Shown piece after piece: positions 1 to 64,000 of a stretch of DNA of 64,000 bases. The stretch spans positions 496,001-560,000 of the forward strand of contig NZ_JAGSYI010000001.1 in the NCBI RefSeq assembly GCF_025685625.1, read 5' to 3'. The translations under genes and the position numbers were made by a program. The notes under the pieces were generated by a model. That model was not told the origin of the DNA. It was given only the letters and a program-made list of their open reading frames with translations, and ran no database searches. The stretch is from Acidicapsa acidisoli. GTDB lineage: Bacteria; Acidobacteriota; Terriglobia; Terriglobales; Acidobacteriaceae. The first letter of the stretch is position 1; the number at the start of each line of letters is the position of its first letter.

Positions 1-37
1 CCTTGGCGGGCAGCGGGCTGGAATCTGAGAGTGACCA

Positions 38-1114
38 ATGTTTGACCGTTTGCAACAGATGGAAGACCGTTACGTGGACTTAGGCGAGCAGATGGCCCTG
101 CCCGAAGTCCAGAACGACCGCGAAGCGATGCACAAAGCATCCAAGGCCCACCGCGACCTGGAAGCCACCGTCGAAAAATTCCGCGAATACAAGCAGGTAA
201 CCAAGGGCGTGGAAGACGCCAAAGCCATGCTCGCCGAAAACGACGCCGATCTCGCCGCCATGGCCCAGGAAGAGTTGACCGAGCTCGCCCCGCGACTCGA
301 AACGATTGAGGCCGAGCTGAAGATCATGCTGCTTCCCAAAGACCCCAACGACGAAAAGAACGTCATCCTCGAAATCCGCGCCGGAACCGGCGGCGACGAG
401 GCTTCGCTTTTCGTGGCCGAGGTCTTCAAGATGTACCTGCGCTTCGCCGAGCAGCATCGCTGGAAGGTCGAAATTCTTTCCGAATCCGAGTCCTCCGTCG
501 GCGGCCTCAAAGAAGTCATCGCGCTCATCGAAGGCGAGCGCGTCTATTCGCAGATGAAGTTCGAGAGCGGCGTGCATCGCGTCCAGCGCGTACCGGCAAC
601 CGAAACGCAAGGCCGTGTGCATACCTCCGCGATCACTGTCGCCGTGCTGCCCGAGGCCGAAGAAGTCGACGTCAAAGTCGAGCAAAAAGACCTGCGCATT
701 GACACCTTCTGCTCCTCCGGTCCCGGCGGACAGTCCGTAAACACTACGTACTCGGCCATCCGCATCACGCATATTCCGACCAACACCGTCGTAAGCTGCC
801 AGGACGAGAAATCCCAGATCAAGAATCGCGAAAAGGCCATGCGCGTCCTGCGTTCCCGTCTCTATGAAGTGGAGATGCAGAAGCAGCACGATGCCCTCGC
901 CAAGGAGCGCAAGCAGCAGGTTGGCACAGGCGACCGAAGCGAGAAGATTCGCACCTACAACTTTCCGCAGAACCGCCTTACTGACCATCGCATCGGCCTC
1001 ACACTGCACCAGCTTGACCTGATCATGCAGGGCCGTCTGCAATCCATCGTCGACGCGCTCATCGCCGACGACCAGGCGCAGAAGCTGAAGGCAGACTCAG
1101 CGCAGGCCGCTTGA
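38..1114 (+). CDS. prfA: peptide chain release factor 1
   Basis: Terminates translation at UAA and UAG codons by triggering peptidyl-tRNA hydrolysis in the ribosomal A site. The 358-residue length is normal for RF1. The peptide anticodon Pro-Ala-Thr is at residues 186-188, which marks RF1 rather than RF2, and the catalytic GGQ loop is at residues 230-232 within [10 protein letters not shown]. The N-terminal half is the charged helical domain of class I release factors. The stop codon lies three bases before the start of prmC, whose product methylates the GGQ glutamine, so the pair is almost certainly one transcription unit. The start is the ATG giving [12 protein letters not shown], the usual RF1 beginning. 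Confidence 0.97.
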
Positions 1115-1117
1115 GCA

Positions 1118-1972
1118 ATGACCCTGCGCGCCCTGGCCGCCGAAGCCGAAGCCCCGCTCCGCAACGGGCCGCATCCGGAGCGGGCGCGGCGGGATGCGGA
1201 GACGCTGCTGCTTCATCTGCTGGGCCAGAATCGCGCATGGCTGCTGGCGAATTGGGATACAGCAGCTTCCGTCGAAACACAAGCGGCCCTGCGCGGACTG
1301 ATCGCGCGCCGCAGTTCCGGCGAGCCGATCCAATACATCACTGGCGCGGCGGAGTTCTTCGGGTTGCCGTTTGCCGTCGCGCCAGGCGTGCTGATTCCGC
1401 GCCCTGAAACGGAGCATCTCGTCGAAGAAGTGCTCCGTCTGGCCACTCAATTTGCCTCGCCCGCGATCCATATCGCCGACATCGGCACCGGTTCCGGCGC
1501 CATCGCCGTCGCATTGGCGCATTCCTTGCCAGAAGCTCACATTTCCGCGACCGACATCTCGCCAGACGCTCTAGCAGTGGCTCGCGCCAACGCCGCACAA
1601 AATCACGTCGCAGACCGAATCTCATTCCTCGAAGGAGACCTGCTCGCTCCGCTAAAGGGACGAAGTTTCTCGATCATCGCCTCCAATCCACCCTACGTTC
1701 CATTGCGCGACAGCGACTCGCTCTCCGTCGAGGTGCGCGAATTTGAGCCACACTCGGCATTGTTTGCCGGCCAAGACGGTCTGAATATCTACCGGCGTTT
1801 GATCCCGGAGGCGCGCGGTCTGCTTCTCGCCGGCGGATGGCTGGTCATGGAAATAGGTTTTGGACAACAGGAGCAGATTCAGAAGCTTATGAATGAGAAC
1901 CACTATGCCAGCGTGCATTTTGTGCCGGATTATCAGGGAATTCCGCGTGTCTCTGTCGGTCGAAAATTATAA
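1118..1972 (+). CDS. prmC: peptide chain release factor N5-glutamine methyltransferase
   Basis: Uses S-adenosylmethionine to methylate the glutamine of the release-factor GGQ motif. The 284-residue protein has an N-terminal helical release-factor-binding region and a Rossmann methyltransferase domain with a glycine-rich SAM loop (ADIGTGSGAIAVAL) and the diagnostic NPPY motif at residues 190-193, which binds the substrate glutamine. It follows prfA by three bases, the conserved bacterial order, which supports translational coupling. Length is typical and nothing is missing. A different amino-group methyltransferase is unlikely given NPPY plus this neighbour. Confidence 0.95.
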   Translation: MTLRALAAEAEAPLRNGPHPERARRDAETLLLHLLGQNRAWLLANWDTAASVETQAALRGLIARRSSGEPIQYITGAAEFFGLPFAVAPGVLIPRPETEHLVEEVLRLATQFASPAIHIADIGTGSGAIAVALAHSLPEAHISATDISPDALAVARANAAQNHVADRISFLEGDLLAPLKGRSFSIIASNPPYVPLRDSDSLSVEVREFEPHSALFAGQDGLNIYRRLIPEARGLLLAGGWLVMEIGFGQQEQIQKLMNENHYASVHFVPDYQGIPRVSVGRKL

Positions 1973-2052
1973 ATAATCGATTATCGTCTGCATCGACGCT
2001 CCTTGCCGGAGCATCTTCCAATAGACATCTTTGTCATAAAGGAAATTACTGA

Positions 2053-3096
2053 ATGACCGTTTCAAAAGGCTACGCCGCACAGGATAAAACCACGCCTCTT
2101 GCTCCATTCTCCTTCGAACGCCGTGACCCGCTCCCAACCGACATCGCCATCGACATTCTGTACTGCGGAGTCTGCCACTCCGACCTGCACATGGCGCGCA
2201 ACGAGTGGGGGAACTCCCTTTATCCGATGGTTCCGGGCCACGAGATCGTCGGCAAGGTGACCTTTGTTGGCAGCGCCGTGACCAAATTCAAGGTCGGCCA
2301 GATCGCAGCAATCGGAGTCATCATCGATTCCTGCCGCAAGTGCCCAAGCTGCAACGCCGGAGAAGAACAGTACTGCGAAGACGGCATGGTGCTCACCTAC
2401 GCGCAGCCGGATCGCGTCGAGGGACGCCTTACGCAGGGCGGCTACTCCAGCAACTACGTCGTGGACGAGCGCTTTGCGCATACCGTGCCTGAGAACCTGA
2501 ATCTGGCCGGCGTCGCACCGCTGCTGTGCGCTGGCATCACGACGTATTCGCCGCTGCGCCACTGGAAGGTTGAACCCGGCAAGAAGGTCGGTATTGTTGG
2601 ACTCGGCGGACTTGGCCACATGGCGCTCAAGTTTGCACACTCCTTCGGCGCTCACGTGGTTCAGTTCACCACTTCGGAAGCCAAGCGCGCTGATGCTCTT
2701 CGGCTGGGCGCGGACGAAGTCGTGCTCTCGAAGGACGATGCCCAGATGAAGAAGCACGAGAACTCTTTCGACTTCATCCTCGATGCAGTTTCCGCTCCGC
2801 ACGACATCAACGCTTACACCGCGTTGCTCAAGCGCGACGCGGCGATGGCGCTGGTTGGTCTGCCCGATGTGCCTCCGGTGATTAACATCGGCAACCTGGT
2901 CTTCAAGCGGGCTGCGCTTTCAGGTTCGCTCATCGGCGGAATGCCTCAGACGCAGGAGATGCTTGACTACTGCGGCGAACACAACATCACTTCGGATGTC
3001 GAGATCGTCCCTATGCAGAAGATCAACGAAGCCTTTGAGCGGATGCTGAAGCAGGATGTGAAGTACCGCTTCGTGATCGACATGGCGACGCTGTAA
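2053..3096 (+). CDS. zinc-dependent NAD(P) alcohol dehydrogenase (YahK/cinnamyl-alcohol type)
   Basis: Medium-chain zinc dehydrogenase interconverting alcohols and aldehydes in the cytoplasm. Catalytic zinc ligands are C41 and the H63-E64 pair of the GHEIVG motif. The structural zinc cysteines are C94, C97, C100 and C108. The coenzyme fold carries GLGGLGHMA, typical of the cinnamyl alcohol dehydrogenase/YahK branch, which usually prefers NADPH. The 347-residue length is normal. An AAAGGA ribosome-binding site precedes the ATG. It appears monocistronic, with a hairpin shortly after the stop. The physiological substrate cannot be read from sequence; broad aldehyde reductase activity is the usual finding for this family. 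Confidence 0.9.
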   Translation: MTVSKGYAAQDKTTPLAPFSFERRDPLPTDIAIDILYCGVCHSDLHMARNEWGNSLYPMVPGHEIVGKVTFVGSAVTKFKVGQIAAIGVIIDSCRKCPSCNAGEEQYCEDGMVLTYAQPDRVEGRLTQGGYSSNYVVDERFAHTVPENLNLAGVAPLLCAGITTYSPLRHWKVEPGKKVGIVGLGGLGHMALKFAHSFGAHVVQFTTSEAKRADALRLGADEVVLSKDDAQMKKHENSFDFILDAVSAPHDINAYTALLKRDAAMALVGLPDVPPVINIGNLVFKRAALSGSLIGGMPQTQEMLDYCGEHNITSDVEIVPMQKINEAFERMLKQDVKYRFVIDMATL

Positions 3097-3126
3097 CAGC
3101 GTTCTAAGTGTGAAGTGTGGAGTGTG

Positions 3127-3150
3127 GGAAAACGCGGCTTGCGTTTTTCC
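3127..3150 (+). terminator. probable intrinsic terminator of the alcohol dehydrogenase gene
   Basis: Inverted arms GGAAAACGC and GCGTTTTTCC around a five-base loop lie about 30 bases after the dehydrogenase stop. A T-rich stretch begins some ten bases after the right arm, so the U-tract is not perfectly placed. Confidence 0.5.
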
Positions 3151-3191
3151 AGCTCCGCATTTTTGTTTTCGGTGCGCAATAAAATATGAGG

Positions 3192-3397
3192 GGGGGGTAG
3201 GGGGTACCCTATTTTTCCTCATATTCTACTGATTATGCACTACTTACATACAGAAACAGGGGCATAAAATGGCGTTTTTCTGCCGTTTTATGCATGTTTT
3301 TTGCACGGGATGGATGGTGCTTGCCAATGCTTTCGGCTGGATTGCGCTGCATCCGCTGTTCTTTATTGTGCGCTCTGGTTGCGTAATTCCACGCAAG
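3192..3397. repeat. 206-bp structured dispersed repeat, copy A
   Basis: This element occurs twice in the window and aligns without gaps over 206 bases to positions 9566-9771; by hand count 47 positions differ (about 77% identity). It opens with GGGGGGTAGGGGGTACCCT, which is identical in both copies. An internal hairpin pairs 3262-3273 with 3282-3293 (12 pairs including one G-T wobble), and a terminal hairpin pairs TTGCGT with ACGCAA near 3379-3396. The right end lies two bases before the stop codon of the convergent gene at 3400. No credible protein is encoded. It could be a structured RNA, a MITE-like element or a regulatory repeat. Confidence 0.75.
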
Positions 3398-3399
3398 GC

Positions 3400-3873
3400 T
3401 CAGGCTGGGTAGTAACGGGTGGCGGCAACTACGGTCCGCTTTACGCCGAGGCGCTGCCCTGTCTGCACGAATGCGTGAAAATGCGCGGTCTGCTGATGGG
3501 CCTTGCTGGCATCCTCGTCTTTGTAGACTTCAACGGCGATGGCGGTGTTTGGGGTGTCGTTTGAGAGGAGCACTTCAAACCTGGTTATGCCGGGCTCTTT
3601 GATGGATGCTGCGCCGTTTATCTTGCAGGCATTGAGGAACTCCTGCCAATGCTCGGCGGTCACCTGGTAGCTTACGATCTTGTAAAAGCCATGTCCGGCT
3701 GGCGAATCGATTTTGGCGGCTATGGCTCGCGGCGCGAATATGCCCGCTATGGGGAGGGCCGTGGCCAGCGTAAACATGCGCGCAAAGAGACTGCGCCGTG
3801 TGACGCTTCCTTCGGCTTCCGACAACGGACTGCGCGAAGGATGCTGATTCTCTGATTCACCTGATTTATTCAT
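3400..3873 (-). CDS. Tat-exported antibiotic biosynthesis monooxygenase (ABM)-like protein
   Basis: Small 157-residue protein. The N-terminus has a twin-arginine signal (SVTRRSLFARMF followed by a hydrophobic stretch ending AIAA), so export of a folded protein is predicted. The mature part has the ferredoxin-like pattern of the ABM/quinol monooxygenase superfamily: YKIVSYQVTAEHWQEFLNAC near the start, FEVLLSNDTP in the middle, then HFHAFVQT. Substrate unknown; these proteins often act on quinone-like or aromatic compounds. It lies 52 bases downstream of the secreted cupin gene on the same strand, suggesting an operon. The ATG chosen follows GGAGGA by 11 bases and precedes the Tat motif; an ATG four codons upstream sits too close to that site. 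Confidence 0.75.
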   Translation of the reverse strand: MNKSGESENQHPSRSPLSEAEGSVTRRSLFARMFTLATALPIAGIFAPRAIAAKIDSPAGHGFYKIVSYQVTAEHWQEFLNACKINGAASIKEPGITRFEVLLSNDTPNTAIAVEVYKDEDASKAHQQTAHFHAFVQTGQRLGVKRTVVAATRYYPA

Positions 3874-3925
3874 AGGATGCAACATCCTCCGCGGCGTTTC
3901 TTGCGCGTTTGCTTTCGATTCCAGT

Positions 3926-4387
3926 CTAGTACTCTGCCTTTTCGCCCTTGGCCGGGGTTGTGGTTGGAACGCCCGGGGTTCCGGCATAGGTGATGAGCAG
4001 CACGGTTGGCTCATTCCCTGATTCGCCGCGATGAATATCGTCTACCGACTCAGCGACAGCCTGTCCCTGATGAACGACCAAAGTTTTGCCGCTGGCCTTG
4101 TCGTGCAGCGTCAGAGTACCAGAGAGCACATAGAGGGCATTGGGGATTTGATGATAATGCCACGGCAACACGGTATGGGGAGCGATGGTCAGCTTGATGG
4201 TTGTGAGCTGCGGCTGGCCGGTGGGATAGTGCGTGTATGGCTTGCCGTTCCACGATTGGGTTGTCTGCAGCAGTATGTCGCGATGCCCACTTAAAACGTT
4301 TTGCGCCCCGTTTTGAGCGAGCACGGCTGTGAGCGATGCTCCGCCAAGCATGGCGGCTAATGCTACTGCAATGTACTTCCAATTCAT
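3926..4387 (-). CDS. secreted cupin-domain protein
   Basis: The 153-residue protein begins with a Sec-type signal (MNWKYIAVALAAMLGGASLTAVLAQ) and is otherwise one cupin barrel. The first cupin motif is visible as the LPWHYHQIPNALYVLSGTLTL segment, giving two metal-binding histidines, and the second as GQAVAESVDDIHRGE. Catalytic role unknown; secreted single cupins may be dioxygenases, isomerases or binding proteins. AGGAG lies about ten bases before the ATG, and an in-frame extension upstream lacks signal-peptide character. It precedes the Tat-exported ABM-like gene on the same strand, so the two probably act outside the cytoplasm on a common small molecule (inference). Confidence 0.8.
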   Translation of the reverse strand: MNWKYIAVALAAMLGGASLTAVLAQNGAQNVLSGHRDILLQTTQSWNGKPYTHYPTGQPQLTTIKLTIAPHTVLPWHYHQIPNALYVLSGTLTLHDKASGKTLVVHQGQAVAESVDDIHRGESGNEPTVLLITYAGTPGVPTTTPAKGEKAEY

Positions 4388-4566
4388 CCTGGTTATCTCC
4401 TCTATGGTCTTTGCTGACGCGAGGATTTTCTTTCCCATCCATCTCGCAACATCTATGAAATTTGATTCGCGATACTTACTTAAGATTCTGGATTGGCGAA
4501 TGGGCCAGGCGACTGAAGCTGCTGATGTGTTGAGGGCACGCGCACCACTCTCTGCTGAATGCCGAA

Positions 4567-5019
4567 TCACGCAGCATTCATAGGTGGATCTGTTTCCACG
4601 AGAGCGACCGGCAATGTGAAGTGGAACGTCGCGCCGCGCCCGCCGTTGCCGTTGGCCCAGATTCGTCCGCCGTGCGATTCGACAATCGATTTGCTGATTG
4701 CCAGGCCCATGCCGCCGCCTTGTGGTTTCGTCGTGAAGAACGCATCGAATATCTGGTCGGCGTTGCCTGGGGGCAGACCGGGGCCTGGATCTTTTACAGA
4801 GATCTCGATCTGGCCATCCTCATCCAATTGCGACTTCATCATCAGCACGCCGCCCGTGTCCTTCATCGCCTCGATACCGTTGAGCATCAGGTTCATCAGT
4901 ACCTGCTGCAGTTGCACCCGGTCCCCTGTGATTTTAGGAAGATTGGCGGCGAGATCCGCACGAATCGAAACGGCATACTCGTGGGTCCAGGGACGCGGAA
5001 GCGCCTTGGCGTGGTAAAA
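4567..5019 (-). pseudogene. C-terminal remnant of a PAS/GAF histidine kinase
   Basis: Open frame encoding only the end of a histidine kinase: a stretch before the N box (EYAVSIRADLAANLPKITGD), the N box (QQVLMNLMLNGIEAM), the G1 box (VKDPGPGLPP), the F box (IFDAFFTTKP) and the G2 box (GGGMGLAISKSIVESHGG). There is no dimerisation/H-box region and no sensor. An in-frame TGA at 5020-5022 closes the frame just upstream, and the residues next to it do not resemble a kinase. The only internal start would be GTG at 4917. Best read as a 5'-truncated pseudogene, divergent from the intact kinase at 5138. Confidence 0.75.
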
Positions 5020-5137
5020 TCACTGGACTCCCCGCAGAAGGGTCGTATGTCCTGGGTTACGGCCAAAGCCAGCGACACGCTTCGAGTAACCCGACGTCCA
5101 TAAAGGTAAGAATACGCGGGGTCAAGTCATTCCATCC

Positions 5138-7105
5138 ATGAACAGTCCAGGCCTCACCGCACGCGCGAAGACTCTGATTACAGGGGACAGCGAGATGGCC
5201 TATCGCATTCGCGCACACAATTGGGCCGAAACACCCCTTGGGCCGCTTGAAGAGTGGTCCGAAACGCTCCTCGCAACCGTGAATCTCATGTTGCATTCCC
5301 CTTTTCCGACGATCCTGTCGTGGGGGCCGGAGATGGTGTTTCTGTACAACGACGCTGCGATTTCCACTTTGACGGTGAAGCATCCGTCCGCGCTCGGGGG
5401 CCTGTACCGTAACGTCTTCCACGAAGCATGGGATTTGGTAAGTGGCGATCTCGAAGCCTGTTTGTACCGGGGTGAAACGGCGGTTCGGGACAACATGTTC
5501 ATCCCGATCCTCTTCAATGGCGTCCTGGAGGACCACTACTGGAGTTACTCCCTCATACCAGTCTACGAGGGTGGCGTGATCGCTGGTGTTTACGATGCCT
5601 TCCGCAACACCACCGCAATCGTGACAGGAGCCAGGCGGCTACGCGAAAGCGAGGCAAAGCTAAAACTGGCAACCGAGGTAGCGAAGCTCGGAGTCTTTGT
5701 GTGGAACACCGTTGAGGACCGCACGAGTTGGGAAAACGACCTCATGTACGAGATCTTCGGACGAAAGCGCGAAGATGGTCCGGTCAACGGGGCCATGTTT
5801 CTAAACGAAGTGTTGCATCCGGAGTATCGGGAAGCCTTTCAGCGGGCCATGGAATCAACTCTGCAAAAGGGTGAGGCATTCGACTTTGAGGGCATAATCT
5901 GCCTGCCGGACAAGACTCTCCGTTGGATCGAGGTAAAAGGGCAGCTTCAGACGGAAGGTCCGGTAGAACAAATCCTCGGCACAGTCCGGGATATCACGCA
6001 GTTCAAACGGGATGAGGAGAGGCTGCGCGAAAATTCGAAGCACCTTGGCGAACTCGCCGCGATTGTCGAATCTTCCGAAGACGTGATTATAAGCAAAGAC
6101 CTCAACGGCATCATTACAAGCTGGAATGAGGCTGCCACGCGCCTCTTCGGCTATTCGGCAGAAGAGATAGTCGGCTCGTCGATTCTCAGGCTCATCCCTG
6201 AGCACCTCCATTCCGATGAGAAGATCATCATCGAAAGCATTCGGGCTGGGCGACGGATCGAGCACTTCGAGACCATACGCCTCACAAAAGATGGCCGCTC
6301 ACTCGATGTCTCTCTCACTGTCTCTCCAGTGAAAGACGAGCAGGGAAAGGTGATTGGAGCGTCGAAGATTCTCCGCGATATCTCTGGGCGCAGACGGATC
6401 GAGCAATCCTTGTTGCAAGCCGAAAAAATTGCGGCCACTGGCCGCATGGCGGCGACCATCGCGCATGAAATCAACAACCCTCTCGAAGCCGTGGTGAACC
6501 TGCTCTACCTTCTTCGTCCCATGATTACCGATCCGGTCGGGATCAATTACCTCGGCTCCGCTGAAGATGAACTCGGCCGCGTTTCGCACATCGCCAAGCA
6601 GACACTGGGTTATTACCGGGAACATGCGTCGGCGAGTCGTGTCTCACTCGCCGAAATCGTTCAGCACGCGATCACGATCTACGAGCCACGATGTACGGCG
6701 GCTGATATTGAAATCAGAAAGTCACTCGATTCGTCGAGACGTGTTGTACTGCGCCGAGGAGAGATCATGCAGGTGATCTCGAACCTCATTGCGAACTCGA
6801 TCTATGCGATGCCCTCAGGCGGCGTTCTCTCTATCTCCGTCGAAGATGCGGCAAATGGAATTCTTCTGACCATCGAGGACAATGGCATAGGGATCGCAGC
6901 CGAAAATCTGCCAAGGGTATTCGAGGCTTTCTTTACGACCCGCAGCACCATAGGCACGGGCATTGGATTGTTCGTCGCCAAGCAATTCGTCGAGGGCCAC
7001 GGGGGGCGCATCGGCATTGAAAGCAGAAATGGCGCCGAAGATCACGGCACAACCGTTCGCGTGTTTCTGCCGATCTCCACGGCATATGATCAGTCCGGCA
7101 AATAG
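5138..7105 (+). CDS. cytoplasmic PAS-domain sensor histidine kinase
   Basis: The 655-residue protein has no clear membrane segment. An N-terminal PAS-like region begins around ETPLGPLEEWSETLL, two more PAS/PAC repeats follow (about residues 165-290 and 300-425; the second includes DLNGIITSWNEAATRLFGYSAEEIVG), then the transmitter. The phosphoacceptor is His443 in IAHEINNPLEA. The ATPase boxes are N (VISNLIANSIYAM), G1 (IEDNGIGIA), F (FEAFFTTR) and G2 (GTGIGLFVAKQFVEGHGG). No receiver domain or adjacent response regulator is present, so it is an orphan kinase. The start has a poor ribosome-binding site; an ATG 19 codons later is an alternative. Confidence 0.85.
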   Translation: MNSPGLTARAKTLITGDSEMAYRIRAHNWAETPLGPLEEWSETLLATVNLMLHSPFPTILSWGPEMVFLYNDAAISTLTVKHPSALGGLYRNVFHEAWDLVSGDLEACLYRGETAVRDNMFIPILFNGVLEDHYWSYSLIPVYEGGVIAGVYDAFRNTTAIVTGARRLRESEAKLKLATEVAKLGVFVWNTVEDRTSWENDLMYEIFGRKREDGPVNGAMFLNEVLHPEYREAFQRAMESTLQKGEAFDFEGIICLPDKTLRWIEVKGQLQTEGPVEQILGTVRDITQFKRDEERLRENSKHLGELAAIVESSEDVIISKDLNGIITSWNEAATRLFGYSAEEIVGSSILRLIPEHLHSDEKIIIESIRAGRRIEHFETIRLTKDGRSLDVSLTVSPVKDEQGKVIGASKILRDISGRRRIEQSLLQAEKIAATGRMAATIAHEINNPLEAVVNLLYLLRPMITDPVGINYLGSAEDELGRVSHIAKQTLGYYREHASASRVSLAEIVQHAITIYEPRCTAADIEIRKSLDSSRRVVLRRGEIMQVISNLIANSIYAMPSGGVLSISVEDAANGILLTIEDNGIGIAAENLPRVFEAFFTTRSTIGTGIGLFVAKQFVEGHGGRIGIESRNGAEDHGTTVRVFLPISTAYDQSGK

Positions 7106-7152
7106 CCTTTATTAGCCGCGCGGTCGAAATTTGAAATCGCGTGATATCTCTC

Positions 7153-7182
7153 TTGACAAACCATAACCAAATGGTTATGGTT
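7153..7182 (+). promoter_or_regulatory. promoter with overlapping palindromic operator (probable ArsR self-operator)
   Basis: A consensus -35 TTGACA at 7153-7158 is followed after exactly 17 bases by TATGGT at 7176-7181. A perfect inverted repeat, arms AACCATAACCA (7159-7169) and TGGTTATGGTT (7172-7182) with two central bases, fills the spacer and covers the -10. Bound repressor would block RNA polymerase directly. The operon downstream encodes an ArsR-family repressor, the obvious candidate ligand. Confidence 0.8.
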
Positions 7183-7272
7183 TTCGTGTGAAGTTGGCTC
7201 GTGCTCGCCGGCAGCGCAATGCGTCACGAGCCGCACAAAACCCTCACCACTACAGAGCAGAAAGGACAAGCC

Positions 7273-7662
7273 ATGCAAATCAAACTCACGAGCGTATTCG
7301 TCGACGATCAAGACAAAGCCCTGAAGTTCTACACCGAAGCTCTGGGCTTCCAAAAGAAACACGAATTCTCCGCTGGCACGTACAAATGGCTCACCGTGGT
7401 CTCTCCCGAAGAACCGGAAGGCGTGCAACTGGTTCTGGAGCTCAACAGCAACCCGGCCGCGAAGACTTATCAGCAGGAGATCTTTAAGCAGGGGATACCG
7501 GCGGCGAATTTCTTTGTCGGCGATGTGCAAAAAGAGCACGACAGGCTGAAGCAACACGGCGTGAAGTTCACCAAGGAGCCGACTAAGACCACCGGATCGA
7601 CCATCGCGGTGCTTGAGGATACGTGCGGAAATCTCATTCAGATCACACACCTGGACTGGTAA
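7273..7662 (+). CDS. VOC (glyoxalase/bleomycin resistance) family protein
   Basis: The 129-residue protein has the paired beta-alpha-beta units of the vicinal oxygen chelate superfamily: VFVDDQDKALKFYTEALGF at the N-terminus and VLEDTCGNLIQITHLDW at the C-terminus, where the glutamate is a usual metal ligand. It resembles the PhnB/YfjF-like group found next to ArsR and SRPBCC genes. Substrate unknown. AAAGGA lies just before the chosen ATG; 24 in-frame upstream codons lack family similarity. First gene of an operon with ArsR (14 bases downstream), SRPBCC and DoxX, transcribed from the palindromic promoter at 7153. Confidence 0.85.
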   Translation: MQIKLTSVFVDDQDKALKFYTEALGFQKKHEFSAGTYKWLTVVSPEEPEGVQLVLELNSNPAAKTYQQEIFKQGIPAANFFVGDVQKEHDRLKQHGVKFTKEPTKTTGSTIAVLEDTCGNLIQITHLDW

Positions 7663-7676
7663 CAGGGAGGCTCTGC

Positions 7677-7997
7677 ATGCATGCCGCAGCCGACAATGTG
7701 TTCAAGGCCCTCGCGGACCCAACGCGCAGGGCCATCTTCGAAGAGCTGACCCGGCAGGGCGAGCAGACTGTCCACGCGTTGACTCGCTATGCATGCGTCT
7801 CTCAGCCTGCGGTCTCCAAGCACCTCACAGTGCTGAAGCGTGCGAAGCTGGTACGGCATCGCCGCGAGGGACGCGAAACCCACTATCGTGCGCAACCCGA
7901 TGCGCTGCGGCCGATGGTGGACTGGCTCGAACTATACGGCGCCTTCTGGCGTGACCGGTTTGACCAGCTTGAGGCGCTTTTGGAAAGGATGAAATAG
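7677..7997 (+). CDS. ArsR-family winged-helix transcriptional regulator
   Basis: The 106-residue protein is almost entirely a winged helix: ALADPTRRAIFEELTRQGEQTVHALTRY at the start, recognition helix CVSQPAVSKHLTVLKRAKLV, then the wing RHRREGRETHYRAQP. There is no cysteine cluster of the metal-sensing type, so it fits the subgroup that partners with SRPBCC proteins and acts as a self-repressor. The ATG follows GGGAGG by eight bases. Its stop shares one base with the next GTG start. The 24-bp palindrome at 7159-7182 is its likely operator; effector unknown. Confidence 0.9.
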   Translation: MHAAADNVFKALADPTRRAIFEELTRQGEQTVHALTRYACVSQPAVSKHLTVLKRAKLVRHRREGRETHYRAQPDALRPMVDWLELYGAFWRDRFDQLEALLERMK

Positions 7998-8452
7998 TGA
8001 GCAACCCAGTTAGCAATCCGGCAGGCAGCCCCGCAGAGAACACTCGTACCCTGGTCGTTGAGAGGGTCTTCCCACACCCGCCGGAGAAGCTATGGCGAGC
8101 GCTCACCGAAAGCCCGCTCCTCGCGCAATGGATGATGGGCAACGACTTCGAGCCGGTGGTCGGGCGGAAGTTTCAATTCCGGTCCGCGCCCGTGCCGAAC
8201 TGGAATGGCGTTGTCGACTGCGAGGTGCTGGTCGTCGATCCATTCCAGCGGCTGTCCTATAACTGGGGTACTGGCGGAAGCGAATCCGGGCTGCAATGGA
8301 CAGTGCTCTGGACGTTGACTGCGACAGAGGGCGGCACGCATCTTCGCATGGAGCAGTCCGGCTTCGGTCCCGATCAGAAGGCGGCTTATCATGGTGCAAA
8401 TTACGGATGGCAGAAGTTCTTCGGCAACCTGGAACGCCTGCTTGAATCCTGA
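7997..8452 (+). CDS. SRPBCC (AHSA1-like) ligand-binding domain protein
   Basis: The 151-residue protein has the START/Bet v 1 helix-grip fold seen in AHSA1-type proteins: VERVFPHPPEKLWRALTESPLLAQWMM at the N-terminus, a central beta-sheet with LSYNWGTG, and the C-terminal helix ending YGWQKFFGNLERLLES. Such proteins bind hydrophobic small molecules. Translation starts at GTG overlapping the arsR stop by one base, indicating tight coupling and possibly a physical or functional partnership with the regulator. Ligand not deducible. Confidence 0.85.
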   Translation: MSNPVSNPAGSPAENTRTLVVERVFPHPPEKLWRALTESPLLAQWMMGNDFEPVVGRKFQFRSAPVPNWNGVVDCEVLVVDPFQRLSYNWGTGGSESGLQWTVLWTLTATEGGTHLRMEQSGFGPDQKAAYHGANYGWQKFFGNLERLLES

Positions 8453-8465
8453 CAGGAGGGTTGGT

Positions 8466-8903
8466 ATGAACACGAAGGCAAAGGCGATTGTTTATTGGAC
8501 AATGACCGGTCTCGTTGCGTTTTTTATCGGAGTCGGGGGCCTCGGGCAAATTTGGCAGTATTACGCCAACCCCCATGGCGTCGTGCCCCTGCTTGGCTAT
8601 CCAATGTACTTCTTCGCCATCCTGGGATTCTGGAAGGCGCTTGGAGCGATAGCCATCCTTGCGCCGCGTTTTCCGCTGCTCAAGGAATGGGCCTATGCGG
8701 GCATCTTCTTTGACCTGACAGGCGCTGCCGCCTCCTGCGCTGCGGTGGGCGGCTATGGCGCTTACGGCTTTCACGTGATCGCGCCTCTTATCCTGACCGG
8801 GTTTACGGTGGCGTCGTGGGCGCTGCGGCCTCCAAGCCGTAAAATTGTCGCGCTCCCTGCCGCGACAACCATCAGGCCTGCGACAGCCGTCAGAGCGGTC
8901 TAA
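8466..8903 (+). CDS. DoxX-like integral membrane protein
   Basis: The 145-residue protein has four hydrophobic segments, beginning IVYWTMTGLVAFFIGVGGLGQIW and ending around IAPLILTGFTVASWAL. The motif YPMYFFAILGFWKALGAIAILAPRFPLLKEWAYAGIFFDLTGA matches the DoxX-like group often encoded with ArsR and SRPBCC genes. AGGAGG precedes the ATG by seven bases, 13 bases after the SRPBCC stop, so this is the last gene of the operon. Function unknown; membrane redox or transport roles have been suggested for the family. Confidence 0.82.
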   Translation: MNTKAKAIVYWTMTGLVAFFIGVGGLGQIWQYYANPHGVVPLLGYPMYFFAILGFWKALGAIAILAPRFPLLKEWAYAGIFFDLTGAAASCAAVGGYGAYGFHVIAPLILTGFTVASWALRPPSRKIVALPAATTIRPATAVRAV

Positions 8904-9025
8904 ACGCTGGATCATGCGCTCGTGAGGCTTCCCTCGCGGGAGTTGCGGTCTGGGCTGCGCGCAGCTAAATTAGGTGCGAGAGTTGGAGCTGTCTATGACT
9001 GTCCATCTATGAAAGGAACGTCCCG

Positions 9026-9460
9026 ATGGAATCTGCTTCTGTATTGATCGACGAGAGGATCAAGGGACTTGGGGACTGGCGCGGGAAGATGCTCGCGAAA
9101 GTACGCGGAATCGTACACAAGGCAGACCCTGAGATTGTCGAAGAGTGGAAGTTTATGGGCACTCCGGTCTGGTCCCACGCCGGCATCGTCTGCACGGGTG
9201 AGGCGTACAAGAACGTCGTCAAGATGACGTTTGCCAAAGGAGCAGAGTTGGCAGCCGCATCCAAAGACCCTGCGGGTCTGTTCAACTCCAGCCTGGAGGG
9301 GAATGTCAGGCGCGCTATCGACATTCACGAAGGCGACAAGGTGGATGAGGCGGCGTTGAAGGCTCTTATCCGCGCTGCGGTGGAGCTCAATCTCGCCGAT
9401 CAGAATCTCAAGGGTCTCAAGGGCAATAACAAGCCGAGGACCGGGCGCAACGCGAAGTAA
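9026..9460 (+). CDS. DUF1801-domain protein
   Basis: The 144-residue soluble protein matches the DUF1801 (YdhG-like) fold: IDERIKGLGDWRGKMLAKVRGIVHKADPEIVEEWKF, then PVWSHAGIVCTGEAYKNVVKMTF, with a basic tail. The family is distantly related to iron-binding frataxin-like folds, but no function is established. AAAGGA precedes the ATG. It stands alone between the arsR operon and the repeat-rich accessory segment; the palindrome at 9501 starts 40 bases after its stop. Confidence 0.85.
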   Translation: MESASVLIDERIKGLGDWRGKMLAKVRGIVHKADPEIVEEWKFMGTPVWSHAGIVCTGEAYKNVVKMTFAKGAELAAASKDPAGLFNSSLEGNVRRAIDIHEGDKVDEAALKALIRAAVELNLADQNLKGLKGNNKPRTGRNAK

Positions 9461-9500
9461 CGACACGGATACGGTCGTTTCTGGCTCCGACAGGATCCAT

Positions 9501-9526
9501 CCCAGGTCTCAGAATCGAGACCTGGG
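9501..9526. repeat. REP-like palindrome (CCCAGGTCTC family)
   Basis: Arms CCCAGGTCTC and GAGACCTGGG (10 bp, perfect) around a six-base loop, followed by GCACCC. The same arms enclose the REP-associated transposase at 12189-12722, and the same GGGCACCC flank recurs at 9926 and 10694. It is therefore a solitary member of that REP family. Confidence 0.8.
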
Positions 9527-9565
9527 GCACCCAGATTCATCAATTCGCCTTTGAGATAATTACAT

Positions 9566-9771
9566 GGGGGGTAGGGGGTACCCTGTTTTTCCTTATATCT
9601 TGCTGATTATGAGCTACTTATAGAGAAAAACAGGTGCGTTAAATGGCGGTTTTTGGCTGTTTTATGCATGTTTTTTGCGCTCCATGGAACGTGCCTGCGG
9701 GGGCTTTCGGCTTGATCGCGGTGCTTCCGTTGTTCTCTATTATGCGCCTGCAGGGTTTAATTCCCTGCAAG
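9566..9771. repeat. 206-bp structured dispersed repeat, copy B
   Basis: Second copy of the element at 3192-3397, gapless over 206 bases, same orientation. The internal stem is 9636-9647 with 9656-9667; relative to copy A three stem positions differ, two giving G-T wobbles and one a T-T mismatch. The terminal hairpin is TGCAGGG with CCCTGCA, formed in a register shifted from copy A, so it is a similar but not column-for-column identical stem. A weak open frame from 9643 has no ribosome-binding site. Positions 9772-9857 next to it show nothing recognisable. Confidence 0.75.
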
Positions 9772-9857
9772 CTTGCAACAGATTCCGGAATTGCCTGGGA
9801 GTACGAATGCGATCCGATAGGATTGGTCTCCATCGACCCTGAGGGCGACGTTGATCT

Positions 9858-9972
9858 TCAGCCGTTGGGTTAGCCGAAGCTCGATGGGTCGAGGCGTGAA
9901 GTCCCATGTCTGAAAATCCAGACATGGGGCACCCAGTTGGCTCATTTTTCTTCTTCGAGACTTGGGCTACCC
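9858..9972. repeat. 115-bp direct repeat, copy 1, containing a REP-like palindrome
   Basis: Aligns without gaps to 10626-10740, 102 of 115 positions identical by hand count. Contains a perfect palindrome, arms CCCATGTCTG (9903-9912) and CAGACATGGG (9919-9928), then GCACCC, plus a half-site GAGACTTGGG near the end. The two copies bracket the toxin-antitoxin pair at 10016-10545. Confidence 0.85.
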
Positions 9973-10015
9973 GCCGTCAGCCGCGAACAGTCTTCGAACT
10001 TCGCTTGAAGGTGCC

Positions 10016-10327
10016 TCAATCGATCCGCGTAAACGATCCAGGAACTGCGCAATCAACGGATGTCGCGATCTCCGCGACATGAGGCTCAATCAGAGGCCAG
10101 TTCACAGCCGAAAGTGAAACCAGTGCAATCTTGCGGCCCGTCAGGTTCTGTTCGTGATGCAGGGTCTTATCTCCTGTGACCAGAACCTCGAACCCGGCGA
10201 TTTCAGCCGCCTCGAGCAGCTTCCCGTTCTGCAGCCCGGCAAAGCCCGCATAGGCAGCGGTCACAGAATTCGGTATATGGCGCCGAAGAGAGTGTGGCAG
10301 ATTTTCGTCCAACAGAACCGCCTTCAC
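10016..10327 (-). CDS. DUF5615 PIN-like toxin
   Basis: The 103-residue protein matches the DUF5615/Mut7-C-like PIN family. An acidic site is suggested by Asp7 in LLDENLP and Asp53 in LVTGDKTL, with E42 nearby; the first helix carries the LPHSLRRHIP pattern typical of the family. PIN-fold toxins cleave RNA using acidic residues and divalent metal. Translation starts at GTG, overlapping the antitoxin stop by four bases (GTGA), so synthesis is coupled. Partner is the DUF433 protein just upstream. The whole cassette lies between 115-bp direct repeats. RNase activity is inferred from fold, not shown. Confidence 0.83.
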   Translation of the reverse strand: MKAVLLDENLPHSLRRHIPNSVTAAYAGFAGLQNGKLLEAAEIAGFEVLVTGDKTLHHEQNLTGRKIALVSLSAVNWPLIEPHVAEIATSVDCAVPGSFTRID

Positions 10328-10545
10328 GCCGCTATCTGATGCTCGTGGGCAAAGGTGCGAATCCGCAGGATGGCATCGACAGGAAGCGTAGGAAAGTCCG
10401 CATGCGTTTCCTCAGGAGTGCGCCCGAGTTCTTCCTCCTGAACGATGACGTCAGGCTCGATGCGCGTTCCCTTGACGACAGGCCGTCCGCCCATCTTCCC
10501 GGCTATGCACTCTACAAGCTCGCACTCCGACCAGTCGACGGTCAT
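10324..10545 (-). CDS. DUF433 antitoxin
   Basis: The 73-residue protein is a DUF433 helix-turn-helix-like domain: ECIAGKMGGRPVVKGTRIEPDVIVQEEELGRTPEETHADFP, with the conserved GRPVVKGTRI stretch. DUF433 proteins are the usual antitoxins of DUF5615 toxins and likely repress their own operon. The ATG chosen follows GGAGG by four bases; a longer in-frame extension to 10776 reads through the direct repeat and is rejected. The stop overlaps the toxin start by four bases. Confidence 0.85.
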   Translation of the reverse strand: MTVDWSECELVECIAGKMGGRPVVKGTRIEPDVIVQEEELGRTPEETHADFPTLPVDAILRIRTFAHEHQIAA

Positions 10546-10625
10546 GATTCCTCCACGGCTTTCTCTATCGTAGTCAGCCGCTTGCAGCGGGTCAACCGGA
10601 GTACACCTGCTCCCCGTCACCTCTG

Positions 10626-10740
10626 TCAGTCGTTGGGTTACGTGAAGCTCGATGGGTCCAGGCGCGAAGTCCCATGTCTGAAAATCCAGACATGGGGCAC
10701 CCAGTTGGTTCACTTTACTTCTTGGAGACCTGGGCCGCCC
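10626..10740. repeat. 115-bp direct repeat, copy 2, containing a REP-like palindrome
   Basis: Partner of 9858-9972 in the same orientation. Palindrome arms CCCATGTCTG (10671-10680) and CAGACATGGG (10687-10696). Copy 2 starts 81 bases upstream of the DUF433 start, so it may carry or influence the promoter of the toxin-antitoxin operon. Confidence 0.85.
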
Positions 10741-10839
10741 AGGTGGGAATAGATTGCGACTAAAATTTTCCCACATCTAGTACGCAGATTTCCTACACCA
10801 AATAGAAGGGGACTTTCCGCTAAAATAGGAGCAGAGCCC

Positions 10840-12048
10840 ATGAATTGTCTAGATAGCCCATTTCTCTGTTTCGATATCTCTTATTCTGAGTACTGGCAGT
10901 TGGCATTAGATTACTGGAGCGGCGACGATGTCGCGGGACGCTGGAAGTGGCATGCTTCAGTTGAAGATCTCTCTGGCCTACATGGCGTCCCCAAAAAAGA
11001 TGTTCCAAAATTTGTAAAATTGGCAGCTACGGCCGTTAGTCTCATGCGTCGTTGCATGGATTGTGACTTTCCTCAAGAGCTTTCATCTCGCTCGACCGTC
11101 ACTAGCAAGTCTTATGGGGACTACCTTTGCAACGCGTGCCTCGCGGCTCGTAATCAGGCTCGCTTAAGGAGGCGTGAGGAAGAAGAGAGACAGCGTTTCG
11201 CTGCAGAGCATGCACACATCGCTGAGAACTGCCAAAGAAACAAGACGTTTGACTACGACGGCATCAGCTACGCTAATGCGGCAATTGCTTTTAGCATCAT
11301 GCTCGCCTCCGATGAGGCTTGTGAGGTTGGGACTTTTCAACGAAGTGATAGCTTGAACCTTTGCGAAAGTAGCTCTCTTTCCAGCAAGCTTTTGGGGCGT
11401 CTTTCCAACGCAGGGGTTCTGGGTTTCGACGAGGGGACGCCACCACAGGCAGTCGAAATTGGCCAGGACAGCAAATGGGGTTATTTCCCGCATCTAGTGA
11501 ACTGGAGGTTCGCCTCAGACTTGGGGGGTCGGTCTTTTCCAGAGGTATTGACGCTCTTGGGGAAGGTAATCGATGCGCGCGATGCCGACCTCGAATATGG
11601 AGGGTCAGTAGCCGAGATGTGGAGGATGCTTGCCTATGATGATGCGCTCAACCATCTTTCACAGGAAGTGGACAATTATCAACTTCCGGATGTTCGTGTC
11701 GGACCCAAAACTGAACAGGCAATCTGGCATGCTCTAGACCACTTCTCTATCCCACAGGTCCGGAGAGAGATTACGAATGTGGTGAAGAACGCAGCTGCGT
11801 TGTCTCAACATCGCGATTTTGTAAGACGCCACGCTTTGAACACGATCCCTGGGAATCTAATCAGTTATGTGGACAGGGCAGTCAGTGAAGGTTGGCAAGT
11901 GTCGCCGTTGCTACGTAACTGGCAGAACGAAGAGCCGGTGCTTTTGACGGTTTTGTTTAATCGAGTGCTTGGCACCGGCCTACCAGGTTTCAAAACGCTA
12001 TCATACAGTGTCTTGACAGCGACGATCCTGAATGTTGATCGCACGTAA
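10840..12048 (+). CDS. unrecognised 402-residue protein with a four-cysteine motif
   Basis: I do not recognise this protein. Cysteines C72, C75, C97 and C100 (CMDC and CNAC) form a probable zinc-ribbon, followed by a very charged helix (RLRRREEEERQRFAAEHAHIAEN) and a mostly helical C-terminal region. No signal peptide or membrane segment is seen. AGGAG lies eight bases before the ATG. Base composition and codon use look less GC-rich than in the neighbours, consistent with horizontal acquisition. It sits between a toxin-antitoxin pair and a REP-associated transposase, a location where defence or mobile-element genes are common, but no nuclease, ATPase or other catalytic motif is visible. Confidence 0.75.
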   Translation: MNCLDSPFLCFDISYSEYWQLALDYWSGDDVAGRWKWHASVEDLSGLHGVPKKDVPKFVKLAATAVSLMRRCMDCDFPQELSSRSTVTSKSYGDYLCNACLAARNQARLRRREEEERQRFAAEHAHIAENCQRNKTFDYDGISYANAAIAFSIMLASDEACEVGTFQRSDSLNLCESSSLSSKLLGRLSNAGVLGFDEGTPPQAVEIGQDSKWGYFPHLVNWRFASDLGGRSFPEVLTLLGKVIDARDADLEYGGSVAEMWRMLAYDDALNHLSQEVDNYQLPDVRVGPKTEQAIWHALDHFSIPQVRREITNVVKNAAALSQHRDFVRRHALNTIPGNLISYVDRAVSEGWQVSPLLRNWQNEEPVLLTVLFNRVLGTGLPGFKTLSYSVLTATILNVDRT

Positions 12049-12085
12049 GGCAGGCGGTCGGCCTATGTCTGAGTGAATGACTACG

Positions 12086-12125
12086 AGGGTGCCCCAGGTC
12101 TCGCCTTTGAGACCTGGGATTCGGC
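12086..12125. repeat. left inverted REP unit of the RAYT locus
   Basis: Forty bases that match the reverse complement of 12681-12720 at 38 positions. The core is CCCAGGTCTC / GAGACCTGGG (12093-12118), with the asymmetric flanks AGGGTG on the outside and ATTCGGC on the inside, so the two units point in opposite directions around the transposase gene. Confidence 0.88.
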
Positions 12126-12188
12126 GGACGCCACAAATGTCAATCCGAAGGCTCCCAATCCTTCCCGTAAAATCTCAAGCAGAACCCC

Positions 12189-12722
12189 ATGGCTCAAAAA
12201 CTGGTCCGCTATCAACGCACTGGAGACTTCCACTTTGTTACCTTCAGTTGCTACAGAAGGCGACCCAATCTGGATTCTCCCGCGGCTCGTCATCTCTTTG
12301 AACACTCTCTGGAAGCAATGCGTATCCGCTACGAGTTTTGTGTCTTCGGCTATGTCGTCATGCCCGAGCATGTGCATTTGCTAGTCAGTGAACCGAAGCG
12401 GGCCATTCTGGCCAAGGCAATTCAGGCACTCAAGCTTTCTGTCTCGGTCCAGCGCCACGAACGGCCATTCTGGCAGGCTCGTTACTATGATTTCAATGTA
12501 TTCACTCAGCCCAAGCATGTTGAGAAGCTTAAATACATGCACCGCAATCCCGTAAGACGCGAGTTGGTAAAGAAGCCGGAAGACTGGCTTTGGTCCAGTT
12601 ACACGCACTATCTGACAGGCCAGCCGGGCATCGTTGAAATTGAGTCGTGGTGGACGACGACCCAAAGGGAATCAGGCTTGGCCGAATCCCAGGTCTCAGA
12701 AGCGAGACCTGGGGCACCCTGA
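12189..12722 (+). CDS. REP-associated tyrosine transposase (RAYT, Y1/HUH family)
   Basis: The 177-residue protein has the Y1 transposase fold. The HUH pair is His61-Val-His63 in MPEHVHLLV, and the catalytic tyrosine is expected in WQARYYDFNVF (Tyr99 or Tyr100). The C-terminal motif HVEKLKYMHRNPVRRELV is typical of RAYTs. Family members nick single-stranded REP hairpins and are thought to spread REP/BIME sequences. The gene is enclosed by two inverted 40-bp REP units, and its last ten or so codons are read through the right unit, the stop lying just at its edge. The ribosome-binding site is poor. It appears intact. Confidence 0.93.
   Translation: MAQKLVRYQRTGDFHFVTFSCYRRRPNLDSPAARHLFEHSLEAMRIRYEFCVFGYVVMPEHVHLLVSEPKRAILAKAIQALKLSVSVQRHERPFWQARYYDFNVFTQPKHVEKLKYMHRNPVRRELVKKPEDWLWSSYTHYLTGQPGIVEIESWWTTTQRESGLAESQVSEARPGAP
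12681..12720. repeat. right inverted REP unit of the RAYT locus
   Basis: Inverted partner of 12086-12125 (38 of 40 positions). The palindrome core is at 12688-12713. It overlaps the 3' end of the transposase reading frame. Confidence 0.88.
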
Positions 12723-12747
12723 TGGTTATTCATTTGGAGTTGTGGTG

Positions 12748-15366
<2,619 letters not shown>

Positions 15367-15540
15367 ACTTATATCTCCTGGCTGCCAGCTCGCGGCTTGC
15401 AGCGCTTTGATTTCTCTATTTTGCTCTTGTTTTGGGCCGGTAAACACAAGGCCGGGAGCGGAGATTTCCTCCTCTCCCGGCATGCTCAACTACATTCCTG
15501 ATTCGACCGCCTGCCCTGGGCTGGTGGCTAACGGCTGCTA

Positions 15541-15981
15541 TTACGCCGCTGTACCGATCTCGATCTGCCTAGGCTGCGCCGAAGCTTTCTTTTTCAGCTC
15601 CAGCTTGAGCACGCCAGCGTTGTAGTTTGCCTGCACATTCTCGGTATCGACCGTGATGGGCAGGCTGAAGGAACGGAAGAAACTGCCATAGCGGCGCTCG
15701 ATGCGATGGAAGTTCTCTTCCTTCTCTTCGGACTCGAACTTGCGCTCGCCGCGCACAGAAAGCGTCTGATTTTCGACGCGGATGTCCAGATCCTCTTCCT
15801 TGATGCCCGGGATGTCCAGCTTGAGGACGACCTTTTCGCCGTTCTCGTATACATCGACCGCGGGGGCAAAGCTGGCAGCGGTCACTGTTCCGTTATCGCC
15901 GCCAAAATCCTGGAAGAGCGAATTGACACGATCCTGCAGGGTTGCGACTTCACGAATGGGATACCAACGACTAATTGCCAT
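15541..15981 (-). CDS. small heat-shock protein, Hsp20 family
   Basis: ATP-independent holdase that keeps unfolding proteins in a refoldable state. The 146-residue protein has a short N-terminal arm (RWYPIREVATLQDRVNSLFQDF), the alpha-crystallin domain (VYENGEKVVLKLDIPGIKEEDLDIRVENQTLSV to FSLPITVDTENVQANYNAGVLKLELKK) and a C-terminal tail ending IEIGTAA, whose IEI is the usual I-x-I anchor. The ATG follows AAGGAG. It precedes clpB by about 175 bases on the same strand. Three palindromes lie 116-220 bases upstream and may control it. Confidence 0.95.
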   Translation of the reverse strand: MAISRWYPIREVATLQDRVNSLFQDFGGDNGTVTAASFAPAVDVYENGEKVVLKLDIPGIKEEDLDIRVENQTLSVRGERKFESEEKEENFHRIERRYGSFFRSFSLPITVDTENVQANYNAGVLKLELKKKASAQPRQIEIGTAA

Positions 15982-16096
15982 GATGCGATTCTCCTTAACC
16001 CTAATGGGTGCAAGCTTCAAAATTGACGCGGCACTGGACGGTGAGTCCAAGCTGCTCACATAATCTGATGAAACTATAGCATGTTCGATGCAATAA

Positions 16097-16201
16097 ATAT
16101 GCGCGTTTTGCGCTCATATTTTTAATCCTTTTCAAAAATACTGATTCCTAACGCTTTAGGAATTCAGGCAGACTCATTTGCTGCGATTAATCGCAGCAAA
16201 T
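16097..16201. promoter_or_regulatory. cluster of three palindromes upstream of hsp20-clpB
   Basis: The first is an imperfect palindrome (ATATG-GCG core against CGC-CATAT) at 16097-16119. The second has 8-bp arms ATTCCTAA and TTAGGAAT with a four-base loop at 16144-16163. The third is a perfect 26-bp palindrome at 16176-16201 with half-site ATTTGCTGCGATT. None matches CIRCE (TTAGCACTC) or HAIR (CTTGAGT) half-sites, and no T-tract follows on either strand. They may be operators or, for the upstream gene, unconventional terminators. Confidence 0.55.
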
Positions 16202-16278
16202 CGCCCTTTTGCCGTTGAGTAAAACCCGGCAGGCAAGGCAGCGATAAGCAGAATAGGAGAGGATCTGCGGGCTCGAAA

Positions 16279-16304
16279 CCCGGGTCTCGTCGATCAGACC
16301 CGGG
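16279..16304. repeat. REP-like palindrome, CCCGGGTCT variant
   Basis: Arms CCCGGGTCT and AGACCCGGG with an eight-base loop, about 40 bases after the stop of the STAS gene (minus strand). It resembles the REP family at 9501 and 12093 but has a different loop and lacks the GCACCC flank. It may act as a transcript end for the partner-switching operon. Confidence 0.6.
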
Positions 16305-16344
16305 GAACCCGTCTGGAAGGATGGACCAGACAGCCAGGGAGAGA

Positions 16345-16704
16345 CTACACGGTCGCCAGCGCGGCGGCCTGGTCCGGGAAGAGCCCGGCGTACTTGGTAA
16401 TTCCGACCATGGTAAAGACCTTCGTGAAGTGCGCTGAAAGCCCGAAGGCCAGCACTTTCTGGCCGGAGTTAGCCGCTTCCATCAGCAACTGAATCACCAG
16501 CGCGATGCCGCTGGAGTTGATGTACTCAACCTTGGTGAAGTCTAGAAGGACGGTCTTGACCGTCGCCTTTGAGAGACTCTGGTACGAGCCGATCACCGCC
16601 TCCTTGGATGACGAAGAAATGTCGCCTTCAAAACGAAGGACAGTGACCGGTTGGCCGGACGGTGTGGTGGTCTGGTCGATTTTTGACTTCGTATCGGTCT
16701 GCAC
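16345..16704 (-). CDS. STAS-domain anti-sigma factor antagonist (RsbV/SpoIIAA-like)
   Basis: The 119-residue protein is a single STAS domain: VTVLRFEGDISSSSKEAVIGSYQSL, then VLLDFTKVEYINSSGIALVIQLLMEAANSGQKV. The regulatory phosphoserine of the family corresponds to Ser64 in the Asn63-Ser64-Ser65-Gly66 motif. When unphosphorylated it should bind the HPK-type kinase encoded just upstream and release the kinase's target. With the ATPase and SpoIIE-type phosphatase genes on the same strand it completes a partner-switching module. No sigma-B-like gene adjoins, so the output is unknown. Confidence 0.88.
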   Translation of the reverse strand: MQTDTKSKIDQTTTPSGQPVTVLRFEGDISSSSKEAVIGSYQSLSKATVKTVLLDFTKVEYINSSGIALVIQLLMEAANSGQKVLAFGLSAHFTKVFTMVGITKYAGLFPDQAAALATV

Positions 16705-16813
16705 TTGAATTCTGTCTCCGTAAATCAGGTTAGCTCATCCATGAACCTGGACTAGAAAGCAGGACTAGAAACCAGGACTGGCGGTCCAGTCTCAATCAGT
16801 CTATGCCCTGGCG

Positions 16814-17266
16814 TCAGGCTTCTTCCTTGTCCAGGCGGATCACGAGCCGAACATAACTGCCTTTGCCGTTAGCTCCTACGACCCACTCGGCCTCGTCGAC
16901 CAGCGCCTGGATGAGGAACATCCCCATGCCGCGAGGGTCTTCTTCGCCGTGCATCTTGCGGTCAATATCCGGCTTGGTGGGGTGGGTCTTCATGCCCTTG
17001 CCGTCATCCATGACCTTGACTTCAAGAGCGTCTGTGCCCGCTGAGAGAGTGACGCCGACCGAGAGCTTTTCGTTGAGACGGTTGCCGTGTTCAATTGCGT
17101 TGATGCACGCTTCGGCGACAGCGGTCTTGAGATCGTCGATACGGTCTTCTCGGAAGCCCATCAGTTTGGCGACCGAGGCAGCCGTGCTCATGGCCACTTT
17201 TTCAAAGCCAAGGCGAGAGGGGAGACGTACTTCAACCGTTGCGCTACGCGCTGGAAAACCGGTCAT
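16814..17266 (-). CDS. serine-protein kinase/anti-sigma factor ATPase (RsbW/SpoIIAB-like)
   Basis: The 150-residue GHKL ATPase has an N box (KTAVAEACINAIEHGN), a G1 box (VMDDGKGM) and a G2 region (DPRGMGMFLIQALVDEAEW). It lacks the H-box dimer domain of histidine kinases, as expected for RsbW/BtrW-type kinases that phosphorylate STAS antagonists and sequester a partner. Its ATG overlaps the end of the upstream phosphatase gene by four bases, so the two are translationally coupled. The STAS gene follows about 110 bases downstream. Confidence 0.88.
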   Translation of the reverse strand: MTGFPARSATVEVRLPSRLGFEKVAMSTAASVAKLMGFREDRIDDLKTAVAEACINAIEHGNRLNEKLSVGVTLSAGTDALEVKVMDDGKGMKTHPTKPDIDRKMHGEEDPRGMGMFLIQALVDEAEWVVGANGKGSYVRLVIRLDKEEA

Positions 17267-18480
17267 GCGGACACCTTGCCGTTCAGTCTATCCATATTAT
17301 CGGCAAAGGAAGGTGCAACTTCGGGCAGATGGCACAACACGAGCGCGGTCATGTCATCCTCCTGGGGTCCGCCACCGGAAAATCCCTGAATGGCCCTCCA
17401 CAATGCATCGAGAATACCATCGGCCTGCTGTACTGGTGTATCGCAAAACTCCTTAAGCAGCCGATCCTGCCCAAATTCCTCGTCACCCAGAAAAACCTCC
17501 GTCAACCCATCCGTATAGAAGAGCAGCCGGCTCCCCTTGGCAAAAAGTAGCCGCTCGCTGGAATAGGTCATGCCCGGCAGCAATCCCAGAGGAGTGCCTG
17601 CCGCTTCTATTTGATGCGAAGCGCCATCGGGAGTGATCACAAAGCCGGGATTATGGCCGGCGTTGACGATCTCCACCTCGCCTCGCCTGGGGTCGAGCCG
17701 GAGGAAGATGGCTGTAACGTAGCGCCTGCGCGCTTCTTCCCCCTCCTGCCAGTGATGCTGGTTCATGCGCGTGGCGAGCAGATCGAGCGAAACTCCGGTG
17801 ATCGCCATGGCGCGAAAGGCCGCGCGAAAGCTGGTCGCCATGATCGCCGAAGCGAGGCCCTTGCCCGCGACGTCGGCAACGGCCATGATCATGCCGCCCT
17901 CGGGCAACGAAATGATGTCGACATAGTCGCCGCCGACTTCGTAGCAGGTTTGGGATTTCACGGCAATCGAGAAACCGGGAATCGACGGCATGCGCTGCGG
18001 CAAGAGCGAGCGCTGAATTTCCCGGGCAGCATCGAGATCCTGCTGGACGCGCGCCCATTGCAGGTTGCGCTCATGATTGCGAGCATTTTCAAGCGCCACA
18101 GCGGCCTGCAGCGCCAAGCCTTCGAGAAAATCCGTTTCGTACATCGTGATCGGGCGGCCTTCGGGCGGCGCCACGATCAGGTCGGTCATGCGTTTCCCTT
18201 CCCGATCGTCGAGCGGGTAGGTCTGAATTCCGTCCACCTTACCGGCTTCGGTCTTTTTCGGCGGGTCTCCGTAGGAGAGATCGGTGCCTGAAAAAGCCGC
18301 GCCGGCCATCTCCAGTTCGCGGACGACGATGCGGAGAACGGTCTCCAGCACTTCGTCCTCGCGCGTCGTGGAATGCACCTGGCGGGAGACTTCCAGCAAC
18401 GCCTGCAGGCGCGCGACCTGCTGCTGCAGGTCCATCGTCTGCGTGATGGAGTTCTGCGTCATTACCGGCGAACCATCCAT
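17263..18480 (-). CDS. GAF-SpoIIE/PP2C-type serine phosphatase (RsbU-like)
   Basis: The 405-residue protein has an N-terminal coiled segment (MDLQQQVARLQALLEVSRQV), a GAF sensor domain to about residue 140, a linker helix (QDLDAAREIQRSLLPQRMPSIPGF) that is the standard entry to these enzymes, and a C-terminal SpoIIE PP2C domain with metal-binding motifs VGGDYVDI, VADVAGKGLASA, NAGHNPG and GGPQEDDMTALVL. It should dephosphorylate the STAS protein in response to the GAF-sensed signal. First gene of the three-gene partner-switching operon. Confidence 0.9.
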   Translation of the reverse strand: MDGSPVMTQNSITQTMDLQQQVARLQALLEVSRQVHSTTREDEVLETVLRIVVRELEMAGAAFSGTDLSYGDPPKKTEAGKVDGIQTYPLDDREGKRMTDLIVAPPEGRPITMYETDFLEGLALQAAVALENARNHERNLQWARVQQDLDAAREIQRSLLPQRMPSIPGFSIAVKSQTCYEVGGDYVDIISLPEGGMIMAVADVAGKGLASAIMATSFRAAFRAMAITGVSLDLLATRMNQHHWQEGEEARRRYVTAIFLRLDPRRGEVEIVNAGHNPGFVITPDGASHQIEAAGTPLGLLPGMTYSSERLLFAKGSRLLFYTDGLTEVFLGDEEFGQDRLLKEFCDTPVQQADGILDALWRAIQGFSGGGPQEDDMTALVLCHLPEVAPSFADNMDRLNGKVSA

Positions 18481-18587
18481 CGCGGCGCTCCTTTCGGGAT
18501 CTCAGTGATTGCCGGGGGAATGCCGGTAGCCATGCGGGAAATCCTCCGTGGAAAACCAATGTAGCATGAGTGCGCAGTATTAGGGCG

Positions 18588-18639
18588 CAGGGGGCAGAGA
18601 TCAGGGCTCGACGGCAACATCCCTGATCTCCGCCCCCTG
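18588..18639. terminator. long hairpin downstream of the FucP-type transporter gene
   Basis: Arms CAGGGGGC-A-GAGATCAGGG and CCCTGATCTC-C-GCCCCCTG pair over about 18 positions with one mismatch. It lies between the transporter stop (minus strand) and the RsbU start. No T-tract follows on the minus strand, so termination would be weak or Rho-assisted. Confidence 0.5.
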
Positions 18640-18650
18640 TCCCTTTTGCG

Positions 18651-19985
18651 CTACGCCGTTATCGTCCTCGTAGGTTTAGAGCCGATCAAACCGTAATACG
18701 CAATGTAGAGATAGCAAAATGCCGGGATCACAAACGCGTGCTGGATACTTGACTTGTCTGCCACCCAGCCGATGAGCGCCGGAATAACGGCTCCGCCGAC
18801 AACCGCCGTCATGATCAATCCCGAGCCTTTGCTGGTCATTGGTCCGAGCCCGGCAATACCCAGGGCGAAGATATTCGGGAACATGATGGAATTCAGAAAA
18901 CCGCAAAGCACCAGGCTCCAGATCGCCAGTTGCCCGGAACTCATCATCGAAAGCAAAACCATCGCAGTGCCCGCAATACCAAAGACACCGAGCAGTTTGC
19001 CCGATTTGAAGATCGTCAGCAGCCACGAACCGAGAAGGCGGCCGACCAAAGCGCCGAACCAGTAAAGCGAAACCAGCAGGGCCGCGATCACAATGTCATT
19101 CCAAGGGCCGAACAAGTGCGTAATCAACGATCCGAAGCCGCCAAGGGACGCGAAAAACGAGGCGACACCATCACTGTGAATCCCCTGAAGCAAGAAATAA
19201 TTGACCGCAATCGAAGCTAGTCCGACTTCGACCCCAACATAAAGGAAGATGCCGACCGCGCCCAGCACCGTGTGCCGGTAGCCCCAGATGCTGCGGCTCA
19301 GGATAGGATCGCCCTCTTTTGCAGGCCGGAAGGCCTGGGTCCCAGAGATAGCCGGCAGATTCATGAAGATCACGGCAATGCCCAGTATCAGCAACCCAGC
19401 CGCAATTGCGATATAAGGCCCCCGCACCGTATTGGCAGTGGCGGCAGCTGTAGCCATCTTTGCCGGATCGGTAAGGATGTAGTGGCCGGCAACGATGGGA
19501 GCAATAGCGCCGCCTAGCGAATTGAGCGCCTGAGCCAGCGTCAGCCGAATTGGTGCGCTTTGCTCGGGACCGAGAATAGCGACATATGGGTTCGCCGAGG
19601 TCTGTAACGCGGTTACGCCAGCGCCAACCACAAAAACCGCAGTCAAGAAAAGTGGAAAGCTGACCATCTTGGCCGCAGGCACGAACATCAGGCATCCCAC
19701 CACCTGGATGAACAGAGAAACCACCATCGTCCGCTTATAACCGATCATCTCGATCAGCTTGGAGGTAGGCGACGAGAAGACAAAGTAGGCCAGAAAGAAC
19801 GCCGATTCCGCCAGCATCGCCCACGCATAAGGCAATTCGAAGATCCGCCTCAGATGCGGCACCAGCGCCATATTCAGGTTGGTAATGAACCCGAAGATGA
19901 AAAACAGCGCGGTAACTGTAATAAACGGACCGGTGTAGCTGGGCGTGCTGGATTCTCCAGCCGTAACTGTGGATTTGGTTGCCAT
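18651..19985 (-). CDS. fucP: sugar MFS transporter, FucP family
   Basis: The 444-residue inner-membrane protein has about 12 predicted helices. The opening ITVTALFFIFGFITNLNMALVPHLRRIFEL matches the FucP/GGP branch of the major facilitator superfamily, which imports L-fucose, glucose, galactose or N-acetylglucosamine with protons. VTALQTSANPYVAILGPEQSAPIRLTLAQALNSLGGAIAP is the other family signature. GGAG precedes the ATG by about ten bases. It is monocistronic here; a GH3 beta-glucosidase and a DUF5009 protein about 8 kb away could supply sugars. The exact substrate is not deducible, so the symbol is by family. Confidence 0.85.
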   Translation of the reverse strand: MATKSTVTAGESSTPSYTGPFITVTALFFIFGFITNLNMALVPHLRRIFELPYAWAMLAESAFFLAYFVFSSPTSKLIEMIGYKRTMVVSLFIQVVGCLMFVPAAKMVSFPLFLTAVFVVGAGVTALQTSANPYVAILGPEQSAPIRLTLAQALNSLGGAIAPIVAGHYILTDPAKMATAAATANTVRGPYIAIAAGLLILGIAVIFMNLPAISGTQAFRPAKEGDPILSRSIWGYRHTVLGAVGIFLYVGVEVGLASIAVNYFLLQGIHSDGVASFFASLGGFGSLITHLFGPWNDIVIAALLVSLYWFGALVGRLLGSWLLTIFKSGKLLGVFGIAGTAMVLLSMMSSGQLAIWSLVLCGFLNSIMFPNIFALGIAGLGPMTSKGSGLIMTAVVGGAVIPALIGWVADKSSIQHAFVIPAFCYLYIAYYGLIGSKPTRTITA

Positions 19986-20138
19986 GATGCGTCGATCTCC
20001 GCTTCTGAAAACAAAAATTTACCCAACCCTTGCCTAAACCTGCCCGAATCATGATCTGGCCGGGCCATCTGCAAGGTTGACTCAGACACAACTCCAAAAC
20101 CACGCACGACAGGCGCCTGTCCTCGAGTTGCACACAAC

Positions 20139-20182
20139 ACTATACGGTACACCGTGCACCGTGGAAGCGCTCAAACGTTTTA
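20139..20182 (-). promoter_or_regulatory. candidate promoter and operators of the FucP-type gene
   Basis: On the minus strand TATAGT (20139-20144) makes a good -10. Directly upstream is a 17-bp near-perfect palindrome, CGGTGCAC-G-GTGTACCG (20145-20161, one mismatch). Ten bases further is TAAAACGTTTGA (20171-20182), close to a LacI-family half-site pair with central CG. The -35 is poor, as expected for an activated or regulated promoter. The leader to the start codon is about 150 bases. Confidence 0.45.
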
Positions 20183-20246
20183 GAGTCCGCTGGTGTTAAC
20201 GGAGTTACGGCTAATTCGGCTATCCTCGTATTAGCTGGAGGAATTT

Positions 20247-21482
20247 GTGGCGATCGACCCAAACAGCACAATTGGTGCGCTTGCTCCGTTCAAGAACGCA
20301 CGGATGCGCAAGCTGCTCGCCGCACTGGAAGGAAACTGGCAGGCTGAGATGGAGGGTTACCACACGTATCTTGCCCTGGCCAACCGCGAGACGGACGCCG
20401 TCCGCGCACAGGTTTTGCGTCATCTCGCCAGCGCCGAGCTGGAGCACGCCGTGCTCTGGGCAACCCGGCTGATGGAGCTCGGCGGATCGCAGCCAATCTA
20501 CTCCGGCAGCCCCCACGGCAACGCCGACTCCTTCGCCAGCCGGGCCGGAGGTCCGCTGATGGCGCTGCGCCGCCTCGAAATCGAAGAGAGCCGCCATATC
20601 GCCAACTACGGAACCCAGCTCAAGGAGCTAGGCGACGAACCCTCTGTAGCGATTCTGCAACACGTCATCGAAGACGAAAAGGACCACTACCGGGAACTTG
20701 GTTCGCTGCTGCGTGGCCGCGGACATGTCATTCAAGGCGGCAAGCAGATCGTCGACGCCAAGGGAATGCTTGAGGAGATGCTCGCGAAGCGCAACAACGG
20801 CAACGCGCAAGCGGGCTCGTGGATCGGCGACGCAATCTATGGCGTCAATGACGGTCTTGGGGCCATCTTCGGGATCGTCTCCGGCGTCTCCGGCGCGACT
20901 GCGGGCAACGGGAAATACGTGCTGTTGGCCGGCCTCGCAGGCATGATCGCCTCGGCGCTTTCCATGGGCTCGGGAGCCTACCTGGCCGCGAAAAGCGAGC
21001 GCGAAATCTACGAAGCGGAAGTCGAGCGCGAACGCGAAGCCATCGCCATGAACCCCAGCGAGGCGCGCCAGCTCCTTTCGCTCTACTACCAGGTGAAAGG
21101 ATTGCCGGAGGAGGACTCCGAGCACGTGGTCGATCACATCGCCGCCGATCCGGACCTGATGCTCAAGGCTCTCGCCGCCGAGCGCCTGAACACCAGCGAA
21201 GACGGCTTGAAGGTGCCGTGGATTTCCGCAACTTCCGGAGCGCTCTCAACCGCCGTCGGAGCCATGATTCCGGTCCTTCCGTTCTTTTTCATGACGGGAA
21301 CGGCTGCAGTGGTCACCGCGGCGATTGTCTCCCTCATTGCTCACTTTGCTGTGGGCGCGGCCAAATCGCTCATCACCGTTCGATCCTGGTGGTCGAGTGG
21401 CTTTGAAATGACGGCCGTCGGCGCGGTCGAGGGCGCGGTTACGTATGCGATTGGGCTGTGGCTCGGGCATCTTGGGGCGTAG
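20247..21482 (+). CDS. mbfA: ferritin-like/VIT1 fusion iron transporter (MbfA-like)
   Basis: The 411-residue protein has two parts. Residues 1 to about 160 form a ferritin-like four-helix bundle with E-x-x-H metal sites (SAELEHAVLW, EIEESRHI, VIEDEKDHYRELGSLL). The rest is a CCC1/VIT1 membrane domain: GSWIGDAIYGVNDGLGAIFGIVSGVSGA, then ALSMGSGAYLAAKSEREIYEAEVEREREAI, and C-terminal helices to IGLWLGHLGA. MbfA proteins export iron and protect against iron and peroxide stress. Start is GTG after GGAGGA. The 3' end overlaps hemY antisense by 44 bases. Confidence 0.88.
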   Translation: MAIDPNSTIGALAPFKNARMRKLLAALEGNWQAEMEGYHTYLALANRETDAVRAQVLRHLASAELEHAVLWATRLMELGGSQPIYSGSPHGNADSFASRAGGPLMALRRLEIEESRHIANYGTQLKELGDEPSVAILQHVIEDEKDHYRELGSLLRGRGHVIQGGKQIVDAKGMLEEMLAKRNNGNAQAGSWIGDAIYGVNDGLGAIFGIVSGVSGATAGNGKYVLLAGLAGMIASALSMGSGAYLAAKSEREIYEAEVEREREAIAMNPSEARQLLSLYYQVKGLPEEDSEHVVDHIAADPDLMLKALAAERLNTSEDGLKVPWISATSGALSTAVGAMIPVLPFFFMTGTAAVVTAAIVSLIAHFAVGAAKSLITVRSWWSSGFEMTAVGAVEGAVTYAIGLWLGHLGA

Positions 21483-22911
21483 CCGAAGTCAATTGCCGTG
21501 CGGCCTGCCGCCCCAGCCGGATGCAATCCGAAATACCGATGCCGTCATAGGCGTTGCCCACCAGCCGCAGACCTGGCAAGCCTGCCAGGCGAGTTTGGAT
21601 GCGCTGCTGCCGCTCCTGATGGCCAACTGAATACTGCGCCATGGCGCGCGGCCAACGCTGGATCTCTACCAGCTCAGGGATGGCGGAGACGCGCAGAATC
21701 TCGAATAGCTCCTCGCGAACCAACTCGGCCAGTGCCTCATCGGACTCGGCCAGCAAAGCCGCGTTGTGCGCCCCTCCCAGAAATGCCCGCAGCACCGACT
21801 TGCCGGGAGCCGTGCGACCGGGAAACTTGCGATGCAGAAACGTGCAGGCCAGCATCGCGCGTTTCTCGACCGCCGGAACGAGAAATCCGAATCCTTCGGG
21901 CAGTGGGTCGAGATCCGCGCCGTCAAAGACCAGATTCATCGTGATCGAGGAACTAAAGGGAATCTGGCCCAGTTCGTCACTTAACTGACGATCAACCGGA
22001 GCCAGAAACTCAGCAGCCGCCCAGGCCGGGGTCGCAACGATCAAACCATCAAAGCGCTCCTCCGAGCTCGCACTCTGCACGACCCAGCGATCTCCGCTCC
22101 GCTCGACAGCTTCGACGGGAGTGAGCACATGCAAGCGGCTTTGATCCAGGCGTCCCACCAATGCATCCAGCATCTGCTGCAATCCAAATCGAAGCGTGGT
22201 AAACAGCGGAGGCGGCGCGCTCACCCTCTCCGGATTCTCAGTTTCGGCGGCCTTCGCTGCCGCTTCCTTCCGCGCTTTCATCGCGGCCAGCATTCCCCTG
22301 GTGAGCGAACCAAATTTGGCTTCCATCTCCACCAGCCTCGGCAGCACCGACCGGGCGCTGAGCTGCGTCGAGTCGCCACCATAGATGCCCGAGAGCAGTG
22401 GATCTGCCAGCCGGTCCACAGCCTCCTGTCCATAATGCCGCCGGACCAGTTCCGCGACCGATTCATCGCCCCCGTTTGATTGATTGCCGGGACGTGGCGA
22501 ATGCAGCAGCTCCAGCCCCATCCGAATCTTCGTCGGCAAACTGAACAGCGACGTCAGCGCGGTAGCGAGCAGCTTCGTCGGCACCAGAAACATGAGTCCG
22601 TCCGGCAGCGCCACAAGCCGGTTGCGAACCAGAATGAAGGTCTTGCGCTGCGCGTCATCCGATGCGACGAATTGCGACTCCAGTCCCAGCTCTCGGCAAA
22701 GCTGCGCCGCCGCGGGCTTTTCTGTAAGAAAAGAATCGGGACCATGCTCGATCACTGTTCCATCGACCACGGTGGAAGAAATAACGCCGCCGAGACGCGC
22801 TCCCGCTTCAAAAAGCTCGTACTCGACGTCCACGCCCGCGCGCCGGGCCAATTCCAGCTCGTACGCCGCCGCAAGTCCCGCGATGCCGCCGCCGATAATC
22901 GCCACGCGCAT
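21439..22911 (-). CDS. hemY: FAD-dependent protoporphyrinogen oxidase
   Basis: Oxidises protoporphyrinogen IX (or coproporphyrinogen III) in late heme synthesis. The 490-residue flavoprotein opens with the dinucleotide-binding motif IIGGGIAGLAAAYELE and has the family's GARLGGVISST, HGPDSFLTEKPAA and C-terminal GLRLVGNAYDGIGISDCIRLGRQAA segments. GAGG lies upstream of the ATG. No other heme gene adjoins. Its last 44 bases overlap, on the opposite strand, the end of an MbfA-like iron exporter gene. Whether it acts on the protoporphyrin or coproporphyrin pathway cannot be decided from the sequence alone. Confidence 0.92.
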   Translation of the reverse strand: MRVAIIGGGIAGLAAAYELELARRAGVDVEYELFEAGARLGGVISSTVVDGTVIEHGPDSFLTEKPAAAQLCRELGLESQFVASDDAQRKTFILVRNRLVALPDGLMFLVPTKLLATALTSLFSLPTKIRMGLELLHSPRPGNQSNGGDESVAELVRRHYGQEAVDRLADPLLSGIYGGDSTQLSARSVLPRLVEMEAKFGSLTRGMLAAMKARKEAAAKAAETENPERVSAPPPLFTTLRFGLQQMLDALVGRLDQSRLHVLTPVEAVERSGDRWVVQSASSEERFDGLIVATPAWAAAEFLAPVDRQLSDELGQIPFSSSITMNLVFDGADLDPLPEGFGFLVPAVEKRAMLACTFLHRKFPGRTAPGKSVLRAFLGGAHNAALLAESDEALAELVREELFEILRVSAIPELVEIQRWPRAMAQYSVGHQERQQRIQTRLAGLPGLRLVGNAYDGIGISDCIRLGRQAARQLTSATPQDARATAQSHT

Positions 22912-22989
22912 GGATTCCGACCTCTCACTTCAGTCTAAGCGAACACAAGGATACAGACCCGTGAGCGGGCGGACTAATCTATATCAGAG

Positions 22990-24873
22990 TTACTTCGGCT
23001 TTGGGCAAGGCTTACCTTGGCAAAGCGCTGCTGTAATTCCCTTGCCCTCCGTGAGAGTATAGATACGATCGGATGCGGGAAGCTGGATGGTTTCCTTGAA
23101 TCCCGAAGGCCAATGAATCTCGGCAGTACCGGCGTCAGTTGCATCTCCAAGGCCAAAGTGCGCCCGCTGGTCATTTGAAGAAATGAAGCTGCCGCCGCTG
23201 AGGACATCTTCGCGCTGGCGCATCCCGTTAGCAGTGAGATAGACCGTCGCTCCAACGGCGTCTCGCGGACTCTTCGGCCCTCCTACAAGCTTCAACTCAA
23301 CCCAATGATGATGATCCGGATTCACGTTGCGAAGCAGCACCGGAGGGCCGTCAATTGGGCTGATGACAACATCGATCTTGCCATCGTTGAACAGGTCGCC
23401 AAAAGCCGCACCGCGACCCGGAGTGACAACCGCAAGCCCGGTTCCCTTCACCGGCGGAATATATTCAAACTTCTCGCCCTTCAGGCTATGAAAGAGCAGC
23501 GGACGCTGCGCATAAGTGGTGCCCCAGTCGTGCTGATCAACCTCCGGATACACATGGCCATTGACCATGAAAATATCCTTCCAGCCGTCATTGTCATAGT
23601 CCACCAGTCCAACACCCCAGCCCAGAAACGGGACAGGCATCTGCGCAATTCCCACCTGGTCGCTTACGTCGGAAAAGTTCAGCTCGCCGTCGTTCCGGTA
23701 CAACACTTTGTAATCGTCAGAGAAATCCGTTACCAGCAGATCCAGTAATCCGTTGTTGCGGTAGTCGCCCACGGCAAGGCCCATCGAGGCTATCTCGCGC
23801 CCATCCTTGTTCAACGCGAATCCGGAGACGTAGCTCTGGTCTTCAAACGTCCCATCGCCCTTGTTCACATACAAGTAGTTCGGCGAAGAATCGTTGGCTA
23901 CCAGCAGATCAACCCGGCCGTCATTGTTCACATCGACAAAAGTCGAAGTGAATCCGTAATAAGCGTCAGGATCGGAAACGCCAGCCTTTACGCTCGTGTC
24001 GGTAAATGTTCCATCGCCGTTGTTATGAAAGAGATGATCCGGTTCGCCTTTGAGCCCTCGCGGCCCGCACATGACCGGCGCTCCGCGCAACTGGCAGAAG
24101 GCGCGCGCCACCGTGCCATCACCCGCAGTCGGCTGGTTGTTCACATCGTAGTGAAGATAGCCGGAGACAAAAAGATCGAGTCTCCCATCACCGTCATAAT
24201 CGCCCCAGGTCGCGCCATCGGACCAGTTGCCAAGGGTAACTCCGGCCTTCTCGGCAACATCGGTAAAAGTTCCATCGTGATTGTTGCGATAAAGCCGGTT
24301 CCTGCCGAAGTTGGCGACGAAGATATCCGGCCAGCCGTCGTTGTCAAAGTCCGCGATGGCCACGCCAAAGCCCCAGCGGTCGTTCGCGACACCTGCCTTT
24401 GCCGTGACATCCGTAAACGTGCCATCGTGATTGTTGTGAAAGAGCGCCGCGTGTGGCGCAGGCTCCTTGCCATCAAGCGCCTTGTAAGTCGAACCATTGA
24501 CAAGATAGATATCCAGCCAGCCGTCATTGTCGTAATCGATCAGCCCAACGCCGGACCCGTCCGTCTCCAGAATGAATTTTTTCTGCGGCGTGCCCATCAC
24601 ATGCTTCCACTTATCCAGTCCGGCAGCTCTGGTTACATCCTGGAATACAACGGGGCCTGAATCGACAAATCCTCCCGCAGTGATGGGACGTCTTTGAGCG
24701 TCGTACACCGGAGCATGTGGAGCACCCGTGCTATGGCCACTCATTGCGCCGGAAGACTGCGAAGGCGCTTGCGCAAAAACAGCGGCTGAGGACAGCACTA
24801 CAACAAGGCACGAGAGAACATTCCGAAGTGATCTCGTAAGGGAAATAACTCCAGCGTCGCGAAGATCCCTCAT
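22990..24873 (-). CDS. secreted FG-GAP/VCBS and ASPIC-UnbV (CRTAC1-like) protein, paralogue 1
   Basis: The 627-residue protein has a signal sequence (LRNVLSCLVVVLSSAAVFAQ). A beta-propeller of repeated calcium-binding FG-GAP units follows (YDNDGWLDIYLVNG, DFDNDGWPDIFVANFGRNRLYRNNHDG, DYDGDGRLDLFVSGY), ending with an ASPIC/UnbV domain (AVGATVYLTANGMRQ to HFGLGDATDAGTAEIHWPSG). Function unknown; such proteins are abundant in Acidobacteriota and planctomycetes and probably bind extracellular ligands. It is the downstream member of a tandem pair; the ATG lies 12 bases after the neighbour's stop region, with a TTG four codons earlier as alternative. Confidence 0.85.
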   Translation of the reverse strand: MRDLRDAGVISLTRSLRNVLSCLVVVLSSAAVFAQAPSQSSGAMSGHSTGAPHAPVYDAQRRPITAGGFVDSGPVVFQDVTRAAGLDKWKHVMGTPQKKFILETDGSGVGLIDYDNDGWLDIYLVNGSTYKALDGKEPAPHAALFHNNHDGTFTDVTAKAGVANDRWGFGVAIADFDNDGWPDIFVANFGRNRLYRNNHDGTFTDVAEKAGVTLGNWSDGATWGDYDGDGRLDLFVSGYLHYDVNNQPTAGDGTVARAFCQLRGAPVMCGPRGLKGEPDHLFHNNGDGTFTDTSVKAGVSDPDAYYGFTSTFVDVNNDGRVDLLVANDSSPNYLYVNKGDGTFEDQSYVSGFALNKDGREIASMGLAVGDYRNNGLLDLLVTDFSDDYKVLYRNDGELNFSDVSDQVGIAQMPVPFLGWGVGLVDYDNDGWKDIFMVNGHVYPEVDQHDWGTTYAQRPLLFHSLKGEKFEYIPPVKGTGLAVVTPGRGAAFGDLFNDGKIDVVISPIDGPPVLLRNVNPDHHHWVELKLVGGPKSPRDAVGATVYLTANGMRQREDVLSGGSFISSNDQRAHFGLGDATDAGTAEIHWPSGFKETIQLPASDRIYTLTEGKGITAALCQGKPCPKPK

Positions 24874-24885
24874 ACAGTCGCTCAA

Positions 24886-26784
24886 TTACTTAGGCGCAGC
24901 GGGCTTCGCGGCGTCGACGGAGCATGGTTTGCCAGCGCAAAGCGCGCCAGTGATACCTGCGTCCTCCGAGATGGTGTAAATCCGGTCAACCGCCGGAAGC
25001 TTAATCGTCTGCTTCGCGCCCGATGGCCAGTGAATCTCCGCCGTGCCCGCCTCCGTAGCGTCTCCCAACCCGAAGTGCAAACGCTGATCGTTGGATGAGA
25101 TATAGCTTCCGCTGCTCATCACATCGTCCCGCTGCGTCATCCCGTTCGCCTTGAGATAGACCGTGGCGCACATGGCATCGCGCGGGCTCCCCGGGCTTTT
25201 CTCTGTCTTGCCACCACCGACGAGCTTCAACTCGACCCAATGATGATGATCCGGATTGACATTGCGCAGCAGCACGGCAGGTCCATCGATGGGATTGATG
25301 ACCACATCGATCTTCCCGTCGTTGAAGAGATCGCCAAACGCAGCGCCGCGAGCGGGAATCACATCCGCCAGACCGGTTCCAACCACGGGAGGAACATATT
25401 CGAACTTACCGTTCTTGAGGTTGTGAAACAGCAGCGGCCGCTCGGCGTAACTCGTGCCCCAATCGTGATCTCCGGCATCCGGATAGACATGGCCGTTGAC
25501 CTCGAAGATATCGCGCCAGCCGTCGTTATCGTAATCGAGGAAGCCATCGCCCCAGCCAAGAAACGGTATCGCCGTCTGCGCAACTCCGGCGCGATAACTT
25601 ACGTCGGTAAAGTTCGCGTCTCCGTCGTTATGGAAGAGCACCTTATAGTCGTCGGAGAAGTCGGTGTCGTAGATATCGAGCAGTCCGTTGTTCTCGTAAT
25701 CGCCGACTGCGAGCCCCATGGAGGCTACTTCGCGGCCATCCTTGTTGACTGCGAATCCTGAGACGTAGCTGTCATCCTCAAATATTCCTTTGCCTTTGTT
25801 GATGTAGAGATAGCTTGCGACGGAGTCGTTGGCCACCAGAAGATCGGGCTTGCCATCGTTGTTGATGTCGACAAAGACCGAGGTGAATCCGTAGTAGTTA
25901 TTCGGATCGTTCACGCCGGCCTTAACGCTGACATCGGTAAAAGTCCCGTCGCCGTTGTTGTGAAAGAGATGATCCGGCTCGCCCTGCAGCCCACGCGGGC
26001 CGCACATGCTGACGACACCGCGAAATTTGCATTGAGCATAACCGACGACCTTGCTGCCGCTGACCGGCAATTGGTCGCGATCGAAGTGAACATACCCCGA
26101 GATAAACAGGTCGAGCCTGCCATCGCCGTCATAGTCGCCCCACGTAACGCCTGACGACCAGTTACCCAGAGTTATCTTCGCTTTTTCCGCAACATCGGTG
26201 AATGTTCCGTCGTGATTGTTGCGGTACAGCCGGTTTTTGCCCCAGTTCGTCACGGCGATATCCGGCCAGCCGTCGTTGTCGAAGTCCCCGATGGCGACGC
26301 CAAACCCCCAGCGGTCATTGGTCACGCCGGCTTTCTCCGCCACGTCGGTAAAGGTTCCGTCCTGGTTGTTGCGAAAGAGCGCTGCGTGCGGCGGAGTTTG
26401 CTTGCCGTCGAGTGCATCAAAGGTCGATCCGTTGACGAGGTAGATGTCGAGCCAGCCGTCGTTGTCGTAATCGAGCAATCCCACACCCGAGCCGTCGGCG
26501 TCGAGGATGTATTTCTTATCCGGCGTGCCCATGACATGCGACCAGCTCGCAAGACCCGACTGTTTGGAGATGTCGGCGAAGACCACCGGGCCCTTGTCGA
26601 CGAAGCCGCCCGCGGTAATGGGCCGATGCTGCTCGTCGTAGATCGCCTGGGCGGCTGCGCCAGTCGAGTTGCCGGAGCTCATGCCCGAACTCTGCGGCGG
26701 AGTCTGACCGGGGAGACTCGCAATGCAAAACTGAGCCAGACTCGACACCAGAACGCAGGAAAAAACTAGACGCAGATGCGGCAA
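24886..26784 (-). CDS. secreted FG-GAP/VCBS and ASPIC-UnbV (CRTAC1-like) protein, paralogue 2
   Basis: Close paralogue of the gene immediately downstream, with the same order: signal sequence (LRLVFSCVLVSSLAQFCIASL), FG-GAP calcium repeats and C-terminal ASPIC/UnbV domain. TTG is chosen as the start because GGAGGA lies six bases before it and because it gives 632 residues, matching the neighbour. The open frame continues upstream to 27075 but would then run antisense through the start of the divergent DUF5009 gene and put the signal peptide inside the protein. The pair very likely arose by tandem duplication and is co-transcribed. Confidence 0.82.
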   Translation of the reverse strand: MPHLRLVFSCVLVSSLAQFCIASLPGQTPPQSSGMSSGNSTGAAAQAIYDEQHRPITAGGFVDKGPVVFADISKQSGLASWSHVMGTPDKKYILDADGSGVGLLDYDNDGWLDIYLVNGSTFDALDGKQTPPHAALFRNNQDGTFTDVAEKAGVTNDRWGFGVAIGDFDNDGWPDIAVTNWGKNRLYRNNHDGTFTDVAEKAKITLGNWSSGVTWGDYDGDGRLDLFISGYVHFDRDQLPVSGSKVVGYAQCKFRGVVSMCGPRGLQGEPDHLFHNNGDGTFTDVSVKAGVNDPNNYYGFTSVFVDINNDGKPDLLVANDSVASYLYINKGKGIFEDDSYVSGFAVNKDGREVASMGLAVGDYENNGLLDIYDTDFSDDYKVLFHNDGDANFTDVSYRAGVAQTAIPFLGWGDGFLDYDNDGWRDIFEVNGHVYPDAGDHDWGTSYAERPLLFHNLKNGKFEYVPPVVGTGLADVIPARGAAFGDLFNDGKIDVVINPIDGPAVLLRNVNPDHHHWVELKLVGGGKTEKSPGSPRDAMCATVYLKANGMTQRDDVMSSGSYISSNDQRLHFGLGDATEAGTAEIHWPSGAKQTIKLPAVDRIYTISEDAGITGALCAGKPCSVDAAKPAAPK

Positions 26785-26929
26785 CCGGAGTCCTCCGAGG
26801 CAAAGTGTACCGCATGGGATAGAGAGCTGGCTTGCGAACAGTCCTCCAGAAGCGGTAGCGTAGTTGGCACACCGTATAGATTGCTTTTCCAGCTTACAAG
26901 CCACCGCCCGTATTGGAGACCCTATAACG

Positions 26930-28111
26930 ATGACGACCACAGTTCCATCCCCGAACCTTATTTCCGGCTCAAACCCCGCCGGAGAAGTCAGCCCGATTCG
27001 CCGCCTGCTCTCCCTGGATGCCCTGCGCGGCATCACCATCGCCTTCATGATCATGGTGAACAACAACGGCAGCAATCATGCCTGGTGGTTCATGGAGCAC
27101 GCGCAATGGAACGGCCTCACCCCAACCGACCTGGTATTTCCGACCTTCCTCTTCGTCGTCGGCGTCTCCATCGTCTTTGCCTACGAGGCTCGCCTGGCAA
27201 AAGGTGAAACCCGCACGCAACTCGCCTGGCAGACGCTCCGCCGGGCTGCGATCCTGTTTGCCTTCGGCCTCATCGTGAACGGGTATCCCCACTTTCCGCT
27301 CGGCACACTGCGCATTTACGGCGTCCTGCAACGCATTGCAATCTGCTACCTGATCGCGGGACTCTTCTACCTCTGGGACCGCGGATGGCAAAGCAAAGCT
27401 GTCGTAGTTGTCGGCGCGCTGATCGGCTACTGGATCGTCATGCGCTGGGTGCCCGTCCCAGGTCTGGGACTGCCGGGGCGCGATGTCCCATTTCTAGACA
27501 AGGACGCAAACATGGTTGCGTGGCTGGATCGCCACATTTTTCCAGGCAGGCTCTATGAAGGCGTCCGCGACCCCGAAGGGCTGCTGAGCGATCTGCCCGC
27601 GCTGGGGACGGCCCTGCTGGGAGTTCTCACCGGCATCTGGCTCCGCAGCAAGCGCACGCTCGGCGCGAAAGCGTCGGGTGTGGCCGGCGGGGCGGCTGCG
27701 TGCCTGATAACCGGCTCGCTCTGGGCGATCTGGTTTCCGCTCAACAAAAAACTCTGGACCAGCTCCTATGTGCTCGTCGCAGCCGGTGTGGCCCTGACCT
27801 TGCTCGCGCTTCTCTTCTGGGCCATCGAGGTTCGCGGCTGGCGCGGAAAATGGACCTGGGCTCCGCTCGTCCTCGGCTCCAACGCAATCGCCGCTTACAT
27901 GATCTCCGAGCTACTTGGATCCACACTGAACCTGATTGCCGGCTGGATTCATGGAGGTCCGTTCAACATGGAGCGCTGGATCTTCCTGCACTGTTTTGCA
28001 TGGATTCCCAATGGCGGCCTGGCGTCGTTCGCCTATTCCTTCGTTTACATGGCCGTGTGCTTCGTGCCCATCTGGATTCTCTATCGCAACAAGATTTTCC
28101 TCAAAGTGTAG
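26930..28111 (+). CDS. DUF5009/HGSNAT-like membrane acyltransferase
   Basis: The 393-residue protein has about ten hydrophobic segments. It begins RRLLSLDALRGITIAFMIMVNN, the conserved opening of the heparan-alpha-glucosaminide N-acetyltransferase/NagX (DUF5009) family, and has LTPTDLVFPTFLFVVGVSIVFAYEARLA and GVLQRIAICYLIAGLFY. The human relative moves acetyl groups across a membrane to glucosamine; bacterial members are linked with amino-sugar use but poorly characterised. The ATG giving MTTTVPSPN is chosen over one 22 codons earlier because GGAG is close. It is followed by a strong terminator and convergent with a GH3 glycosidase gene. Confidence 0.85.
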   Translation: MTTTVPSPNLISGSNPAGEVSPIRRLLSLDALRGITIAFMIMVNNNGSNHAWWFMEHAQWNGLTPTDLVFPTFLFVVGVSIVFAYEARLAKGETRTQLAWQTLRRAAILFAFGLIVNGYPHFPLGTLRIYGVLQRIAICYLIAGLFYLWDRGWQSKAVVVVGALIGYWIVMRWVPVPGLGLPGRDVPFLDKDANMVAWLDRHIFPGRLYEGVRDPEGLLSDLPALGTALLGVLTGIWLRSKRTLGAKASGVAGGAAACLITGSLWAIWFPLNKKLWTSSYVLVAAGVALTLLALLFWAIEVRGWRGKWTWAPLVLGSNAIAAYMISELLGSTLNLIAGWIHGGPFNMERWIFLHCFAWIPNGGLASFAYSFVYMAVCFVPIWILYRNKIFLKV

Positions 28112-28124
28112 GGGCAAAAAGAAT

Positions 28125-28161
28125 AAAGGCCCGGCAATCCTGTTGCGATTGCCGGGCCTTT
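28125..28161. terminator. bidirectional intrinsic terminator between DUF5009 and bglX
   Basis: A perfect 15-bp stem, AAAGGCCCGGCAATC with GATTGCCGGGCCTTT, and a seven-base loop lie between two convergent stop codons. A-rich sequence precedes the left arm and T-rich sequence follows the right arm, so it can work in both directions. Confidence 0.9.
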
Positions 28162-28173
28162 GCTTTTGCGAAG

Positions 28174-30579
28174 CTAGTTCACCTGAAAACTGGTCTCCTC
28201 TGAAGCCAGTGAACTACCTCCAACGAAAACCTTGTAAGTCGTCGGCTCAACCACGCGCTTGCTCTCCACGTTGTAGAAGCTCAACTCGTCGAAGCCGAGC
28301 GGAAACTCGACGTGCTTCGTTTCGCCGGGCGCCAGCGTGACTCGGGCAAAGCCTTTCAATTCGCGAAGCGGCTGCTCGACTGAGGCAGAGGTATTGCGCA
28401 CGTATAGTTGAACCACCTCGGTTCCCGCCACGCTGCCGGAGTTGCGCACATCCACGCTAACGGTAAGTCCCGGCGCGTGCCCCTCGGCCACATCCTGACG
28501 AGAAACCTGCGCCTTGCTCACCGCCGGTTGCGAATAGCTGAACCGGGTATAGCTCAAGCCCCATCCGAAGGGGAACAGCGCGGAGTTGTCCTCGTCGAGA
28601 TAGCGGGACATGAATTTTTCCTGGGCGTTGGTCGGCAGATGGCTCAGATCGCCATGCGCGGGGCGGCCCGTCGGCATCTGCGCATAGTAGAGCGGCTCCT
28701 GGCCGGTCGCGCGCGGGAAGCTGACCGGCGTCTTGGCCGAGGGATTCACATCGCCGAAGAGGACATCTGCGACGGCATGACCACCCTCCATGCCCGGATA
28801 CCATGCCTCGACGATGGCGGGAATGTGTGCCCCGGCCCATTTGATCGCGTTAGGACGCCCCGTGAACATCACCAGAATCACCGGCTTACCAGTCGCCGCG
28901 ACAGCCTCAAGAAGCTGCTCCTGATGGCCAGGCAGATCGAGATGCGCGCGGCTGGAGGCTTCGCCGGTCATCCAGTCGGCGCTCTCGCCGAGAGCCAGAA
29001 TCGCCACATCGGCCTTCTTAGCCGTTTCAACGGCCTCGGCGATGGTTTTGGCGTCATCCGGCACCGCCTCCGTAACTTCGGAGGACGGGGGATTTGCCTG
29101 ATCGATGAAGCTCACATGGCGCAGGACGTTGGCGTCGTTGCCGGAGAGAATCTCGCAGCCCTTGGCGTAAAGCAGATGATCGCCCAGCCGCTCCTGCAAA
29201 GCCTGACGCAGCGAAATCGCGAACTTCGGATCGCCGAGCGCACCCCACGACCCGAGCATCTCCTTCGCCGAATCCGCCAACGGGCCAATCAGAGCGACCG
29301 TCTTTGCTGACTTGCTCAGCGGCAGCAGCGCGCCGGCCCCCTCGACCGGATCGTTCTTGAGCAGGACAATCGTCTCCGCGGCGACGGCGCGGGCCTGGGC
29401 GCGGTTTTCCGCAGTGGGCGCATACGGAGGCGTCACCGGAGTGTAAGGATGCTCGAAAAGACCGAGAGCAAACTTCACGCGCAGGATACGTCGCACTGCC
29501 TCATCCACAACCGACTCCGGAATCTGCCCGGAGCGCACCTGCGCGGCAAGCGTCGTCCCGTATAGATTGCCTTCCATGTCCATGTCCACACCCGCCTCAA
29601 GCGCCTTGCGGGCAACCGTCGCGCCATCTGGCCCGATGGCATGATTCAGCAGCTCCGAAACCGCGCCCCAGTCGGAGACCACAAAGCCGTCAAATCCCCA
29701 CTCCTTACGCAGAATCTGCGTAAGCGTGTATGGATTTGCCGTCGCAGGAACGCCATTGATGGAATTGAAGCTGCTCATCACTGTGGCCGCGCCCGCATCG
29801 ACAGCCGCGTGGTACGGCGGCAGATAGACCTGGCGTAGCGTAATGTCGCTCATATCCACCGCGTTGTAATCGCGGCCCGCGATGGCCGCGCCGTATGCGG
29901 CAAAGTGCTTGACACTGACGGCAACCGAATCCGGTTTGGTCAGATCGTTCTGCTGGTAACCGAGGACCCAGCCGCGTGCGATTGCCGAACCCAGATATGG
30001 GTCTTCCCCGGCGGACTCCACCATGCGGCCCCAGCGAGCATCGCGCGAGATATCCACCATGGGCGAAAAGACCCACGAAAGGCCGTCAGCCCGCGCCTCA
30101 ATCGCTGAGGTATGCGCCACACCCGCAATCAACTTAGGGTCCCAACTCGCTGCCAGTCCCAGCGGAACGGGAAAGATTGTGTGCTGACCGTGGATCACGT
30201 CCATGCCGAAGATGAGTGGGATATGCAGCCGCGACTTGTCCATAGCAATGTGCTGGAAGCGGTTGGTCTGTTCCGCGCCTTGGACGTTGAGCAGGGAACC
30301 AATAGCTCCGCGTTGGGTCAGATCTTCATAGCTCAGCTTGGAGCCGGACGGCCCGGTGGCAAAACCAGCCGAATACTGCACTGTCTGGCCGATTTTCTCT
30401 TCCAGGGTCATCTTCTTCAGCAGCGCCTCGACACGTGCGTTCAGGTCTTTGGCTGCAAGCTGCGCGTTGGGCACTGGCGCAGCCTGTGCAGCAGCAAGCG
30501 AAGGAAGCACGAGAAAGGACGTAAGCACGAGACAGAACAGAGAAGTGGTCAGCAAGAGTTGGTCAAACGTTTTTTTCAT
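28174..30579 (-). CDS. bglX: periplasmic beta-glucosidase, glycoside hydrolase family 3
   Basis: The 801-residue protein has a signal peptide (LLLTTSLFCLVLTSFLVLPSLAAAQA). The GH3 N-terminal barrel follows, with KHFAAYGA and the catalytic nucleophile Asp303 in GFVVSDWGAV. The C-terminal alpha/beta domain (IVLLKNDP to LALGESADWMTGEASSRAHLDLP) and a fibronectin-III-like domain (TVSVDVRNSGSVAGTEVVQLYVRN) complete the BglX architecture. It hydrolyses terminal beta-glucosides such as cellobiose, or related xylosides, in the periplasm. Length and order are normal. It stands alone on the minus strand, convergent with the DUF5009 gene across a shared terminator. Confidence 0.93.
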   Translation of the reverse strand: MKKTFDQLLLTTSLFCLVLTSFLVLPSLAAAQAAPVPNAQLAAKDLNARVEALLKKMTLEEKIGQTVQYSAGFATGPSGSKLSYEDLTQRGAIGSLLNVQGAEQTNRFQHIAMDKSRLHIPLIFGMDVIHGQHTIFPVPLGLAASWDPKLIAGVAHTSAIEARADGLSWVFSPMVDISRDARWGRMVESAGEDPYLGSAIARGWVLGYQQNDLTKPDSVAVSVKHFAAYGAAIAGRDYNAVDMSDITLRQVYLPPYHAAVDAGAATVMSSFNSINGVPATANPYTLTQILRKEWGFDGFVVSDWGAVSELLNHAIGPDGATVARKALEAGVDMDMEGNLYGTTLAAQVRSGQIPESVVDEAVRRILRVKFALGLFEHPYTPVTPPYAPTAENRAQARAVAAETIVLLKNDPVEGAGALLPLSKSAKTVALIGPLADSAKEMLGSWGALGDPKFAISLRQALQERLGDHLLYAKGCEILSGNDANVLRHVSFIDQANPPSSEVTEAVPDDAKTIAEAVETAKKADVAILALGESADWMTGEASSRAHLDLPGHQEQLLEAVAATGKPVILVMFTGRPNAIKWAGAHIPAIVEAWYPGMEGGHAVADVLFGDVNPSAKTPVSFPRATGQEPLYYAQMPTGRPAHGDLSHLPTNAQEKFMSRYLDEDNSALFPFGWGLSYTRFSYSQPAVSKAQVSRQDVAEGHAPGLTVSVDVRNSGSVAGTEVVQLYVRNTSASVEQPLRELKGFARVTLAPGETKHVEFPLGFDELSFYNVESKRVVEPTTYKVFVGGSSLASEETSFQVN

Positions 30580-30684
30580 GGCGAAGCCATACTATACCCT
30601 CGCCGCATGGCTTCGCCAGCAAGGCGAACCCGGTTGTTCCATTCTTCGATTAGTTTGCGCAATCGATTGCTGTCGGTCTCCCGA

Positions 30685-32064
30685 TCAGCTCCGCGAATTT
30701 CTCTGCCTCTCATCTCTGGGCTTTTCGCCAGACCAATACCACCCCGGCTCGGCCCGGCTTCCGTGCTCATCGAGCCATGCATCCACGCGGGAGTTGACCG
30801 GCACATGCCCCTCTGGCATTCGTGCGCCGGCAGCCGTCAGAGCCTCCAGAATGGCAATATAAGCATCGGGATCGCCACCGTGCGCGGCAGACCAAAGCGC
30901 CTGATCCAGCACAGTGCCTCCGTAGGAGTTCTTTGCTTCAAGCGGAGCCTTGTGCTCCAGAAGCAGCCTCACCGTCGTCGCGTGACCGCCAATCACCGCA
31001 TGGTGCAGTGCAGTTTGACCACGGCCATCGGAGACCTTTGGATCGACGCCCATCTTGAGTAGAAAATCGACCACGGAATCGTGGCCAAACTGGCATGAGA
31101 AGAGCAAGCCATTCTGCAACTCTTCCCGCGCGGCGTCTGCGTGTAGCGCGGCATCTTTTCCAAGAGACGCGACTAGATCGGGTTCAACCAGATCGAGACG
31201 CCCCACTCCCGCCGCTTCGGCCAGACTGAGATGACCAACACGGCTGGCCAGAAACTCCGCCGCTTTCGCTCTTCCATTCGCCAGGCAGACCCGCACCGTT
31301 CCGTCGGGAATCTTCGCGCCATGCTCCAGCAGTACCCGAAGCAGTTCCTCCTGCACACCCGCGCGGTCCGGATGGCCGCTCGTCGCCGCCAGCCCGAGTG
31401 TTGTTGATCCGCCGCCATAGACATTCGCTGTGGCATTCACATCCGCGCCCGCACGCAGCAGCATCGCGGCAATCTCCACAATGTTCTGCGGAGTCTTCTG
31501 CCGGTAGCCCTCCACACCGTTCGCCGCGACGTAGTGGAGCAGTGTCGCGCCGTGCTCTCGCATCGACCGCGCCTGAACGAGTCCCGGCTCCTCGGTCAAC
31601 AAACGCTCCAGCAAAGCGATATCGCCGGAAACAATCGCATCCACAGTAGCCTCAAATCGCCATTCCGGAGATTGGACGGCCTGCAAGGCTTCGAGATGCC
31701 GCGCAAACTTCGGCCAGCTTTCAAACCCATGCGAGCGAGCGATCACAAACTGGGCATCGGCAAGCGTGCAAGTCCGCCCGTCCCCTTCACCCTTCCCTAA
31801 CTGACGCCGCGCAAACTCGGCGACGCCGTCAATCCAACTCTCGATGCGTACTGGAAGCTGAGGTTCAACCGTGAGTCCTGTGAGCCGCACCAGATCGTCT
31901 ATCCATGCCTCGCCCCACAAGGAAATCGCATCCGGCTCATCGGATGAGACAGTCGGCTTAGACCCGGACCTGCAAGCCTTCACCAGTTCTTTTGCAATTT
32001 TTCGGTAGCGCTCCAAGCTGGGGCGCGGCGGCAGCGGCAAGGCGCTTTGCGGATTGGGAAACAT
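30685..32064 (-). CDS. ankyrin-repeat protein
   Basis: The 459-residue protein has no signal peptide. After a helical N-terminal region (LERYRKIAKELVKACRSG) and a segment containing KFARHLEALQAV, ankyrin repeats run from about residue 165: EHGATLLHYVAANGVEGYRQ, MLLRAGADVNATANVYGGGSTTLGLAATSGH, DGRGQTALHHAVIGGHATTVRLLLEHKAPLEAKNSYGGTVLDQAL. It likely binds proteins. This multi-repeat layout with 'SLERYRKLAKELVKA' opening is common among acidobacterial hypothetical proteins. AAGGAG precedes the ATG. Partner and role unknown. Confidence 0.85.
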   Translation of the reverse strand: MFPNPQSALPLPPRPSLERYRKIAKELVKACRSGSKPTVSSDEPDAISLWGEAWIDDLVRLTGLTVEPQLPVRIESWIDGVAEFARRQLGKGEGDGRTCTLADAQFVIARSHGFESWPKFARHLEALQAVQSPEWRFEATVDAIVSGDIALLERLLTEEPGLVQARSMREHGATLLHYVAANGVEGYRQKTPQNIVEIAAMLLRAGADVNATANVYGGGSTTLGLAATSGHPDRAGVQEELLRVLLEHGAKIPDGTVRVCLANGRAKAAEFLASRVGHLSLAEAAGVGRLDLVEPDLVASLGKDAALHADAAREELQNGLLFSCQFGHDSVVDFLLKMGVDPKVSDGRGQTALHHAVIGGHATTVRLLLEHKAPLEAKNSYGGTVLDQALWSAAHGGDPDAYIAILEALTAAGARMPEGHVPVNSRVDAWLDEHGSRAEPGWYWSGEKPRDERQRNSRS

Positions 32065-32299
32065 GCGAATCTCCTTTCATTGCCCGCCTGGAGTCCGCAC
32101 AAATCAGGCTGAAAGAAGGTTCGTAACCTTCAATTTTCAAGTTGTGTGGGTGGGCATAGCCCTTTCCGCGGACTGGTCGCGCCCCGAGCGCTGCCTTTGA
32201 TGTATCACACTGAGATCAACCCCGACAACCGGATTAGCTTCCGAACAAGTTGCGCGCACGAGAGGATTCGTCTTCGCCATCGAATAATCTGAACTCACA

Positions 32300-32896
32300 A
32301 TGATGAAGCCTTCGTCAGACTGGCAAATTCGAACCGCCAGCGCAAGCGATATCCCCGCCCTGCACGCGCTCATCGAAGCCTCCGTCCGTGGCCTCCAGGC
32401 AGGCGACTACACCCCCGCGCAAATCGAAGGCGCATTGGGCACCGTCCTCGGCCTGGATACGCAACTAATCCGCGATCAGACCTATTTCCTCGTGGAAACA
32501 AACTCGGCCGAAGAATCACCCGAAGGATCAAGAGGCCGGAAGGCCCTCGCCGGCTGCGGCGGATGGTCCAAACGCAAAACTCTCTTCGGCGCGGACCGTG
32601 GCCCAGGCCGCGAACCGGAACTGCTCGATCCCGCAATCGACGCAGCCAAAGTCCGCGCGATCTTCGTTCATCCCAACTTCGCCCGCTGCGGGCTGGGCAG
32701 CCACATCCTCGCCCACGTCGAAGCAGCGGCGCAGGCAGCAGGTTTTCGCCACTTCGAAATGGGCTCGACCCTGACCGGCGTTCCGCTCTACCGCCTCAAA
32801 GGCTACGTAGAAATCGAGCGAATCGCCGTCCCTTTGCACAACGGCGAGGCCCTACCCATCGTCCGGATGACCAAGGCCGCAATGCCTCGCAGCTAA
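32300..32896 (+). CDS. GNAT-family N-acetyltransferase
   Basis: The 198-residue protein matches the GNAT fold: IRTASASDIPALHALIEASVRGL opens the domain, and the acetyl-CoA loop is VHPNFARCGLGSHILAHVEAAAQAAGF, with the R/Q-x-x-G-x-G/A element read as RCGLGS. A central insertion around SPEGSRGRKALAGCGGWSKRKTLFGADRGPG is longer than usual, and contains the GCGGWSKRKTL stretch seen in related acidobacterial and proteobacterial members. Two adjacent ATG codons could start it. Substrate unknown. It is the first of several plus-strand genes, divergent from the ankyrin gene. Confidence 0.87.
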   Translation: MMKPSSDWQIRTASASDIPALHALIEASVRGLQAGDYTPAQIEGALGTVLGLDTQLIRDQTYFLVETNSAEESPEGSRGRKALAGCGGWSKRKTLFGADRGPGREPELLDPAIDAAKVRAIFVHPNFARCGLGSHILAHVEAAAQAAGFRHFEMGSTLTGVPLYRLKGYVEIERIAVPLHNGEALPIVRMTKAAMPRS

Positions 32897-32967
32897 CCTG
32901 ACACTCGCCCGAACCGCGTCATGCGGCGAAGCCGCTCGCGCCTGAACGGCCAGTCCTGTATCGTCGT

Positions 32968-33723
32968 ATGTGTATGGCCGAATCCACTGTCGCCCAACAG
33001 CCCAGCCACGTTGTCCATCCACTGCCCGAGGCGGAAGAACTCTACCGCCGCTGGATCGCCTTCCTGGATGAAGAGTTCACCCGGCACCAGGCCGCTGAAC
33101 GCCGCGCGGAAATTGTGCGCGACCAGCTCTTCCAGCTCTACCTGGGCCGTCCGCACGGGGGCAAGCTCAACTTCACGCTCACCAGCGAACTCCCGCTCAA
33201 CGTACTACAGCTCTCTCTCGATCCCGGAAATATCACGCTCGAAGCCGAGCACTATCCCGACGTAGACCACGAGCGCTTCGCCCGCAGCAAGCCGCTGCTC
33301 TGGTTCTGGATCATGTTCGACCGCTCGCCCATCGGCCTCAATCACTGGCTGGGCATTCGGCTCCGCTGTATGCTGGGCCGTCACCTCTTCGCAAAAATGG
33401 GCAAAGGCGTCCGAATCGACCATGGCGTCGAGCTGACCTACGGCTACAACCTGAGCATCGAGGATGGAGTCATCGTCCGCCACCGCGCGCTGCTTGATGA
33501 CCGCGCCGAGATTCACATCGGCAAGAGCGCTGTCATCGGCAACTACGCCCGTATCTACTCCCATACCCACGCAGCAGACGACTACGACAAGGTCATCTTC
33601 GCCCCAACCAGCATTGGCGAACGCGCACGCGTCGGAACCCACACCGTAGTGCTCGCCGGCACGCAGATGCCCGACGGAACAATCGTCGGACCGCAAGGCA
33701 CGGCGGAAGAACAGAAAGGCTAG
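32968..33723 (+). CDS. hexapeptide-repeat (left-handed beta-helix) acyltransferase
   Basis: The 251-residue protein has an N-terminal helical extension and, from about residue 140, repeated hexapeptides of a left-handed beta helix: MGKGVRIDHGVELTYGYNLSIEDGVIVRHRALLDDR, then IGKSAVIGNYARIYSHTH and IGERARVGTHTVVLAGTQMPDGTIVGP. The His in YSHTH is a candidate catalytic base. This matches maltose/galactoside O-acetyltransferase-like enzymes. Acceptor unknown. No good ribosome-binding site is visible, and a second ATG two codons later is equally possible. Confidence 0.8.
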   Translation: MCMAESTVAQQPSHVVHPLPEAEELYRRWIAFLDEEFTRHQAAERRAEIVRDQLFQLYLGRPHGGKLNFTLTSELPLNVLQLSLDPGNITLEAEHYPDVDHERFARSKPLLWFWIMFDRSPIGLNHWLGIRLRCMLGRHLFAKMGKGVRIDHGVELTYGYNLSIEDGVIVRHRALLDDRAEIHIGKSAVIGNYARIYSHTHAADDYDKVIFAPTSIGERARVGTHTVVLAGTQMPDGTIVGPQGTAEEQKG

Positions 33724-33877
33724 CTCCCGCGGGAACCAGCGCATTGCCTCACTCGTAAGGATGCCGTGAAGGCAACGCGATGACAGCGCCCGAGCGTGCT
33801 AACCTGAGCCTTGCCGCTGTTTTGGGCTAGTCCGGATTGGTCTGGGACGATGATAAAGAAAGGGTTGGAAAAACTGT

Positions 33878-34603
33878 TTGCAAGCCTCAAGTATTGAGCT
33901 CGTTATTGCGCTGTATCAGTTTGTCATCCTCCTTTTCTCGCTCTCCGTTCATGAGTGCGCCCATGCCTGGATGTCCTCACGCCTGGGCGACCAGACGGCG
34001 CGGCTCGAAGGCCGCATCAGCCTCAACCCCACCCGGCACATCGACCCCATCGGCACACTGCTCTATCCTGCGCTCATGATCCTTGGGCCTTTCATCGGCT
34101 TCGGCGGAGGAGGAGTTGTCTTCGGCTGGGGCAAGCCGGTACCGATTATCACCCGCAACTTCACCAAGATCACCCGCGACGACAATCTCGTCAGCCTCGC
34201 CGGACCTGCTGCAAACCTGCTGCTCACTCTTGTTGCATTCGTCCTCATGGTCGTGCTGGCGCTGGCCATCCCCGGCGGGCGCAGCGCGGTTATCGGCACC
34301 GTTCAGGGCCAGATCTTCCTTGGCGAAGCCTCCGCGCCACAGGCGATGGCCATGCTCTTCTGGCTGATGATCGAGGTCAATCTCGCGCTCTTCTTCTTCA
34401 ATTTTCTGCCCATTCCGCCCCTCGACGCCAGCCGCTTCGTCCGCAATCTCTTGCCCTACAACGCGTTGAACACCTTCGATACGATCGGCCGTTTCGGTTT
34501 CGTCATCATCTTCATCCTGGGCCGCTTCGTCGTGGGCATCTTCCTTGGGCCGGCCATGGGTATTGTCGTCGCTGCCCTTTCTGTCTTTCTGCGACAGCGA
34601 TAG
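33878..34603 (+). CDS. site-2 protease family membrane metalloprotease (M50)
   Basis: The 241-residue membrane protein has the zinc site HECAH in FSLSVHECAHAWMSSRLGD and the second-ligand region NFLPIPPLDASRFV, which corresponds to the NPDG-type motif of site-2 proteases. Hydrophobic helices flank both. This is the short M50 group without PDZ domains (like YwhC/SpoIVFB-related proteins). It may cleave membrane-anchored regulators, but no substrate gene adjoins. The start is a TTG; no ATG occurs before the first helix. Confidence 0.87.
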   Translation: MQASSIELVIALYQFVILLFSLSVHECAHAWMSSRLGDQTARLEGRISLNPTRHIDPIGTLLYPALMILGPFIGFGGGGVVFGWGKPVPIITRNFTKITRDDNLVSLAGPAANLLLTLVAFVLMVVLALAIPGGRSAVIGTVQGQIFLGEASAPQAMAMLFWLMIEVNLALFFFNFLPIPPLDASRFVRNLLPYNALNTFDTIGRFGFVIIFILGRFVVGIFLGPAMGIVVAALSVFLRQR

Positions 34604-34680
34604 CGAAAACCGGCACTCTGAGGGCTACGAGGAACCTGTAATTTCGTCAAAGCCCGCGCACGTGCGATACTCTGCGAGGG

Positions 34681-35619
34681 ATGGCGATGTCCCCATTTGC
34701 CCGATACGTTCGCGCTCTTCGTGTCGCCCTTTGGCAGGCGCTGCAGAATGACGTTCTGGATACCGCCAAGGCCACTGCCTATTCGGGAATGCTGATGCTC
34801 TTCCCGACTTTTCTGGTCCTCACCACAATCCTCGCCCTGGTTCCCGCGGGCAATACGCTTTTGTACGCCCTCCGAACCACATCCGAGCAGTTTCTTCCCC
34901 CCGACACGATGTCCCTCCTCCAGTCCTACTTCGAAACCCAGCGAGGATTTTCGCTTCAGGTACTGCTGTCGGCGATTTCTCTCACAGTCTTTGCCGCCCT
35001 CGGCGTGATGCTCACCCTGATGGAGGGTTTCCGCCGCGCCTACCAGCTACCGGCAAAGGGCTGGAGCGGCTGGCAGTTGCGGCTGCGCGCGCTGCTGCTG
35101 GTGCCGATAGCCCTGGTTCCACTCTCTATCGCCACATGCATTCTGATCTTCGGCCAGCCCATCGAACAGTGGATGATCGAGAACTCACAACATGAGCTGC
35201 ACATCTTCGTTCTGCTGCTCTGGCGACTGGCGCGATGGTCGCTCGCACTCCTTACCAGCGCGACCGTTCTTGGCGCGCTGTATCACTTCGGGACGCGCAC
35301 CCGGGAAAGCTGGATTTGTGTCGCACCCGGCGCCATCACCTCGACCTTCATTTGGTTCCCCGTGACACTGGCCTTCGGGCTCTATGTAACGCGAGTGGCT
35401 GACTACTCGATCATCTACGGCTCACTGGGCACCGCCATCGCCACGCTGGTCTGGCTGTACATCACCTCCTTCAGCGTGCTGCTGGGCGCACAGGTCAACG
35501 GAGTCTTGCACCGCCACCGCAAAGAGCTTCTGATCCAGGAGCGCGAGGACCCCGTCGAATTCGAGCCGGAACCGCACACCGAACCGGGGATCGAGTCCAG
35601 CCCCTTCCCATCCGAGTAG
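34681..35619 (+). CDS. YihY/BrkB family inner-membrane protein
   Basis: The 312-residue protein has six hydrophobic segments. The family signature is seen in DTAKATAYSGMLMLFPTFLVLTTILALVPAG near the start and in VADYSIIYGSLGTAIATLVWLYITSFSVLLGAQVNGVL near the end. Once called ribonuclease BN, the family is now regarded as membrane transport or envelope proteins of unknown role. The C-terminal 35 residues are acidic and proline-rich. It lies 77 bases after the M50 protease gene on the same strand. Confidence 0.87.
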   Translation: MAMSPFARYVRALRVALWQALQNDVLDTAKATAYSGMLMLFPTFLVLTTILALVPAGNTLLYALRTTSEQFLPPDTMSLLQSYFETQRGFSLQVLLSAISLTVFAALGVMLTLMEGFRRAYQLPAKGWSGWQLRLRALLLVPIALVPLSIATCILIFGQPIEQWMIENSQHELHIFVLLLWRLARWSLALLTSATVLGALYHFGTRTRESWICVAPGAITSTFIWFPVTLAFGLYVTRVADYSIIYGSLGTAIATLVWLYITSFSVLLGAQVNGVLHRHRKELLIQEREDPVEFEPEPHTEPGIESSPFPSE

Positions 35620-35943
35620 CAGAACCAACAAAAGCCCTTTGCCGTCAACCCCTTTGTTGCCAATCCACTTGCGCCCGCTTCGCTCAGGACGGCCAGAATC
35701 GCCCGAAAACTTTACGCGCGTTCAACCCTGTCCCCGGCGACGGCTACGACAGGCGCCTCCTGTACAATTGAGCGGGTTGAAGCCGTCGATATCCGACCCT
35801 TGCTTTTGTAATGGTCAATCGGTTTTCCCGCGCCCGTAGATTGAAATGCAGTGCAGCGCGATGCGGCGACTACGGCCGTCCTCGCTGAATCGTTCCCCGA
35901 ATGTCATTTAACGGATTTTTATCAAGTTTCTGGAGTGTTACCG
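35620..35943. other. intergenic region upstream of pyruvate kinase
   Basis: No gene supported. A possible in-frame extension of pyk to 35851 has no family similarity. The end of the region supplies the pyk ribosome-binding site (GGAG, eight bases before ATG). I see no convincing promoter or terminator hairpin. Confidence 0.5.
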
Positions 35944-37458
35944 ATGTCTACCGCTAACCTTAGCTTTACCGAATCCCATCTGCAGCGACGTGCCAAGATT
36001 GTGGCGACCCTCGGACCGGCTTCGAATACCGAGCCGGTTTTTCGCCAACTGGTTCGCGCCGGCCTGGATGTGGTTCGTCTCAATTTCTCGCATGGCACCC
36101 ATGAGGAAAAGCTCGCACTCATTCAGATGATTCGCAAGGTAAGCCGCGAGGAGCACAAGCCGCTCTGTATTCTCGGCGACCTGCAAGGACCCAAGATCCG
36201 CACCTCAAAGCTGGTGGATCACAAGCCGGTGATGCTGGTAGCCGGCGAAAAAATCACCATCACGCCGCGTGAAGTCGAAGGCACTGCGGCCCTCGTTGGC
36301 ACAACCTTCAAGACTCTGGCACAAAACGTCGAGGAAGGCTCGCGCATTCTGCTCTCCGATGGCCTGATTGAACTGCGTGTCCATCAGATCGATGGCGACG
36401 ATGTCATCTGCGAGATCATCAACGGCGGCAAGCTGGGTGAAAACAAGGGAATTAACTTGCCCGGCATCGCCGTCCGCGTCCCGTCTCTCACGGCAAAGGA
36501 CGACGTCGATCTCGAATTCGCGCTACGCGCCGGAGTCGACGCCATTGCCGTTTCCTTTGTCCGAACCGCGGAAGATATCAATCTGGTCCGCAATCGCGTG
36601 GCTGCCTACGGGGGAGTTACCTGGATCATCGCCAAGCTCGAAAAGCCCCAGGCCATCGAACATCTGGATGCCATTCTCCAGGTTGCCGACGGAATCATGG
36701 TCGCCCGCGGCGATCTCGGCGTCGAAGTTCCGCCCGAGAAAGTGCCCGCGCTCCAGAAACTCATCATTCGCCGCGCCGCCGACTACCGCAAGCCCGTCAT
36801 CACCGCGACACAAATGCTCGAATCGATGATCGATAACCCACGGCCCACCCGCGCCGAGGTCTCCGACGTCGCCAACGCCATCTACGATGGCACCGACGCC
36901 GTCATGCTCTCGGGCGAGTCCGCCATGGGTTCCTATCCCGTAGAGGCCGTCAAGATGATGGCCCGCATTGTCGCCGAAGCCGAAGACAACATCCTGGCGG
37001 CCCGAGCCGACGGCACCGCGCTCGTCCGCCCGCGCCATAAAACGCTCTCAGTCGCCGAGACGATCTGCGAAGCCACTGCTCACGCTGCCGAAGACCTCGA
37101 ACTGAAGGGCATCGCCATCTTCACCGAATCCGGCGCGACCGCCATCAAGCTGTCGAAATACCAGCCGAGCGCTCCTATCTATGCTTTCAGCTCGATCGAA
37201 GTCACCATCAACCGCCTCAACCTGCTCTGGGGAGTCGTCCCCGTCCACTGTGCCAAGGTGCAGACCACCGAAGCCATGGTCGAACTGGCGGAAACCCTGC
37301 TTGAGCAGTACAAATACGTCAAAAAGGGCGAAATCATCGCGCTCATTGCTGGAACCGGCACCAAATCCGGCAGCACCAACTTCCTTCGCCTGCACAAGCT
37401 CGGCGACCGCATTCACCGCACCTTCTTCGACCCCACCGCTGTCCCGGTCAGCGTGTAG
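35944..37458 (+). CDS. pyk: pyruvate kinase
   Basis: Converts phosphoenolpyruvate and ADP to pyruvate and ATP, the last step of glycolysis. The 504-residue protein has the barrel opening RRAKIVATLGPASNT, the FSHG motif (VVRLNFSHGTHEEK), the active-site lysine region WIIAKLEKPQAIEHLD, MVARGDLGVEVPPEKVP and the signature TATQMLESMIDNPRPTRAEVSDVANAIYDGTDAVMLSGESA. The C-terminal allosteric domain follows. GGAG lies before the ATG. A stable hairpin follows the stop. The length, slightly above the 470-480 typical of many bacteria, is due to the C-terminal domain. Confidence 0.96.
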   Translation: MSTANLSFTESHLQRRAKIVATLGPASNTEPVFRQLVRAGLDVVRLNFSHGTHEEKLALIQMIRKVSREEHKPLCILGDLQGPKIRTSKLVDHKPVMLVAGEKITITPREVEGTAALVGTTFKTLAQNVEEGSRILLSDGLIELRVHQIDGDDVICEIINGGKLGENKGINLPGIAVRVPSLTAKDDVDLEFALRAGVDAIAVSFVRTAEDINLVRNRVAAYGGVTWIIAKLEKPQAIEHLDAILQVADGIMVARGDLGVEVPPEKVPALQKLIIRRAADYRKPVITATQMLESMIDNPRPTRAEVSDVANAIYDGTDAVMLSGESAMGSYPVEAVKMMARIVAEAEDNILAARADGTALVRPRHKTLSVAETICEATAHAAEDLELKGIAIFTESGATAIKLSKYQPSAPIYAFSSIEVTINRLNLLWGVVPVHCAKVQTTEAMVELAETLLEQYKYVKKGEIIALIAGTGTKSGSTNFLRLHKLGDRIHRTFFDPTAVPVSV

Positions 37459-37474
37459 GTTTGCTCGATCAGAG

Positions 37475-37506
37475 CCGCCCAGGTCCATCCACTTTGACCT
37501 GGGCGG
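37475..37506. terminator. hairpin after pyk, related to the CCCAGGTC repeat family
   Basis: Perfect 11-bp arms CCGCCCAGGTC and GACCTGGGCGG around a ten-base loop, 16 bases after the pyk stop. The CCCAGGTC / GACCTGGG part equals the core of the REP palindromes. No T-tract follows, so it may be a REP remnant serving as transcript stabiliser or weak terminator. Confidence 0.55.
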
Positions 37507-37688
37507 AGACTCACGCCCGCCGCGCTGAACTCTCTTCATTCAGCGCTCCACCCAGCTAACTTCTCCTCGTAGAATCCTCCGGGCGCGGCACAGCTCTGAA
37601 CAATTGACATTGGGAGTACCCAGGGCTCGCTTTCGTAACATGGGATTGTATGTGGGCCCAGATGCAATCCGTCGCGAACCGCCAATTC

Positions 37689-38687
37689 CTAAGCTTTTTC
37701 CATCCGAACGTTATAACTGAACGGTCTCTCAATCACTCGTTGCACGACCCAGCCCGCCTCTTTGACGAGTGACTGGAACGCTTCGAGCGTGCGGGGCCGC
37801 GTGGCTATTCCATTGGTCCTCTGCGAAACTCGGACAACGTCGCCATCCCGCGTCACCGACCCCACAAGGAAGGCATCGGCCGCAGTTCCTTCATGAACGG
37901 CTGCCAGGATCGAAACGATTTCCCCATCCGAGCCATACTCAAACAAACCACCCTCTGAAGAGACAGCGCAAACCGCGCTCGTGGCCCTAAGATCTTCGAG
38001 AACCTGCCTCAACCTGCCCACCCTGGACCATTCAAATTCGAAATGCTGAAAAGCGACGGACAGGCCGCTGAGAGGTGCCCTGCGTCCACACAACGCCTCA
38101 ATCGCCCGATGCGCAAATGCCGGGCCTTCGGTATCAATATCCAGCACCGTGATCACAATTTCCAGGGACGCCAGCAGTGCGGAGTCCCGCGCATGAAGAC
38201 AAAGCAGTGCATTCCAGCTATCAGCCGCCACTCCGCCGCCAATATTGATCAAATGGAGCGCGCGTCCAGATTGATCGATTCGGTGTTCGTCAAAGCGGAG
38301 ACGCAGAATCCCGTCCGCAAGCAGATTCGCCATATCCTGAAGACGGAGACGCGTCGTGAAAGCAGGGAACGATGCGGCGATACGACGATCGATCGGACTT
38401 GTATCCGCCGCAAGATTATCGGGGCCCAATTTCAAAAGATAGGTTGCCATACCTGGTAGAAAACTTCCCGATGCAGCCATAAGAGCACTCCCAAACTTCG
38501 ACCGCTTCAAGGCCTCGCGGAGTGGTGCGGAAATTTCACCTGCTTGCATCGATTCGAAAACATATTGCTTAGACAGAGCAGCCAGTTCAGCATCACTTGT
38601 GCTCAACGCAAAAGCCGGGTGAGTTACATCGATAACAGGGAGCTTCACACCCTCCCGCGTAAGTGCATAAAGCACCGCATCCTCCAT
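37689..38687 (-). CDS. unrecognised 332-residue protein, possibly methyltransferase-like
   Basis: I do not recognise a specific family. The middle has HLINIGGGVAADSWNALLCL, a glycine-rich loop after a beta strand, followed at a suitable distance by IVITVLDIDTEGPAFAHRAIE, whose acidic residues could hold a ribose. This is the arrangement of class I SAM-dependent methyltransferases. No NPPY or similar substrate motif is seen, no signal peptide and no membrane segment. It is flanked by long intergenic stretches on both sides and is likely monocistronic. Methyltransferase activity is an inference of low strength. Confidence 0.7.
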   Translation of the reverse strand: MEDAVLYALTREGVKLPVIDVTHPAFALSTSDAELAALSKQYVFESMQAGEISAPLREALKRSKFGSALMAASGSFLPGMATYLLKLGPDNLAADTSPIDRRIAASFPAFTTRLRLQDMANLLADGILRLRFDEHRIDQSGRALHLINIGGGVAADSWNALLCLHARDSALLASLEIVITVLDIDTEGPAFAHRAIEALCGRRAPLSGLSVAFQHFEFEWSRVGRLRQVLEDLRATSAVCAVSSEGGLFEYGSDGEIVSILAAVHEGTAADAFLVGSVTRDGDVVRVSQRTNGIATRPRTLEAFQSLVKEAGWVVQRVIERPFSYNVRMEKA

Positions 38688-38813
38688 CTTGCCTCCTAGC
38701 GCGTGAATCGAATCCCTGTCGCGTCTGCAGCGTGAAGGTTCTTTAGTATTATATCACATTTGAGCTATCAACATCAACCCATAACGACTGCGGGTGGTGA
38801 GTCAATTTGAAGG

Positions 38814-38866
38814 GTACGGGCTTCAGCCCGTACATTAAGCCCAGCAATATAAAAGGGCTTTAGCCC
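38814..38866. repeat. pair of short GGGCT/AGCCC palindromes (dispersed-repeat type)
   Basis: GTACGGGCT with AGCCCGTAC (9-bp arms, two-base loop, 38814-38833) is followed by GGGCT with AGCCC (38855-38866). This layout of two GGGCT..AGCCC hairpins about 20 bases apart looks like an intergenic dispersed repeat. The remainder of the 434-base gap 38688-39121 shows nothing else I can name. Confidence 0.55.
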
Positions 38867-39121
38867 CTGAGGGTCGGTCTTTTTTCAAACTGACCCACTG
38901 CCCGACTGCGATCGCTAACCCACACAGTCGCAAAAGCTTCTTGATACAACACTGGTTCTCGAAGCCGCGATTCGTTTCCATGTCCTTGCACGCGACTGCC
39001 CCCTCATTCGTGCCACAAGGCCATAGACAGGACCATAGGGGAGAACGCTCCGACCTTTTCTAAATACATCATCCATTCACACTCCGCTCCTACACTTGCG
39101 CGCTGGAGGACAAAGCAAGCC

Positions 39122-39355
39122 ATGCCCGTTGAGATTTCAGAACTGGACGAGATGCAGAGCACCTACAAGGCAGCCGTAGACGATTGGGTCGCTGTCATCC
39201 GTGAGGAAGAAGCGTTGGCTTCGGTGAACCATAGCATCGCCGACGTCGACGCCTGGGAACACGTGCACGATCGGGAGGAAGCGGCGAGAAGCAAAGCAAA
39301 GGCCGCGAAACGTGCCTACGAAGACGCGCTCCGAAAGAATTTCTTCCACTTCTAA
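39122..39355 (+). CDS. small conserved charged helical protein
   Basis: The 77-residue protein is almost wholly helical and highly charged: MPVEISELDEMQSTYKAAVDDW at the start, then VIREEEALASVNHSIADVDAWEHVHDREEAARSKAKAAKRAYEDAL. It ends NFFHF. A coiled-coil dimer is likely. GGAGG lies upstream of the ATG with a long spacing of about 14 bases. I know of similar small proteins in Acidobacteriota only as hypothetical. No function can be given. Confidence 0.7.
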   Translation: MPVEISELDEMQSTYKAAVDDWVAVIREEEALASVNHSIADVDAWEHVHDREEAARSKAKAAKRAYEDALRKNFFHF

Positions 39356-39533
39356 GTCCGAGTCTAGGTCCGACTGCCCTGGATGAAACGGGCAACAGTC
39401 TTTGTCAGGCAATCTATGTAAGAAATCCCGCAATCGACACAAACAATCCGGCAAATTACATAAGATCTCTGGCGAATTGTGTTGTACCTGTGTTCCACAG
39501 GCTGCGTTGTGCCCTGCGATACTCTGAAGAGCT

Positions 39534-41594
39534 ATGGGGCGCATTCGCATTCTTTCTGACCAGGTGGCCAACCAGATCGCCGCTGGCGAGGTCGTCGACC
39601 GGCCAGCTTCAGTGGTCAAGGAGCTGCTGGAGAACGCGCTGGACGCCGGCGCCACTCGCATCCGTGTCGAGGTCGAAGCAGGCGGCCGCAAGCTGATCCG
39701 CATCACCGACAACGGCCATGGCATGAATCGCGACGATGCTCTGCTCGCCTTCGAGCGTCACGCCACCTCCAAACTCCGCACCGCAGACGACCTGCTCTCC
39801 ATCGCGACGCTGGGCTTTCGCGGTGAGGCGCTCCCTTCGATTGCGTCCGTATCTCGCGTTTTATTAGAGACTTGCGAGCCAGACTCCTCCGGAATTCGCA
39901 TAGAAATTGCGGGCGGAAAGATCCTGGCCGTTGACGATGCGGCCCTGCCCGCCGGGACGTCCATCGCCGTCCAGGACCTGTTCTTCAACACTCCGGCCCG
40001 GCGGAAATTTCTGCGGGCCGAGTCGACCGAACTCTCTCACGTGACAGCGCTCGTCACGCATTACGCCCTGGTTCACCCGGACAAGCACTTCGAACTGCTC
40101 TCAGCCACGCATACCCTGCTGCAAGCTCCTCCAGTGGTCCGATCTGCCGAACGCATCTATCAGATTTTTGGCGCGGAGACGCTGGGCCAGCTCCTGCCTG
40201 TCGCTGCCGAAGCCCCCCTCGAACACCCCGGTCTGCCGGAACCGCCTCCATGGAAACGCAATCCGGATGAACCGGTGCGCGAGCCCGGAACTCTGCGCCT
40301 GAGCGGCTTCTATTCCAAGCCGGAACTGCAAAAGCTCAACCGCAACTCGATCTATATCTTTGTCAATAAACGGCTTATCCGCGACCGCCTGCTGCTGCAC
40401 GCGATCAGCGAAGCCTATCGGAACATCATCCCTCCCACGTCTTTTCCGGTTGTTCTGCTCTTTCTCGAAATGCCACCCGAAGAGGTCGATGTCAACGTCC
40501 ACCCGGCCAAGACCGAGGTCCGATTCCGCCAGCAGAATCGGATTCACGACTTCGTCCGCGACAGCCTGCGCGCCGCCCTCGTCAGTTCGCGCCCGGCCGC
40601 AGGATTCCTGGCAGCGCTCGATTCCGCACCTGTCGCCTCGCCTACCCTGATGCCGTCGCCCGCCCCCCATCTGCCGCGACCGTCCGAAGACGCGCCGATT
40701 CCGCCAGGCCAGAATGGCGGAAATCCGGACGCGACTTTCCAGCTTTCTCCGCCGGTCTTGCCTCCTCTACCGAGGCCGCTGCCATTTCACCCAGAGACCA
40801 ATGAACCCGGACTTGAACCTGGCCTCGAGTCCACGCTGGAAAACTGGGCCGCTGCCGCGACAGCGCTATTCAGCCCGGCGGCGACAGCCCAGATCCCCTC
40901 CTGCGGGGACGAGGTACCAGTTCCGACGGCAGACGGTGCGACGCAGATGGCGGAGATGACCACCCGCGTTGAGATCCAGCGGGAGCAGGCCAATCTGAAC
41001 AGCCTGGGCTCGCTCCGGCCTCTCGGGCAGTTGCGCGACTCGTTCATTCTCGCGGTCAACGACGACGGCCTATGGATCATCGACCAGCATGTCGCCCACG
41101 AGAGGGTGCTCTTCGAAAAGATCCTGGCCAGCCGGGATGTTGAAGCCATCCAGCGCCAGCGGCTGCTCATGCCTCTGCTGGTTGACCTTCAGCCCTGGCA
41201 AATGGCCGTTTTTGCCGATATTGCCGACGAACTGGAGAAAAATGGCTTCGAAGCTGAGCCTTTTGGCCCCCGAACGCTGGCTGTCAAGGCCGCACCTGTC
41301 GGTTTGGAGGGTCGCGAACTGGAGCGGATGCTGACGGAAGTGATTGAACAGACAGGGGGTTCCGGCGCAAACTCGGCCCAGCGCAAAGACCTGGAGACAC
41401 TGCGGGGGCGCATTGCCGCCTCCATTGCGTGCCACTCCGCGATCAAGGTCAACACCCCTCTGGAATCCCAAAAAATGGATTGGCTATTAAAAGAATTATC
41501 AAAAACTAAATTTCCTACCAGTTGTCCCCATGGACGTCCAATAGCTTTGAGGTATTCTTGGAAGGAGATCCAGCGGGCCTTTCAGAGAATCTAA
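39534..41594 (+). CDS. mutL: DNA mismatch repair protein MutL
   Basis: Links mismatch recognition by MutS to strand removal. The 686-residue protein has the N-terminal GHKL ATPase (IAAGEVVDRPASVVKELLENALDAGA, DNGHGM, TLGFRGEALPSI, then VNVHPAKTEVRF). A proline-rich linker of about 150 residues follows, then a C-terminal dimerisation/endonuclease domain. The metal motif is D517QHVAHERVLFE, close to the DQHA(x)2E(x)4E consensus with Val for Ala, and ACHSAIK and SCPHGRP complete the site. So this MutL probably nicks DNA itself, as in bacteria without MutH. Next genes are a hypothetical protein and cmk on the same strand. Confidence 0.95.
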   Translation: MGRIRILSDQVANQIAAGEVVDRPASVVKELLENALDAGATRIRVEVEAGGRKLIRITDNGHGMNRDDALLAFERHATSKLRTADDLLSIATLGFRGEALPSIASVSRVLLETCEPDSSGIRIEIAGGKILAVDDAALPAGTSIAVQDLFFNTPARRKFLRAESTELSHVTALVTHYALVHPDKHFELLSATHTLLQAPPVVRSAERIYQIFGAETLGQLLPVAAEAPLEHPGLPEPPPWKRNPDEPVREPGTLRLSGFYSKPELQKLNRNSIYIFVNKRLIRDRLLLHAISEAYRNIIPPTSFPVVLLFLEMPPEEVDVNVHPAKTEVRFRQQNRIHDFVRDSLRAALVSSRPAAGFLAALDSAPVASPTLMPSPAPHLPRPSEDAPIPPGQNGGNPDATFQLSPPVLPPLPRPLPFHPETNEPGLEPGLESTLENWAAAATALFSPAATAQIPSCGDEVPVPTADGATQMAEMTTRVEIQREQANLNSLGSLRPLGQLRDSFILAVNDDGLWIIDQHVAHERVLFEKILASRDVEAIQRQRLLMPLLVDLQPWQMAVFADIADELEKNGFEAEPFGPRTLAVKAAPVGLEGRELERMLTEVIEQTGGSGANSAQRKDLETLRGRIAASIACHSAIKVNTPLESQKMDWLLKELSKTKFPTSCPHGRPIALRYSWKEIQRAFQRI

Positions 41595-41691
41595 ATTCTC
41601 CGGAGGGTGGCATTTTTACTCCCAAGGGAGAGAAATTGCCCGGCAAGTACGCCAGATCGTCTGCGTTGTCTGCCTAATCCATGCCCGGCTT

Positions 41692-41713
41692 TTCTCCGTC
41701 CCCTAACGGAGAA
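41692..41713 (+). terminator. hairpin between mutL and the next gene
   Basis: Arms TTCTCCGT and ACGGAGAA with a six-base loop, about 100 bases after the mutL stop. No T-tract follows. Possible weak terminator or leader structure of the gene at 41784. Confidence 0.35.
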
Positions 41714-41783
41714 CTGATTTCACCGGGATCTGGGCGGGGTGGTTTACGGCGTTTGCGATTCAGCCTGGAAATGAGGTTTATCT

Positions 41784-43685
41784 TTGACAGCAGAGCAGTT
41801 GGAAGCAGCGCGCGCCGAACGGATGCGCCAAAACGGACACGGGGCAATCAGCATTGAGGATGTCCGTACCTGGATCGAGGAGACGGGTCTTTGTATTTTC
41901 CTTCCTCGTTCCGCGCAGGCAGGCCAGTCAACTTTGACCTCGGCCACTGCCACCCCTACTTTCGTAGAGGCAGTTGCGGGCCAGCGAACCACCGAACCGA
42001 CTCTTGAATTGATCGCGGCAGCCGAGGCCTTGCTGGTCCGGCTGGAAGCCGAGGGTGTGGCTGTTCGCCTCAATCTCGCCGGGCAGCCCGGAGATCAGCC
42101 CGATTACGTGGTCGCCGGATGGGTTCTGCCTTATATCTATGCTCTTCGCGGAGACCGCGATTGGCGCCGTTCACCTCAGTTGACGGGGTCGCGCCAGGTT
42201 TCTCCGCTTGCCGTTCAGACCGCCAAGCAACTCGACTCCGCCAACATGTCCGCCACGCAGATTCGCGATGCCCTCGGCCGCGAGGTGACGGAAGCAGCCG
42301 TCTTGCGTGCTCTCCACGAGCTTTGGAAGCAGTTGCGTATCATTCCCGTGGTTCCCGAGGTCGGCACGCCGGCGCTGTGGCAGCCGTTGCGCCAGCGCTT
42401 CCAGAAGGCGATTGCTGAGGGCGCATCCACCTCGCAGGTCACTGCAATCTCGGTTCTTGCCTCAATCTATTTGCAGGCTGTCATCGCAGCGTCAATGGAG
42501 GACGTGGAGATGTTCCTGTCGCCGCTGACCTCGCGCAGCAAGATTCGGGAGGTAGTGCGTGGCCTGGCTGCAACCCGTCAGGTGCATACCACCACGATGG
42601 GCCATTCTCCGATGTTCTACGTCGCGGGAACTCTGCCGGAGTTCCCTGCAGTTCCCAGCTTCCAGATCAGCACTTCCCTGCCCTCCTATCGTAGTTCCGC
42701 CTATCTTGCTTCCTATCTGGGCCACGCGCACGACCACGACGAAGATCTGCACGAGCCTGCGCCTGGAAATGGACACCTTGCGGCCAGGAAGACTTCGGAA
42801 ACCGCCCTGCCAGCGTCCATCGCCCAACACCAGAACGGGGAGCTGTCCCTTTCTGCGAGGCACGACGAGTTAAGCCATGAGCTCGCCGCGGAACCTGTAG
42901 CTGAATCCAGAGTTCGTCCTTCGGCCATTTCTGCCAAGCCTCAGCCCTCGGCGAAGTCAGCCACGCCGCGGCCACGCCCGGCCAGAACGGCTGGCGCTGC
43001 GCATCCGCGAGAGCGCAACCGCACCGGCCTGGGCTCTGGAGAGTCTCGTTCCGGGACGGGCGGCGACCGCCGTCGCGCGCCCATGCCGCGGAGCACTGCT
43101 GCGAACGGCAGCAACTCACGCAGCGCCAGCGGACCTTCCCGTCCGGCGCGCAATGGCAGCTTCGGCAGTAATGGCAACGGAAACGGCGCACATCCGGCCA
43201 AGCCTGCCCACTCTGCAAGCGCGAAGAATGGACACGCACACGGATCAAATGGGTCGAATGGTAGCTCCAAACCGGCCCATGATGGTTGGACGGCGCGACA
43301 GAATGGCGCAAACGGTCACGGCGAAAAGAGCGTCGTGACGCGCCCCGGCAACAGGAACGGAAGCCAAGGCGCAGCAGGAGCGAAATCCAGCTCCGCGTCC
43401 GGTTTCAAATCCGGCCCGGCAAGCGGAGCCAGAGGTGCGAAAGCAGTTCGCGGCGAATCGCGAAATGGCAGCTCCACCGTTCGCTCCGGGTCCCATCCGG
43501 CTACCGGCCAGCGAGCTTCGACAGACAGCTCAAGCCGCAAGCCAGCGGCCAGCGCAGCGAAGCGGTACAGCTTCTCCGGGCAGGCGAAGCAGGCTCCAAA
43601 ACCGGCTTCCAAGACGGTCGCCCATTCCGGAGCCAAATCGCATTCGAAATCGGCTCATCCAACTGCATCCAAACGGCGCGGATGA
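41784..43685 (+). CDS. hypothetical protein with winged-helix-like N-terminus and long low-complexity tail
   Basis: The 633-residue protein starts at TTG after TGAGG. Residues 1 to about 300 are folded: a short helical region with EDVRTWIEETGLCIFLP, then QIRDALGREVTEAAVLRALHELWKQLRIIPV, which reads like a winged helix, and YVAGTLPEFP near the end; some likeness to HTH_42/YcaQ-type DNA glycosylases is possible but unproven. From about 340 onward the protein is a basic Gly/Ser/Asn/Lys/Ala-rich disordered tail ending HPTASKRRG. Its stop overlaps the cmk start (ATGA). Position after mutL hints at DNA or RNA handling. Confidence 0.7.
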   Translation: MTAEQLEAARAERMRQNGHGAISIEDVRTWIEETGLCIFLPRSAQAGQSTLTSATATPTFVEAVAGQRTTEPTLELIAAAEALLVRLEAEGVAVRLNLAGQPGDQPDYVVAGWVLPYIYALRGDRDWRRSPQLTGSRQVSPLAVQTAKQLDSANMSATQIRDALGREVTEAAVLRALHELWKQLRIIPVVPEVGTPALWQPLRQRFQKAIAEGASTSQVTAISVLASIYLQAVIAASMEDVEMFLSPLTSRSKIREVVRGLAATRQVHTTTMGHSPMFYVAGTLPEFPAVPSFQISTSLPSYRSSAYLASYLGHAHDHDEDLHEPAPGNGHLAARKTSETALPASIAQHQNGELSLSARHDELSHELAAEPVAESRVRPSAISAKPQPSAKSATPRPRPARTAGAAHPRERNRTGLGSGESRSGTGGDRRRAPMPRSTAANGSNSRSASGPSRPARNGSFGSNGNGNGAHPAKPAHSASAKNGHAHGSNGSNGSSKPAHDGWTARQNGANGHGEKSVVTRPGNRNGSQGAAGAKSSSASGFKSGPASGARGAKAVRGESRNGSSTVRSGSHPATGQRASTDSSSRKPAASAAKRYSFSGQAKQAPKPASKTVAHSGAKSHSKSAHPTASKRRG

Positions 43686-44440
43686 GGGATGATTCCGAGC
43701 GAATGAACTCCGTAGCTGGTCTCACTCCTTCAGAAAAAGCACCCAAAACCCGCCGCCCGATCATCGCCATCGATGGTCCGGCGGGCGCGGGTAAAAGCAC
43801 GATTGCCCGCCATCTGGCACGGTATTTTGGCCTTCTTAACCTGGAAACCGGAGCGATGTATCGCGCTTTTGCGCTGAAAGCACTCGCTTCGAACGCCTCA
43901 CTCGAAGATCTTCCTGCGCTGCTCGCTCTTGCGGCCAACACCAGCATCTATCTGGAACCGACGGGCGAGGGCAATCTTGTTTTTTTAGATGGCGTTGACG
44001 TCACGACACGGTTACGCGAGCCGCGCATAACGGATGGTGCTTCGCGGGTCAGCGTTCACCCACCAATTCGCGCCTGGATGGTGCGCCTTCAGCAGGACCT
44101 GGGTGCTGCCGGTGGGGTGGTCATGGAGGGTAGGGACATCGGGACCGTGGTCTTTCCCAATGCCGATGTCAAGATCTTCCTCGACGCTGCTCCGGAGGTT
44201 CGCGGACTGCGTCGATACGACCAGATGGACTCGGCAGCCGCGGCCGAGGTGCAGCCCGAGGAAGTCATTCGCGAGCTGCGCGCACGCGACGAGCGCGACC
44301 GCAATCGAGCCGATTCTCCGCTGAAACCCGCTGACGACGCGGTTCTGCTGGACTCGACGCATATGAGTCTGGAAGAAGTTGTCGGAAAGGTCGAAGCGAT
44401 CGTCACGGAAAAGCTTGCATTGGAGCCGTCGAAAGCCTAA
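43682..44440 (+). CDS. cmk: cytidylate kinase
   Basis: Phosphorylates CMP and dCMP with ATP. The Walker A motif is IDGPAGAGKSTIARHLA. The family motifs LETGAMYRAFALKAL, VVMEGRDIGTVVFPNADVKIFLDA and ELRARDERDRNRADSPLKPADDAVLLDSTHMSLEEVV are all present. The start is the ATG whose last bases form ATGA with the preceding gene's stop, giving 252 residues; an ATG seven codons later is equally plausible and nearer the usual 220-230 length. A clear hairpin terminator follows. Confidence 0.93.
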   Translation: MRDDSERMNSVAGLTPSEKAPKTRRPIIAIDGPAGAGKSTIARHLARYFGLLNLETGAMYRAFALKALASNASLEDLPALLALAANTSIYLEPTGEGNLVFLDGVDVTTRLREPRITDGASRVSVHPPIRAWMVRLQQDLGAAGGVVMEGRDIGTVVFPNADVKIFLDAAPEVRGLRRYDQMDSAAAAEVQPEEVIRELRARDERDRNRADSPLKPADDAVLLDSTHMSLEEVVGKVEAIVTEKLALEPSKA

Positions 44441-44464
44441 CGAACGAGATTAGAGTACAGAAAC

Positions 44465-44502
44465 AGAATGCCGGAATCCTCTTGCGAGAATTCCGGCATT
44501 CT
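44465..44502. terminator. intrinsic terminator after cmk, shared with the convergent DUF4097 gene
   Basis: A 13-bp stem, AGAATGCCGGAAT with ATTCCGGCATTCT, with a 12-base loop, followed on the plus strand by GCTCTTTTC. It lies between two convergent stop codons. Confidence 0.85.
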
Positions 44503-44525
44503 GCTCTTTTCAGCCTTTATTTGCC

Positions 44526-46199
44526 TTATTGCGTGACCGGGGTTGCTTCTTCGCCTTTTGAGGCTTTCAGATGTGGAGCGGTTGGAGCAGCCGGAGCCTT
44601 GGGTGCAGCGGGCGCCTTTGGCGCGACTGAGAGCGTGGGCATTGGCGGCGCTTCATCTCCTTTATGCAGACGAAGGTCGGCGTGCTCGGTCGACATCGTG
44701 AGTTTCGGACCGCCCTTGCCAATAGTTCCGGTCATGGTTTTGTCTTCGTCTCCGCTGATCGAGAGAGGAAAATCCGAGACGATATCGCCATTGTGCGTTC
44801 GGGCTTCCACGGATTCCGACGCGTTCGGCGGAAGCGATACCTCGACATCGCCCTTGTTGTTCTTGACCTCGACCGGGTAAGAACCAGCCATGTCCAACTC
44901 GACGCGCGCATCGTGATCCTCGATATGCGCATCGCCGTAGACCTGACTCAACTCGATGTCCTTGGAGCGCGAGCAAATCACGCGGACCGGACCGACGACC
45001 TGAGTCGCGTGCAGCGAGTCGCCGTTCAGCGACATATCGCCGGGAAGGCGCGCAAAATCCAGTTCCGTTCGCGAGGAGTGGAAGTGGATCGACTGATCGG
45101 CACGTTCTACGTGCGTGTCTCCGGTGTAGTCACCTTGCAGGGTGATTTTGCCGTGAATGTCGGAGATGGTCAGATCGCCGCCATCGCCTTCTACCGTGAC
45201 GTCGCCCTGAATGTCATGGGCGGACAGGTCTCCGTGATTGGAAAGCCGCGCATGAACGTGGCCCTGAATCGCAGTCACTTCCATGTCGCCGTGCTGTACC
45301 TGGGCGTCCACGTTCCCGCTTAATCCGGCGACGGTCAGGCCGCCGTGTCCCGTGGTGACGTTGACGGAGGCCGAGCGTGGAACCGTGATAGCGAGGTTGG
45401 TGCGGCCGCTGGAGTTTCCATCCACTTTGACGAGGACGGCATTTCCGCTGACGGTCACATGCGCCTGCTGGGCATCGAAGATTTTCTTCGCCGAGGCATC
45501 GGAGCTTGCAAAGGCCACCTGATGAGCTTTGACCGAGACATTGGCGTCGTCGCCGGAAGAGATGCTGACATCACCGCGCGGGTTCTGGATCTCAATCTGC
45601 GCGTTGGCCGGGACCTTGGTATCCAGCACGGCCTGATCCATGTCATGCTGCGGCTCGCCGAGAGCATTGAAGAAGTCATCGTTGTTGTCGCCGAACTCGG
45701 CGCGCAACGGACCCCAGAAGCGGTGCGATCCTGCGGCGCAGATGCCGACAATCACCAGCAGGACGATGATTCCGAAATAACCACCAAAGCGGCGGGCCGG
45801 GGGATTGTCGCGGCGCAGATCGATGGCCCACTCGGCGAGAGCGACAACTCCAATGCCGATCAGCAACAGCGGCCACCAGTGGCCGTACCAGTTCCAGAAC
45901 TGGTCGGCGTCCATGCGCCCCGAGATCAGCAAAAGTGCGATGATGCCCACGCAGATGAGAACGATCGGCCCGGCCACGGAAGGCACTCGCATTGCACGGT
46001 TCTGGGCGCGAAGAGCATCGCGCTGCGCCCGCCACATATCGCGCTGGGCGCGCCAGGCTGCTTTGTTTTGCTCCTTCTGATAACGCCAGTAGTAGCGCGG
46101 GTCGCCGGTGTACGGGGCTCCATAAGGCGGTGGTCCCGACGGCGAACCGGGCGGACGGCCGGGAGGATAGCCTCCGGGAGGTGGTTGTGTGCTGGCCAT
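44526..46199 (-). CDS. DUF4097 beta-helix membrane protein with LiaF-like N-terminal region
   Basis: The 557-residue protein has a proline/glycine-rich cytoplasmic start, an amphipathic helix rich in AQRDMWRAQRD repeats, then three hydrophobic segments including GPIVLICVGIIALLLISG and WWPLLLIGIGVVALAEW, the DUF5668/LiaI-LiaF-like membrane unit. From about residue 205 a long DUF4097 right-handed beta-helix-like region follows with repeated GDVxVxG/GDLxIxDIHG units. It ends in an Ala/Pro/Lys tail. DUF4097 proteins are putative adhesin or envelope-stress components. Start overlaps the preceding gene's stop by one base. Last gene of the sigma-factor operon. Confidence 0.82.
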   Translation of the reverse strand: MASTQPPPGGYPPGRPPGSPSGPPPYGAPYTGDPRYYWRYQKEQNKAAWRAQRDMWRAQRDALRAQNRAMRVPSVAGPIVLICVGIIALLLISGRMDADQFWNWYGHWWPLLLIGIGVVALAEWAIDLRRDNPPARRFGGYFGIIVLLVIVGICAAGSHRFWGPLRAEFGDNNDDFFNALGEPQHDMDQAVLDTKVPANAQIEIQNPRGDVSISSGDDANVSVKAHQVAFASSDASAKKIFDAQQAHVTVSGNAVLVKVDGNSSGRTNLAITVPRSASVNVTTGHGGLTVAGLSGNVDAQVQHGDMEVTAIQGHVHARLSNHGDLSAHDIQGDVTVEGDGGDLTISDIHGKITLQGDYTGDTHVERADQSIHFHSSRTELDFARLPGDMSLNGDSLHATQVVGPVRVICSRSKDIELSQVYGDAHIEDHDARVELDMAGSYPVEVKNNKGDVEVSLPPNASESVEARTHNGDIVSDFPLSISGDEDKTMTGTIGKGGPKLTMSTEHADLRLHKGDEAPPMPTLSVAPKAPAAPKAPAAPTAPHLKASKGEEATPVTQ

Positions 46200-46609
46200 T
46201 AGCGTCCCTCCTCTTCCCAGCTCTTGCGCGGCTCGCGTCCCGGAGTGTTATCCGGATCGGTGCTCTGAATCTCGAGGTCCGTATGCGCCGGAACAATGCC
46301 GGTCGAAGCCGGCTGAACTGGTTGGCTGGTCGATGGCGCTGCCGGTGAGCCTGCGTAGGCTCCGGCCGGAGGAGCGTAACCGGGGGCGTAGCCAGCCGCC
46401 TGATAACCCGCGGCGTAGGGATAGCCTGCGGGCGGTTCAGCAGCCAGCGCGGCTCGCTCGGCCAACGCCAGGACGCCTAGCAGAATCAGATACAGCGGCC
46501 AGGCATGTCCCCAGGTCAGAATGTCCATCTGGTCCAGCAAGGCAATGATGCCTGTCAACAAAAGCAGCGCCGGCCAGCGTAAACGGCAAACAATGAAATA
46601 TCGGCTCAT
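46199..46609 (-). CDS. small DUF5668 (LiaI-like) membrane protein
   Basis: The 136-residue protein has two hydrophobic segments (LRWPALLLLTGIIALLDQMDILTWGHAWPLYLILLGVLALAERAAL) like the LiaI/LiaF transmembrane unit, then an Ala/Gly/Pro/Tyr-rich tail with YPYAAGYQAAGYAPGYAPP repeats and an acidic-basic end. Its ATG overlaps the preceding stop by four bases (ATGA) after GGAGG, and its stop overlaps the next start by one base. Related membrane units occur in both flanking proteins, so the three may assemble together. Confidence 0.8.
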   Translation of the reverse strand: MSRYFIVCRLRWPALLLLTGIIALLDQMDILTWGHAWPLYLILLGVLALAERAALAAEPPAGYPYAAGYQAAGYAPGYAPPAGAYAGSPAAPSTSQPVQPASTGIVPAHTDLEIQSTDPDNTPGREPRKSWEEEGR

Positions 46610-47571
46610 TTGGAACCTCCTTGTAAATAGCCAACACGGCGCACAATCAGCCAGACACCGAGGCCGATCAGCATGAGCGGCCAGATGTAATGCATGAGAT
46701 GGGTAACAAATCCGAGACTTTGCAACAGAAAGATGATTCCAAGGCCAATCAGGACGAAGGCGAAGATCGGCTCACGACGACGCCAGTTGTAGGGCGGAAC
46801 TGGAGGAATCGGCGGAATGGCGCCCGGCGGATAGCTCTCCGTGTACGCTCCGGGATTCGGTCCAGTGAACGGATCGGTATAAGGCGGCTGCTGAGGAATC
46901 GGGCCTGGTCCGAAACCGGACCCGAAGCCTGGACCGGCACCAGGCGCGGGATCGCTCCATGAGCTGCTATATGGGGCGTTATAAGGCGGCGGCTCTGTCT
47001 GCGCATAGGTTGCGGCTGGAGGGGCGGGGGGATTCTCGCCCGGATGAATGCCTGTTGAGCGGCCCGAGCCTCCCATATTCAGCCAGCTTCCCAGTTCGTT
47101 GAGCCCGAAGGGATCTGGCACCGGAAGGCCGTCTCGCCGCGCTTTGGCGGTGTGGTAGGCCTCGAAGGACTGATAGAGAACCCAGGCTCCGATGAAAAGG
47201 CCAAAGATCCCGTAGTGATCGGTAATCGACACCAGCACGGCAAAGATCACAACGTGAATCAGACCCTTGAAAAGCTGGCCGTTGTACATGGCGCCCACGC
47301 CGGGAATCAGGCCCAGTAGCGCAGCAGCCGAAGGATTTGGACCGCCGCTGATCGGTACCGCGAATCCGGAGGCGGGATTCCCTGGATAGGTTGCGCCCGT
47401 CCAGGCTGGACCAGTTGCTGGACCGGTTGGATTGCCGCCGGTCGCGACAATGCAGGTCTCGCAGAAGATCTGGCCGCTGGGCGTGGTTCGCACGCAGTCT
47501 GCGCAGAGAGGCTTGCCGCAGTGCTGGCAATAGGATTGAACATCCTTTTCGGGATGATTTACGCAATGCAT
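46606..47571 (-). CDS. B-box zinc-finger and LiaI-like membrane protein
   Basis: The 321-residue protein opens with a B-box-like zinc finger (MHCVNHPEKDVQSYCQHCGKPLCADCVRTT, then FCETC) on the cytoplasmic side. Two hydrophobic segments follow (ALLGLIPGVGAMYNGQL, VVIFAVLVSITDHYGIFGLFIGAWVLY), then a long Pro/Gly/Tyr linker and a C-terminal DUF5668 pair (FAFVLIGLGIIFLLQSL, YIWPLMLIGLGVWLIV). The ATG chosen has GGAG six bases upstream; one four codons earlier is possible. It overlaps the end of the anti-sigma gene by 13 bases. Function unknown; this fusion is common in acidobacterial genomes. Confidence 0.8.
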   Translation of the reverse strand: MHCVNHPEKDVQSYCQHCGKPLCADCVRTTPSGQIFCETCIVATGGNPTGPATGPAWTGATYPGNPASGFAVPISGGPNPSAAALLGLIPGVGAMYNGQLFKGLIHVVIFAVLVSITDHYGIFGLFIGAWVLYQSFEAYHTAKARRDGLPVPDPFGLNELGSWLNMGGSGRSTGIHPGENPPAPPAATYAQTEPPPYNAPYSSSWSDPAPGAGPGFGSGFGPGPIPQQPPYTDPFTGPNPGAYTESYPPGAIPPIPPVPPYNWRRREPIFAFVLIGLGIIFLLQSLGFVTHLMHYIWPLMLIGLGVWLIVRRVGYLQGGSK

Positions 47572-48578
47572 GAAATGCTCCATTCCGGCATTGCCAACAC
47601 GTGTTTCGCGATTGAACCAGCTACGACCGTCTCTGTCCCGGTCGCGCTGGATACCTCTCTGTGTGTGGTTAAGCCCTTGCTTTTCAAATCTGCTTCCTGG
47701 GATGTCGCCAGAATCCCGGGTTGTGGGAGCAGCCCGGTTTCAAGCTGCGCCACAATTGTGTCTCCGCTCCACAGCGGGGCTGGGGGGTTGACCGTCTGCT
47801 GTGGAGCAGCATTAGGGTTCAGTTTGGAGCCACCATCCTTACGATGCGTCTGACCGTCGCCGCCTGAACCTGCGGGTGCAGGAGCGCTGGGTTGGGTCTT
47901 GTTCTGGTCGGCTGGCTGGCTTTGCTGGTCGGTTTCCGTGGATCGCCGCAGCTCGCGCATTCTCGACTCCACCTCGTACACAAAGCGAAGGTGATCATAG
48001 TAGCGAATGATCGGCGTGGAAGCGGTCATGATGCGCTTTTCCAAGAGAGAACGCACGGAAGCCGGTCTCAGATCGGCCATTTTGAAACTGGAGATGCGCA
48101 CACCGGTCATGCTCAGGGTAAGGGCGATGGAGAAGAATGCCATTGCCGCGGTCATCAGCAGGCGAGGCTCGGCAAAGCGGCGCATCCTTGCGCCAAACCC
48201 AGGCCGCTGCCATACCGGAGTCATGGTGAGCACGTTTCCCGAAGCGCCGAGACCAGAAGCAGGGCCTCCCGCCAGGATCAGCTTGCCTGGGTCCAGTTTT
48301 CTAGAGTCCAGCTTTCCATGGCCGGTTTCCACCAGAATCCTGTCCAGCAGATGGGCCGGAACCTCTGGCTCAGGGGCCAGGAATTCCAACCATTCCCGGC
48401 CTCGCCGAACCTGTTCAAACATTTCCGCGCAGGAGGCGCAGGTGGCCATGTGACTGGAGAAGATCGCTTCATCTTCGGGTCGCAGCAGCCCATCCATTGC
48501 GTCTACCAGCAGCGTCTCCCAGAGCCCACAGGCCGGAGAGTTCGGAATGTTTGCCCGGTCCTTGATTTTCTCTGCCAT
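47559..48578 (-). CDS. membrane anti-sigma factor with zinc-finger (zf-HC2) domain
   Basis: The 339-residue protein has the anti-sigma zinc motif H43-x3-C47-x2-C50 (HMATCASC) in its N-terminal domain, with C17 a likely fourth ligand. A single membrane helix lies at about residues 140-160 (LLMTAAMAFFSIALTLSMTG). The C-terminal part is periplasmic, rich in Gln/Asn/Pro. It should hold the ECF sigma factor encoded upstream at the membrane. Its start is two bases after the rpoE stop and follows AAGGAGGTGAT, a full match to the 16S anti-Shine-Dalgarno sequence located inside the rpoE end. Confidence 0.9.
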   Translation of the reverse strand: MAEKIKDRANIPNSPACGLWETLLVDAMDGLLRPEDEAIFSSHMATCASCAEMFEQVRRGREWLEFLAPEPEVPAHLLDRILVETGHGKLDSRKLDPGKLILAGGPASGLGASGNVLTMTPVWQRPGFGARMRRFAEPRLLMTAAMAFFSIALTLSMTGVRISSFKMADLRPASVRSLLEKRIMTASTPIIRYYDHLRFVYEVESRMRELRRSTETDQQSQPADQNKTQPSAPAPAGSGGDGQTHRKDGGSKLNPNAAPQQTVNPPAPLWSGDTIVAQLETGLLPQPGILATSQEADLKSKGLTTHREVSSATGTETVVAGSIAKHVLAMPEWSISCIA

Positions 48579-48580
48579 GA

Positions 48581-49189
48581 CTACATCACCTCCTTCTTGT
48601 TACGTTCGAGTAGCCGCGCAAGTTCCGCGCGGCCCCGGCTGATACGAGACTTTACAGTCCCTTCCGGAATGCCTAGCACCTGGGCAATCTCTTTGTAATC
48701 CATGTCTTGCAGATCACGCAGAATAACAGCTTCGCGCAATTCGGGCGAGACCTGCGCGAGAGCATTTTGGACCATCTTTTCGAGTTCACGCCGGGTTGCC
48801 TGATCGTGCTGCGTCGGCCCCTTGGCCTCAAGACGGTCGATTGGGCGCAATTCGCCGGTTTCGTCCCAACCGTCGTCGAGGGAGCCGGTAACTCTTAGAT
48901 TTCGGGTACGGCGGAAATGATCCACGAGCAGGTTGCGGGTCAGGGTGGTGATCCAGACCTGGAGACTGCCACGCGAAACGTCGAAGCTGGTCAGATTCGA
49001 ATAGATCTTGAGAAAGACTTCCTGGGTCAGGTCCTCGGCTTCGGTGCCGGAGCCGGTAAAGCGATAGCAGAGCGCGTATACGCGGCGGTGGTGCGCCCGG
49101 ACCAACTCTGTCCAGGCTGGCGATTCACCGGAGAGGCACCGGCGCACGACTTCCGACCAGTCGGGTTCCACCTGTGCGCCTGCCTCCAT
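48581..49189 (-). CDS. rpoE: ECF-type RNA polymerase sigma factor
   Basis: The 202-residue sigma-70-family protein has region 2 (AWTELVRAHHRRVYALCYRFTGSGTEAEDLTQEVFLKIYSNL with WITTLTRNLLVDHFRR) and region 4 (LAQVSPELREAVILRDLQDMDYKEIAQVLGIPEGTVKSRISRGRAELARLL). It belongs to the RpoE-like group. The frame stays open upstream to 49447, but those 86 codons look like unrelated sequence; I chose the ATG giving MEAGAQVEPDW. Its target promoters are unknown but probably include this five-gene operon. The gap to the PIN gene (49190-49486) shows nothing else. Confidence 0.88.
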   Translation of the reverse strand: MEAGAQVEPDWSEVVRRCLSGESPAWTELVRAHHRRVYALCYRFTGSGTEAEDLTQEVFLKIYSNLTSFDVSRGSLQVWITTLTRNLLVDHFRRTRNLRVTGSLDDGWDETGELRPIDRLEAKGPTQHDQATRRELEKMVQNALAQVSPELREAVILRDLQDMDYKEIAQVLGIPEGTVKSRISRGRAELARLLERNKKEVM

Positions 49190-49486
49190 GCTTCGCCTGA
49201 TCCCCAGTTGCCCGGTCTCGCCCTGGCCCAAGCGGCCGACGGGCTCATTTACAACCCTGCGCGCCGGACCGGACGGCCCAGCGTCCGATCGCCAGGGCTT
49301 CGGCGTTTTCAACGCTGGTCCGATTTCCGGCGGCGCGGCTACAGGACGGCTGCCCGTACTGGCCGCTTTTCGCTCTGGAATTGCGATCCCGGCATTGAAC
49401 CAACTAATTGTACCTGCGCATCCCATAGCAGGTTGTACGGAGCACAAGGGCTGTTAGTTCCATGAGCTTCGAATCGAGCTTTCTCA

Positions 49487-49921
49487 TCATGCAGCATAGC
49501 CGCCGAGAAACTCGGCTGGGGTTATGATCGGCATCCCGCGCCAAGGATGTAATACCAGTAAATCCTCATCGCTGCTCACCAGAACATCGGCCTCGGAAAC
49601 CAACGCCAAAGCCAGAAACTTGTTGTCTCTGGAGTTGCGACAAGGGGGATCAATAACTCCAATATCTATTTCCTGCACTGCGAATATTTGCACTGTGCGG
49701 CGTATCAGCGCGACAAAAGCGCTGCGCGAATCCCTGTCGAGGTAGCGGTCGAACTTTTCACGATCAAGCACCTGTGTCAGCTCATACAGGCTTTCCATGC
49801 TGGCGCAAACATTACAGGTGCGCAACGCCTTCAGCAAGGCTTGCTCAGGTATCGACCCTGCGCGGAGCGCGGCGCTCACCAGCGTACTTGTGTCCAGAAT
49901 GACCCGTTGAATAGGCCTCAC
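49487..49921 (-). CDS. PIN-domain toxin of a toxin-antitoxin pair
   Basis: The 144-residue protein belongs to the 'putative toxin-antitoxin system toxin component, PIN family' group. Asp10 in RVILDTSTLVSA is the first acidic ligand; later acidic residues lie in SRDNKFLALALVSEADVLVSSDEDLLVL. PIN toxins cleave RNA with Mg2+ or Mn2+. Its start overlaps the antitoxin stop by four bases. Autoregulation through the upstream operator is expected. The RNA target cannot be predicted. Confidence 0.88.
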   Translation of the reverse strand: MRPIQRVILDTSTLVSAALRAGSIPEQALLKALRTCNVCASMESLYELTQVLDREKFDRYLDRDSRSAFVALIRRTVQIFAVQEIDIGVIDPPCRNSRDNKFLALALVSEADVLVSSDEDLLVLHPWRGMPIITPAEFLGGYAA

Positions 49922-50205
49922 CGAGCCTCATGCACCATGCGGGTCACATCCTCATCAGTCAACGCGGCTGTAGCTGCCGTCTGCGCAGCGGTCGCGCGCT
50001 TTGCGGCCTCTGCTCTCCACATCTCCAGATCGGCCACGGCACTGCTGCGTTTGCGCCGCGAATCCAGTAGCTCTTCCATGTCCTGCGGGGATACAACAAA
50101 GGCCGTGGGACGTCCATGACGAGTAATCGCCACAGCTTCGCGCTGGACCGTGTCGAGCAGCTTCCCAAAGCTATTTTGTGCCTCTACGGAGGTCATCGTC
50201 ACCAT
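49918..50205 (-). CDS. Phd/YefM-family antitoxin
   Basis: The 95-residue protein has the Phd/YefM DNA-binding fold: SVEAQNSFGKLLDTVQREAVAITRHGRPTAFVVSPQDMEELLDSRR, then a helical tail that would wrap the PIN toxin. The ATG giving MVTMTS follows GAGGTGAGAGCG; a start ten codons upstream would overlap the operator-promoter region and is less likely. Coupled by a four-base overlap with the toxin. It should repress its own promoter at 50222-50257. Confidence 0.87.
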   Translation of the reverse strand: MVTMTSVEAQNSFGKLLDTVQREAVAITRHGRPTAFVVSPQDMEELLDSRRKRSSAVADLEMWRAEAAKRATAAQTAATAALTDEDVTRMVHEAR

Positions 50206-50221
50206 CGCTCTCACCTCAAAA

Positions 50222-50257
50222 CTAGCTATTTTCACTATAATAGCTAGAATAGCTATT
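50222..50257 (-). promoter_or_regulatory. operator-promoter of the PIN/Phd toxin-antitoxin operon
   Basis: Inverted repeat CTAGCTATT (50222-50230) and AATAGCTAG (50239-50247), immediately followed by a third box AATAGCTATT (50248-50257), itself a palindrome. On the minus strand TATAGT between the arms is a good -10, about 30 bases before the antitoxin ATG. Three evenly related AGCTA boxes fit cooperative binding of a Phd-type antitoxin. Confidence 0.75.
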
Positions 50258-50306
50258 TAGGCAAGACGCTCTGTTAGAAACAAGTGGAAGAAACTCTTCT
50301 TGATTC

Positions 50307-50340
50307 AAAAAACGGGAGAGCGCACGTTGCGCCCTCCCGT
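50307..50340 (-). terminator. intrinsic terminator of glgC
   Basis: Read on the minus strand, ACGGGAGGGCGC pairs with GCGCTCTCCCGT around a five-base loop (one mismatch), followed by a run of six T. It lies about 30 bases after the glgC stop. Confidence 0.9.
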
Positions 50341-50368
50341 CGATTGCGAATGAATTCTTCTGCTTGCG

Positions 50369-51622
50369 TCAGTATCGCTCCTGAAACTCCGGCTCGACTG
50401 GATTCTCAAAGAGCGAACGGTCGCGGGTGACGATCGTCAGCCCGGACGGCGTGACGAAGTAGCGGCGCTTGTCCTCAACCGGGTCGTAGCCGATGACGGT
50501 GCCTTCGGGAATCTGCACGTCGCGATCAATGATCGCCCTGCGGATACGGCAATGCCGGCCGATGTTCACGTGGCTGAAGATGATGCTGGAGTCGACCTCA
50601 GAGTACGAATTGACGCGCACATCCTGCGAGAGCACCGAATTCCGCACCTCCGCGCCCGAGATGATCACGCCTGCCGTAATCACCGAATTGACGGCCTTGC
50701 CGGTGCGTCCCGGTTCGCCAAATACGAATTTGGCTGGCGGATACTGGCGCACGCGCGTTCGCATCGGCCAGTGCTTGTCGTAGAGGTTGAAGGTCGGCGA
50801 AACGGAACACAGGTCCATGTTGGCGTCGTAGTACGAGTCCAGCGTTCCCACGTCGCGCCAGTAGAGCGCCTGCTGCCGGTTCTCATCGACGAAGTTATAG
50901 GCCACCATCTTTTTCTTCCCGAGAACGTTGGGCAGAATGTTGTGGCCGAAGTCATGCTTGGAGTGAGGATCTTCCGCGTCCGCGATCAGCTCCTTCAGCA
51001 GAGTTTCGGTATTGAAGATGTAAATGCCCATCGAGGCATCCACGGAATTGGGGTTGAACGGCGAACGGAACGCGGTCGACTTCGGCTTCTCTTCAAAACC
51101 CAGGATCTCGCCGCCCTGCTCCACTTCCACCACGCCAAAACGAGAGACCTCGTCGGGAGCGATGGGCAACGTCGCAAGCGTGACCTCCGCGTTCGTGTCC
51201 TTGTGATGCTCCAGCATCCGGCTGTAGTCCATTTTGTAGATGTGGTCGCCGGAGAGGATGATGACGTACTTGGGCTGTTCCGATCCGATGGAATAGATGT
51301 TCTGGTAGACCGCATCCGCGGTGCCCATGTACCAGTTGGCGCCGGTACGCTGCATGGGCGGCATGATTTCAAAGAACTCGCCAAGCTCCTGCGCCACGAT
51401 TCCCGACCAGCCTTCGCGGATATGCCGGTTGAGGGACAACGCCTTGTACTGCGTCATGATGTAAACCTTACGCAGCCCGGAGTTGATGCAGTTGGAGAGT
51501 GTGATGTCGATGATGCGGTAATGCCCGCCGAATGGCACGGCGGGCTTGGCGCGGTCGCGAGTCAGGGGGAAAAGTCGTTCACCGGCGCCGCCTGCTAACA
51601 GGACTCCAAGAGTGTCTTTCAT
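50369..51622 (-). CDS. glgC: glucose-1-phosphate adenylyltransferase
   Basis: Makes ADP-glucose for glycogen synthesis. The 417-residue protein opens with the nucleotide-binding loop VLLAGGAGERLFPLTRDRAKPAVPFGGHYRIIDITLSNCINSG, has ILSGDHIYKMDYSRML for metal and substrate binding, and a C-terminal left-handed beta-helix allosteric domain (FGEPGRTGKAVNSVITAGVIISGAEVRNSVLSQDV). The ATG giving MKDTLGVLL is chosen; the frame is open to 51769 but that part is not conserved. The 332 bases between this start and 51955 contain its leader and no other gene I can support. A strong terminator follows. Confidence 0.94.
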   Translation of the reverse strand: MKDTLGVLLAGGAGERLFPLTRDRAKPAVPFGGHYRIIDITLSNCINSGLRKVYIMTQYKALSLNRHIREGWSGIVAQELGEFFEIMPPMQRTGANWYMGTADAVYQNIYSIGSEQPKYVIILSGDHIYKMDYSRMLEHHKDTNAEVTLATLPIAPDEVSRFGVVEVEQGGEILGFEEKPKSTAFRSPFNPNSVDASMGIYIFNTETLLKELIADAEDPHSKHDFGHNILPNVLGKKKMVAYNFVDENRQQALYWRDVGTLDSYYDANMDLCSVSPTFNLYDKHWPMRTRVRQYPPAKFVFGEPGRTGKAVNSVITAGVIISGAEVRNSVLSQDVRVNSYSEVDSSIIFSHVNIGRHCRIRRAIIDRDVQIPEGTVIGYDPVEDKRRYFVTPSGLTIVTRDRSLFENPVEPEFQERY

Positions 51623-51954
51623 TTGAGTGCCAATTCTCCCTTTTCCGCCACTTGTCCCGCGGCATCTCTCAAGGCGAAACCGTATTCCGCCCTGCGGTAC
51701 GGTGGCCTCTCTGGCAACCGAAAAATGAATGGTGTTACCAGACGGGCGAGAATACCACAGCGATGTCACAGATGGTCACGGCAATTTGCACACCTGGAAA
51801 TAGGGCAGAGATGAGAGATCGTTTAGAAAATAGAAGTTAAGCAACAGCCTGCGAATCTACCGGACAAAAACCCAGGGCCACGCACGTTAATTGAGAACCG
51901 TATCAGTGCCGGGACGAAACACGCTCAGGAATCCGGATACTAATCCGGAAAGCT

Positions 51955-52233
51955 CTATTCCTCGCCCTCGACCGAGATTCTCAGCGACTTGAGAAAATTC
52001 ACATCGTGCGAGGTAAAAGGACCGCCTTCGTTTTCCTGATCGTCCTGTTGAGCCGAGGGATCGGCGTCGGTGGTCACATCATTAAGGCCAATGGTAGCCT
52101 CAAGCATCAGCATCACGTCAAAACCGTGGCGGCGGATGTTCTGCACCACCCCTGCGATCTGTTCTGACTCGATAACGGACTCATGAATGGCCTCTCCAAG
52201 CTGCTGGATCAGGTCGCGCAAGCGTGGGTTCAT
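51955..52233 (-). CDS. small acidic protein of unknown function
   Basis: The 92-residue protein starts MNPRLRDLIQQLGEAIHESVIESEQI and continues VVQNIRRHGFDVMLMLEATIGL, then an acidic low-complexity stretch (DPSAQQDDQENEGG) and SHDVNFLKSLRISVEGEE. GGAGGG lies just before the ATG, a strong reason for this start over one five codons upstream. No family recognised. The middle helix pattern with GFDVMLMLEA resembles small proteins of unknown function in other acidobacteria. Confidence 0.7.
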   Translation of the reverse strand: MNPRLRDLIQQLGEAIHESVIESEQIAGVVQNIRRHGFDVMLMLEATIGLNDVTTDADPSAQQDDQENEGGPFTSHDVNFLKSLRISVEGEE

Positions 52234-52404
52234 CTTTCCCTCCGGCATGGACTGCGCCCCAATTCAAGCCCAACTGCGAACAAGGAGCGCCAGCTCGGGT
52301 ACGGCCAGGATTCTTCTACCTTACTTCTGACTCGCGACTACGGCAACTGGGAAGCACCACAAAATGTGGGAAACGCGTCTCCTCGAGGCACTGCTAAACT
52401 TTAG

Positions 52405-52899
52405 ATGCGGATGAATCCGAACGAGTTTGGGAAAAAACTGGGCATCGGGGTGCGCGTCGCGGGACGCATCGCGCAGCAACGCGCTGAAGAAGCTGCGCGA
52501 AGAAAAGCCCAGACAGAGGCTGAAAATGCAGGCCGGGCTGTTGGTACGCCTGCGCACCAACAGCCGTCAAGGCCAATCCCTGCGCCGAATTACAAAGAAC
52601 CTGATTACAAAGAAAAAGTCCGCGAGATTGGCAAGAATTCGCACAAGCTGACGCGCGCCGCCGGCCGGGGCATGGGAGGCTTTTTACGCCCATTTGGCCG
52701 CGTTGGCGGAATCCTGTGGCTCGAAGTGACCGGCTTTTTCTTCGGTCTCTTTGGGCTCTACTTTGCACAAGACATCTTTCGCACCAGGCTGAGTTGGATC
52801 GCCGGTCCGCAGCATTCGCGGTTCCTGATGGCTGTAGCGCTCACGGCAATCTTCGGCTACCTGTCCGTCAGCGCTTTCTGGCGAGCCCGGCGAAAGTGA
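52405..52899 (+). CDS. hypothetical membrane protein
   Basis: The 164-residue protein has a basic, Ala/Gln/Arg-rich cytoplasmic half (RIAQQRAEEAARRKAQTEAEN) and two hydrophobic segments near the C-terminus (LWLEVTGFFFGLFGLYFAQDIF and RFLMAVALTAIFGYLSVSAFW). No family recognised. A second ATG two codons downstream is an alternative start. It is convergent with the small membrane protein gene at 52916. Confidence 0.65.
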   Translation: MRMNPNEFGKKLGIGVRVAGRIAQQRAEEAARRKAQTEAENAGRAVGTPAHQQPSRPIPAPNYKEPDYKEKVREIGKNSHKLTRAAGRGMGGFLRPFGRVGGILWLEVTGFFFGLFGLYFAQDIFRTRLSWIAGPQHSRFLMAVALTAIFGYLSVSAFWRARRK

Positions 52900-52915
52900 C
52901 GACGAAAAGACGACG

Positions 52916-53071
52916 CTACGTTGTCCGATTTCCGCTGCGCTGAATCGCCCAAACCAGGAGTCCGGCGAAACCGATTCCAATCAGCAGCAGCACAAAATTC
53001 GCGCCGCCACGGCCGCCCCCAAAGCGAGCAAGGGTCAGCAAAGCCAAAGAACTAGAAGAAACAGCCATCAT
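52916..53071 (-). CDS. small membrane protein, 51 residues
   Basis: Starts at a pair of ATG codons four bases after a strong GGAGGAG site. The peptide has one membrane helix (NFVLLLIGIGFAGLLVWAIQ) after a glycine-rich turn (RFGGGRGG) and a basic end. The good ribosome-binding site is the main evidence that it is real. Function unknown. Confidence 0.6.
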   Translation of the reverse strand: MMAVSSSSLALLTLARFGGGRGGANFVLLLIGIGFAGLLVWAIQRSGNRTT

Positions 53072-53224
53072 GATTCTCCTCCGCGAGCCACATTTCGGTG
53101 TTCTAGACCGAGCAAGCCGCCACGTGTGAAGACCCGGCTTTGCGGCGCAAGTTGTTATCCAAGCTGCATTTTGGGAATCCAATTTCAGACCTGAAGGCCG
53201 GGAGATGTCCGATATCGGCTCCCG

Positions 53225-53851
53225 TTACCCGAGTCTTTTCCCAAATCGTGGAGCAATTGCGTAATTCAACTGCACGAGCACGATGAATCCGATGCTCGCA
53301 TAGTTGCTCACTACGCAGAGCAACGCGCCAAAGGCATACAGGCTCTGGGCGATGAGCACGCGCCGGCAGATTGCGCCTCGCACCTCGACGGTCGTCTCGT
53401 CCTTGATCAAGGCCTGGCGGATTACGTGGGTCCAACTCCAATACAGCATTGCGCCCGGCAGCAGGATATTGAGCCAGTAAAGCAGCAGGGCGGTTCGGTA
53501 GGTCATGAATTCCGCGAGGAGACGTGTCGAGAGCGGCAGCATCGTGATGGTGAAGAGAAATCCCAGGTGAATCCACGTCAGATCGCGGCTGCCCTCGCGA
53601 ATGTGGTTAAGCTGCGTCTGTTGCCCAGCCCAGAAGATGCCGAGCGTGAGAAAGCTCATCAAATACGCAATCCACTGCGGCGCCATCGCCGCAAGCGCAC
53701 GGCATAGTTCCGCTTCGGAGTGAACAGCTTCTGCCGAAGGGATGTGGATATCCAGCACAAGGAGTGTCATGGCCACGGCGAAGATGCCGTCGCTTAAGGC
53801 GGCCATCCGCTCCAGACTGCGCCCCTGAATCGCATTGTAGAGTGTCGCCAT
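53225..53851 (-). CDS. TMEM175-family (DUF1211) potassium channel protein
   Basis: The 208-residue protein has six hydrophobic segments and the diagnostic first-helix motif ERMAALSDGIFAVAMTLLVLDI, the bacterial form of the R-x3-F/L-SD-x-I/V-FA signature of TMEM175 channels. Bacterial members form tetrameric K+-permeable channels without a classical selectivity-filter TVGYG. The continuation LMSFLTLGIFWAGQQTQLNHI fits the family. No operon partner is evident. Confidence 0.87.
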   Translation of the reverse strand: MATLYNAIQGRSLERMAALSDGIFAVAMTLLVLDIHIPSAEAVHSEAELCRALAAMAPQWIAYLMSFLTLGIFWAGQQTQLNHIREGSRDLTWIHLGFLFTITMLPLSTRLLAEFMTYRTALLLYWLNILLPGAMLYWSWTHVIRQALIKDETTVEVRGAICRRVLIAQSLYAFGALLCVVSNYASIGFIVLVQLNYAIAPRFGKRLG

Positions 53852-53910
53852 GCAACCGGAAATTCACTTCGCTCCAGCTTACCCTGGGCTTCCTATGCTG
53901 CCTTTCCTCT

Positions 53911-54108
53911 CTACTTCAGCAGTGCTTCCGTCGGATCATCCGGCTTGCGTCTGATTCGCCATGTGCCCAGCACAATCAACACAGCGCCTGCCGCCAGCTC
54001 CAGCCACAGATGCCAGTCGCGGCGAAATCCCTTGTAGAGCATGTAGCTCTGACAGAGCGCAAAGGCTCCCACCAGGATGGCAATTGCGCCCCGAACCTTG
54101 TCGCCCAT
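53911..54108 (-). CDS. small two-helix membrane protein
   Basis: The 65-residue protein has hydrophobic segments VRGAIAILVGAFALCQSYMLY and WHLWLELAAGAVLIVLGTWRI, and a charged tail ending DDPTEALLK. The ATG chosen has GGGGG eight bases upstream; the longer frame to 54264 has no membrane-protein character. Function unknown. It is divergent from gcvT and lies downstream of it on the other strand. Confidence 0.62.
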   Translation of the reverse strand: MGDKVRGAIAILVGAFALCQSYMLYKGFRRDWHLWLELAAGAVLIVLGTWRIRRKPDDPTEALLK

Positions 54109-54307
54109 GCGGCACCCCCTCTTTGGCAGAATTTGGCCGAAATTACCCGGGGAGCGCCCACCATGAATTGGGTAGAAAAGCTCATGCAATGAAAACGAAG
54201 TTTGACCGAGCGCTCCGGGAATCCCTATCTTCAATAAAGGTACAGGAACCGGGGCGCAGACCATACGTCAATTCGCGGCCCTGGTATTTTGTCCGCGAGG
54301 TAATCCC

Positions 54308-55453
54308 ATGTCGACTACACCAGCACCCGTTGTTCCCGCACTGAAACAGACCGCCCTCAATGCCACGCATCGCGCCCTAAAGGCGAAGATGGTCGACTTC
54401 GGCGGCTGGGACATGCCGGTTGAGTACTCCGGTCTTATCGCCGAACATCTGGCCGTGCGCACAGCCGTTGGCCTCTTCGACGTGGGCCACATGGGCGAGA
54501 TCCAGTTTCGCGGGCCCAATTCGCTGGCTGCAGTTCAGCGCATCACCATGAACGACGCTTCGCGCCTCAAAGACGGTCAGGCGCAGTATTCCGCGCTGCT
54601 CACGCCCGAGGGCACCTTCGTCGACGACATTCTGGTTCACAAGCTCGGCGACAACGACTACCTGCTCGTGGTCAATGCCGGAACCAAGGACAAGGACTAC
54701 GCTTGGATTCGCAAGCAGGTGGGCGGCATGCCTGGCATCCACATCAGCGATTACTCCAGCTACTACACGCAACTCGCCATTCAGGGTCCACGAGCGCTGG
54801 AGACCTTGCAGAAGTTAACCAAAGTCGATCTCGCTGGGATCAAGAACTACTGGTTCACTTTTGGTCAGGTAGCCGGGGTCTACAACACGCTTATCGCCCG
54901 CACAGGCTACTCGGGCGAAGACGGCTTCGAAATCTACGTCCCCTCCGACGTCGTCACCAGCGAGAAGGTCTGGAACGCCGGACTCGAAGCCGGCACAGAG
55001 TTCGGCATTCTGCCCTGCGGCCTGGGCGCACGCAATACCCTGCGTCTGGAAGCGGGAATGCCTCTCTATGAACACGAGATCACCGACCAGACGAACGTGT
55101 TCGAAGCTGGCCTCGATCGCTGGCTCAAGCTCGAAAAAGACTCCGACTTCCTCGGGCGCGAGGCGCTGCTCGCCGTCAAGGAATCCGGCGGCCCGGCGCG
55201 CAAGCTCGTTGGCCTCGAAATGGTGGAACGAGGCATCGCCCGCGACGGCTACCCGGTGCTCAACGAAGCGGGCGAGCAGATCGGCGTTGTCACCAGCGGG
55301 TCGCCTGCGCCGTTTTTGAAGACCAACATTGCCTACGCATACGTACCTGCATCTGTCGCCGAGAGCAAGGAAGATGTCTTTGTGCAGGTCCGCACGAATA
55401 AGGTCCGTGCAAAGCAGGTTTCGACGCCGTTCTATAAGCGGATCAAGAAATAA
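54308..55453 (+). CDS. gcvT: aminomethyltransferase (glycine cleavage T protein)
   Basis: Transfers the aminomethyl carbon from the H protein to tetrahydrofolate, releasing ammonia, in the glycine cleavage system. The 381-residue protein shows MVDFGGWDMPVEYSGLIAEHLAVRTAVGLFDVGHMGE at the start, RTGYSGEDGFEIYVP in the middle and the C-terminal barrel with VTSGSPAPFLKTNIAYAYV. GAGG lies ten bases before the ATG. gcvH and gcvP are not within the window downstream; the 5' leader shows no glycine riboswitch that I can recognise. Confidence 0.95.
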   Translation: MSTTPAPVVPALKQTALNATHRALKAKMVDFGGWDMPVEYSGLIAEHLAVRTAVGLFDVGHMGEIQFRGPNSLAAVQRITMNDASRLKDGQAQYSALLTPEGTFVDDILVHKLGDNDYLLVVNAGTKDKDYAWIRKQVGGMPGIHISDYSSYYTQLAIQGPRALETLQKLTKVDLAGIKNYWFTFGQVAGVYNTLIARTGYSGEDGFEIYVPSDVVTSEKVWNAGLEAGTEFGILPCGLGARNTLRLEAGMPLYEHEITDQTNVFEAGLDRWLKLEKDSDFLGREALLAVKESGGPARKLVGLEMVERGIARDGYPVLNEAGEQIGVVTSGSPAPFLKTNIAYAYVPASVAESKEDVFVQVRTNKVRAKQVSTPFYKRIKK

Positions 55454-55574
55454 AAATAGGCTTTAGGTGGTAGCTGGCTAACTTGCCAGATCTTCTAGCA
55501 AAGGTAACGAGCCAATCAGCCTCTCACGGTGCTACATTAGTCGCACTCGATTCCTTAGCAGGAGGCGATGGCGC

Positions 55575-56093
55575 ATGTTACTTGCGGGTGGGAGAAGACA
55601 ATCAAGAGCTCCATGGTTAAACGGCGCTAATGGACGGGCTGGAGCCGCACTCCAGGCAATGGCCGATCACACCCGTCAGAATCTCACCGTAACTCCGTGG
55701 CCCGCAGCAGCGCCACTCGTTGTCACATCCCGGATTTTCGACGCAGCCGCCAATCTTGTGGCTACTGGCACGTACAACAGCGGCACTGGAATCCACGCGG
55801 AAGTCGACGCAATCAACACTCTGGGAGCAATTGCCTGGGTAAATCCGCACACAATACTTACCAGCCTGGAACCGTGCCCCCGATGCGCGGTGATCCTTCG
55901 AGCATTTCAAATGGCACATGGGTGGACGATTCAGGCGCCGGCAAGAGCATTTGCTTCCAACTGGGCTGGGGCTTATGCGTTGCCTGATGGCATATTCACT
56001 GTAGTTCTGAATCAGATGAATATCTCGGCGCTCGATCGTATGCACTATAGCGAAGAGATCAAGAGTGCAATCAAGACATTTGAATCCCGGTGA
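55575..56093 (+). CDS. cytidine deaminase-fold protein of unknown substrate
   Basis: The 172-residue protein has the zinc site of the deaminase superfamily: His74-Ala-Glu76 in TGIHAEVDAIN and Pro100-Cys101-x2-Cys104 in SLEPCPRCAVIL. The order H-x-E then P-C-x2-C is that of tRNA adenosine, guanine and related nucleobase deaminases. The surrounding residues do not match TadA, CMP/dCMP deaminase or RibD closely. AGGAGG precedes the ATG by about ten bases. It is alone between gcvT and a convergent VWFA gene, without immunity or secretion genes, so a toxin role is not supported. Confidence 0.78.
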   Translation: MLLAGGRRQSRAPWLNGANGRAGAALQAMADHTRQNLTVTPWPAAAPLVVTSRIFDAAANLVATGTYNSGTGIHAEVDAINTLGAIAWVNPHTILTSLEPCPRCAVILRAFQMAHGWTIQAPARAFASNWAGAYALPDGIFTVVLNQMNISALDRMHYSEEIKSAIKTFESR

Positions 56094-56150
56094 ACAGACC
56101 CGGGACCCAGGATCGGCGATTAAGAGTCACGGCGTTGAAAGAACATGAAA

Positions 56151-56226
56151 AACCGGCTTCCGGGCGGTGAAATGCCAGGAAAGCCGGTTCCCAGATATCC
56201 CTGCGCATTACCCTGAGATATCTGGG
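56151..56226. terminator. two hairpins between convergent genes
   Basis: AACCGGCTT (56151-56159) pairs with AAGCCGGTT (56181-56189), and CCCAGATATC (56190-56199) pairs with GATATCTGGG (56217-56226). The first left arm follows a run of A, which gives a U-tract for the minus-strand gene. Probable bidirectional termination region. Confidence 0.7.
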
Positions 56227-56250
56227 TGGTGCACTTCGCAAAGTGTAATA

Positions 56251-57198
56251 TCAGTCCTGCGCCAAACCCGGCCGGGCAACAAACACCTGTTCTGGTGCGT
56301 CGACTTCTGATCCAGCGGCTTTGAACTTCAGTTTGAACGTGTCAATCTGCGGCTTGCCATTCATCGGAACCGCAAAGCTCAATTCGTACTGGTTCTTGAA
56401 TCTGCGCGTTAGTTCCTCAAAATACGGTTGGAAGGAGACTGGATTTCCCATTCCTTCCCAGAAACTCTTGCCGCCGGTCGCCTGGGTAACCGAAAGCATC
56501 AGGTTCTGGCCTGCATTATTGGCATACTGCGTCCGGTCAAAACGGCCGCGGTCGGTCCAATAGATCGTGTAAACGATCAGATGGGCACGCACTGCATCGT
56601 TGATCGCCGCCTGCACATATGGATCTTCCGGATCGTAGCGGCGGTTATACTCGTCCACGCCGTCGGTCACCATCACCACTTCACGGCGCACATTTGTTTC
56701 CCGGGAGGGCCAGCGCTTGGACAGGTCCGACAGGCAGAAGTACGGGCTGCTGTTGACGCCCGCTCCACCCGCTGGAAGACGCAGCCCGTTCAGCGCCGCA
56801 GCGTGGTCGGTGGTAAATGGACCTGTAAGGTTGGCGTTGCCATTCATCATGTATCCGAGAGTCACCCGGACATTTGGCGGCAGGGTGTTCACAAACTGTG
56901 TAATGTCATCGAACTGGCGTCCCAGGCTGGTGCGCGCCGAGCTGTCGATCAGTACCACAAGCTCGATCGGATCGGTCGCGTTCCGCAGCGACTCAAAGTT
57001 CGACACTTTGGTGTCTTTGCCGTTCACCTTGATCGTCAGATCCTGCGCCGACACATTGGGCGCCTGATCTCCGTCATGCTTGGGCAAAATTGTCACAATC
57101 GCCTGCCCCTGGCCATCTTTTTCTCCCTGCGCGAATGCAGACGTGGACACCAGTAGCGCCCCGGCGGCAACATACATTGCAATTCCAAATCTCTTCAT
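56251..57198 (-). CDS. secreted VWFA-related acidobacterial domain protein
   Basis: The 315-residue protein has a Sec signal (MYVAAGALLVSTSAFAQ). The rest is the von Willebrand A-like domain known from Acidobacteriota (TIGR03436 type): AQDLTIKVNGKDTKVSNFESLR, then IELVVLIDSSARTSLG, where Asp85-Ser-Ser-Ala-Arg stands at the metal-dependent adhesion site but lacks the last serine of DxSxS. EVVMVTDGVDEYNRRYDPEDPY follows. Role unknown; probably an extracytoplasmic protein-protein module. Confidence 0.86.
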   Translation of the reverse strand: MKRFGIAMYVAAGALLVSTSAFAQGEKDGQGQAIVTILPKHDGDQAPNVSAQDLTIKVNGKDTKVSNFESLRNATDPIELVVLIDSSARTSLGRQFDDITQFVNTLPPNVRVTLGYMMNGNANLTGPFTTDHAAALNGLRLPAGGAGVNSSPYFCLSDLSKRWPSRETNVRREVVMVTDGVDEYNRRYDPEDPYVQAAINDAVRAHLIVYTIYWTDRGRFDRTQYANNAGQNLMLSVTQATGGKSFWEGMGNPVSFQPYFEELTRRFKNQYELSFAVPMNGKPQIDTFKLKFKAAGSEVDAPEQVFVARPGLAQD

Positions 57199-57614
57199 AC
57201 GAAATGCTCCCTTCGAGGCGTGAATGTCGGCTGTAAACGGCCCGCCAATTCAACTCACTTCACACCCACTATCTGTTAGACGCATCTCGAAGGTCAGGGA
57301 CTCAAAGCCATATCCTATCCCTTAAATAAGCTGAAAACAGGGATACCAGGGATTTTCAGCGCTGCGGCGGAAATGAACAGGATGCGGGAGTGGAATTTCG
57401 GACGATTTCGGGTTAATTCCCGGAGAGCCTTGATTTTCCGGGAACTCGCGGAAGCCCTTGAGTCGTAACTTTGATTCGTACCTGACTCCGGGTTCCAGCC
57501 CACGCCTGAAAAAGCGATGAATTTTTGTGCGTTTTGCGAGCGTTCCGCACCAGCGTTCGTCCAAACTGCCATAACTCCAGAGTTTTCAGGATTCAGCATA
57601 GAGGGAGATTGCCC
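57199..57614. other. intergenic region between divergent VWFA and TIGR03435 genes
   Basis: About 416 bases with promoters for both genes presumably inside. Short open frames here lack ribosome-binding sites. Several imperfect CCCGG/CCGGG segments occur around 57415-57450, with no clear palindrome. AGAGGGAG at the end serves the downstream gene. Confidence 0.45.
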
Positions 57615-58751
57615 ATGAAGAAGCTTCTACTTAGCCTCGTCGCGACGGCCCTGATTTCACCACTCGCTCTGCTCGCCCAGGATGTCACCGGGACATGGCA
57701 GGGAACACTCGATGTAGGCAGCGGCAAATCACTCCGCATTGTCCTGAAGGTTTCCAAGGCGGCTGACGGAACGCTGAAGGCCGTGAACTACAGTATCGAT
57801 CAAGGCGGGCAGCCCATTCCCGTTTCTACGATTTCCTTGCAGGGAACTGCCTTTAACTTCGCGGTCTCTATGATTGGCGGTAAGTACGAGGGAAAGTTGA
57901 GCGCTGACGGCAACTCCATCGCCGGAACCTGGAGCCAGGGCCCCAATCCGCTGCCGCTCAACTTTGCAAAAGCCACTCCCGCAACCACCTGGACGATTCC
58001 CGAGCCTCCGCCGGAGATTCCGCCGATGGCTGCTGACGCTTCTCCGGAATTTGAAGTCGCCACCATCAAGCCGAGCAACCCGGATACGCAAGGCCGGGGA
58101 TTCCGAGTGAGAGGCCGCGAATTCACGACGATGAACACGACACTCACCAGTCTGCTCACCTTTGCTTATGGATTACATCCGAAGCAGATCGTGGGCGCTC
58201 CAGCGTGGGTGGACACCGATAAGTTCGACATAACCGCGCAGCCCGATGCGCCCGGCAGGCCCAATGATACGCAGTGGAAAGCAATGCTGCAAAAGCTGCT
58301 GGCCGATCGCTTCCAACTTACCTTTCATCACGATAAGAAAGAACTCCCGATTTATGCGCTCGAAGTTGCCAAAAGCGGCTCGAAGCTGACCAAGAGTCAG
58401 GGCGACCCGAACGGCTTGCCAAGCATGTTCTTCCGAGGCCTCGGCAACCTGCCTGCCGCCAATGCGACGATGCAGGACTTCGCCGGGCTGCTTCAATCGG
58501 CTGTTCTCGACAAGCCGGTGGTGGATCAGACCGGACTCACGGGGCGCTTTGATTTCACGTTGAATTGGACGCCGGATGAGTCGCAATTCGTTGGATTGGG
58601 CGTCAAAGTACCTCCGCCGAGCGACAAGCCCGACGCGCCGCCGGGCCTGTTTACCGCAGTTCAGGAGCAGCTTGGGTTGAAGCTGGAGGCGACCAAAGCC
58701 CCCGTCGATGTGATCGTCATCGATAAGGTTGAGAAGCCTTCGGCAAACTAG
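57615..58751 (+). CDS. secreted TIGR03435-type soil-associated protein
   Basis: The 378-residue protein has a signal peptide (MKKLLLSLVATALISPLALLAQ), a small beta domain (DVTGTWQGTLDVGSGKSLRIVLKVSK to SIAGTWSQGPNPLPL) and, from about residue 150, the TIGR03435 domain: FEVATIKPSNPDTQGRGFRVRGREFTTMNTTLTSLLTFAYGLHPKQIVGAPAWVDTDKFDI, ending FTAVQEQLGLKLEATKAPVDVIVIDKVEKPSAN. Almost the same ending occurs in the M56 protease at 59268. Molecular function unknown. AGAGGGAG precedes the ATG. Confidence 0.88.
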   Translation: MKKLLLSLVATALISPLALLAQDVTGTWQGTLDVGSGKSLRIVLKVSKAADGTLKAVNYSIDQGGQPIPVSTISLQGTAFNFAVSMIGGKYEGKLSADGNSIAGTWSQGPNPLPLNFAKATPATTWTIPEPPPEIPPMAADASPEFEVATIKPSNPDTQGRGFRVRGREFTTMNTTLTSLLTFAYGLHPKQIVGAPAWVDTDKFDITAQPDAPGRPNDTQWKAMLQKLLADRFQLTFHHDKKELPIYALEVAKSGSKLTKSQGDPNGLPSMFFRGLGNLPAANATMQDFAGLLQSAVLDKPVVDQTGLTGRFDFTLNWTPDESQFVGLGVKVPPPSDKPDAPPGLFTAVQEQLGLKLEATKAPVDVIVIDKVEKPSAN

Positions 58752-58829
58752 CGGGGGCGTGTTCTCGACCGGCAATTCGCTTGTATTCAATGTTGGATTG
58801 GCTCGCACTGACAGGCCTGCAATTCTTGC

Positions 58830-58859
58830 TTGACGTAAAACATACAATTGTAGTAATTA
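58830..58859 (+). promoter_or_regulatory. BlaI-type operator within the blaI promoter
   Basis: TTGACG (58830-58835) as -35, TAATTA (58854-58859) as -10 with 18-base spacing. Between them is TACAATTGTA (58843-58852), a perfect palindrome matching the TACA-N2-TGTA core of BlaI/MecI operators. The start codon of the repressor gene is 25 bases further on. Confidence 0.8.
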
Positions 58860-58883
58860 TTCACACAAGCATAGGAGAGCGAA

Positions 58884-59264
58884 ATGTCAGCGCCGAAACT
58901 ATCCAAACTCGAATTTCAGATTATGGAAGTGCTGTGGAACCGAGGCGAGTCCTCCATCCGCGAGATTCAGGATGCATTTCCGGAGAAGCGCAAGCCCGCC
59001 TACACGACGATTCAGACCACCGTCTACCGCCTCGAAACAAAGGATGTAGTCCAGCGAATCAAGAAGGTCGGAAACTTCCACATCTTTTCAGCCGCAGTCT
59101 CGCGCGATGCCGCCCAGCGCCGCTTGATCGATGAACTGCTGGCCTTGTTTGGCGGCCGCACGCAACCGCTGATGGCGCACCTCGTGGAGTCAGGAAAGCT
59201 CTCCATGGAAGATGTGAAACAAGCCGAAAAGGCGCTGCGCAAGTTATCGAAGAAGGAGGATTGA
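58884..59264 (+). CDS. BlaI/MecI/CopY-family repressor
   Basis: The 126-residue protein has the family's N-terminal winged helix (PKLSKLEFQIMEVLWNRGESSIREIQDAFPEKRKPAYTTIQTTVYRLETKDVVQRIKKVGNFHIFSA) and a C-terminal dimerisation helix. In beta-lactam systems it is cleaved when the BlaR1 protease is activated. The partner protease gene starts three bases after its stop. A TACAATTGTA operator lies in its own promoter, so autorepression is expected. Here the signal is probably not a beta-lactam, since the partner lacks that sensor. Confidence 0.93.
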   Translation: MSAPKLSKLEFQIMEVLWNRGESSIREIQDAFPEKRKPAYTTIQTTVYRLETKDVVQRIKKVGNFHIFSAAVSRDAAQRRLIDELLALFGGRTQPLMAHLVESGKLSMEDVKQAEKALRKLSKKED

Positions 59265-59267
59265 TCT

Positions 59268-61010
59268 ATGATGCACGCGAACTGGATCTCAGCTCTTGCC
59301 AACCACCTTTGGCAATCGACACTGTTTGTACTCGCGGCGTGGATGCTTGCCTTCGCGTTGCGAAAGAACCAAGCCTCCACGCGCTACTGGATCTGGTTGA
59401 GTGCATCGTTGAAGTTTATGATGCCCTTCTCCTTGCTGATCGAAGCCGGCAAGCGCATGGGAGCCATGTTTGCTCTGCACGCGTCCCAGCCAATCGTATC
59501 CCAAGTCGTAGAGCGGGTTACGCAGCCGTTTCCACAAACTGAGTTGCTTTCGACTGCGATTCCAGCCGTGACGCTGCACAAAGCCAGCTTCTGGCCTGCT
59601 GCAGCTGCGTCGGTATGGGCGGCAGGTGTCTTGATTTTCGCCTGCATCTGGGCTCTGAAATGGTGGCAACTGCACGCAGCGGTACAAATGGCATCTCGGC
59701 ACGCCCTGGATGCCGCTGTGCCTGTGCTCTCTTCGAAATCGCTTGTTGAGCCAGGCGTCTTTGGCATCGTTCAGCCTGTGTTGCTTTTGCCTGAAGGAAT
59801 TGCCAATCACCTGACGCAGGCTCAGTTCGAGGCCATCCTCGCGCACGAAATGTGCCATGTCCGGCGGCGCGACAACCTCACCTTTGCCATGCACATGGCC
59901 GTTGAAACGGTCTTCTGGTTTCATCCTCTGATCTGGTGGATCAGAACACGTCTGATCGAAGAGCGCGAGCGCGCCTGCGACGAAGCCGTGTTGCAATCTG
60001 GCAACAACGCCGAAGTGTATGCGGAGGGAATTCTCAATGTCTGTAAGTTCTATATTGAGTCGCCACTTGCCTGCGCCTCCGGCGTAACTGGCTCAGACCT
60101 CAAGCAGCGCATTGTCCGCATCATGACCGGACGCCTCGGCAATAACCTCAGCATGGGTGGAAAACTGCTGTTAAGTGCCGTCGCAGCTGTAGCGATTGTC
60201 ATACCCATCGTTTTCGGGCTTGCGCATACGACGCAAATCTTCGCCCAAACCAAGGTTGAGGATTCATCAGCCGAACTCCCCCAATTTGAAGTAGTGTCGA
60301 TCAAGCCGAACAAATCGGACGACAATCGCACTGGATTTCTCCTCAGCAAGGGTGGCTTTTCTCTCAGCGGCGTGCCACTTCAGATGATGCTGAGAGAGGC
60401 TTTCGATGTCAATAACAGCCGAATCTTTGGATCGCCAAATTGGGCCAATACAGATCGCTTCAACGTCGAGGCCAAGGTATCCGAAGCTGACCTGCCAAAA
60501 TTGGATAACTTGGCGCCTGAGCAGCGCGTGAAAATGCTCCTGCCTGTGCTGCAAGATCGGTTCAATCTCAAGTATCATCACGAAACAAGAGAAATGACGG
60601 TATATGTTCTGACAGTCGCCAAAGGTGGTCTGAAGCTTAAAGAGGCTCCAGTACAGACCGGCGAAAAACACGGCGGCGTCAGGATGAACGGCCTTGGCGA
60701 TTTCCAGGGAGAGAACGTCAAAATCGAATTTCTTGGCCATGTGCTGTCGGAGCAGCCGGAGCTTGGACACACGATCCTCGACAAGACCGGCCTTACCGGC
60801 AGTTACGACTTTCACCTGCAATGGACGCCTGCTCAAACAGGGCCGATAGGGCCCGACAATTCCGCGTCTGGAAGCTCTGCTGCACCTGACACCAACAAGC
60901 CGGACCTGTTCACAGCGTTGCAGGAACAGCTAGGTCTCAAACTCGAATCACAAAAGGGGCCGGTCGATGTCATCGTGATCGACCATATTGAGAAGCCCTC
61001 GGCTAACTAG
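59268..61010 (+). CDS. BlaR1-type M56 protease fused to a TIGR03435 domain
   Basis: The 580-residue membrane protein has four hydrophobic segments in residues 1-310. The M56 zinc site is His193-Glu194-Met-Cys-His197, followed by LIEERERACDEAVLQSGNN, which carries the third ligand. After the last helix (LLLSAVAAVAIVIPIVFGLA) the extracytoplasmic part, from about residue 337, is a TIGR03435 domain (FEVVSIKPNKSDDNRTGFLLSKGGF to VIVIDHIEKPSAN). This sits where BlaR1 has its penicillin-binding sensor. No SxxK plus KTG beta-lactam motif is seen. AAGGAGG within the end of blaI serves its ATG. Predicted to cleave the BlaI repressor on sensing an unknown signal. Confidence 0.88.
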   Translation: MMHANWISALANHLWQSTLFVLAAWMLAFALRKNQASTRYWIWLSASLKFMMPFSLLIEAGKRMGAMFALHASQPIVSQVVERVTQPFPQTELLSTAIPAVTLHKASFWPAAAASVWAAGVLIFACIWALKWWQLHAAVQMASRHALDAAVPVLSSKSLVEPGVFGIVQPVLLLPEGIANHLTQAQFEAILAHEMCHVRRRDNLTFAMHMAVETVFWFHPLIWWIRTRLIEERERACDEAVLQSGNNAEVYAEGILNVCKFYIESPLACASGVTGSDLKQRIVRIMTGRLGNNLSMGGKLLLSAVAAVAIVIPIVFGLAHTTQIFAQTKVEDSSAELPQFEVVSIKPNKSDDNRTGFLLSKGGFSLSGVPLQMMLREAFDVNNSRIFGSPNWANTDRFNVEAKVSEADLPKLDNLAPEQRVKMLLPVLQDRFNLKYHHETREMTVYVLTVAKGGLKLKEAPVQTGEKHGGVRMNGLGDFQGENVKIEFLGHVLSEQPELGHTILDKTGLTGSYDFHLQWTPAQTGPIGPDNSASGSSAAPDTNKPDLFTALQEQLGLKLESQKGPVDVIVIDHIEKPSAN

Positions 61011-61064
61011 CCTTTGCAATGAATCCGTATCGCACCAAATTAACACCTGGTCGGAGCCACTCAG

Positions 61065-64000
61065 TTGATCTCGTTGCGGCGAACCTACAATCTGCTACGT
61101 CTGCTCTGCTTACTGGCATGCCTTTCTGCGGCAATGTACGCCGTAGCGTCTGAACATCACGGCCAGGTAACGTTCAACAGCCTGCCGCTGCCCGGCGCAA
61201 CTGTCACAGCGACTCGCGGAACTGATAAGCTCGCCACCATCACCGACAGCCGTGGCGTTTATTCTTTTCCTGACCTGAAGGATGGCGCATGGACGATTGA
61301 AGTCCAGAAGCTTTTCTTTGTCCCACTTAAGCAAGAGGTCGTAGTCTCGCCGGACGCGCCCGCTGCGACATGGGAGTCGAAGCTGTTACCGCTCGAAGAA
61401 ATCAAGGCCCAGGCGAAGCTTCAGACATCAACACCCGCCGTCGCAATACCCACGCAGAACAACGGCGAGGCCGCAAAGCCGCAAGAGATGAGTGTTGCCA
61501 CATCGCCACCCCCTGATCCCGCGAAGCCGCAGGAAGAGTCTGATCAGCGCGCCAATGATGGACTTCTTATCAACGGCAGCGTGAACAACGCGGCGTCCTC
61601 TCCATTTGCACTTTCGCAAGCCTTCGGCAATACCCGCAATGGCAGCAAAGGGCTTTATAACGGCGGTCTCGCGTTGATCCTCGATAACTCCGCGCTCGAT
61701 GCTCGGCCATATTCTCTAAGCGGCCTGGAGATACCGAAGCCCGCGTATAACCAGGTGACAGGCGTAGCGACTCTCGGCGGACCTATCCGAATCCCTCATC
61801 TCCTTTGGCATGGCCCTAACTTCTTTGTCGGCTATCAATGGATGCGAAGCCAAACATCAACGGCATTGCCGGGCCTAGTTCCGGATATGGCGGAGCGCAA
61901 CGGCGACTTCTCGGACGTCCTGAATGCGCAGGGCCAGCCGATCCAGATATTCGACCCGGCGACAGGTCTTCCGTTTCCCGGCAACGTAGCTCCCATCAGT
62001 CCTCAAGCGCAGACGCTGTTGAATTTGTATCCGTTGCCCAACGTTACGGGTAACTCGGGCTATAACTACCAAATCCCGGTTCTCTCCGGCACGCATCAGG
62101 ACTCATTGCAGGCGCGGCTGGATAAGTCGATTGGCGCGAAGAATCAGCTATTCGGCCGGTTTGCCTTTCAAAGCACACGCTCCGGAAATACGAACCTGTT
62201 CGGGTTTCTAGACAGGACCGATGCGCTTGGCATCAACTCCGACGTGAACTGGACACATCGCATCAGCCACGAGATGCTGATGACAACCGGATACAGATTC
62301 AGTCGGCTGCGAACGGGCGTTACGCCCTACTTCGAGAATCGGCAGAATGTCTCCGGTGCTGCCGGCATCAACGGCAACGACCAGGACCCGGCGGATTGGG
62401 GTCCTCCGTCGCTGACTTTTTCGAGCGGCATCGCTGGGCTGTCCGATACGCAAAGCTCCTTGAATCGCAACGAAACCAACGCCGTGTCGTACTCGATGAA
62501 CTGGAATCATCTTCGCCATTACTGGACGTTCGGCGTCGATTTTCGAAGGCAGGAGTTCAATTACCTGACGCAGCAAAATCCGCGCGGCGCATTTGCTTTC
62601 ACTGGAGCCGCTACGCAGGGCATGGTCAACGGCGTTCCTACTGGCGGATCGGATTTCGCAGACTTCCTGCTGGGGATTCCGGATACCAGCGCGATTGCAT
62701 ACGGAAATGCCGACAAGTACTTTCGCGAATCTGTCTACGACGCCTATGCAACGGATGACTTCCGGGTAAGTCCCGAACTAACCATCAATGCGGGAGCACG
62801 CTGGGAATACGGCGCGCCGATTACAGAGTCATTTGGCCGGCTTGTGAATCTGGATGTGTCGGACGGCTTCGCTGCCGTGGCGCCGGTGGTTGCAAGCGAT
62901 CCTGTCGGGCCACTCACTGGACAGAAATATCCCGATTCGCTCATTCGCCCAGATAAGCGATTGGTTGAGCCGCGCATTGGAATCTCCTGGCGTCCAATCT
63001 CCGGTTCTTCCATCGTCGTGCGCGCAGGATACGGAATCTATTCGGATACTTCGGTGTATCAGTCAACTGCGCTATCGATGGCGCAGCAAGCGCCGCTCTC
63101 CAAGAGCCTCAGCGTGCAAAACAGCACGGCGTGCCCACTGACGCTAGCGAACGGGTTCAACCCGTGTTCCTCGACAACATCCGACACATTCGCTGTCGAC
63201 CCCAATTTCCGCGTCGGCTATGCGCAGGTATGGCAGCTATCTGTGCAAAGCGACCTGCCTGCCGCGCTGCAATTGACGGCAACTTATCTCGGCATCAAAG
63301 GAACGCGAGGCGTGCAGGAGTTCCTGCCCAATACATATCCGATAGGCGCTGCCAATCCATGCCCGGGCTGCCCGATTGGGTTCGTCTATCGCACCTCCAA
63401 CGGCGATTCCACGCGGGAATCGGGGATGGTCCAATTGCGGCGGAGATTGCGGCGCGGCTTTACAGCATCGCTGCAATACACGTATGCGAAATCTCTGGAT
63501 GACGACTCAGTGCTCGGCGGTCAAGGCCCAGTAGCTGCGGGCTCAACCAGTCCTACATCGACGCAGGCTGCTCCCGTCATCGCGCAGAACTGGCTGAATC
63601 TCAAAGCGGAGCGCGGTTTATCGACCTTTGACCAGCGCAATCTGCTGAACCTTCAACTGCAATACACATCGGGCATGGGGCTGCGCGGCGGCACGCTGAT
63701 GAATGGCTGGAGAGGCGCGCTGCTGAAGGAGTGGACAATCCTCTCGACGATTGCCGCTGGGACAGGTTTGCCCGAGACACCGATCTATCTTGCGGCCGTG
63801 CCGGGCACTGGCGTGACCGGCACGATTCGCCCTGATTTCACGGGCAAATCCGTCAGCGCGGCTCCCTCGGGACTGCATCTAAATCCTGCGGCGTATTCGG
63901 CGCCTGCACTGGGTCAATGGGGAACTGCCGGCAAAGACTCCATTACCGGACCTGGACAATTCAGTTTGAATGGCTCGATGTCGCGAACATTCCGGCTCGC
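61065..64000 (+). CDS. Oar-like TonB-dependent receptor (partial, 3' end outside window)
   Basis: An open frame runs from a TTG (GGAG eight bases upstream) to the window edge, about 978 codons, without a stop. A signal-like stretch (LLRLLCLLACLSAAMYAVAS) is followed by a carboxypeptidase-regulatory-like domain (GQVTFNSLPLPGATVTATRG to SRGVYSFPDLKDGAWTIEV), a proline-rich link, and a beta-barrel with GPNFFVGYQWMRSQ, ERNGDFSDVLNAQGQPIQIFDPATG and LDKSIGAKNQLFGRFAFQ. This is the acidobacterial Oar/CarbopepD_reg group. Ligand unknown. It lies 54 bases after the M56::TIGR03435 gene and may belong to the same operon. Confidence 0.87.
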   Translation, partial: MISLRRTYNLLRLLCLLACLSAAMYAVASEHHGQVTFNSLPLPGATVTATRGTDKLATITDSRGVYSFPDLKDGAWTIEVQKLFFVPLKQEVVVSPDAPAATWESKLLPLEEIKAQAKLQTSTPAVAIPTQNNGEAAKPQEMSVATSPPPDPAKPQEESDQRANDGLLINGSVNNAASSPFALSQAFGNTRNGSKGLYNGGLALILDNSALDARPYSLSGLEIPKPAYNQVTGVATLGGPIRIPHLLWHGPNFFVGYQWMRSQTSTALPGLVPDMAERNGDFSDVLNAQGQPIQIFDPATGLPFPGNVAPISPQAQTLLNLYPLPNVTGNSGYNYQIPVLSGTHQDSLQARLDKSIGAKNQLFGRFAFQSTRSGNTNLFGFLDRTDALGINSDVNWTHRISHEMLMTTGYRFSRLRTGVTPYFENRQNVSGAAGINGNDQDPADWGPPSLTFSSGIAGLSDTQSSLNRNETNAVSYSMNWNHLRHYWTFGVDFRRQEFNYLTQQNPRGAFAFTGAATQGMVNGVPTGGSDFADFLLGIPDTSAIAYGNADKYFRESVYDAYATDDFRVSPELTINAGARWEYGAPITESFGRLVNLDVSDGFAAVAPVVASDPVGPLTGQKYPDSLIRPDKRLVEPRIGISWRPISGSSIVVRAGYGIYSDTSVYQSTALSMAQQAPLSKSLSVQNSTACPLTLANGFNPCSSTTSDTFAVDPNFRVGYAQVWQLSVQSDLPAALQLTATYLGIKGTRGVQEFLPNTYPIGAANPCPGCPIGFVYRTSNGDSTRESGMVQLRRRLRRGFTASLQYTYAKSLDDDSVLGGQGPVAAGSTSPTSTQAAPVIAQNWLNLKAERGLSTFDQRNLLNLQLQYTSGMGLRGGTLMNGWRGALLKEWTILSTIAAGTGLPETPIYLAAVPGTGVTGTIRPDFTGKSVSAAPSGLHLNPAAYSAPALGQWGTAGKDSITGPGQFSLNGSMSRTFRL

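Follow-up and report, generated by a model that had tools for sequence, protein, structure and literature searches.

The end of the window, the whole 64 kb stretch of DNA analysed here, carries a BlaR1-BlaI-type protease-repressor pair together with genes of the outer membrane (Table 1). Across genomes, the conserved unit of such loci consists of a DUF3738 (TIGR03435) gene, an Oar-type barrel gene of one subfamily and a VWA gene (TIGR03436), to which the BlaI-M56 pair is an add-on. In the M56 protease, DUF3738 occupies the place of the extracytoplasmic sensor of BlaR1, and the M56 part keeps the catalytic residues. The best explanation is that DUF3738 acts in the periplasm together with a barrel that has no recognisable plug, and that on the M56 protease it reports the state of this complex to BlaI.

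The protease-repressor pair, carried by soil acidobacteria, is a variant of the BlaR1-BlaI kind, and the operon is undescribed in the searchable, mostly open-access literature. TIGR03435, DUF3738 and TIGR03436 are not mentioned in the open-access papers that could be searched. Likewise, titles and abstract openings in the open-access literature on M56 and BlaI in Acidobacteria, on BlaR1/M56 sensors and on acidobacterial Oar with VWFA yielded no paper on this arrangement, and the TIGR03435/DUF3738 and TIGR03436 family entries are silent on flanking one barrel subfamily. The M56-DUF3738 architecture alone is probably not new to annotators, as NCBI product names presumably include forms like 'M56 and DUF3738 domain-containing protein'.

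Table 1. Features at the end of the window, with supporting matches.
Feature	Positions	Strand	Evidence
Secreted DUF3738/TIGR03435 protein, 378 aa	57615..58751	+	TIGR03435 E 3e-68; DUF3738 E 4e-68
MecI/BlaI-type operator-like palindrome ACATACAATTGTAGTA, 5' of blaI	58840..58855	+	Core TACAATTGTA at 58843-58852; candidate site
BlaI/MecI-family repressor, 126 aa	58884..59264	+	PF03965 E 1.5e-25; 1sd4 match E 1.3e-8
BlaR1-like M56 zinc protease with C-terminal DUF3738	59268..61010	+	PF05569 E 1.5e-32; DUF3738 E 2e-57
Oar-type outer-membrane barrel without recognisable plug	61065..64000	+	PF25183 E 6e-143, with CarboxypepD_reg

The blaI, M56::DUF3738, barrel and VWA genes are tightly packed on a single strand. 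Only 3 bp separate blaI from the M56 gene; the barrel gene extends past the window end to about 64172 (complete protein 1035 aa; locus L097, 7066-10170), and the VWA gene, outside the window, starts 3 bp after it and reaches a TIGR03436 score of 232, the cut-off being 81. The two TIGR03435 proteins of the window reach 230 and 212.6 bits (curated cut-off 40). In the free one, a signal peptide was judged by eye, the N-terminal region has no Pfam match at E up to 0.001, and DUF3738 is C-terminal; as a preliminary description of this DNA had noted, its ending is nearly that of the protease, both proteins finishing in EKPSAN. No beta-lactamase or penicillin-binding protein was found among the seven genes at 54308-64000 and the five of L097 from the barrel onward. 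The genes flanking the locus adjoin each other in most relatives.

The protease and its repressor

In the M56 protein, the PF05569 match spans residues 16-283 and the DUF3738 match residues 373-574, and in the predicted model the DUF3738 domain covers approximately residues 338-580, straight after the last long helix. A penicillin-binding domain is not matched at E up to 0.001; the protease part, within residues 35-322, is all that the NCBIfam BlaR1/MecR1 models cover, in agreement with the earlier view that the protein ends in TIGR03435 rather than a penicillin-binding sensor. Foldseek gives six matches at E up to 0.001, every one of them BlaR1 (best 8exs, E 4.8e-6), with a poor whole-chain superposition (TM-score 0.33, rmsd 17). 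The membrane segments are those predicted from BlaR1 homology and the model. Residues H193, E194, H197, D202, E234 and D238 do not vary among the 27 M56::DUF3738 proteins aligned out of 34 seen, with a spacing equal to that of H201, H205, D210, E242 and D246 of BlaR1 (PMC9834060).

The pair thus resembles BlaR1-BlaI and MecR1-MecI of staphylococci (PDB 8exp-8ext, 1sd4) in the M56 membrane protease with an equally spaced HExxH...E...D, in the adjoining BlaI/MecI-type repressor gene with a MecI-type operator-like palindrome upstream, and in a separate C-terminal domain past the last membrane helix. It differs in carrying DUF3738 instead of a penicillin-binding sensor, and in being followed by genes for an outer-membrane barrel and a VWA protein.

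The BlaI-type palindrome that the preliminary description placed in the repressor promoter region is retained as a candidate operator. It is the sole match in the 64 kb to the MecI/BlaI operator consensus TACTACA-NN-TGTAGTA with up to three mismatches, at a chance level of 0.19 expected matches (at least one in 19 of 100 shuffles). Among the regions preceding BlaI genes, 6 of 26 from M56::DUF3738 operons score at least 11/14 (shuffled rate 1.2%), as do 7 of 78 that precede other BlaI genes (1.0%). The element TACANNTGTA (3/26 versus 0/78) was considered as a hallmark of the fused operons and dropped, since less strict palindromes of MecI type are found before other BlaI genes as well. A simple promoter scan gave no plus-strand sigma-70-like promoter upstream of blaI, and the free DUF3738 gene of the window has no operator match.

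The barrel subfamily and its neighbours

The barrel consists of a CarboxypepD_reg domain (PF13620), a Pro-rich linker and a PF25183 barrel. Neither of the two DUF3738-linked barrels scanned matches the plug domain PF07715 at E up to 1. All three ordinary Oar proteins scanned from the window's genome do match PF07715, only one of them above the curated cut-off (E 2e-10; the others 0.0016 and 0.27). With gene starts untrimmed, the residues before the first shared barrel motif number 220 on average in 12 linked barrels (range 186-285) and 300 in 20 ordinary Oar proteins (range 266-335). The linked barrel is a distinct Oar subfamily without recognisable plug domain. The loss of the plug is not ascribed to DUF3738, because two sister barrels (L275, L276) that have no DUF3738 and no normal plug carry Gly-rich stretches at the plug position. 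The Oar-like gene that the preliminary description saw downstream stands as to its PF25183 and CarboxypepD_reg parts, with the qualification that no plug domain is found and that a VWA gene follows.

Oar of Myxococcus xanthus, which shares the CarboxypepD_reg N-terminus and the TonB-receptor-type barrel, is a TonB-dependent transporter needed for PopC secretion, and without its plug domain it does not support this secretion (PMC6434023). The window's barrel, in contrast, has a Pro-rich linker where the plug would be. A large barrel without recognisable plug invites two questions, how it is closed and what it lets through.

The association of DUF3738 with this barrel is not random. Among 31 genomes, an Oar-like gene lies next (within 600 bp) in 9 of 18 M56::DUF3738 operons, from four families of the class, and in 0 of 79 operons whose M56 protein is free of DUF3738 (Fisher p 3e-8), so that the link between M56::TIGR03435 fusions and Oar genes envisaged earlier holds. 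Widening the limit would bring in two of the 79 controls, which have an Oar-like gene downstream at 1.8 kb (L154) and 1.0 kb (L187); two others, L111 and L115, have an Oar-like gene that precedes blaI and shares its strand. The 31 genomes are the 40 TIGR03435-positive ones minus seven whose matches are very numerous or incompletely scored (G001, G038, G040, G045, G073, G081, G118) and two whose matches are weak (G079, G114). The same Oar profiles served both classes; they were built from the window's barrel plus Oar genes found in the sampled loci and the window's genome.

By a profile built from twelve of the 33 linked barrels, the subfamily is present in 33 of 40 TIGR03435-positive and 1 of 81 TIGR03435-negative genomes (2 of 81 if both sister barrels are counted). 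A DUF3738 gene lies upstream of the subfamily barrel in 30 of 32 assessable loci, including 17 of the 19 assessable barrels neither in the profile nor previously known as linked, and a VWA gene lies downstream in 28 of 31. Other Oar genes gave 0/38 in the same neighbour count, a weak control as regards DUF3738 because the window's genome, the source of most of them, has just two DUF3738 genes. BlaI-M56 heads 12 of the 33 barrel loci and 20 show none, some being cut by contig ends, which makes the switch optional; the 9 of 18 fused operons without an adjacent barrel suggest that M56::DUF3738 may work without one. TIGR03435 and TIGR03436, acidobacterial families without known function, thereby gain a shared setting in one operon with one barrel subfamily.

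A proposed switch reading the outer membrane, and its alternatives

These observations are read as a trans-envelope signalling operon, in which a BlaR1-BlaI-like switch would take its signal from the condition of the cell's own outer-membrane complex and not from a beta-lactam; we give this reading a probability of about one half (0.48). BlaI would repress its own promoter through the palindrome, and the periplasmic DUF3738 of the M56 protein would bind the barrel or its VWA partner, as the free DUF3738 proteins may do. An altered contact, with the barrel empty, occupied or unassembled, could put the protease into a BlaI-cutting state, and cutting of BlaI would then derepress the operon. Of the signalling system proposed in the preliminary description, the BlaI/BlaR1-type pair, DUF3738 as a stand-in for the sensor and the link to an outer-membrane gene are upheld; a role in uptake is not the natural reading of a barrel without recognisable plug. 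The operon also suggests that BlaR1-type proteases can become sensors of the cell's own envelope through domain exchange, with antibiotics not their sole cue.

In cell-surface signalling of the FecA-FecR-FecI type, an outer-membrane barrel is likewise linked with a transducer having a C-terminal periplasmic domain. DUF3738 itself is found at the C-terminal end of five FecR anti-sigma proteins, transducers unrelated to M56, all in one genome, and in locus L066 of that genome a sigma factor gene is followed by FecR::DUF3738. The present transducer differs in being an M56 protease with a BlaI repressor as target, and an STN signalling domain is absent from both linked barrels scanned.

A rather doubtful alternative, close to the view of the preliminary description, is that DUF3738 senses an extracytoplasmic small molecule or peptide, the M56 protein reporting to BlaI, free DUF3738 proteins competing for or delivering the ligand and the barrel moving it. 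Such a sensor would fit the C-terminal position of DUF3738 in both M56 and FecR proteins, the many free paralogues (49 DUF3738 matches in G111) and the compact domain, which is predicted to be folded in the protease with high confidence (pLDDT 95), as the earlier proposal supposed. However, the model has no significant PDB match (Foldseek, best E 0.75) and hence suggests no ligand class, and a sensor would need neither one barrel subfamily adjoining in nearly all loci nor a conserved extreme C-terminus, where Asn stands in 108 of 116 C-terminal DUF3738 domains.

Going beyond the outer-membrane reading, DUF3738 might be a separate, interchangeable plug or gate of the barrel, recognised through its C-terminal P-S/T-x-N, with engagement of the gate read by the same domain on a BlaR1-type protease or FecR anti-sigma factor. 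We regard this as unlikely; if true, it would mean a new class of outer-membrane channels that carry their own sensor of occupancy. It is quite unlikely that DUF3738 is mainly structural, as a separate plug, docking or export tag, with the M56 fusion tethering the protease and signalling secondary. The barrel without recognisable plug would suit such a role, as would the mostly C-terminal DUF3738 with P-S/T-x-N at the very end, and several genomes hold dozens of DUF3738 genes (up to 49 matches) against one or two linked-type barrels, an imbalance that also weighs against the outer-membrane reading. Against a structural role, a normal plug is missing from the two sister barrels that have no DUF3738, so that DUF3738 is not the sole answer to plug loss; many free DUF3738 proteins barely exceed the domain (open frames of 242-300 aa), leaving little cargo; and BlaI beside M56 points to regulation. 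Finally, that M56-BlaI is an ordinary accessory resistance-type regulator, by chance beside an abundant outer-membrane family, is very improbable: the genome does have six M56 and six BlaI matches and at least 65 Oar-like genes, and the locus does sit between genes adjoining elsewhere, but among the M56 operons compared, an Oar-like gene within 600 bp is confined to those with DUF3738.

Internal structure and phylogeny of DUF3738

A make-up of DUF3738 from two STN modules was considered and is not claimed here. The order of helices and strands fitted, but in profile comparisons with STN domains of 21 acidobacterial proteins, five of six gave probabilities of at most 1.3%; the sixth reached 14.7% over 30 columns, equalled by 0 of 60 column shuffles, in a register other than that expected from the repeat. 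No STN structure is among the 50 of 70 Foldseek matches listed for DUF3738. An internal duplication within the domain is only suggestive, with a score of 19.5 that 0 of 200 column shuffles reach, yet an HHsearch probability of 4.6%.

The alignment and tree comprise 70 of 82 DUF3738 domains, 12 partial, internal or divergent ones being left out. Domains next to a barrel fall in scattered places on this tree (9 changes for 12 rows), so that no special barrel-partner clade is seen. The fused and free labels require 17 changes, and the starred branches force at least six for the M56 label; on this tree, the M56 fusion of DUF3738 appears to have been gained or lost repeatedly.

Operon, candidate operator and genomic setting

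DUF3738, the same domain as TIGR03435, occurs in two proteins of the locus (see the table), and these are the only 2 TIGR03435 matches in the window's genome, which also holds 6 M56 matches, 6 BlaI matches and at least 65 Oar-like genes. Spacing is tight: 3 bp between blaI and the protease gene, 54 bp between the protease and barrel genes, and 3 bp between the barrel and TIGR03436 VWA genes, the latter outside the window in this 7.1 Mb genome. A simple scan of 57400-61200 returned no terminator-like sites between the genes, no promoter-like sites on the + strand, and 2 terminator-like sites inside the protease gene against 4.1 expected.

Genes of the locus (L097 is the operon's locus, extended past the window end)
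Feature	Position	Strand	Remark
Secreted TIGR03435/DUF3738 protein	57615-58751	+	
BlaI-family repressor	58884-59264	+	
M56 protease with C-terminal DUF3738	59268-61010	+	
Oar-like outer-membrane barrel	61065 to ~64172, past window end	+	
TIGR03436 VWA protein, next gene after barrel	L097:10177-12285	+	232 bits, cut-off 81

Divergent to the free DUF3738 gene, a secreted-looking protein is encoded at 56251-57198 on the - strand; its match to TIGR03436 is weak (57.9 bits, cut-off 81), and it is a second VWA-type gene of the locus.

The palindrome at 58840-58855, the window's sole MecI-type operator match at up to 3 mismatches (0.19 expected), is a candidate BlaI operator, and no such match precedes the window's free DUF3738 gene. 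Operator scores of at least 11/14 were found in 6 of 26 regions upstream of BlaI in M56::DUF3738 operons (1.2% in shuffles) and in 7 of 78 upstream of other BlaI genes (1.0% in shuffles), so such sites are general for these repressors.

About 11 kb, including the operon, lie between gcvT (54308-55453) and gcvH-gcvPA-gcvPB (L097:12648-16247). The operon looks inserted, because 27 of the 29 other family genomes with loci returned have gcvH and gcvT no more than about 1.5 kb apart; only the pair of genomes nearest by GcvT depart from this. TIGR03435 itself is patchily distributed, being matched in 40 of 121 genomes of the class (38 over the cut-off) and in 23 of 198 of a phylum sample in which the window's family is represented. 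Together, the gcvT/gcvH separation and this distribution suggest that the locus may have been acquired; the G+C content of the four genes is 55-58%, close to the window's 58%.

Linkage of DUF3738 to a plugless barrel

Given the at least 65 Oar-like genes of this genome, adjacency to an Oar gene called for testing. The test drew on 31 of the 40 TIGR03435-positive genomes: M56 matches exceeding the cut-off (101 of 108) were retrieved together with flanking sequence, and they fall into 18 operons with M56::DUF3738 fusions and 79 whose M56 proteins lack the domain. The gene that follows on the same strand, at no more than 600 bp, is Oar-like in 9/18 of the former versus 0/79 of the latter, with a Fisher p of 3e-8 that is indicative only, since the genomes are related. 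The association of the fusion with BlaI and Oar genes, for which the preliminary description had proposed a survey, is thus non-random as regards Oar adjacency, and the nine operons are spread over four families of the class. Same-strand BlaI genes accompany 17/18 and 78/79 operons, respectively.

Twelve linked barrels are alignable over their length, the eleven others being 51-68% identical to the window's barrel, and are built of a CarboxypepD_reg domain followed by a Pro-rich linker and then the barrel. No Plug domain was matched at E ≤1 in the two linked barrels scanned; three ordinary Oar proteins encoded in the window's genome do match Plug, just one of them above the curated threshold. 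On visual inspection, the twelve lack the plug segments that the ordinary Oar proteins show. With starts not trimmed, a mean of 220 residues (186-285) precedes the first shared barrel motif in the 12 linked barrels versus 300 (266-335) in 20 ordinary ones.

A profile of the twelve was run over the 121 genomes, with the best six first-look candidates scored per genome and a threshold of >900 bits; 35 matches were assigned to the subfamily, two sister-type matches starting near profile position 181 being left out. The subfamily is present in 33/40 TIGR03435-positive versus 1/81 other genomes (p 1e-21), the single exception (G088) being a contig-end fragment. One copy was found per genome, except two in G117; additional copies may be missed because scoring was limited to those six candidates.

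The fetched loci contain 33 plugless-barrel open reading frames. Of the 32 assessable on the upstream side, 30 are preceded on the same strand by a DUF3738 gene at up to 900 bp (28 of these at up to 235 bp); of the 31 assessable on the downstream side, 28 are followed within 500 bp by a gene for a VWA protein relative. Linkage of the twelve profile members and of the barrel of genome G045 was known beforehand; 17 of the 19 remaining assessable barrels are linked as well, those of G081 and G103 being unlinked. For other Oar genes, most of them from the window's genome, whose DUF3738 genes number only two, a DUF3738 or VWA neighbour was found in 0 of 38 assessable cases. BlaI-M56::DUF3738 heads 12 of the 33 barrel loci, and one more (L243) is perhaps truncated where its contig stops; the M56 fusion adjoins the barrel in seven of the 12, and free DUF3738 genes lie between in five.

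Two sister Oar barrels without DUF3738 (L275:4102-7512, - strand; L276:3472-7038) carry long Gly-rich stretches at the plug position, and a VWA gene then follows, found by search at L275 and by eye at L276.

Two transducers and a proposed mode of action

The full-length protease model has a mean pLDDT of 81.7, with low confidence at 72-103, 270-274, 321-334 and 525-538. Six BlaR1 chains were its only Foldseek matches at E ≤0.001 (best E 4.8e-6, with a whole-chain TM-score of just 0.33), and phmmer with the protease sequence also returned BlaR1 (E 8e-8). H193, E194, H197, D202, E234 and D238 are invariant among 27 aligned M56::DUF3738 proteins, with the spacing of BlaR1 residues H201, H205, D210, E242 and D246, as given in PMC9834060. 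The last long helix of the model spans 296-336, and DUF3738 starts right behind it, at the position of BlaR1's sensor. By homology and structure prediction, the product is a predicted BlaR1-like M56 protease with DUF3738 at the sensor position; it is not BlaR1 by membership, because the penicillin-binding sensor is absent.

L092:6899-8995 encodes an M56::DUF3738::DUF3471 protein, among the few whose DUF3738 is not C-terminal. BlaI and M56::DUF3738 also occur at L017:2223-4314 on a metagenome-assembled contig labelled Gammaproteobacteria, by transfer or binning error.

FecR proteins are inner-membrane transducers serving outer-membrane receptors. At L066:4747-6935 of genome G038, the gene of a sigma factor with sigma-70 regions 2 and 4 overlaps one that encodes a FecR::DUF3738 protein. 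Five such fusions were found among the seven FecR-like loci fetched (of eight matches) in this genome, and at one of the seven loci a DUF3738 gene comes next; the four fusions besides that of L066 are at L237-L239 and L242, the sigma gene having been looked for at L066 only. FecR-like matches occur in 18 other genomes (38 searched), and the fusion is shown for G038 alone.

The simplest account, to which we assign a probability of about 0.48, is that DUF3738 partners the barrel and VWA protein and that M56::DUF3738 reports the state of their complex to BlaI. DUF3738 would be the periplasmic partner of both the plugless barrel and the VWA protein, the protease would sense the state of the barrel complex through the same domain, and BlaI repression would thereby be relieved, a working mode like that of BlaR1-BlaI. 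The probability was lowered slightly from 0.50 because the FecR support comes from one genome and the plug test from few proteins. A ligand-sensing role for DUF3738 is a less likely alternative, and a role as structural plug or docking part is slightly less likely again.

Features of the DUF3738 domain

A protease TIGR03435 domain lacking a folded pocket had been named in the preliminary description as speaking against its proposal; a confident fold is predicted from an alignment of 70 sequences (mean pLDDT 95.2). The model has no significant match among PDB structures (best E 0.75), and searching PDB sequences with a profile gave chance-level matches only (E 0.23 to 0.88).

The fetched loci hold 128 distinct domains; 125 extend to the profile end, and 116 of these form the very C-terminus of the protein, with a final Asn in 108 and P-x-x-N, mostly P-S/T-x-N, in 103. 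A free end is not strictly needed, since six internal copies in two-domain proteins retain it or a near form. In a tree of 70 domains, the labels free, M56 and FecR need 17 changes versus a shuffled mean of 24.1, and at least 6 changes of the M56 label are forced by starred branches, pointing to repeated fusion or fission.

Proteins of two DUF3738 domains are encoded at L059, L061, L065, L067 and L073, and in the tree their C-terminal domains group as a starred clade (99). The domain is expanded in G111, G095 and G117 (49, 35 and 33 matches), and only one or two plugless barrels were found per genome.
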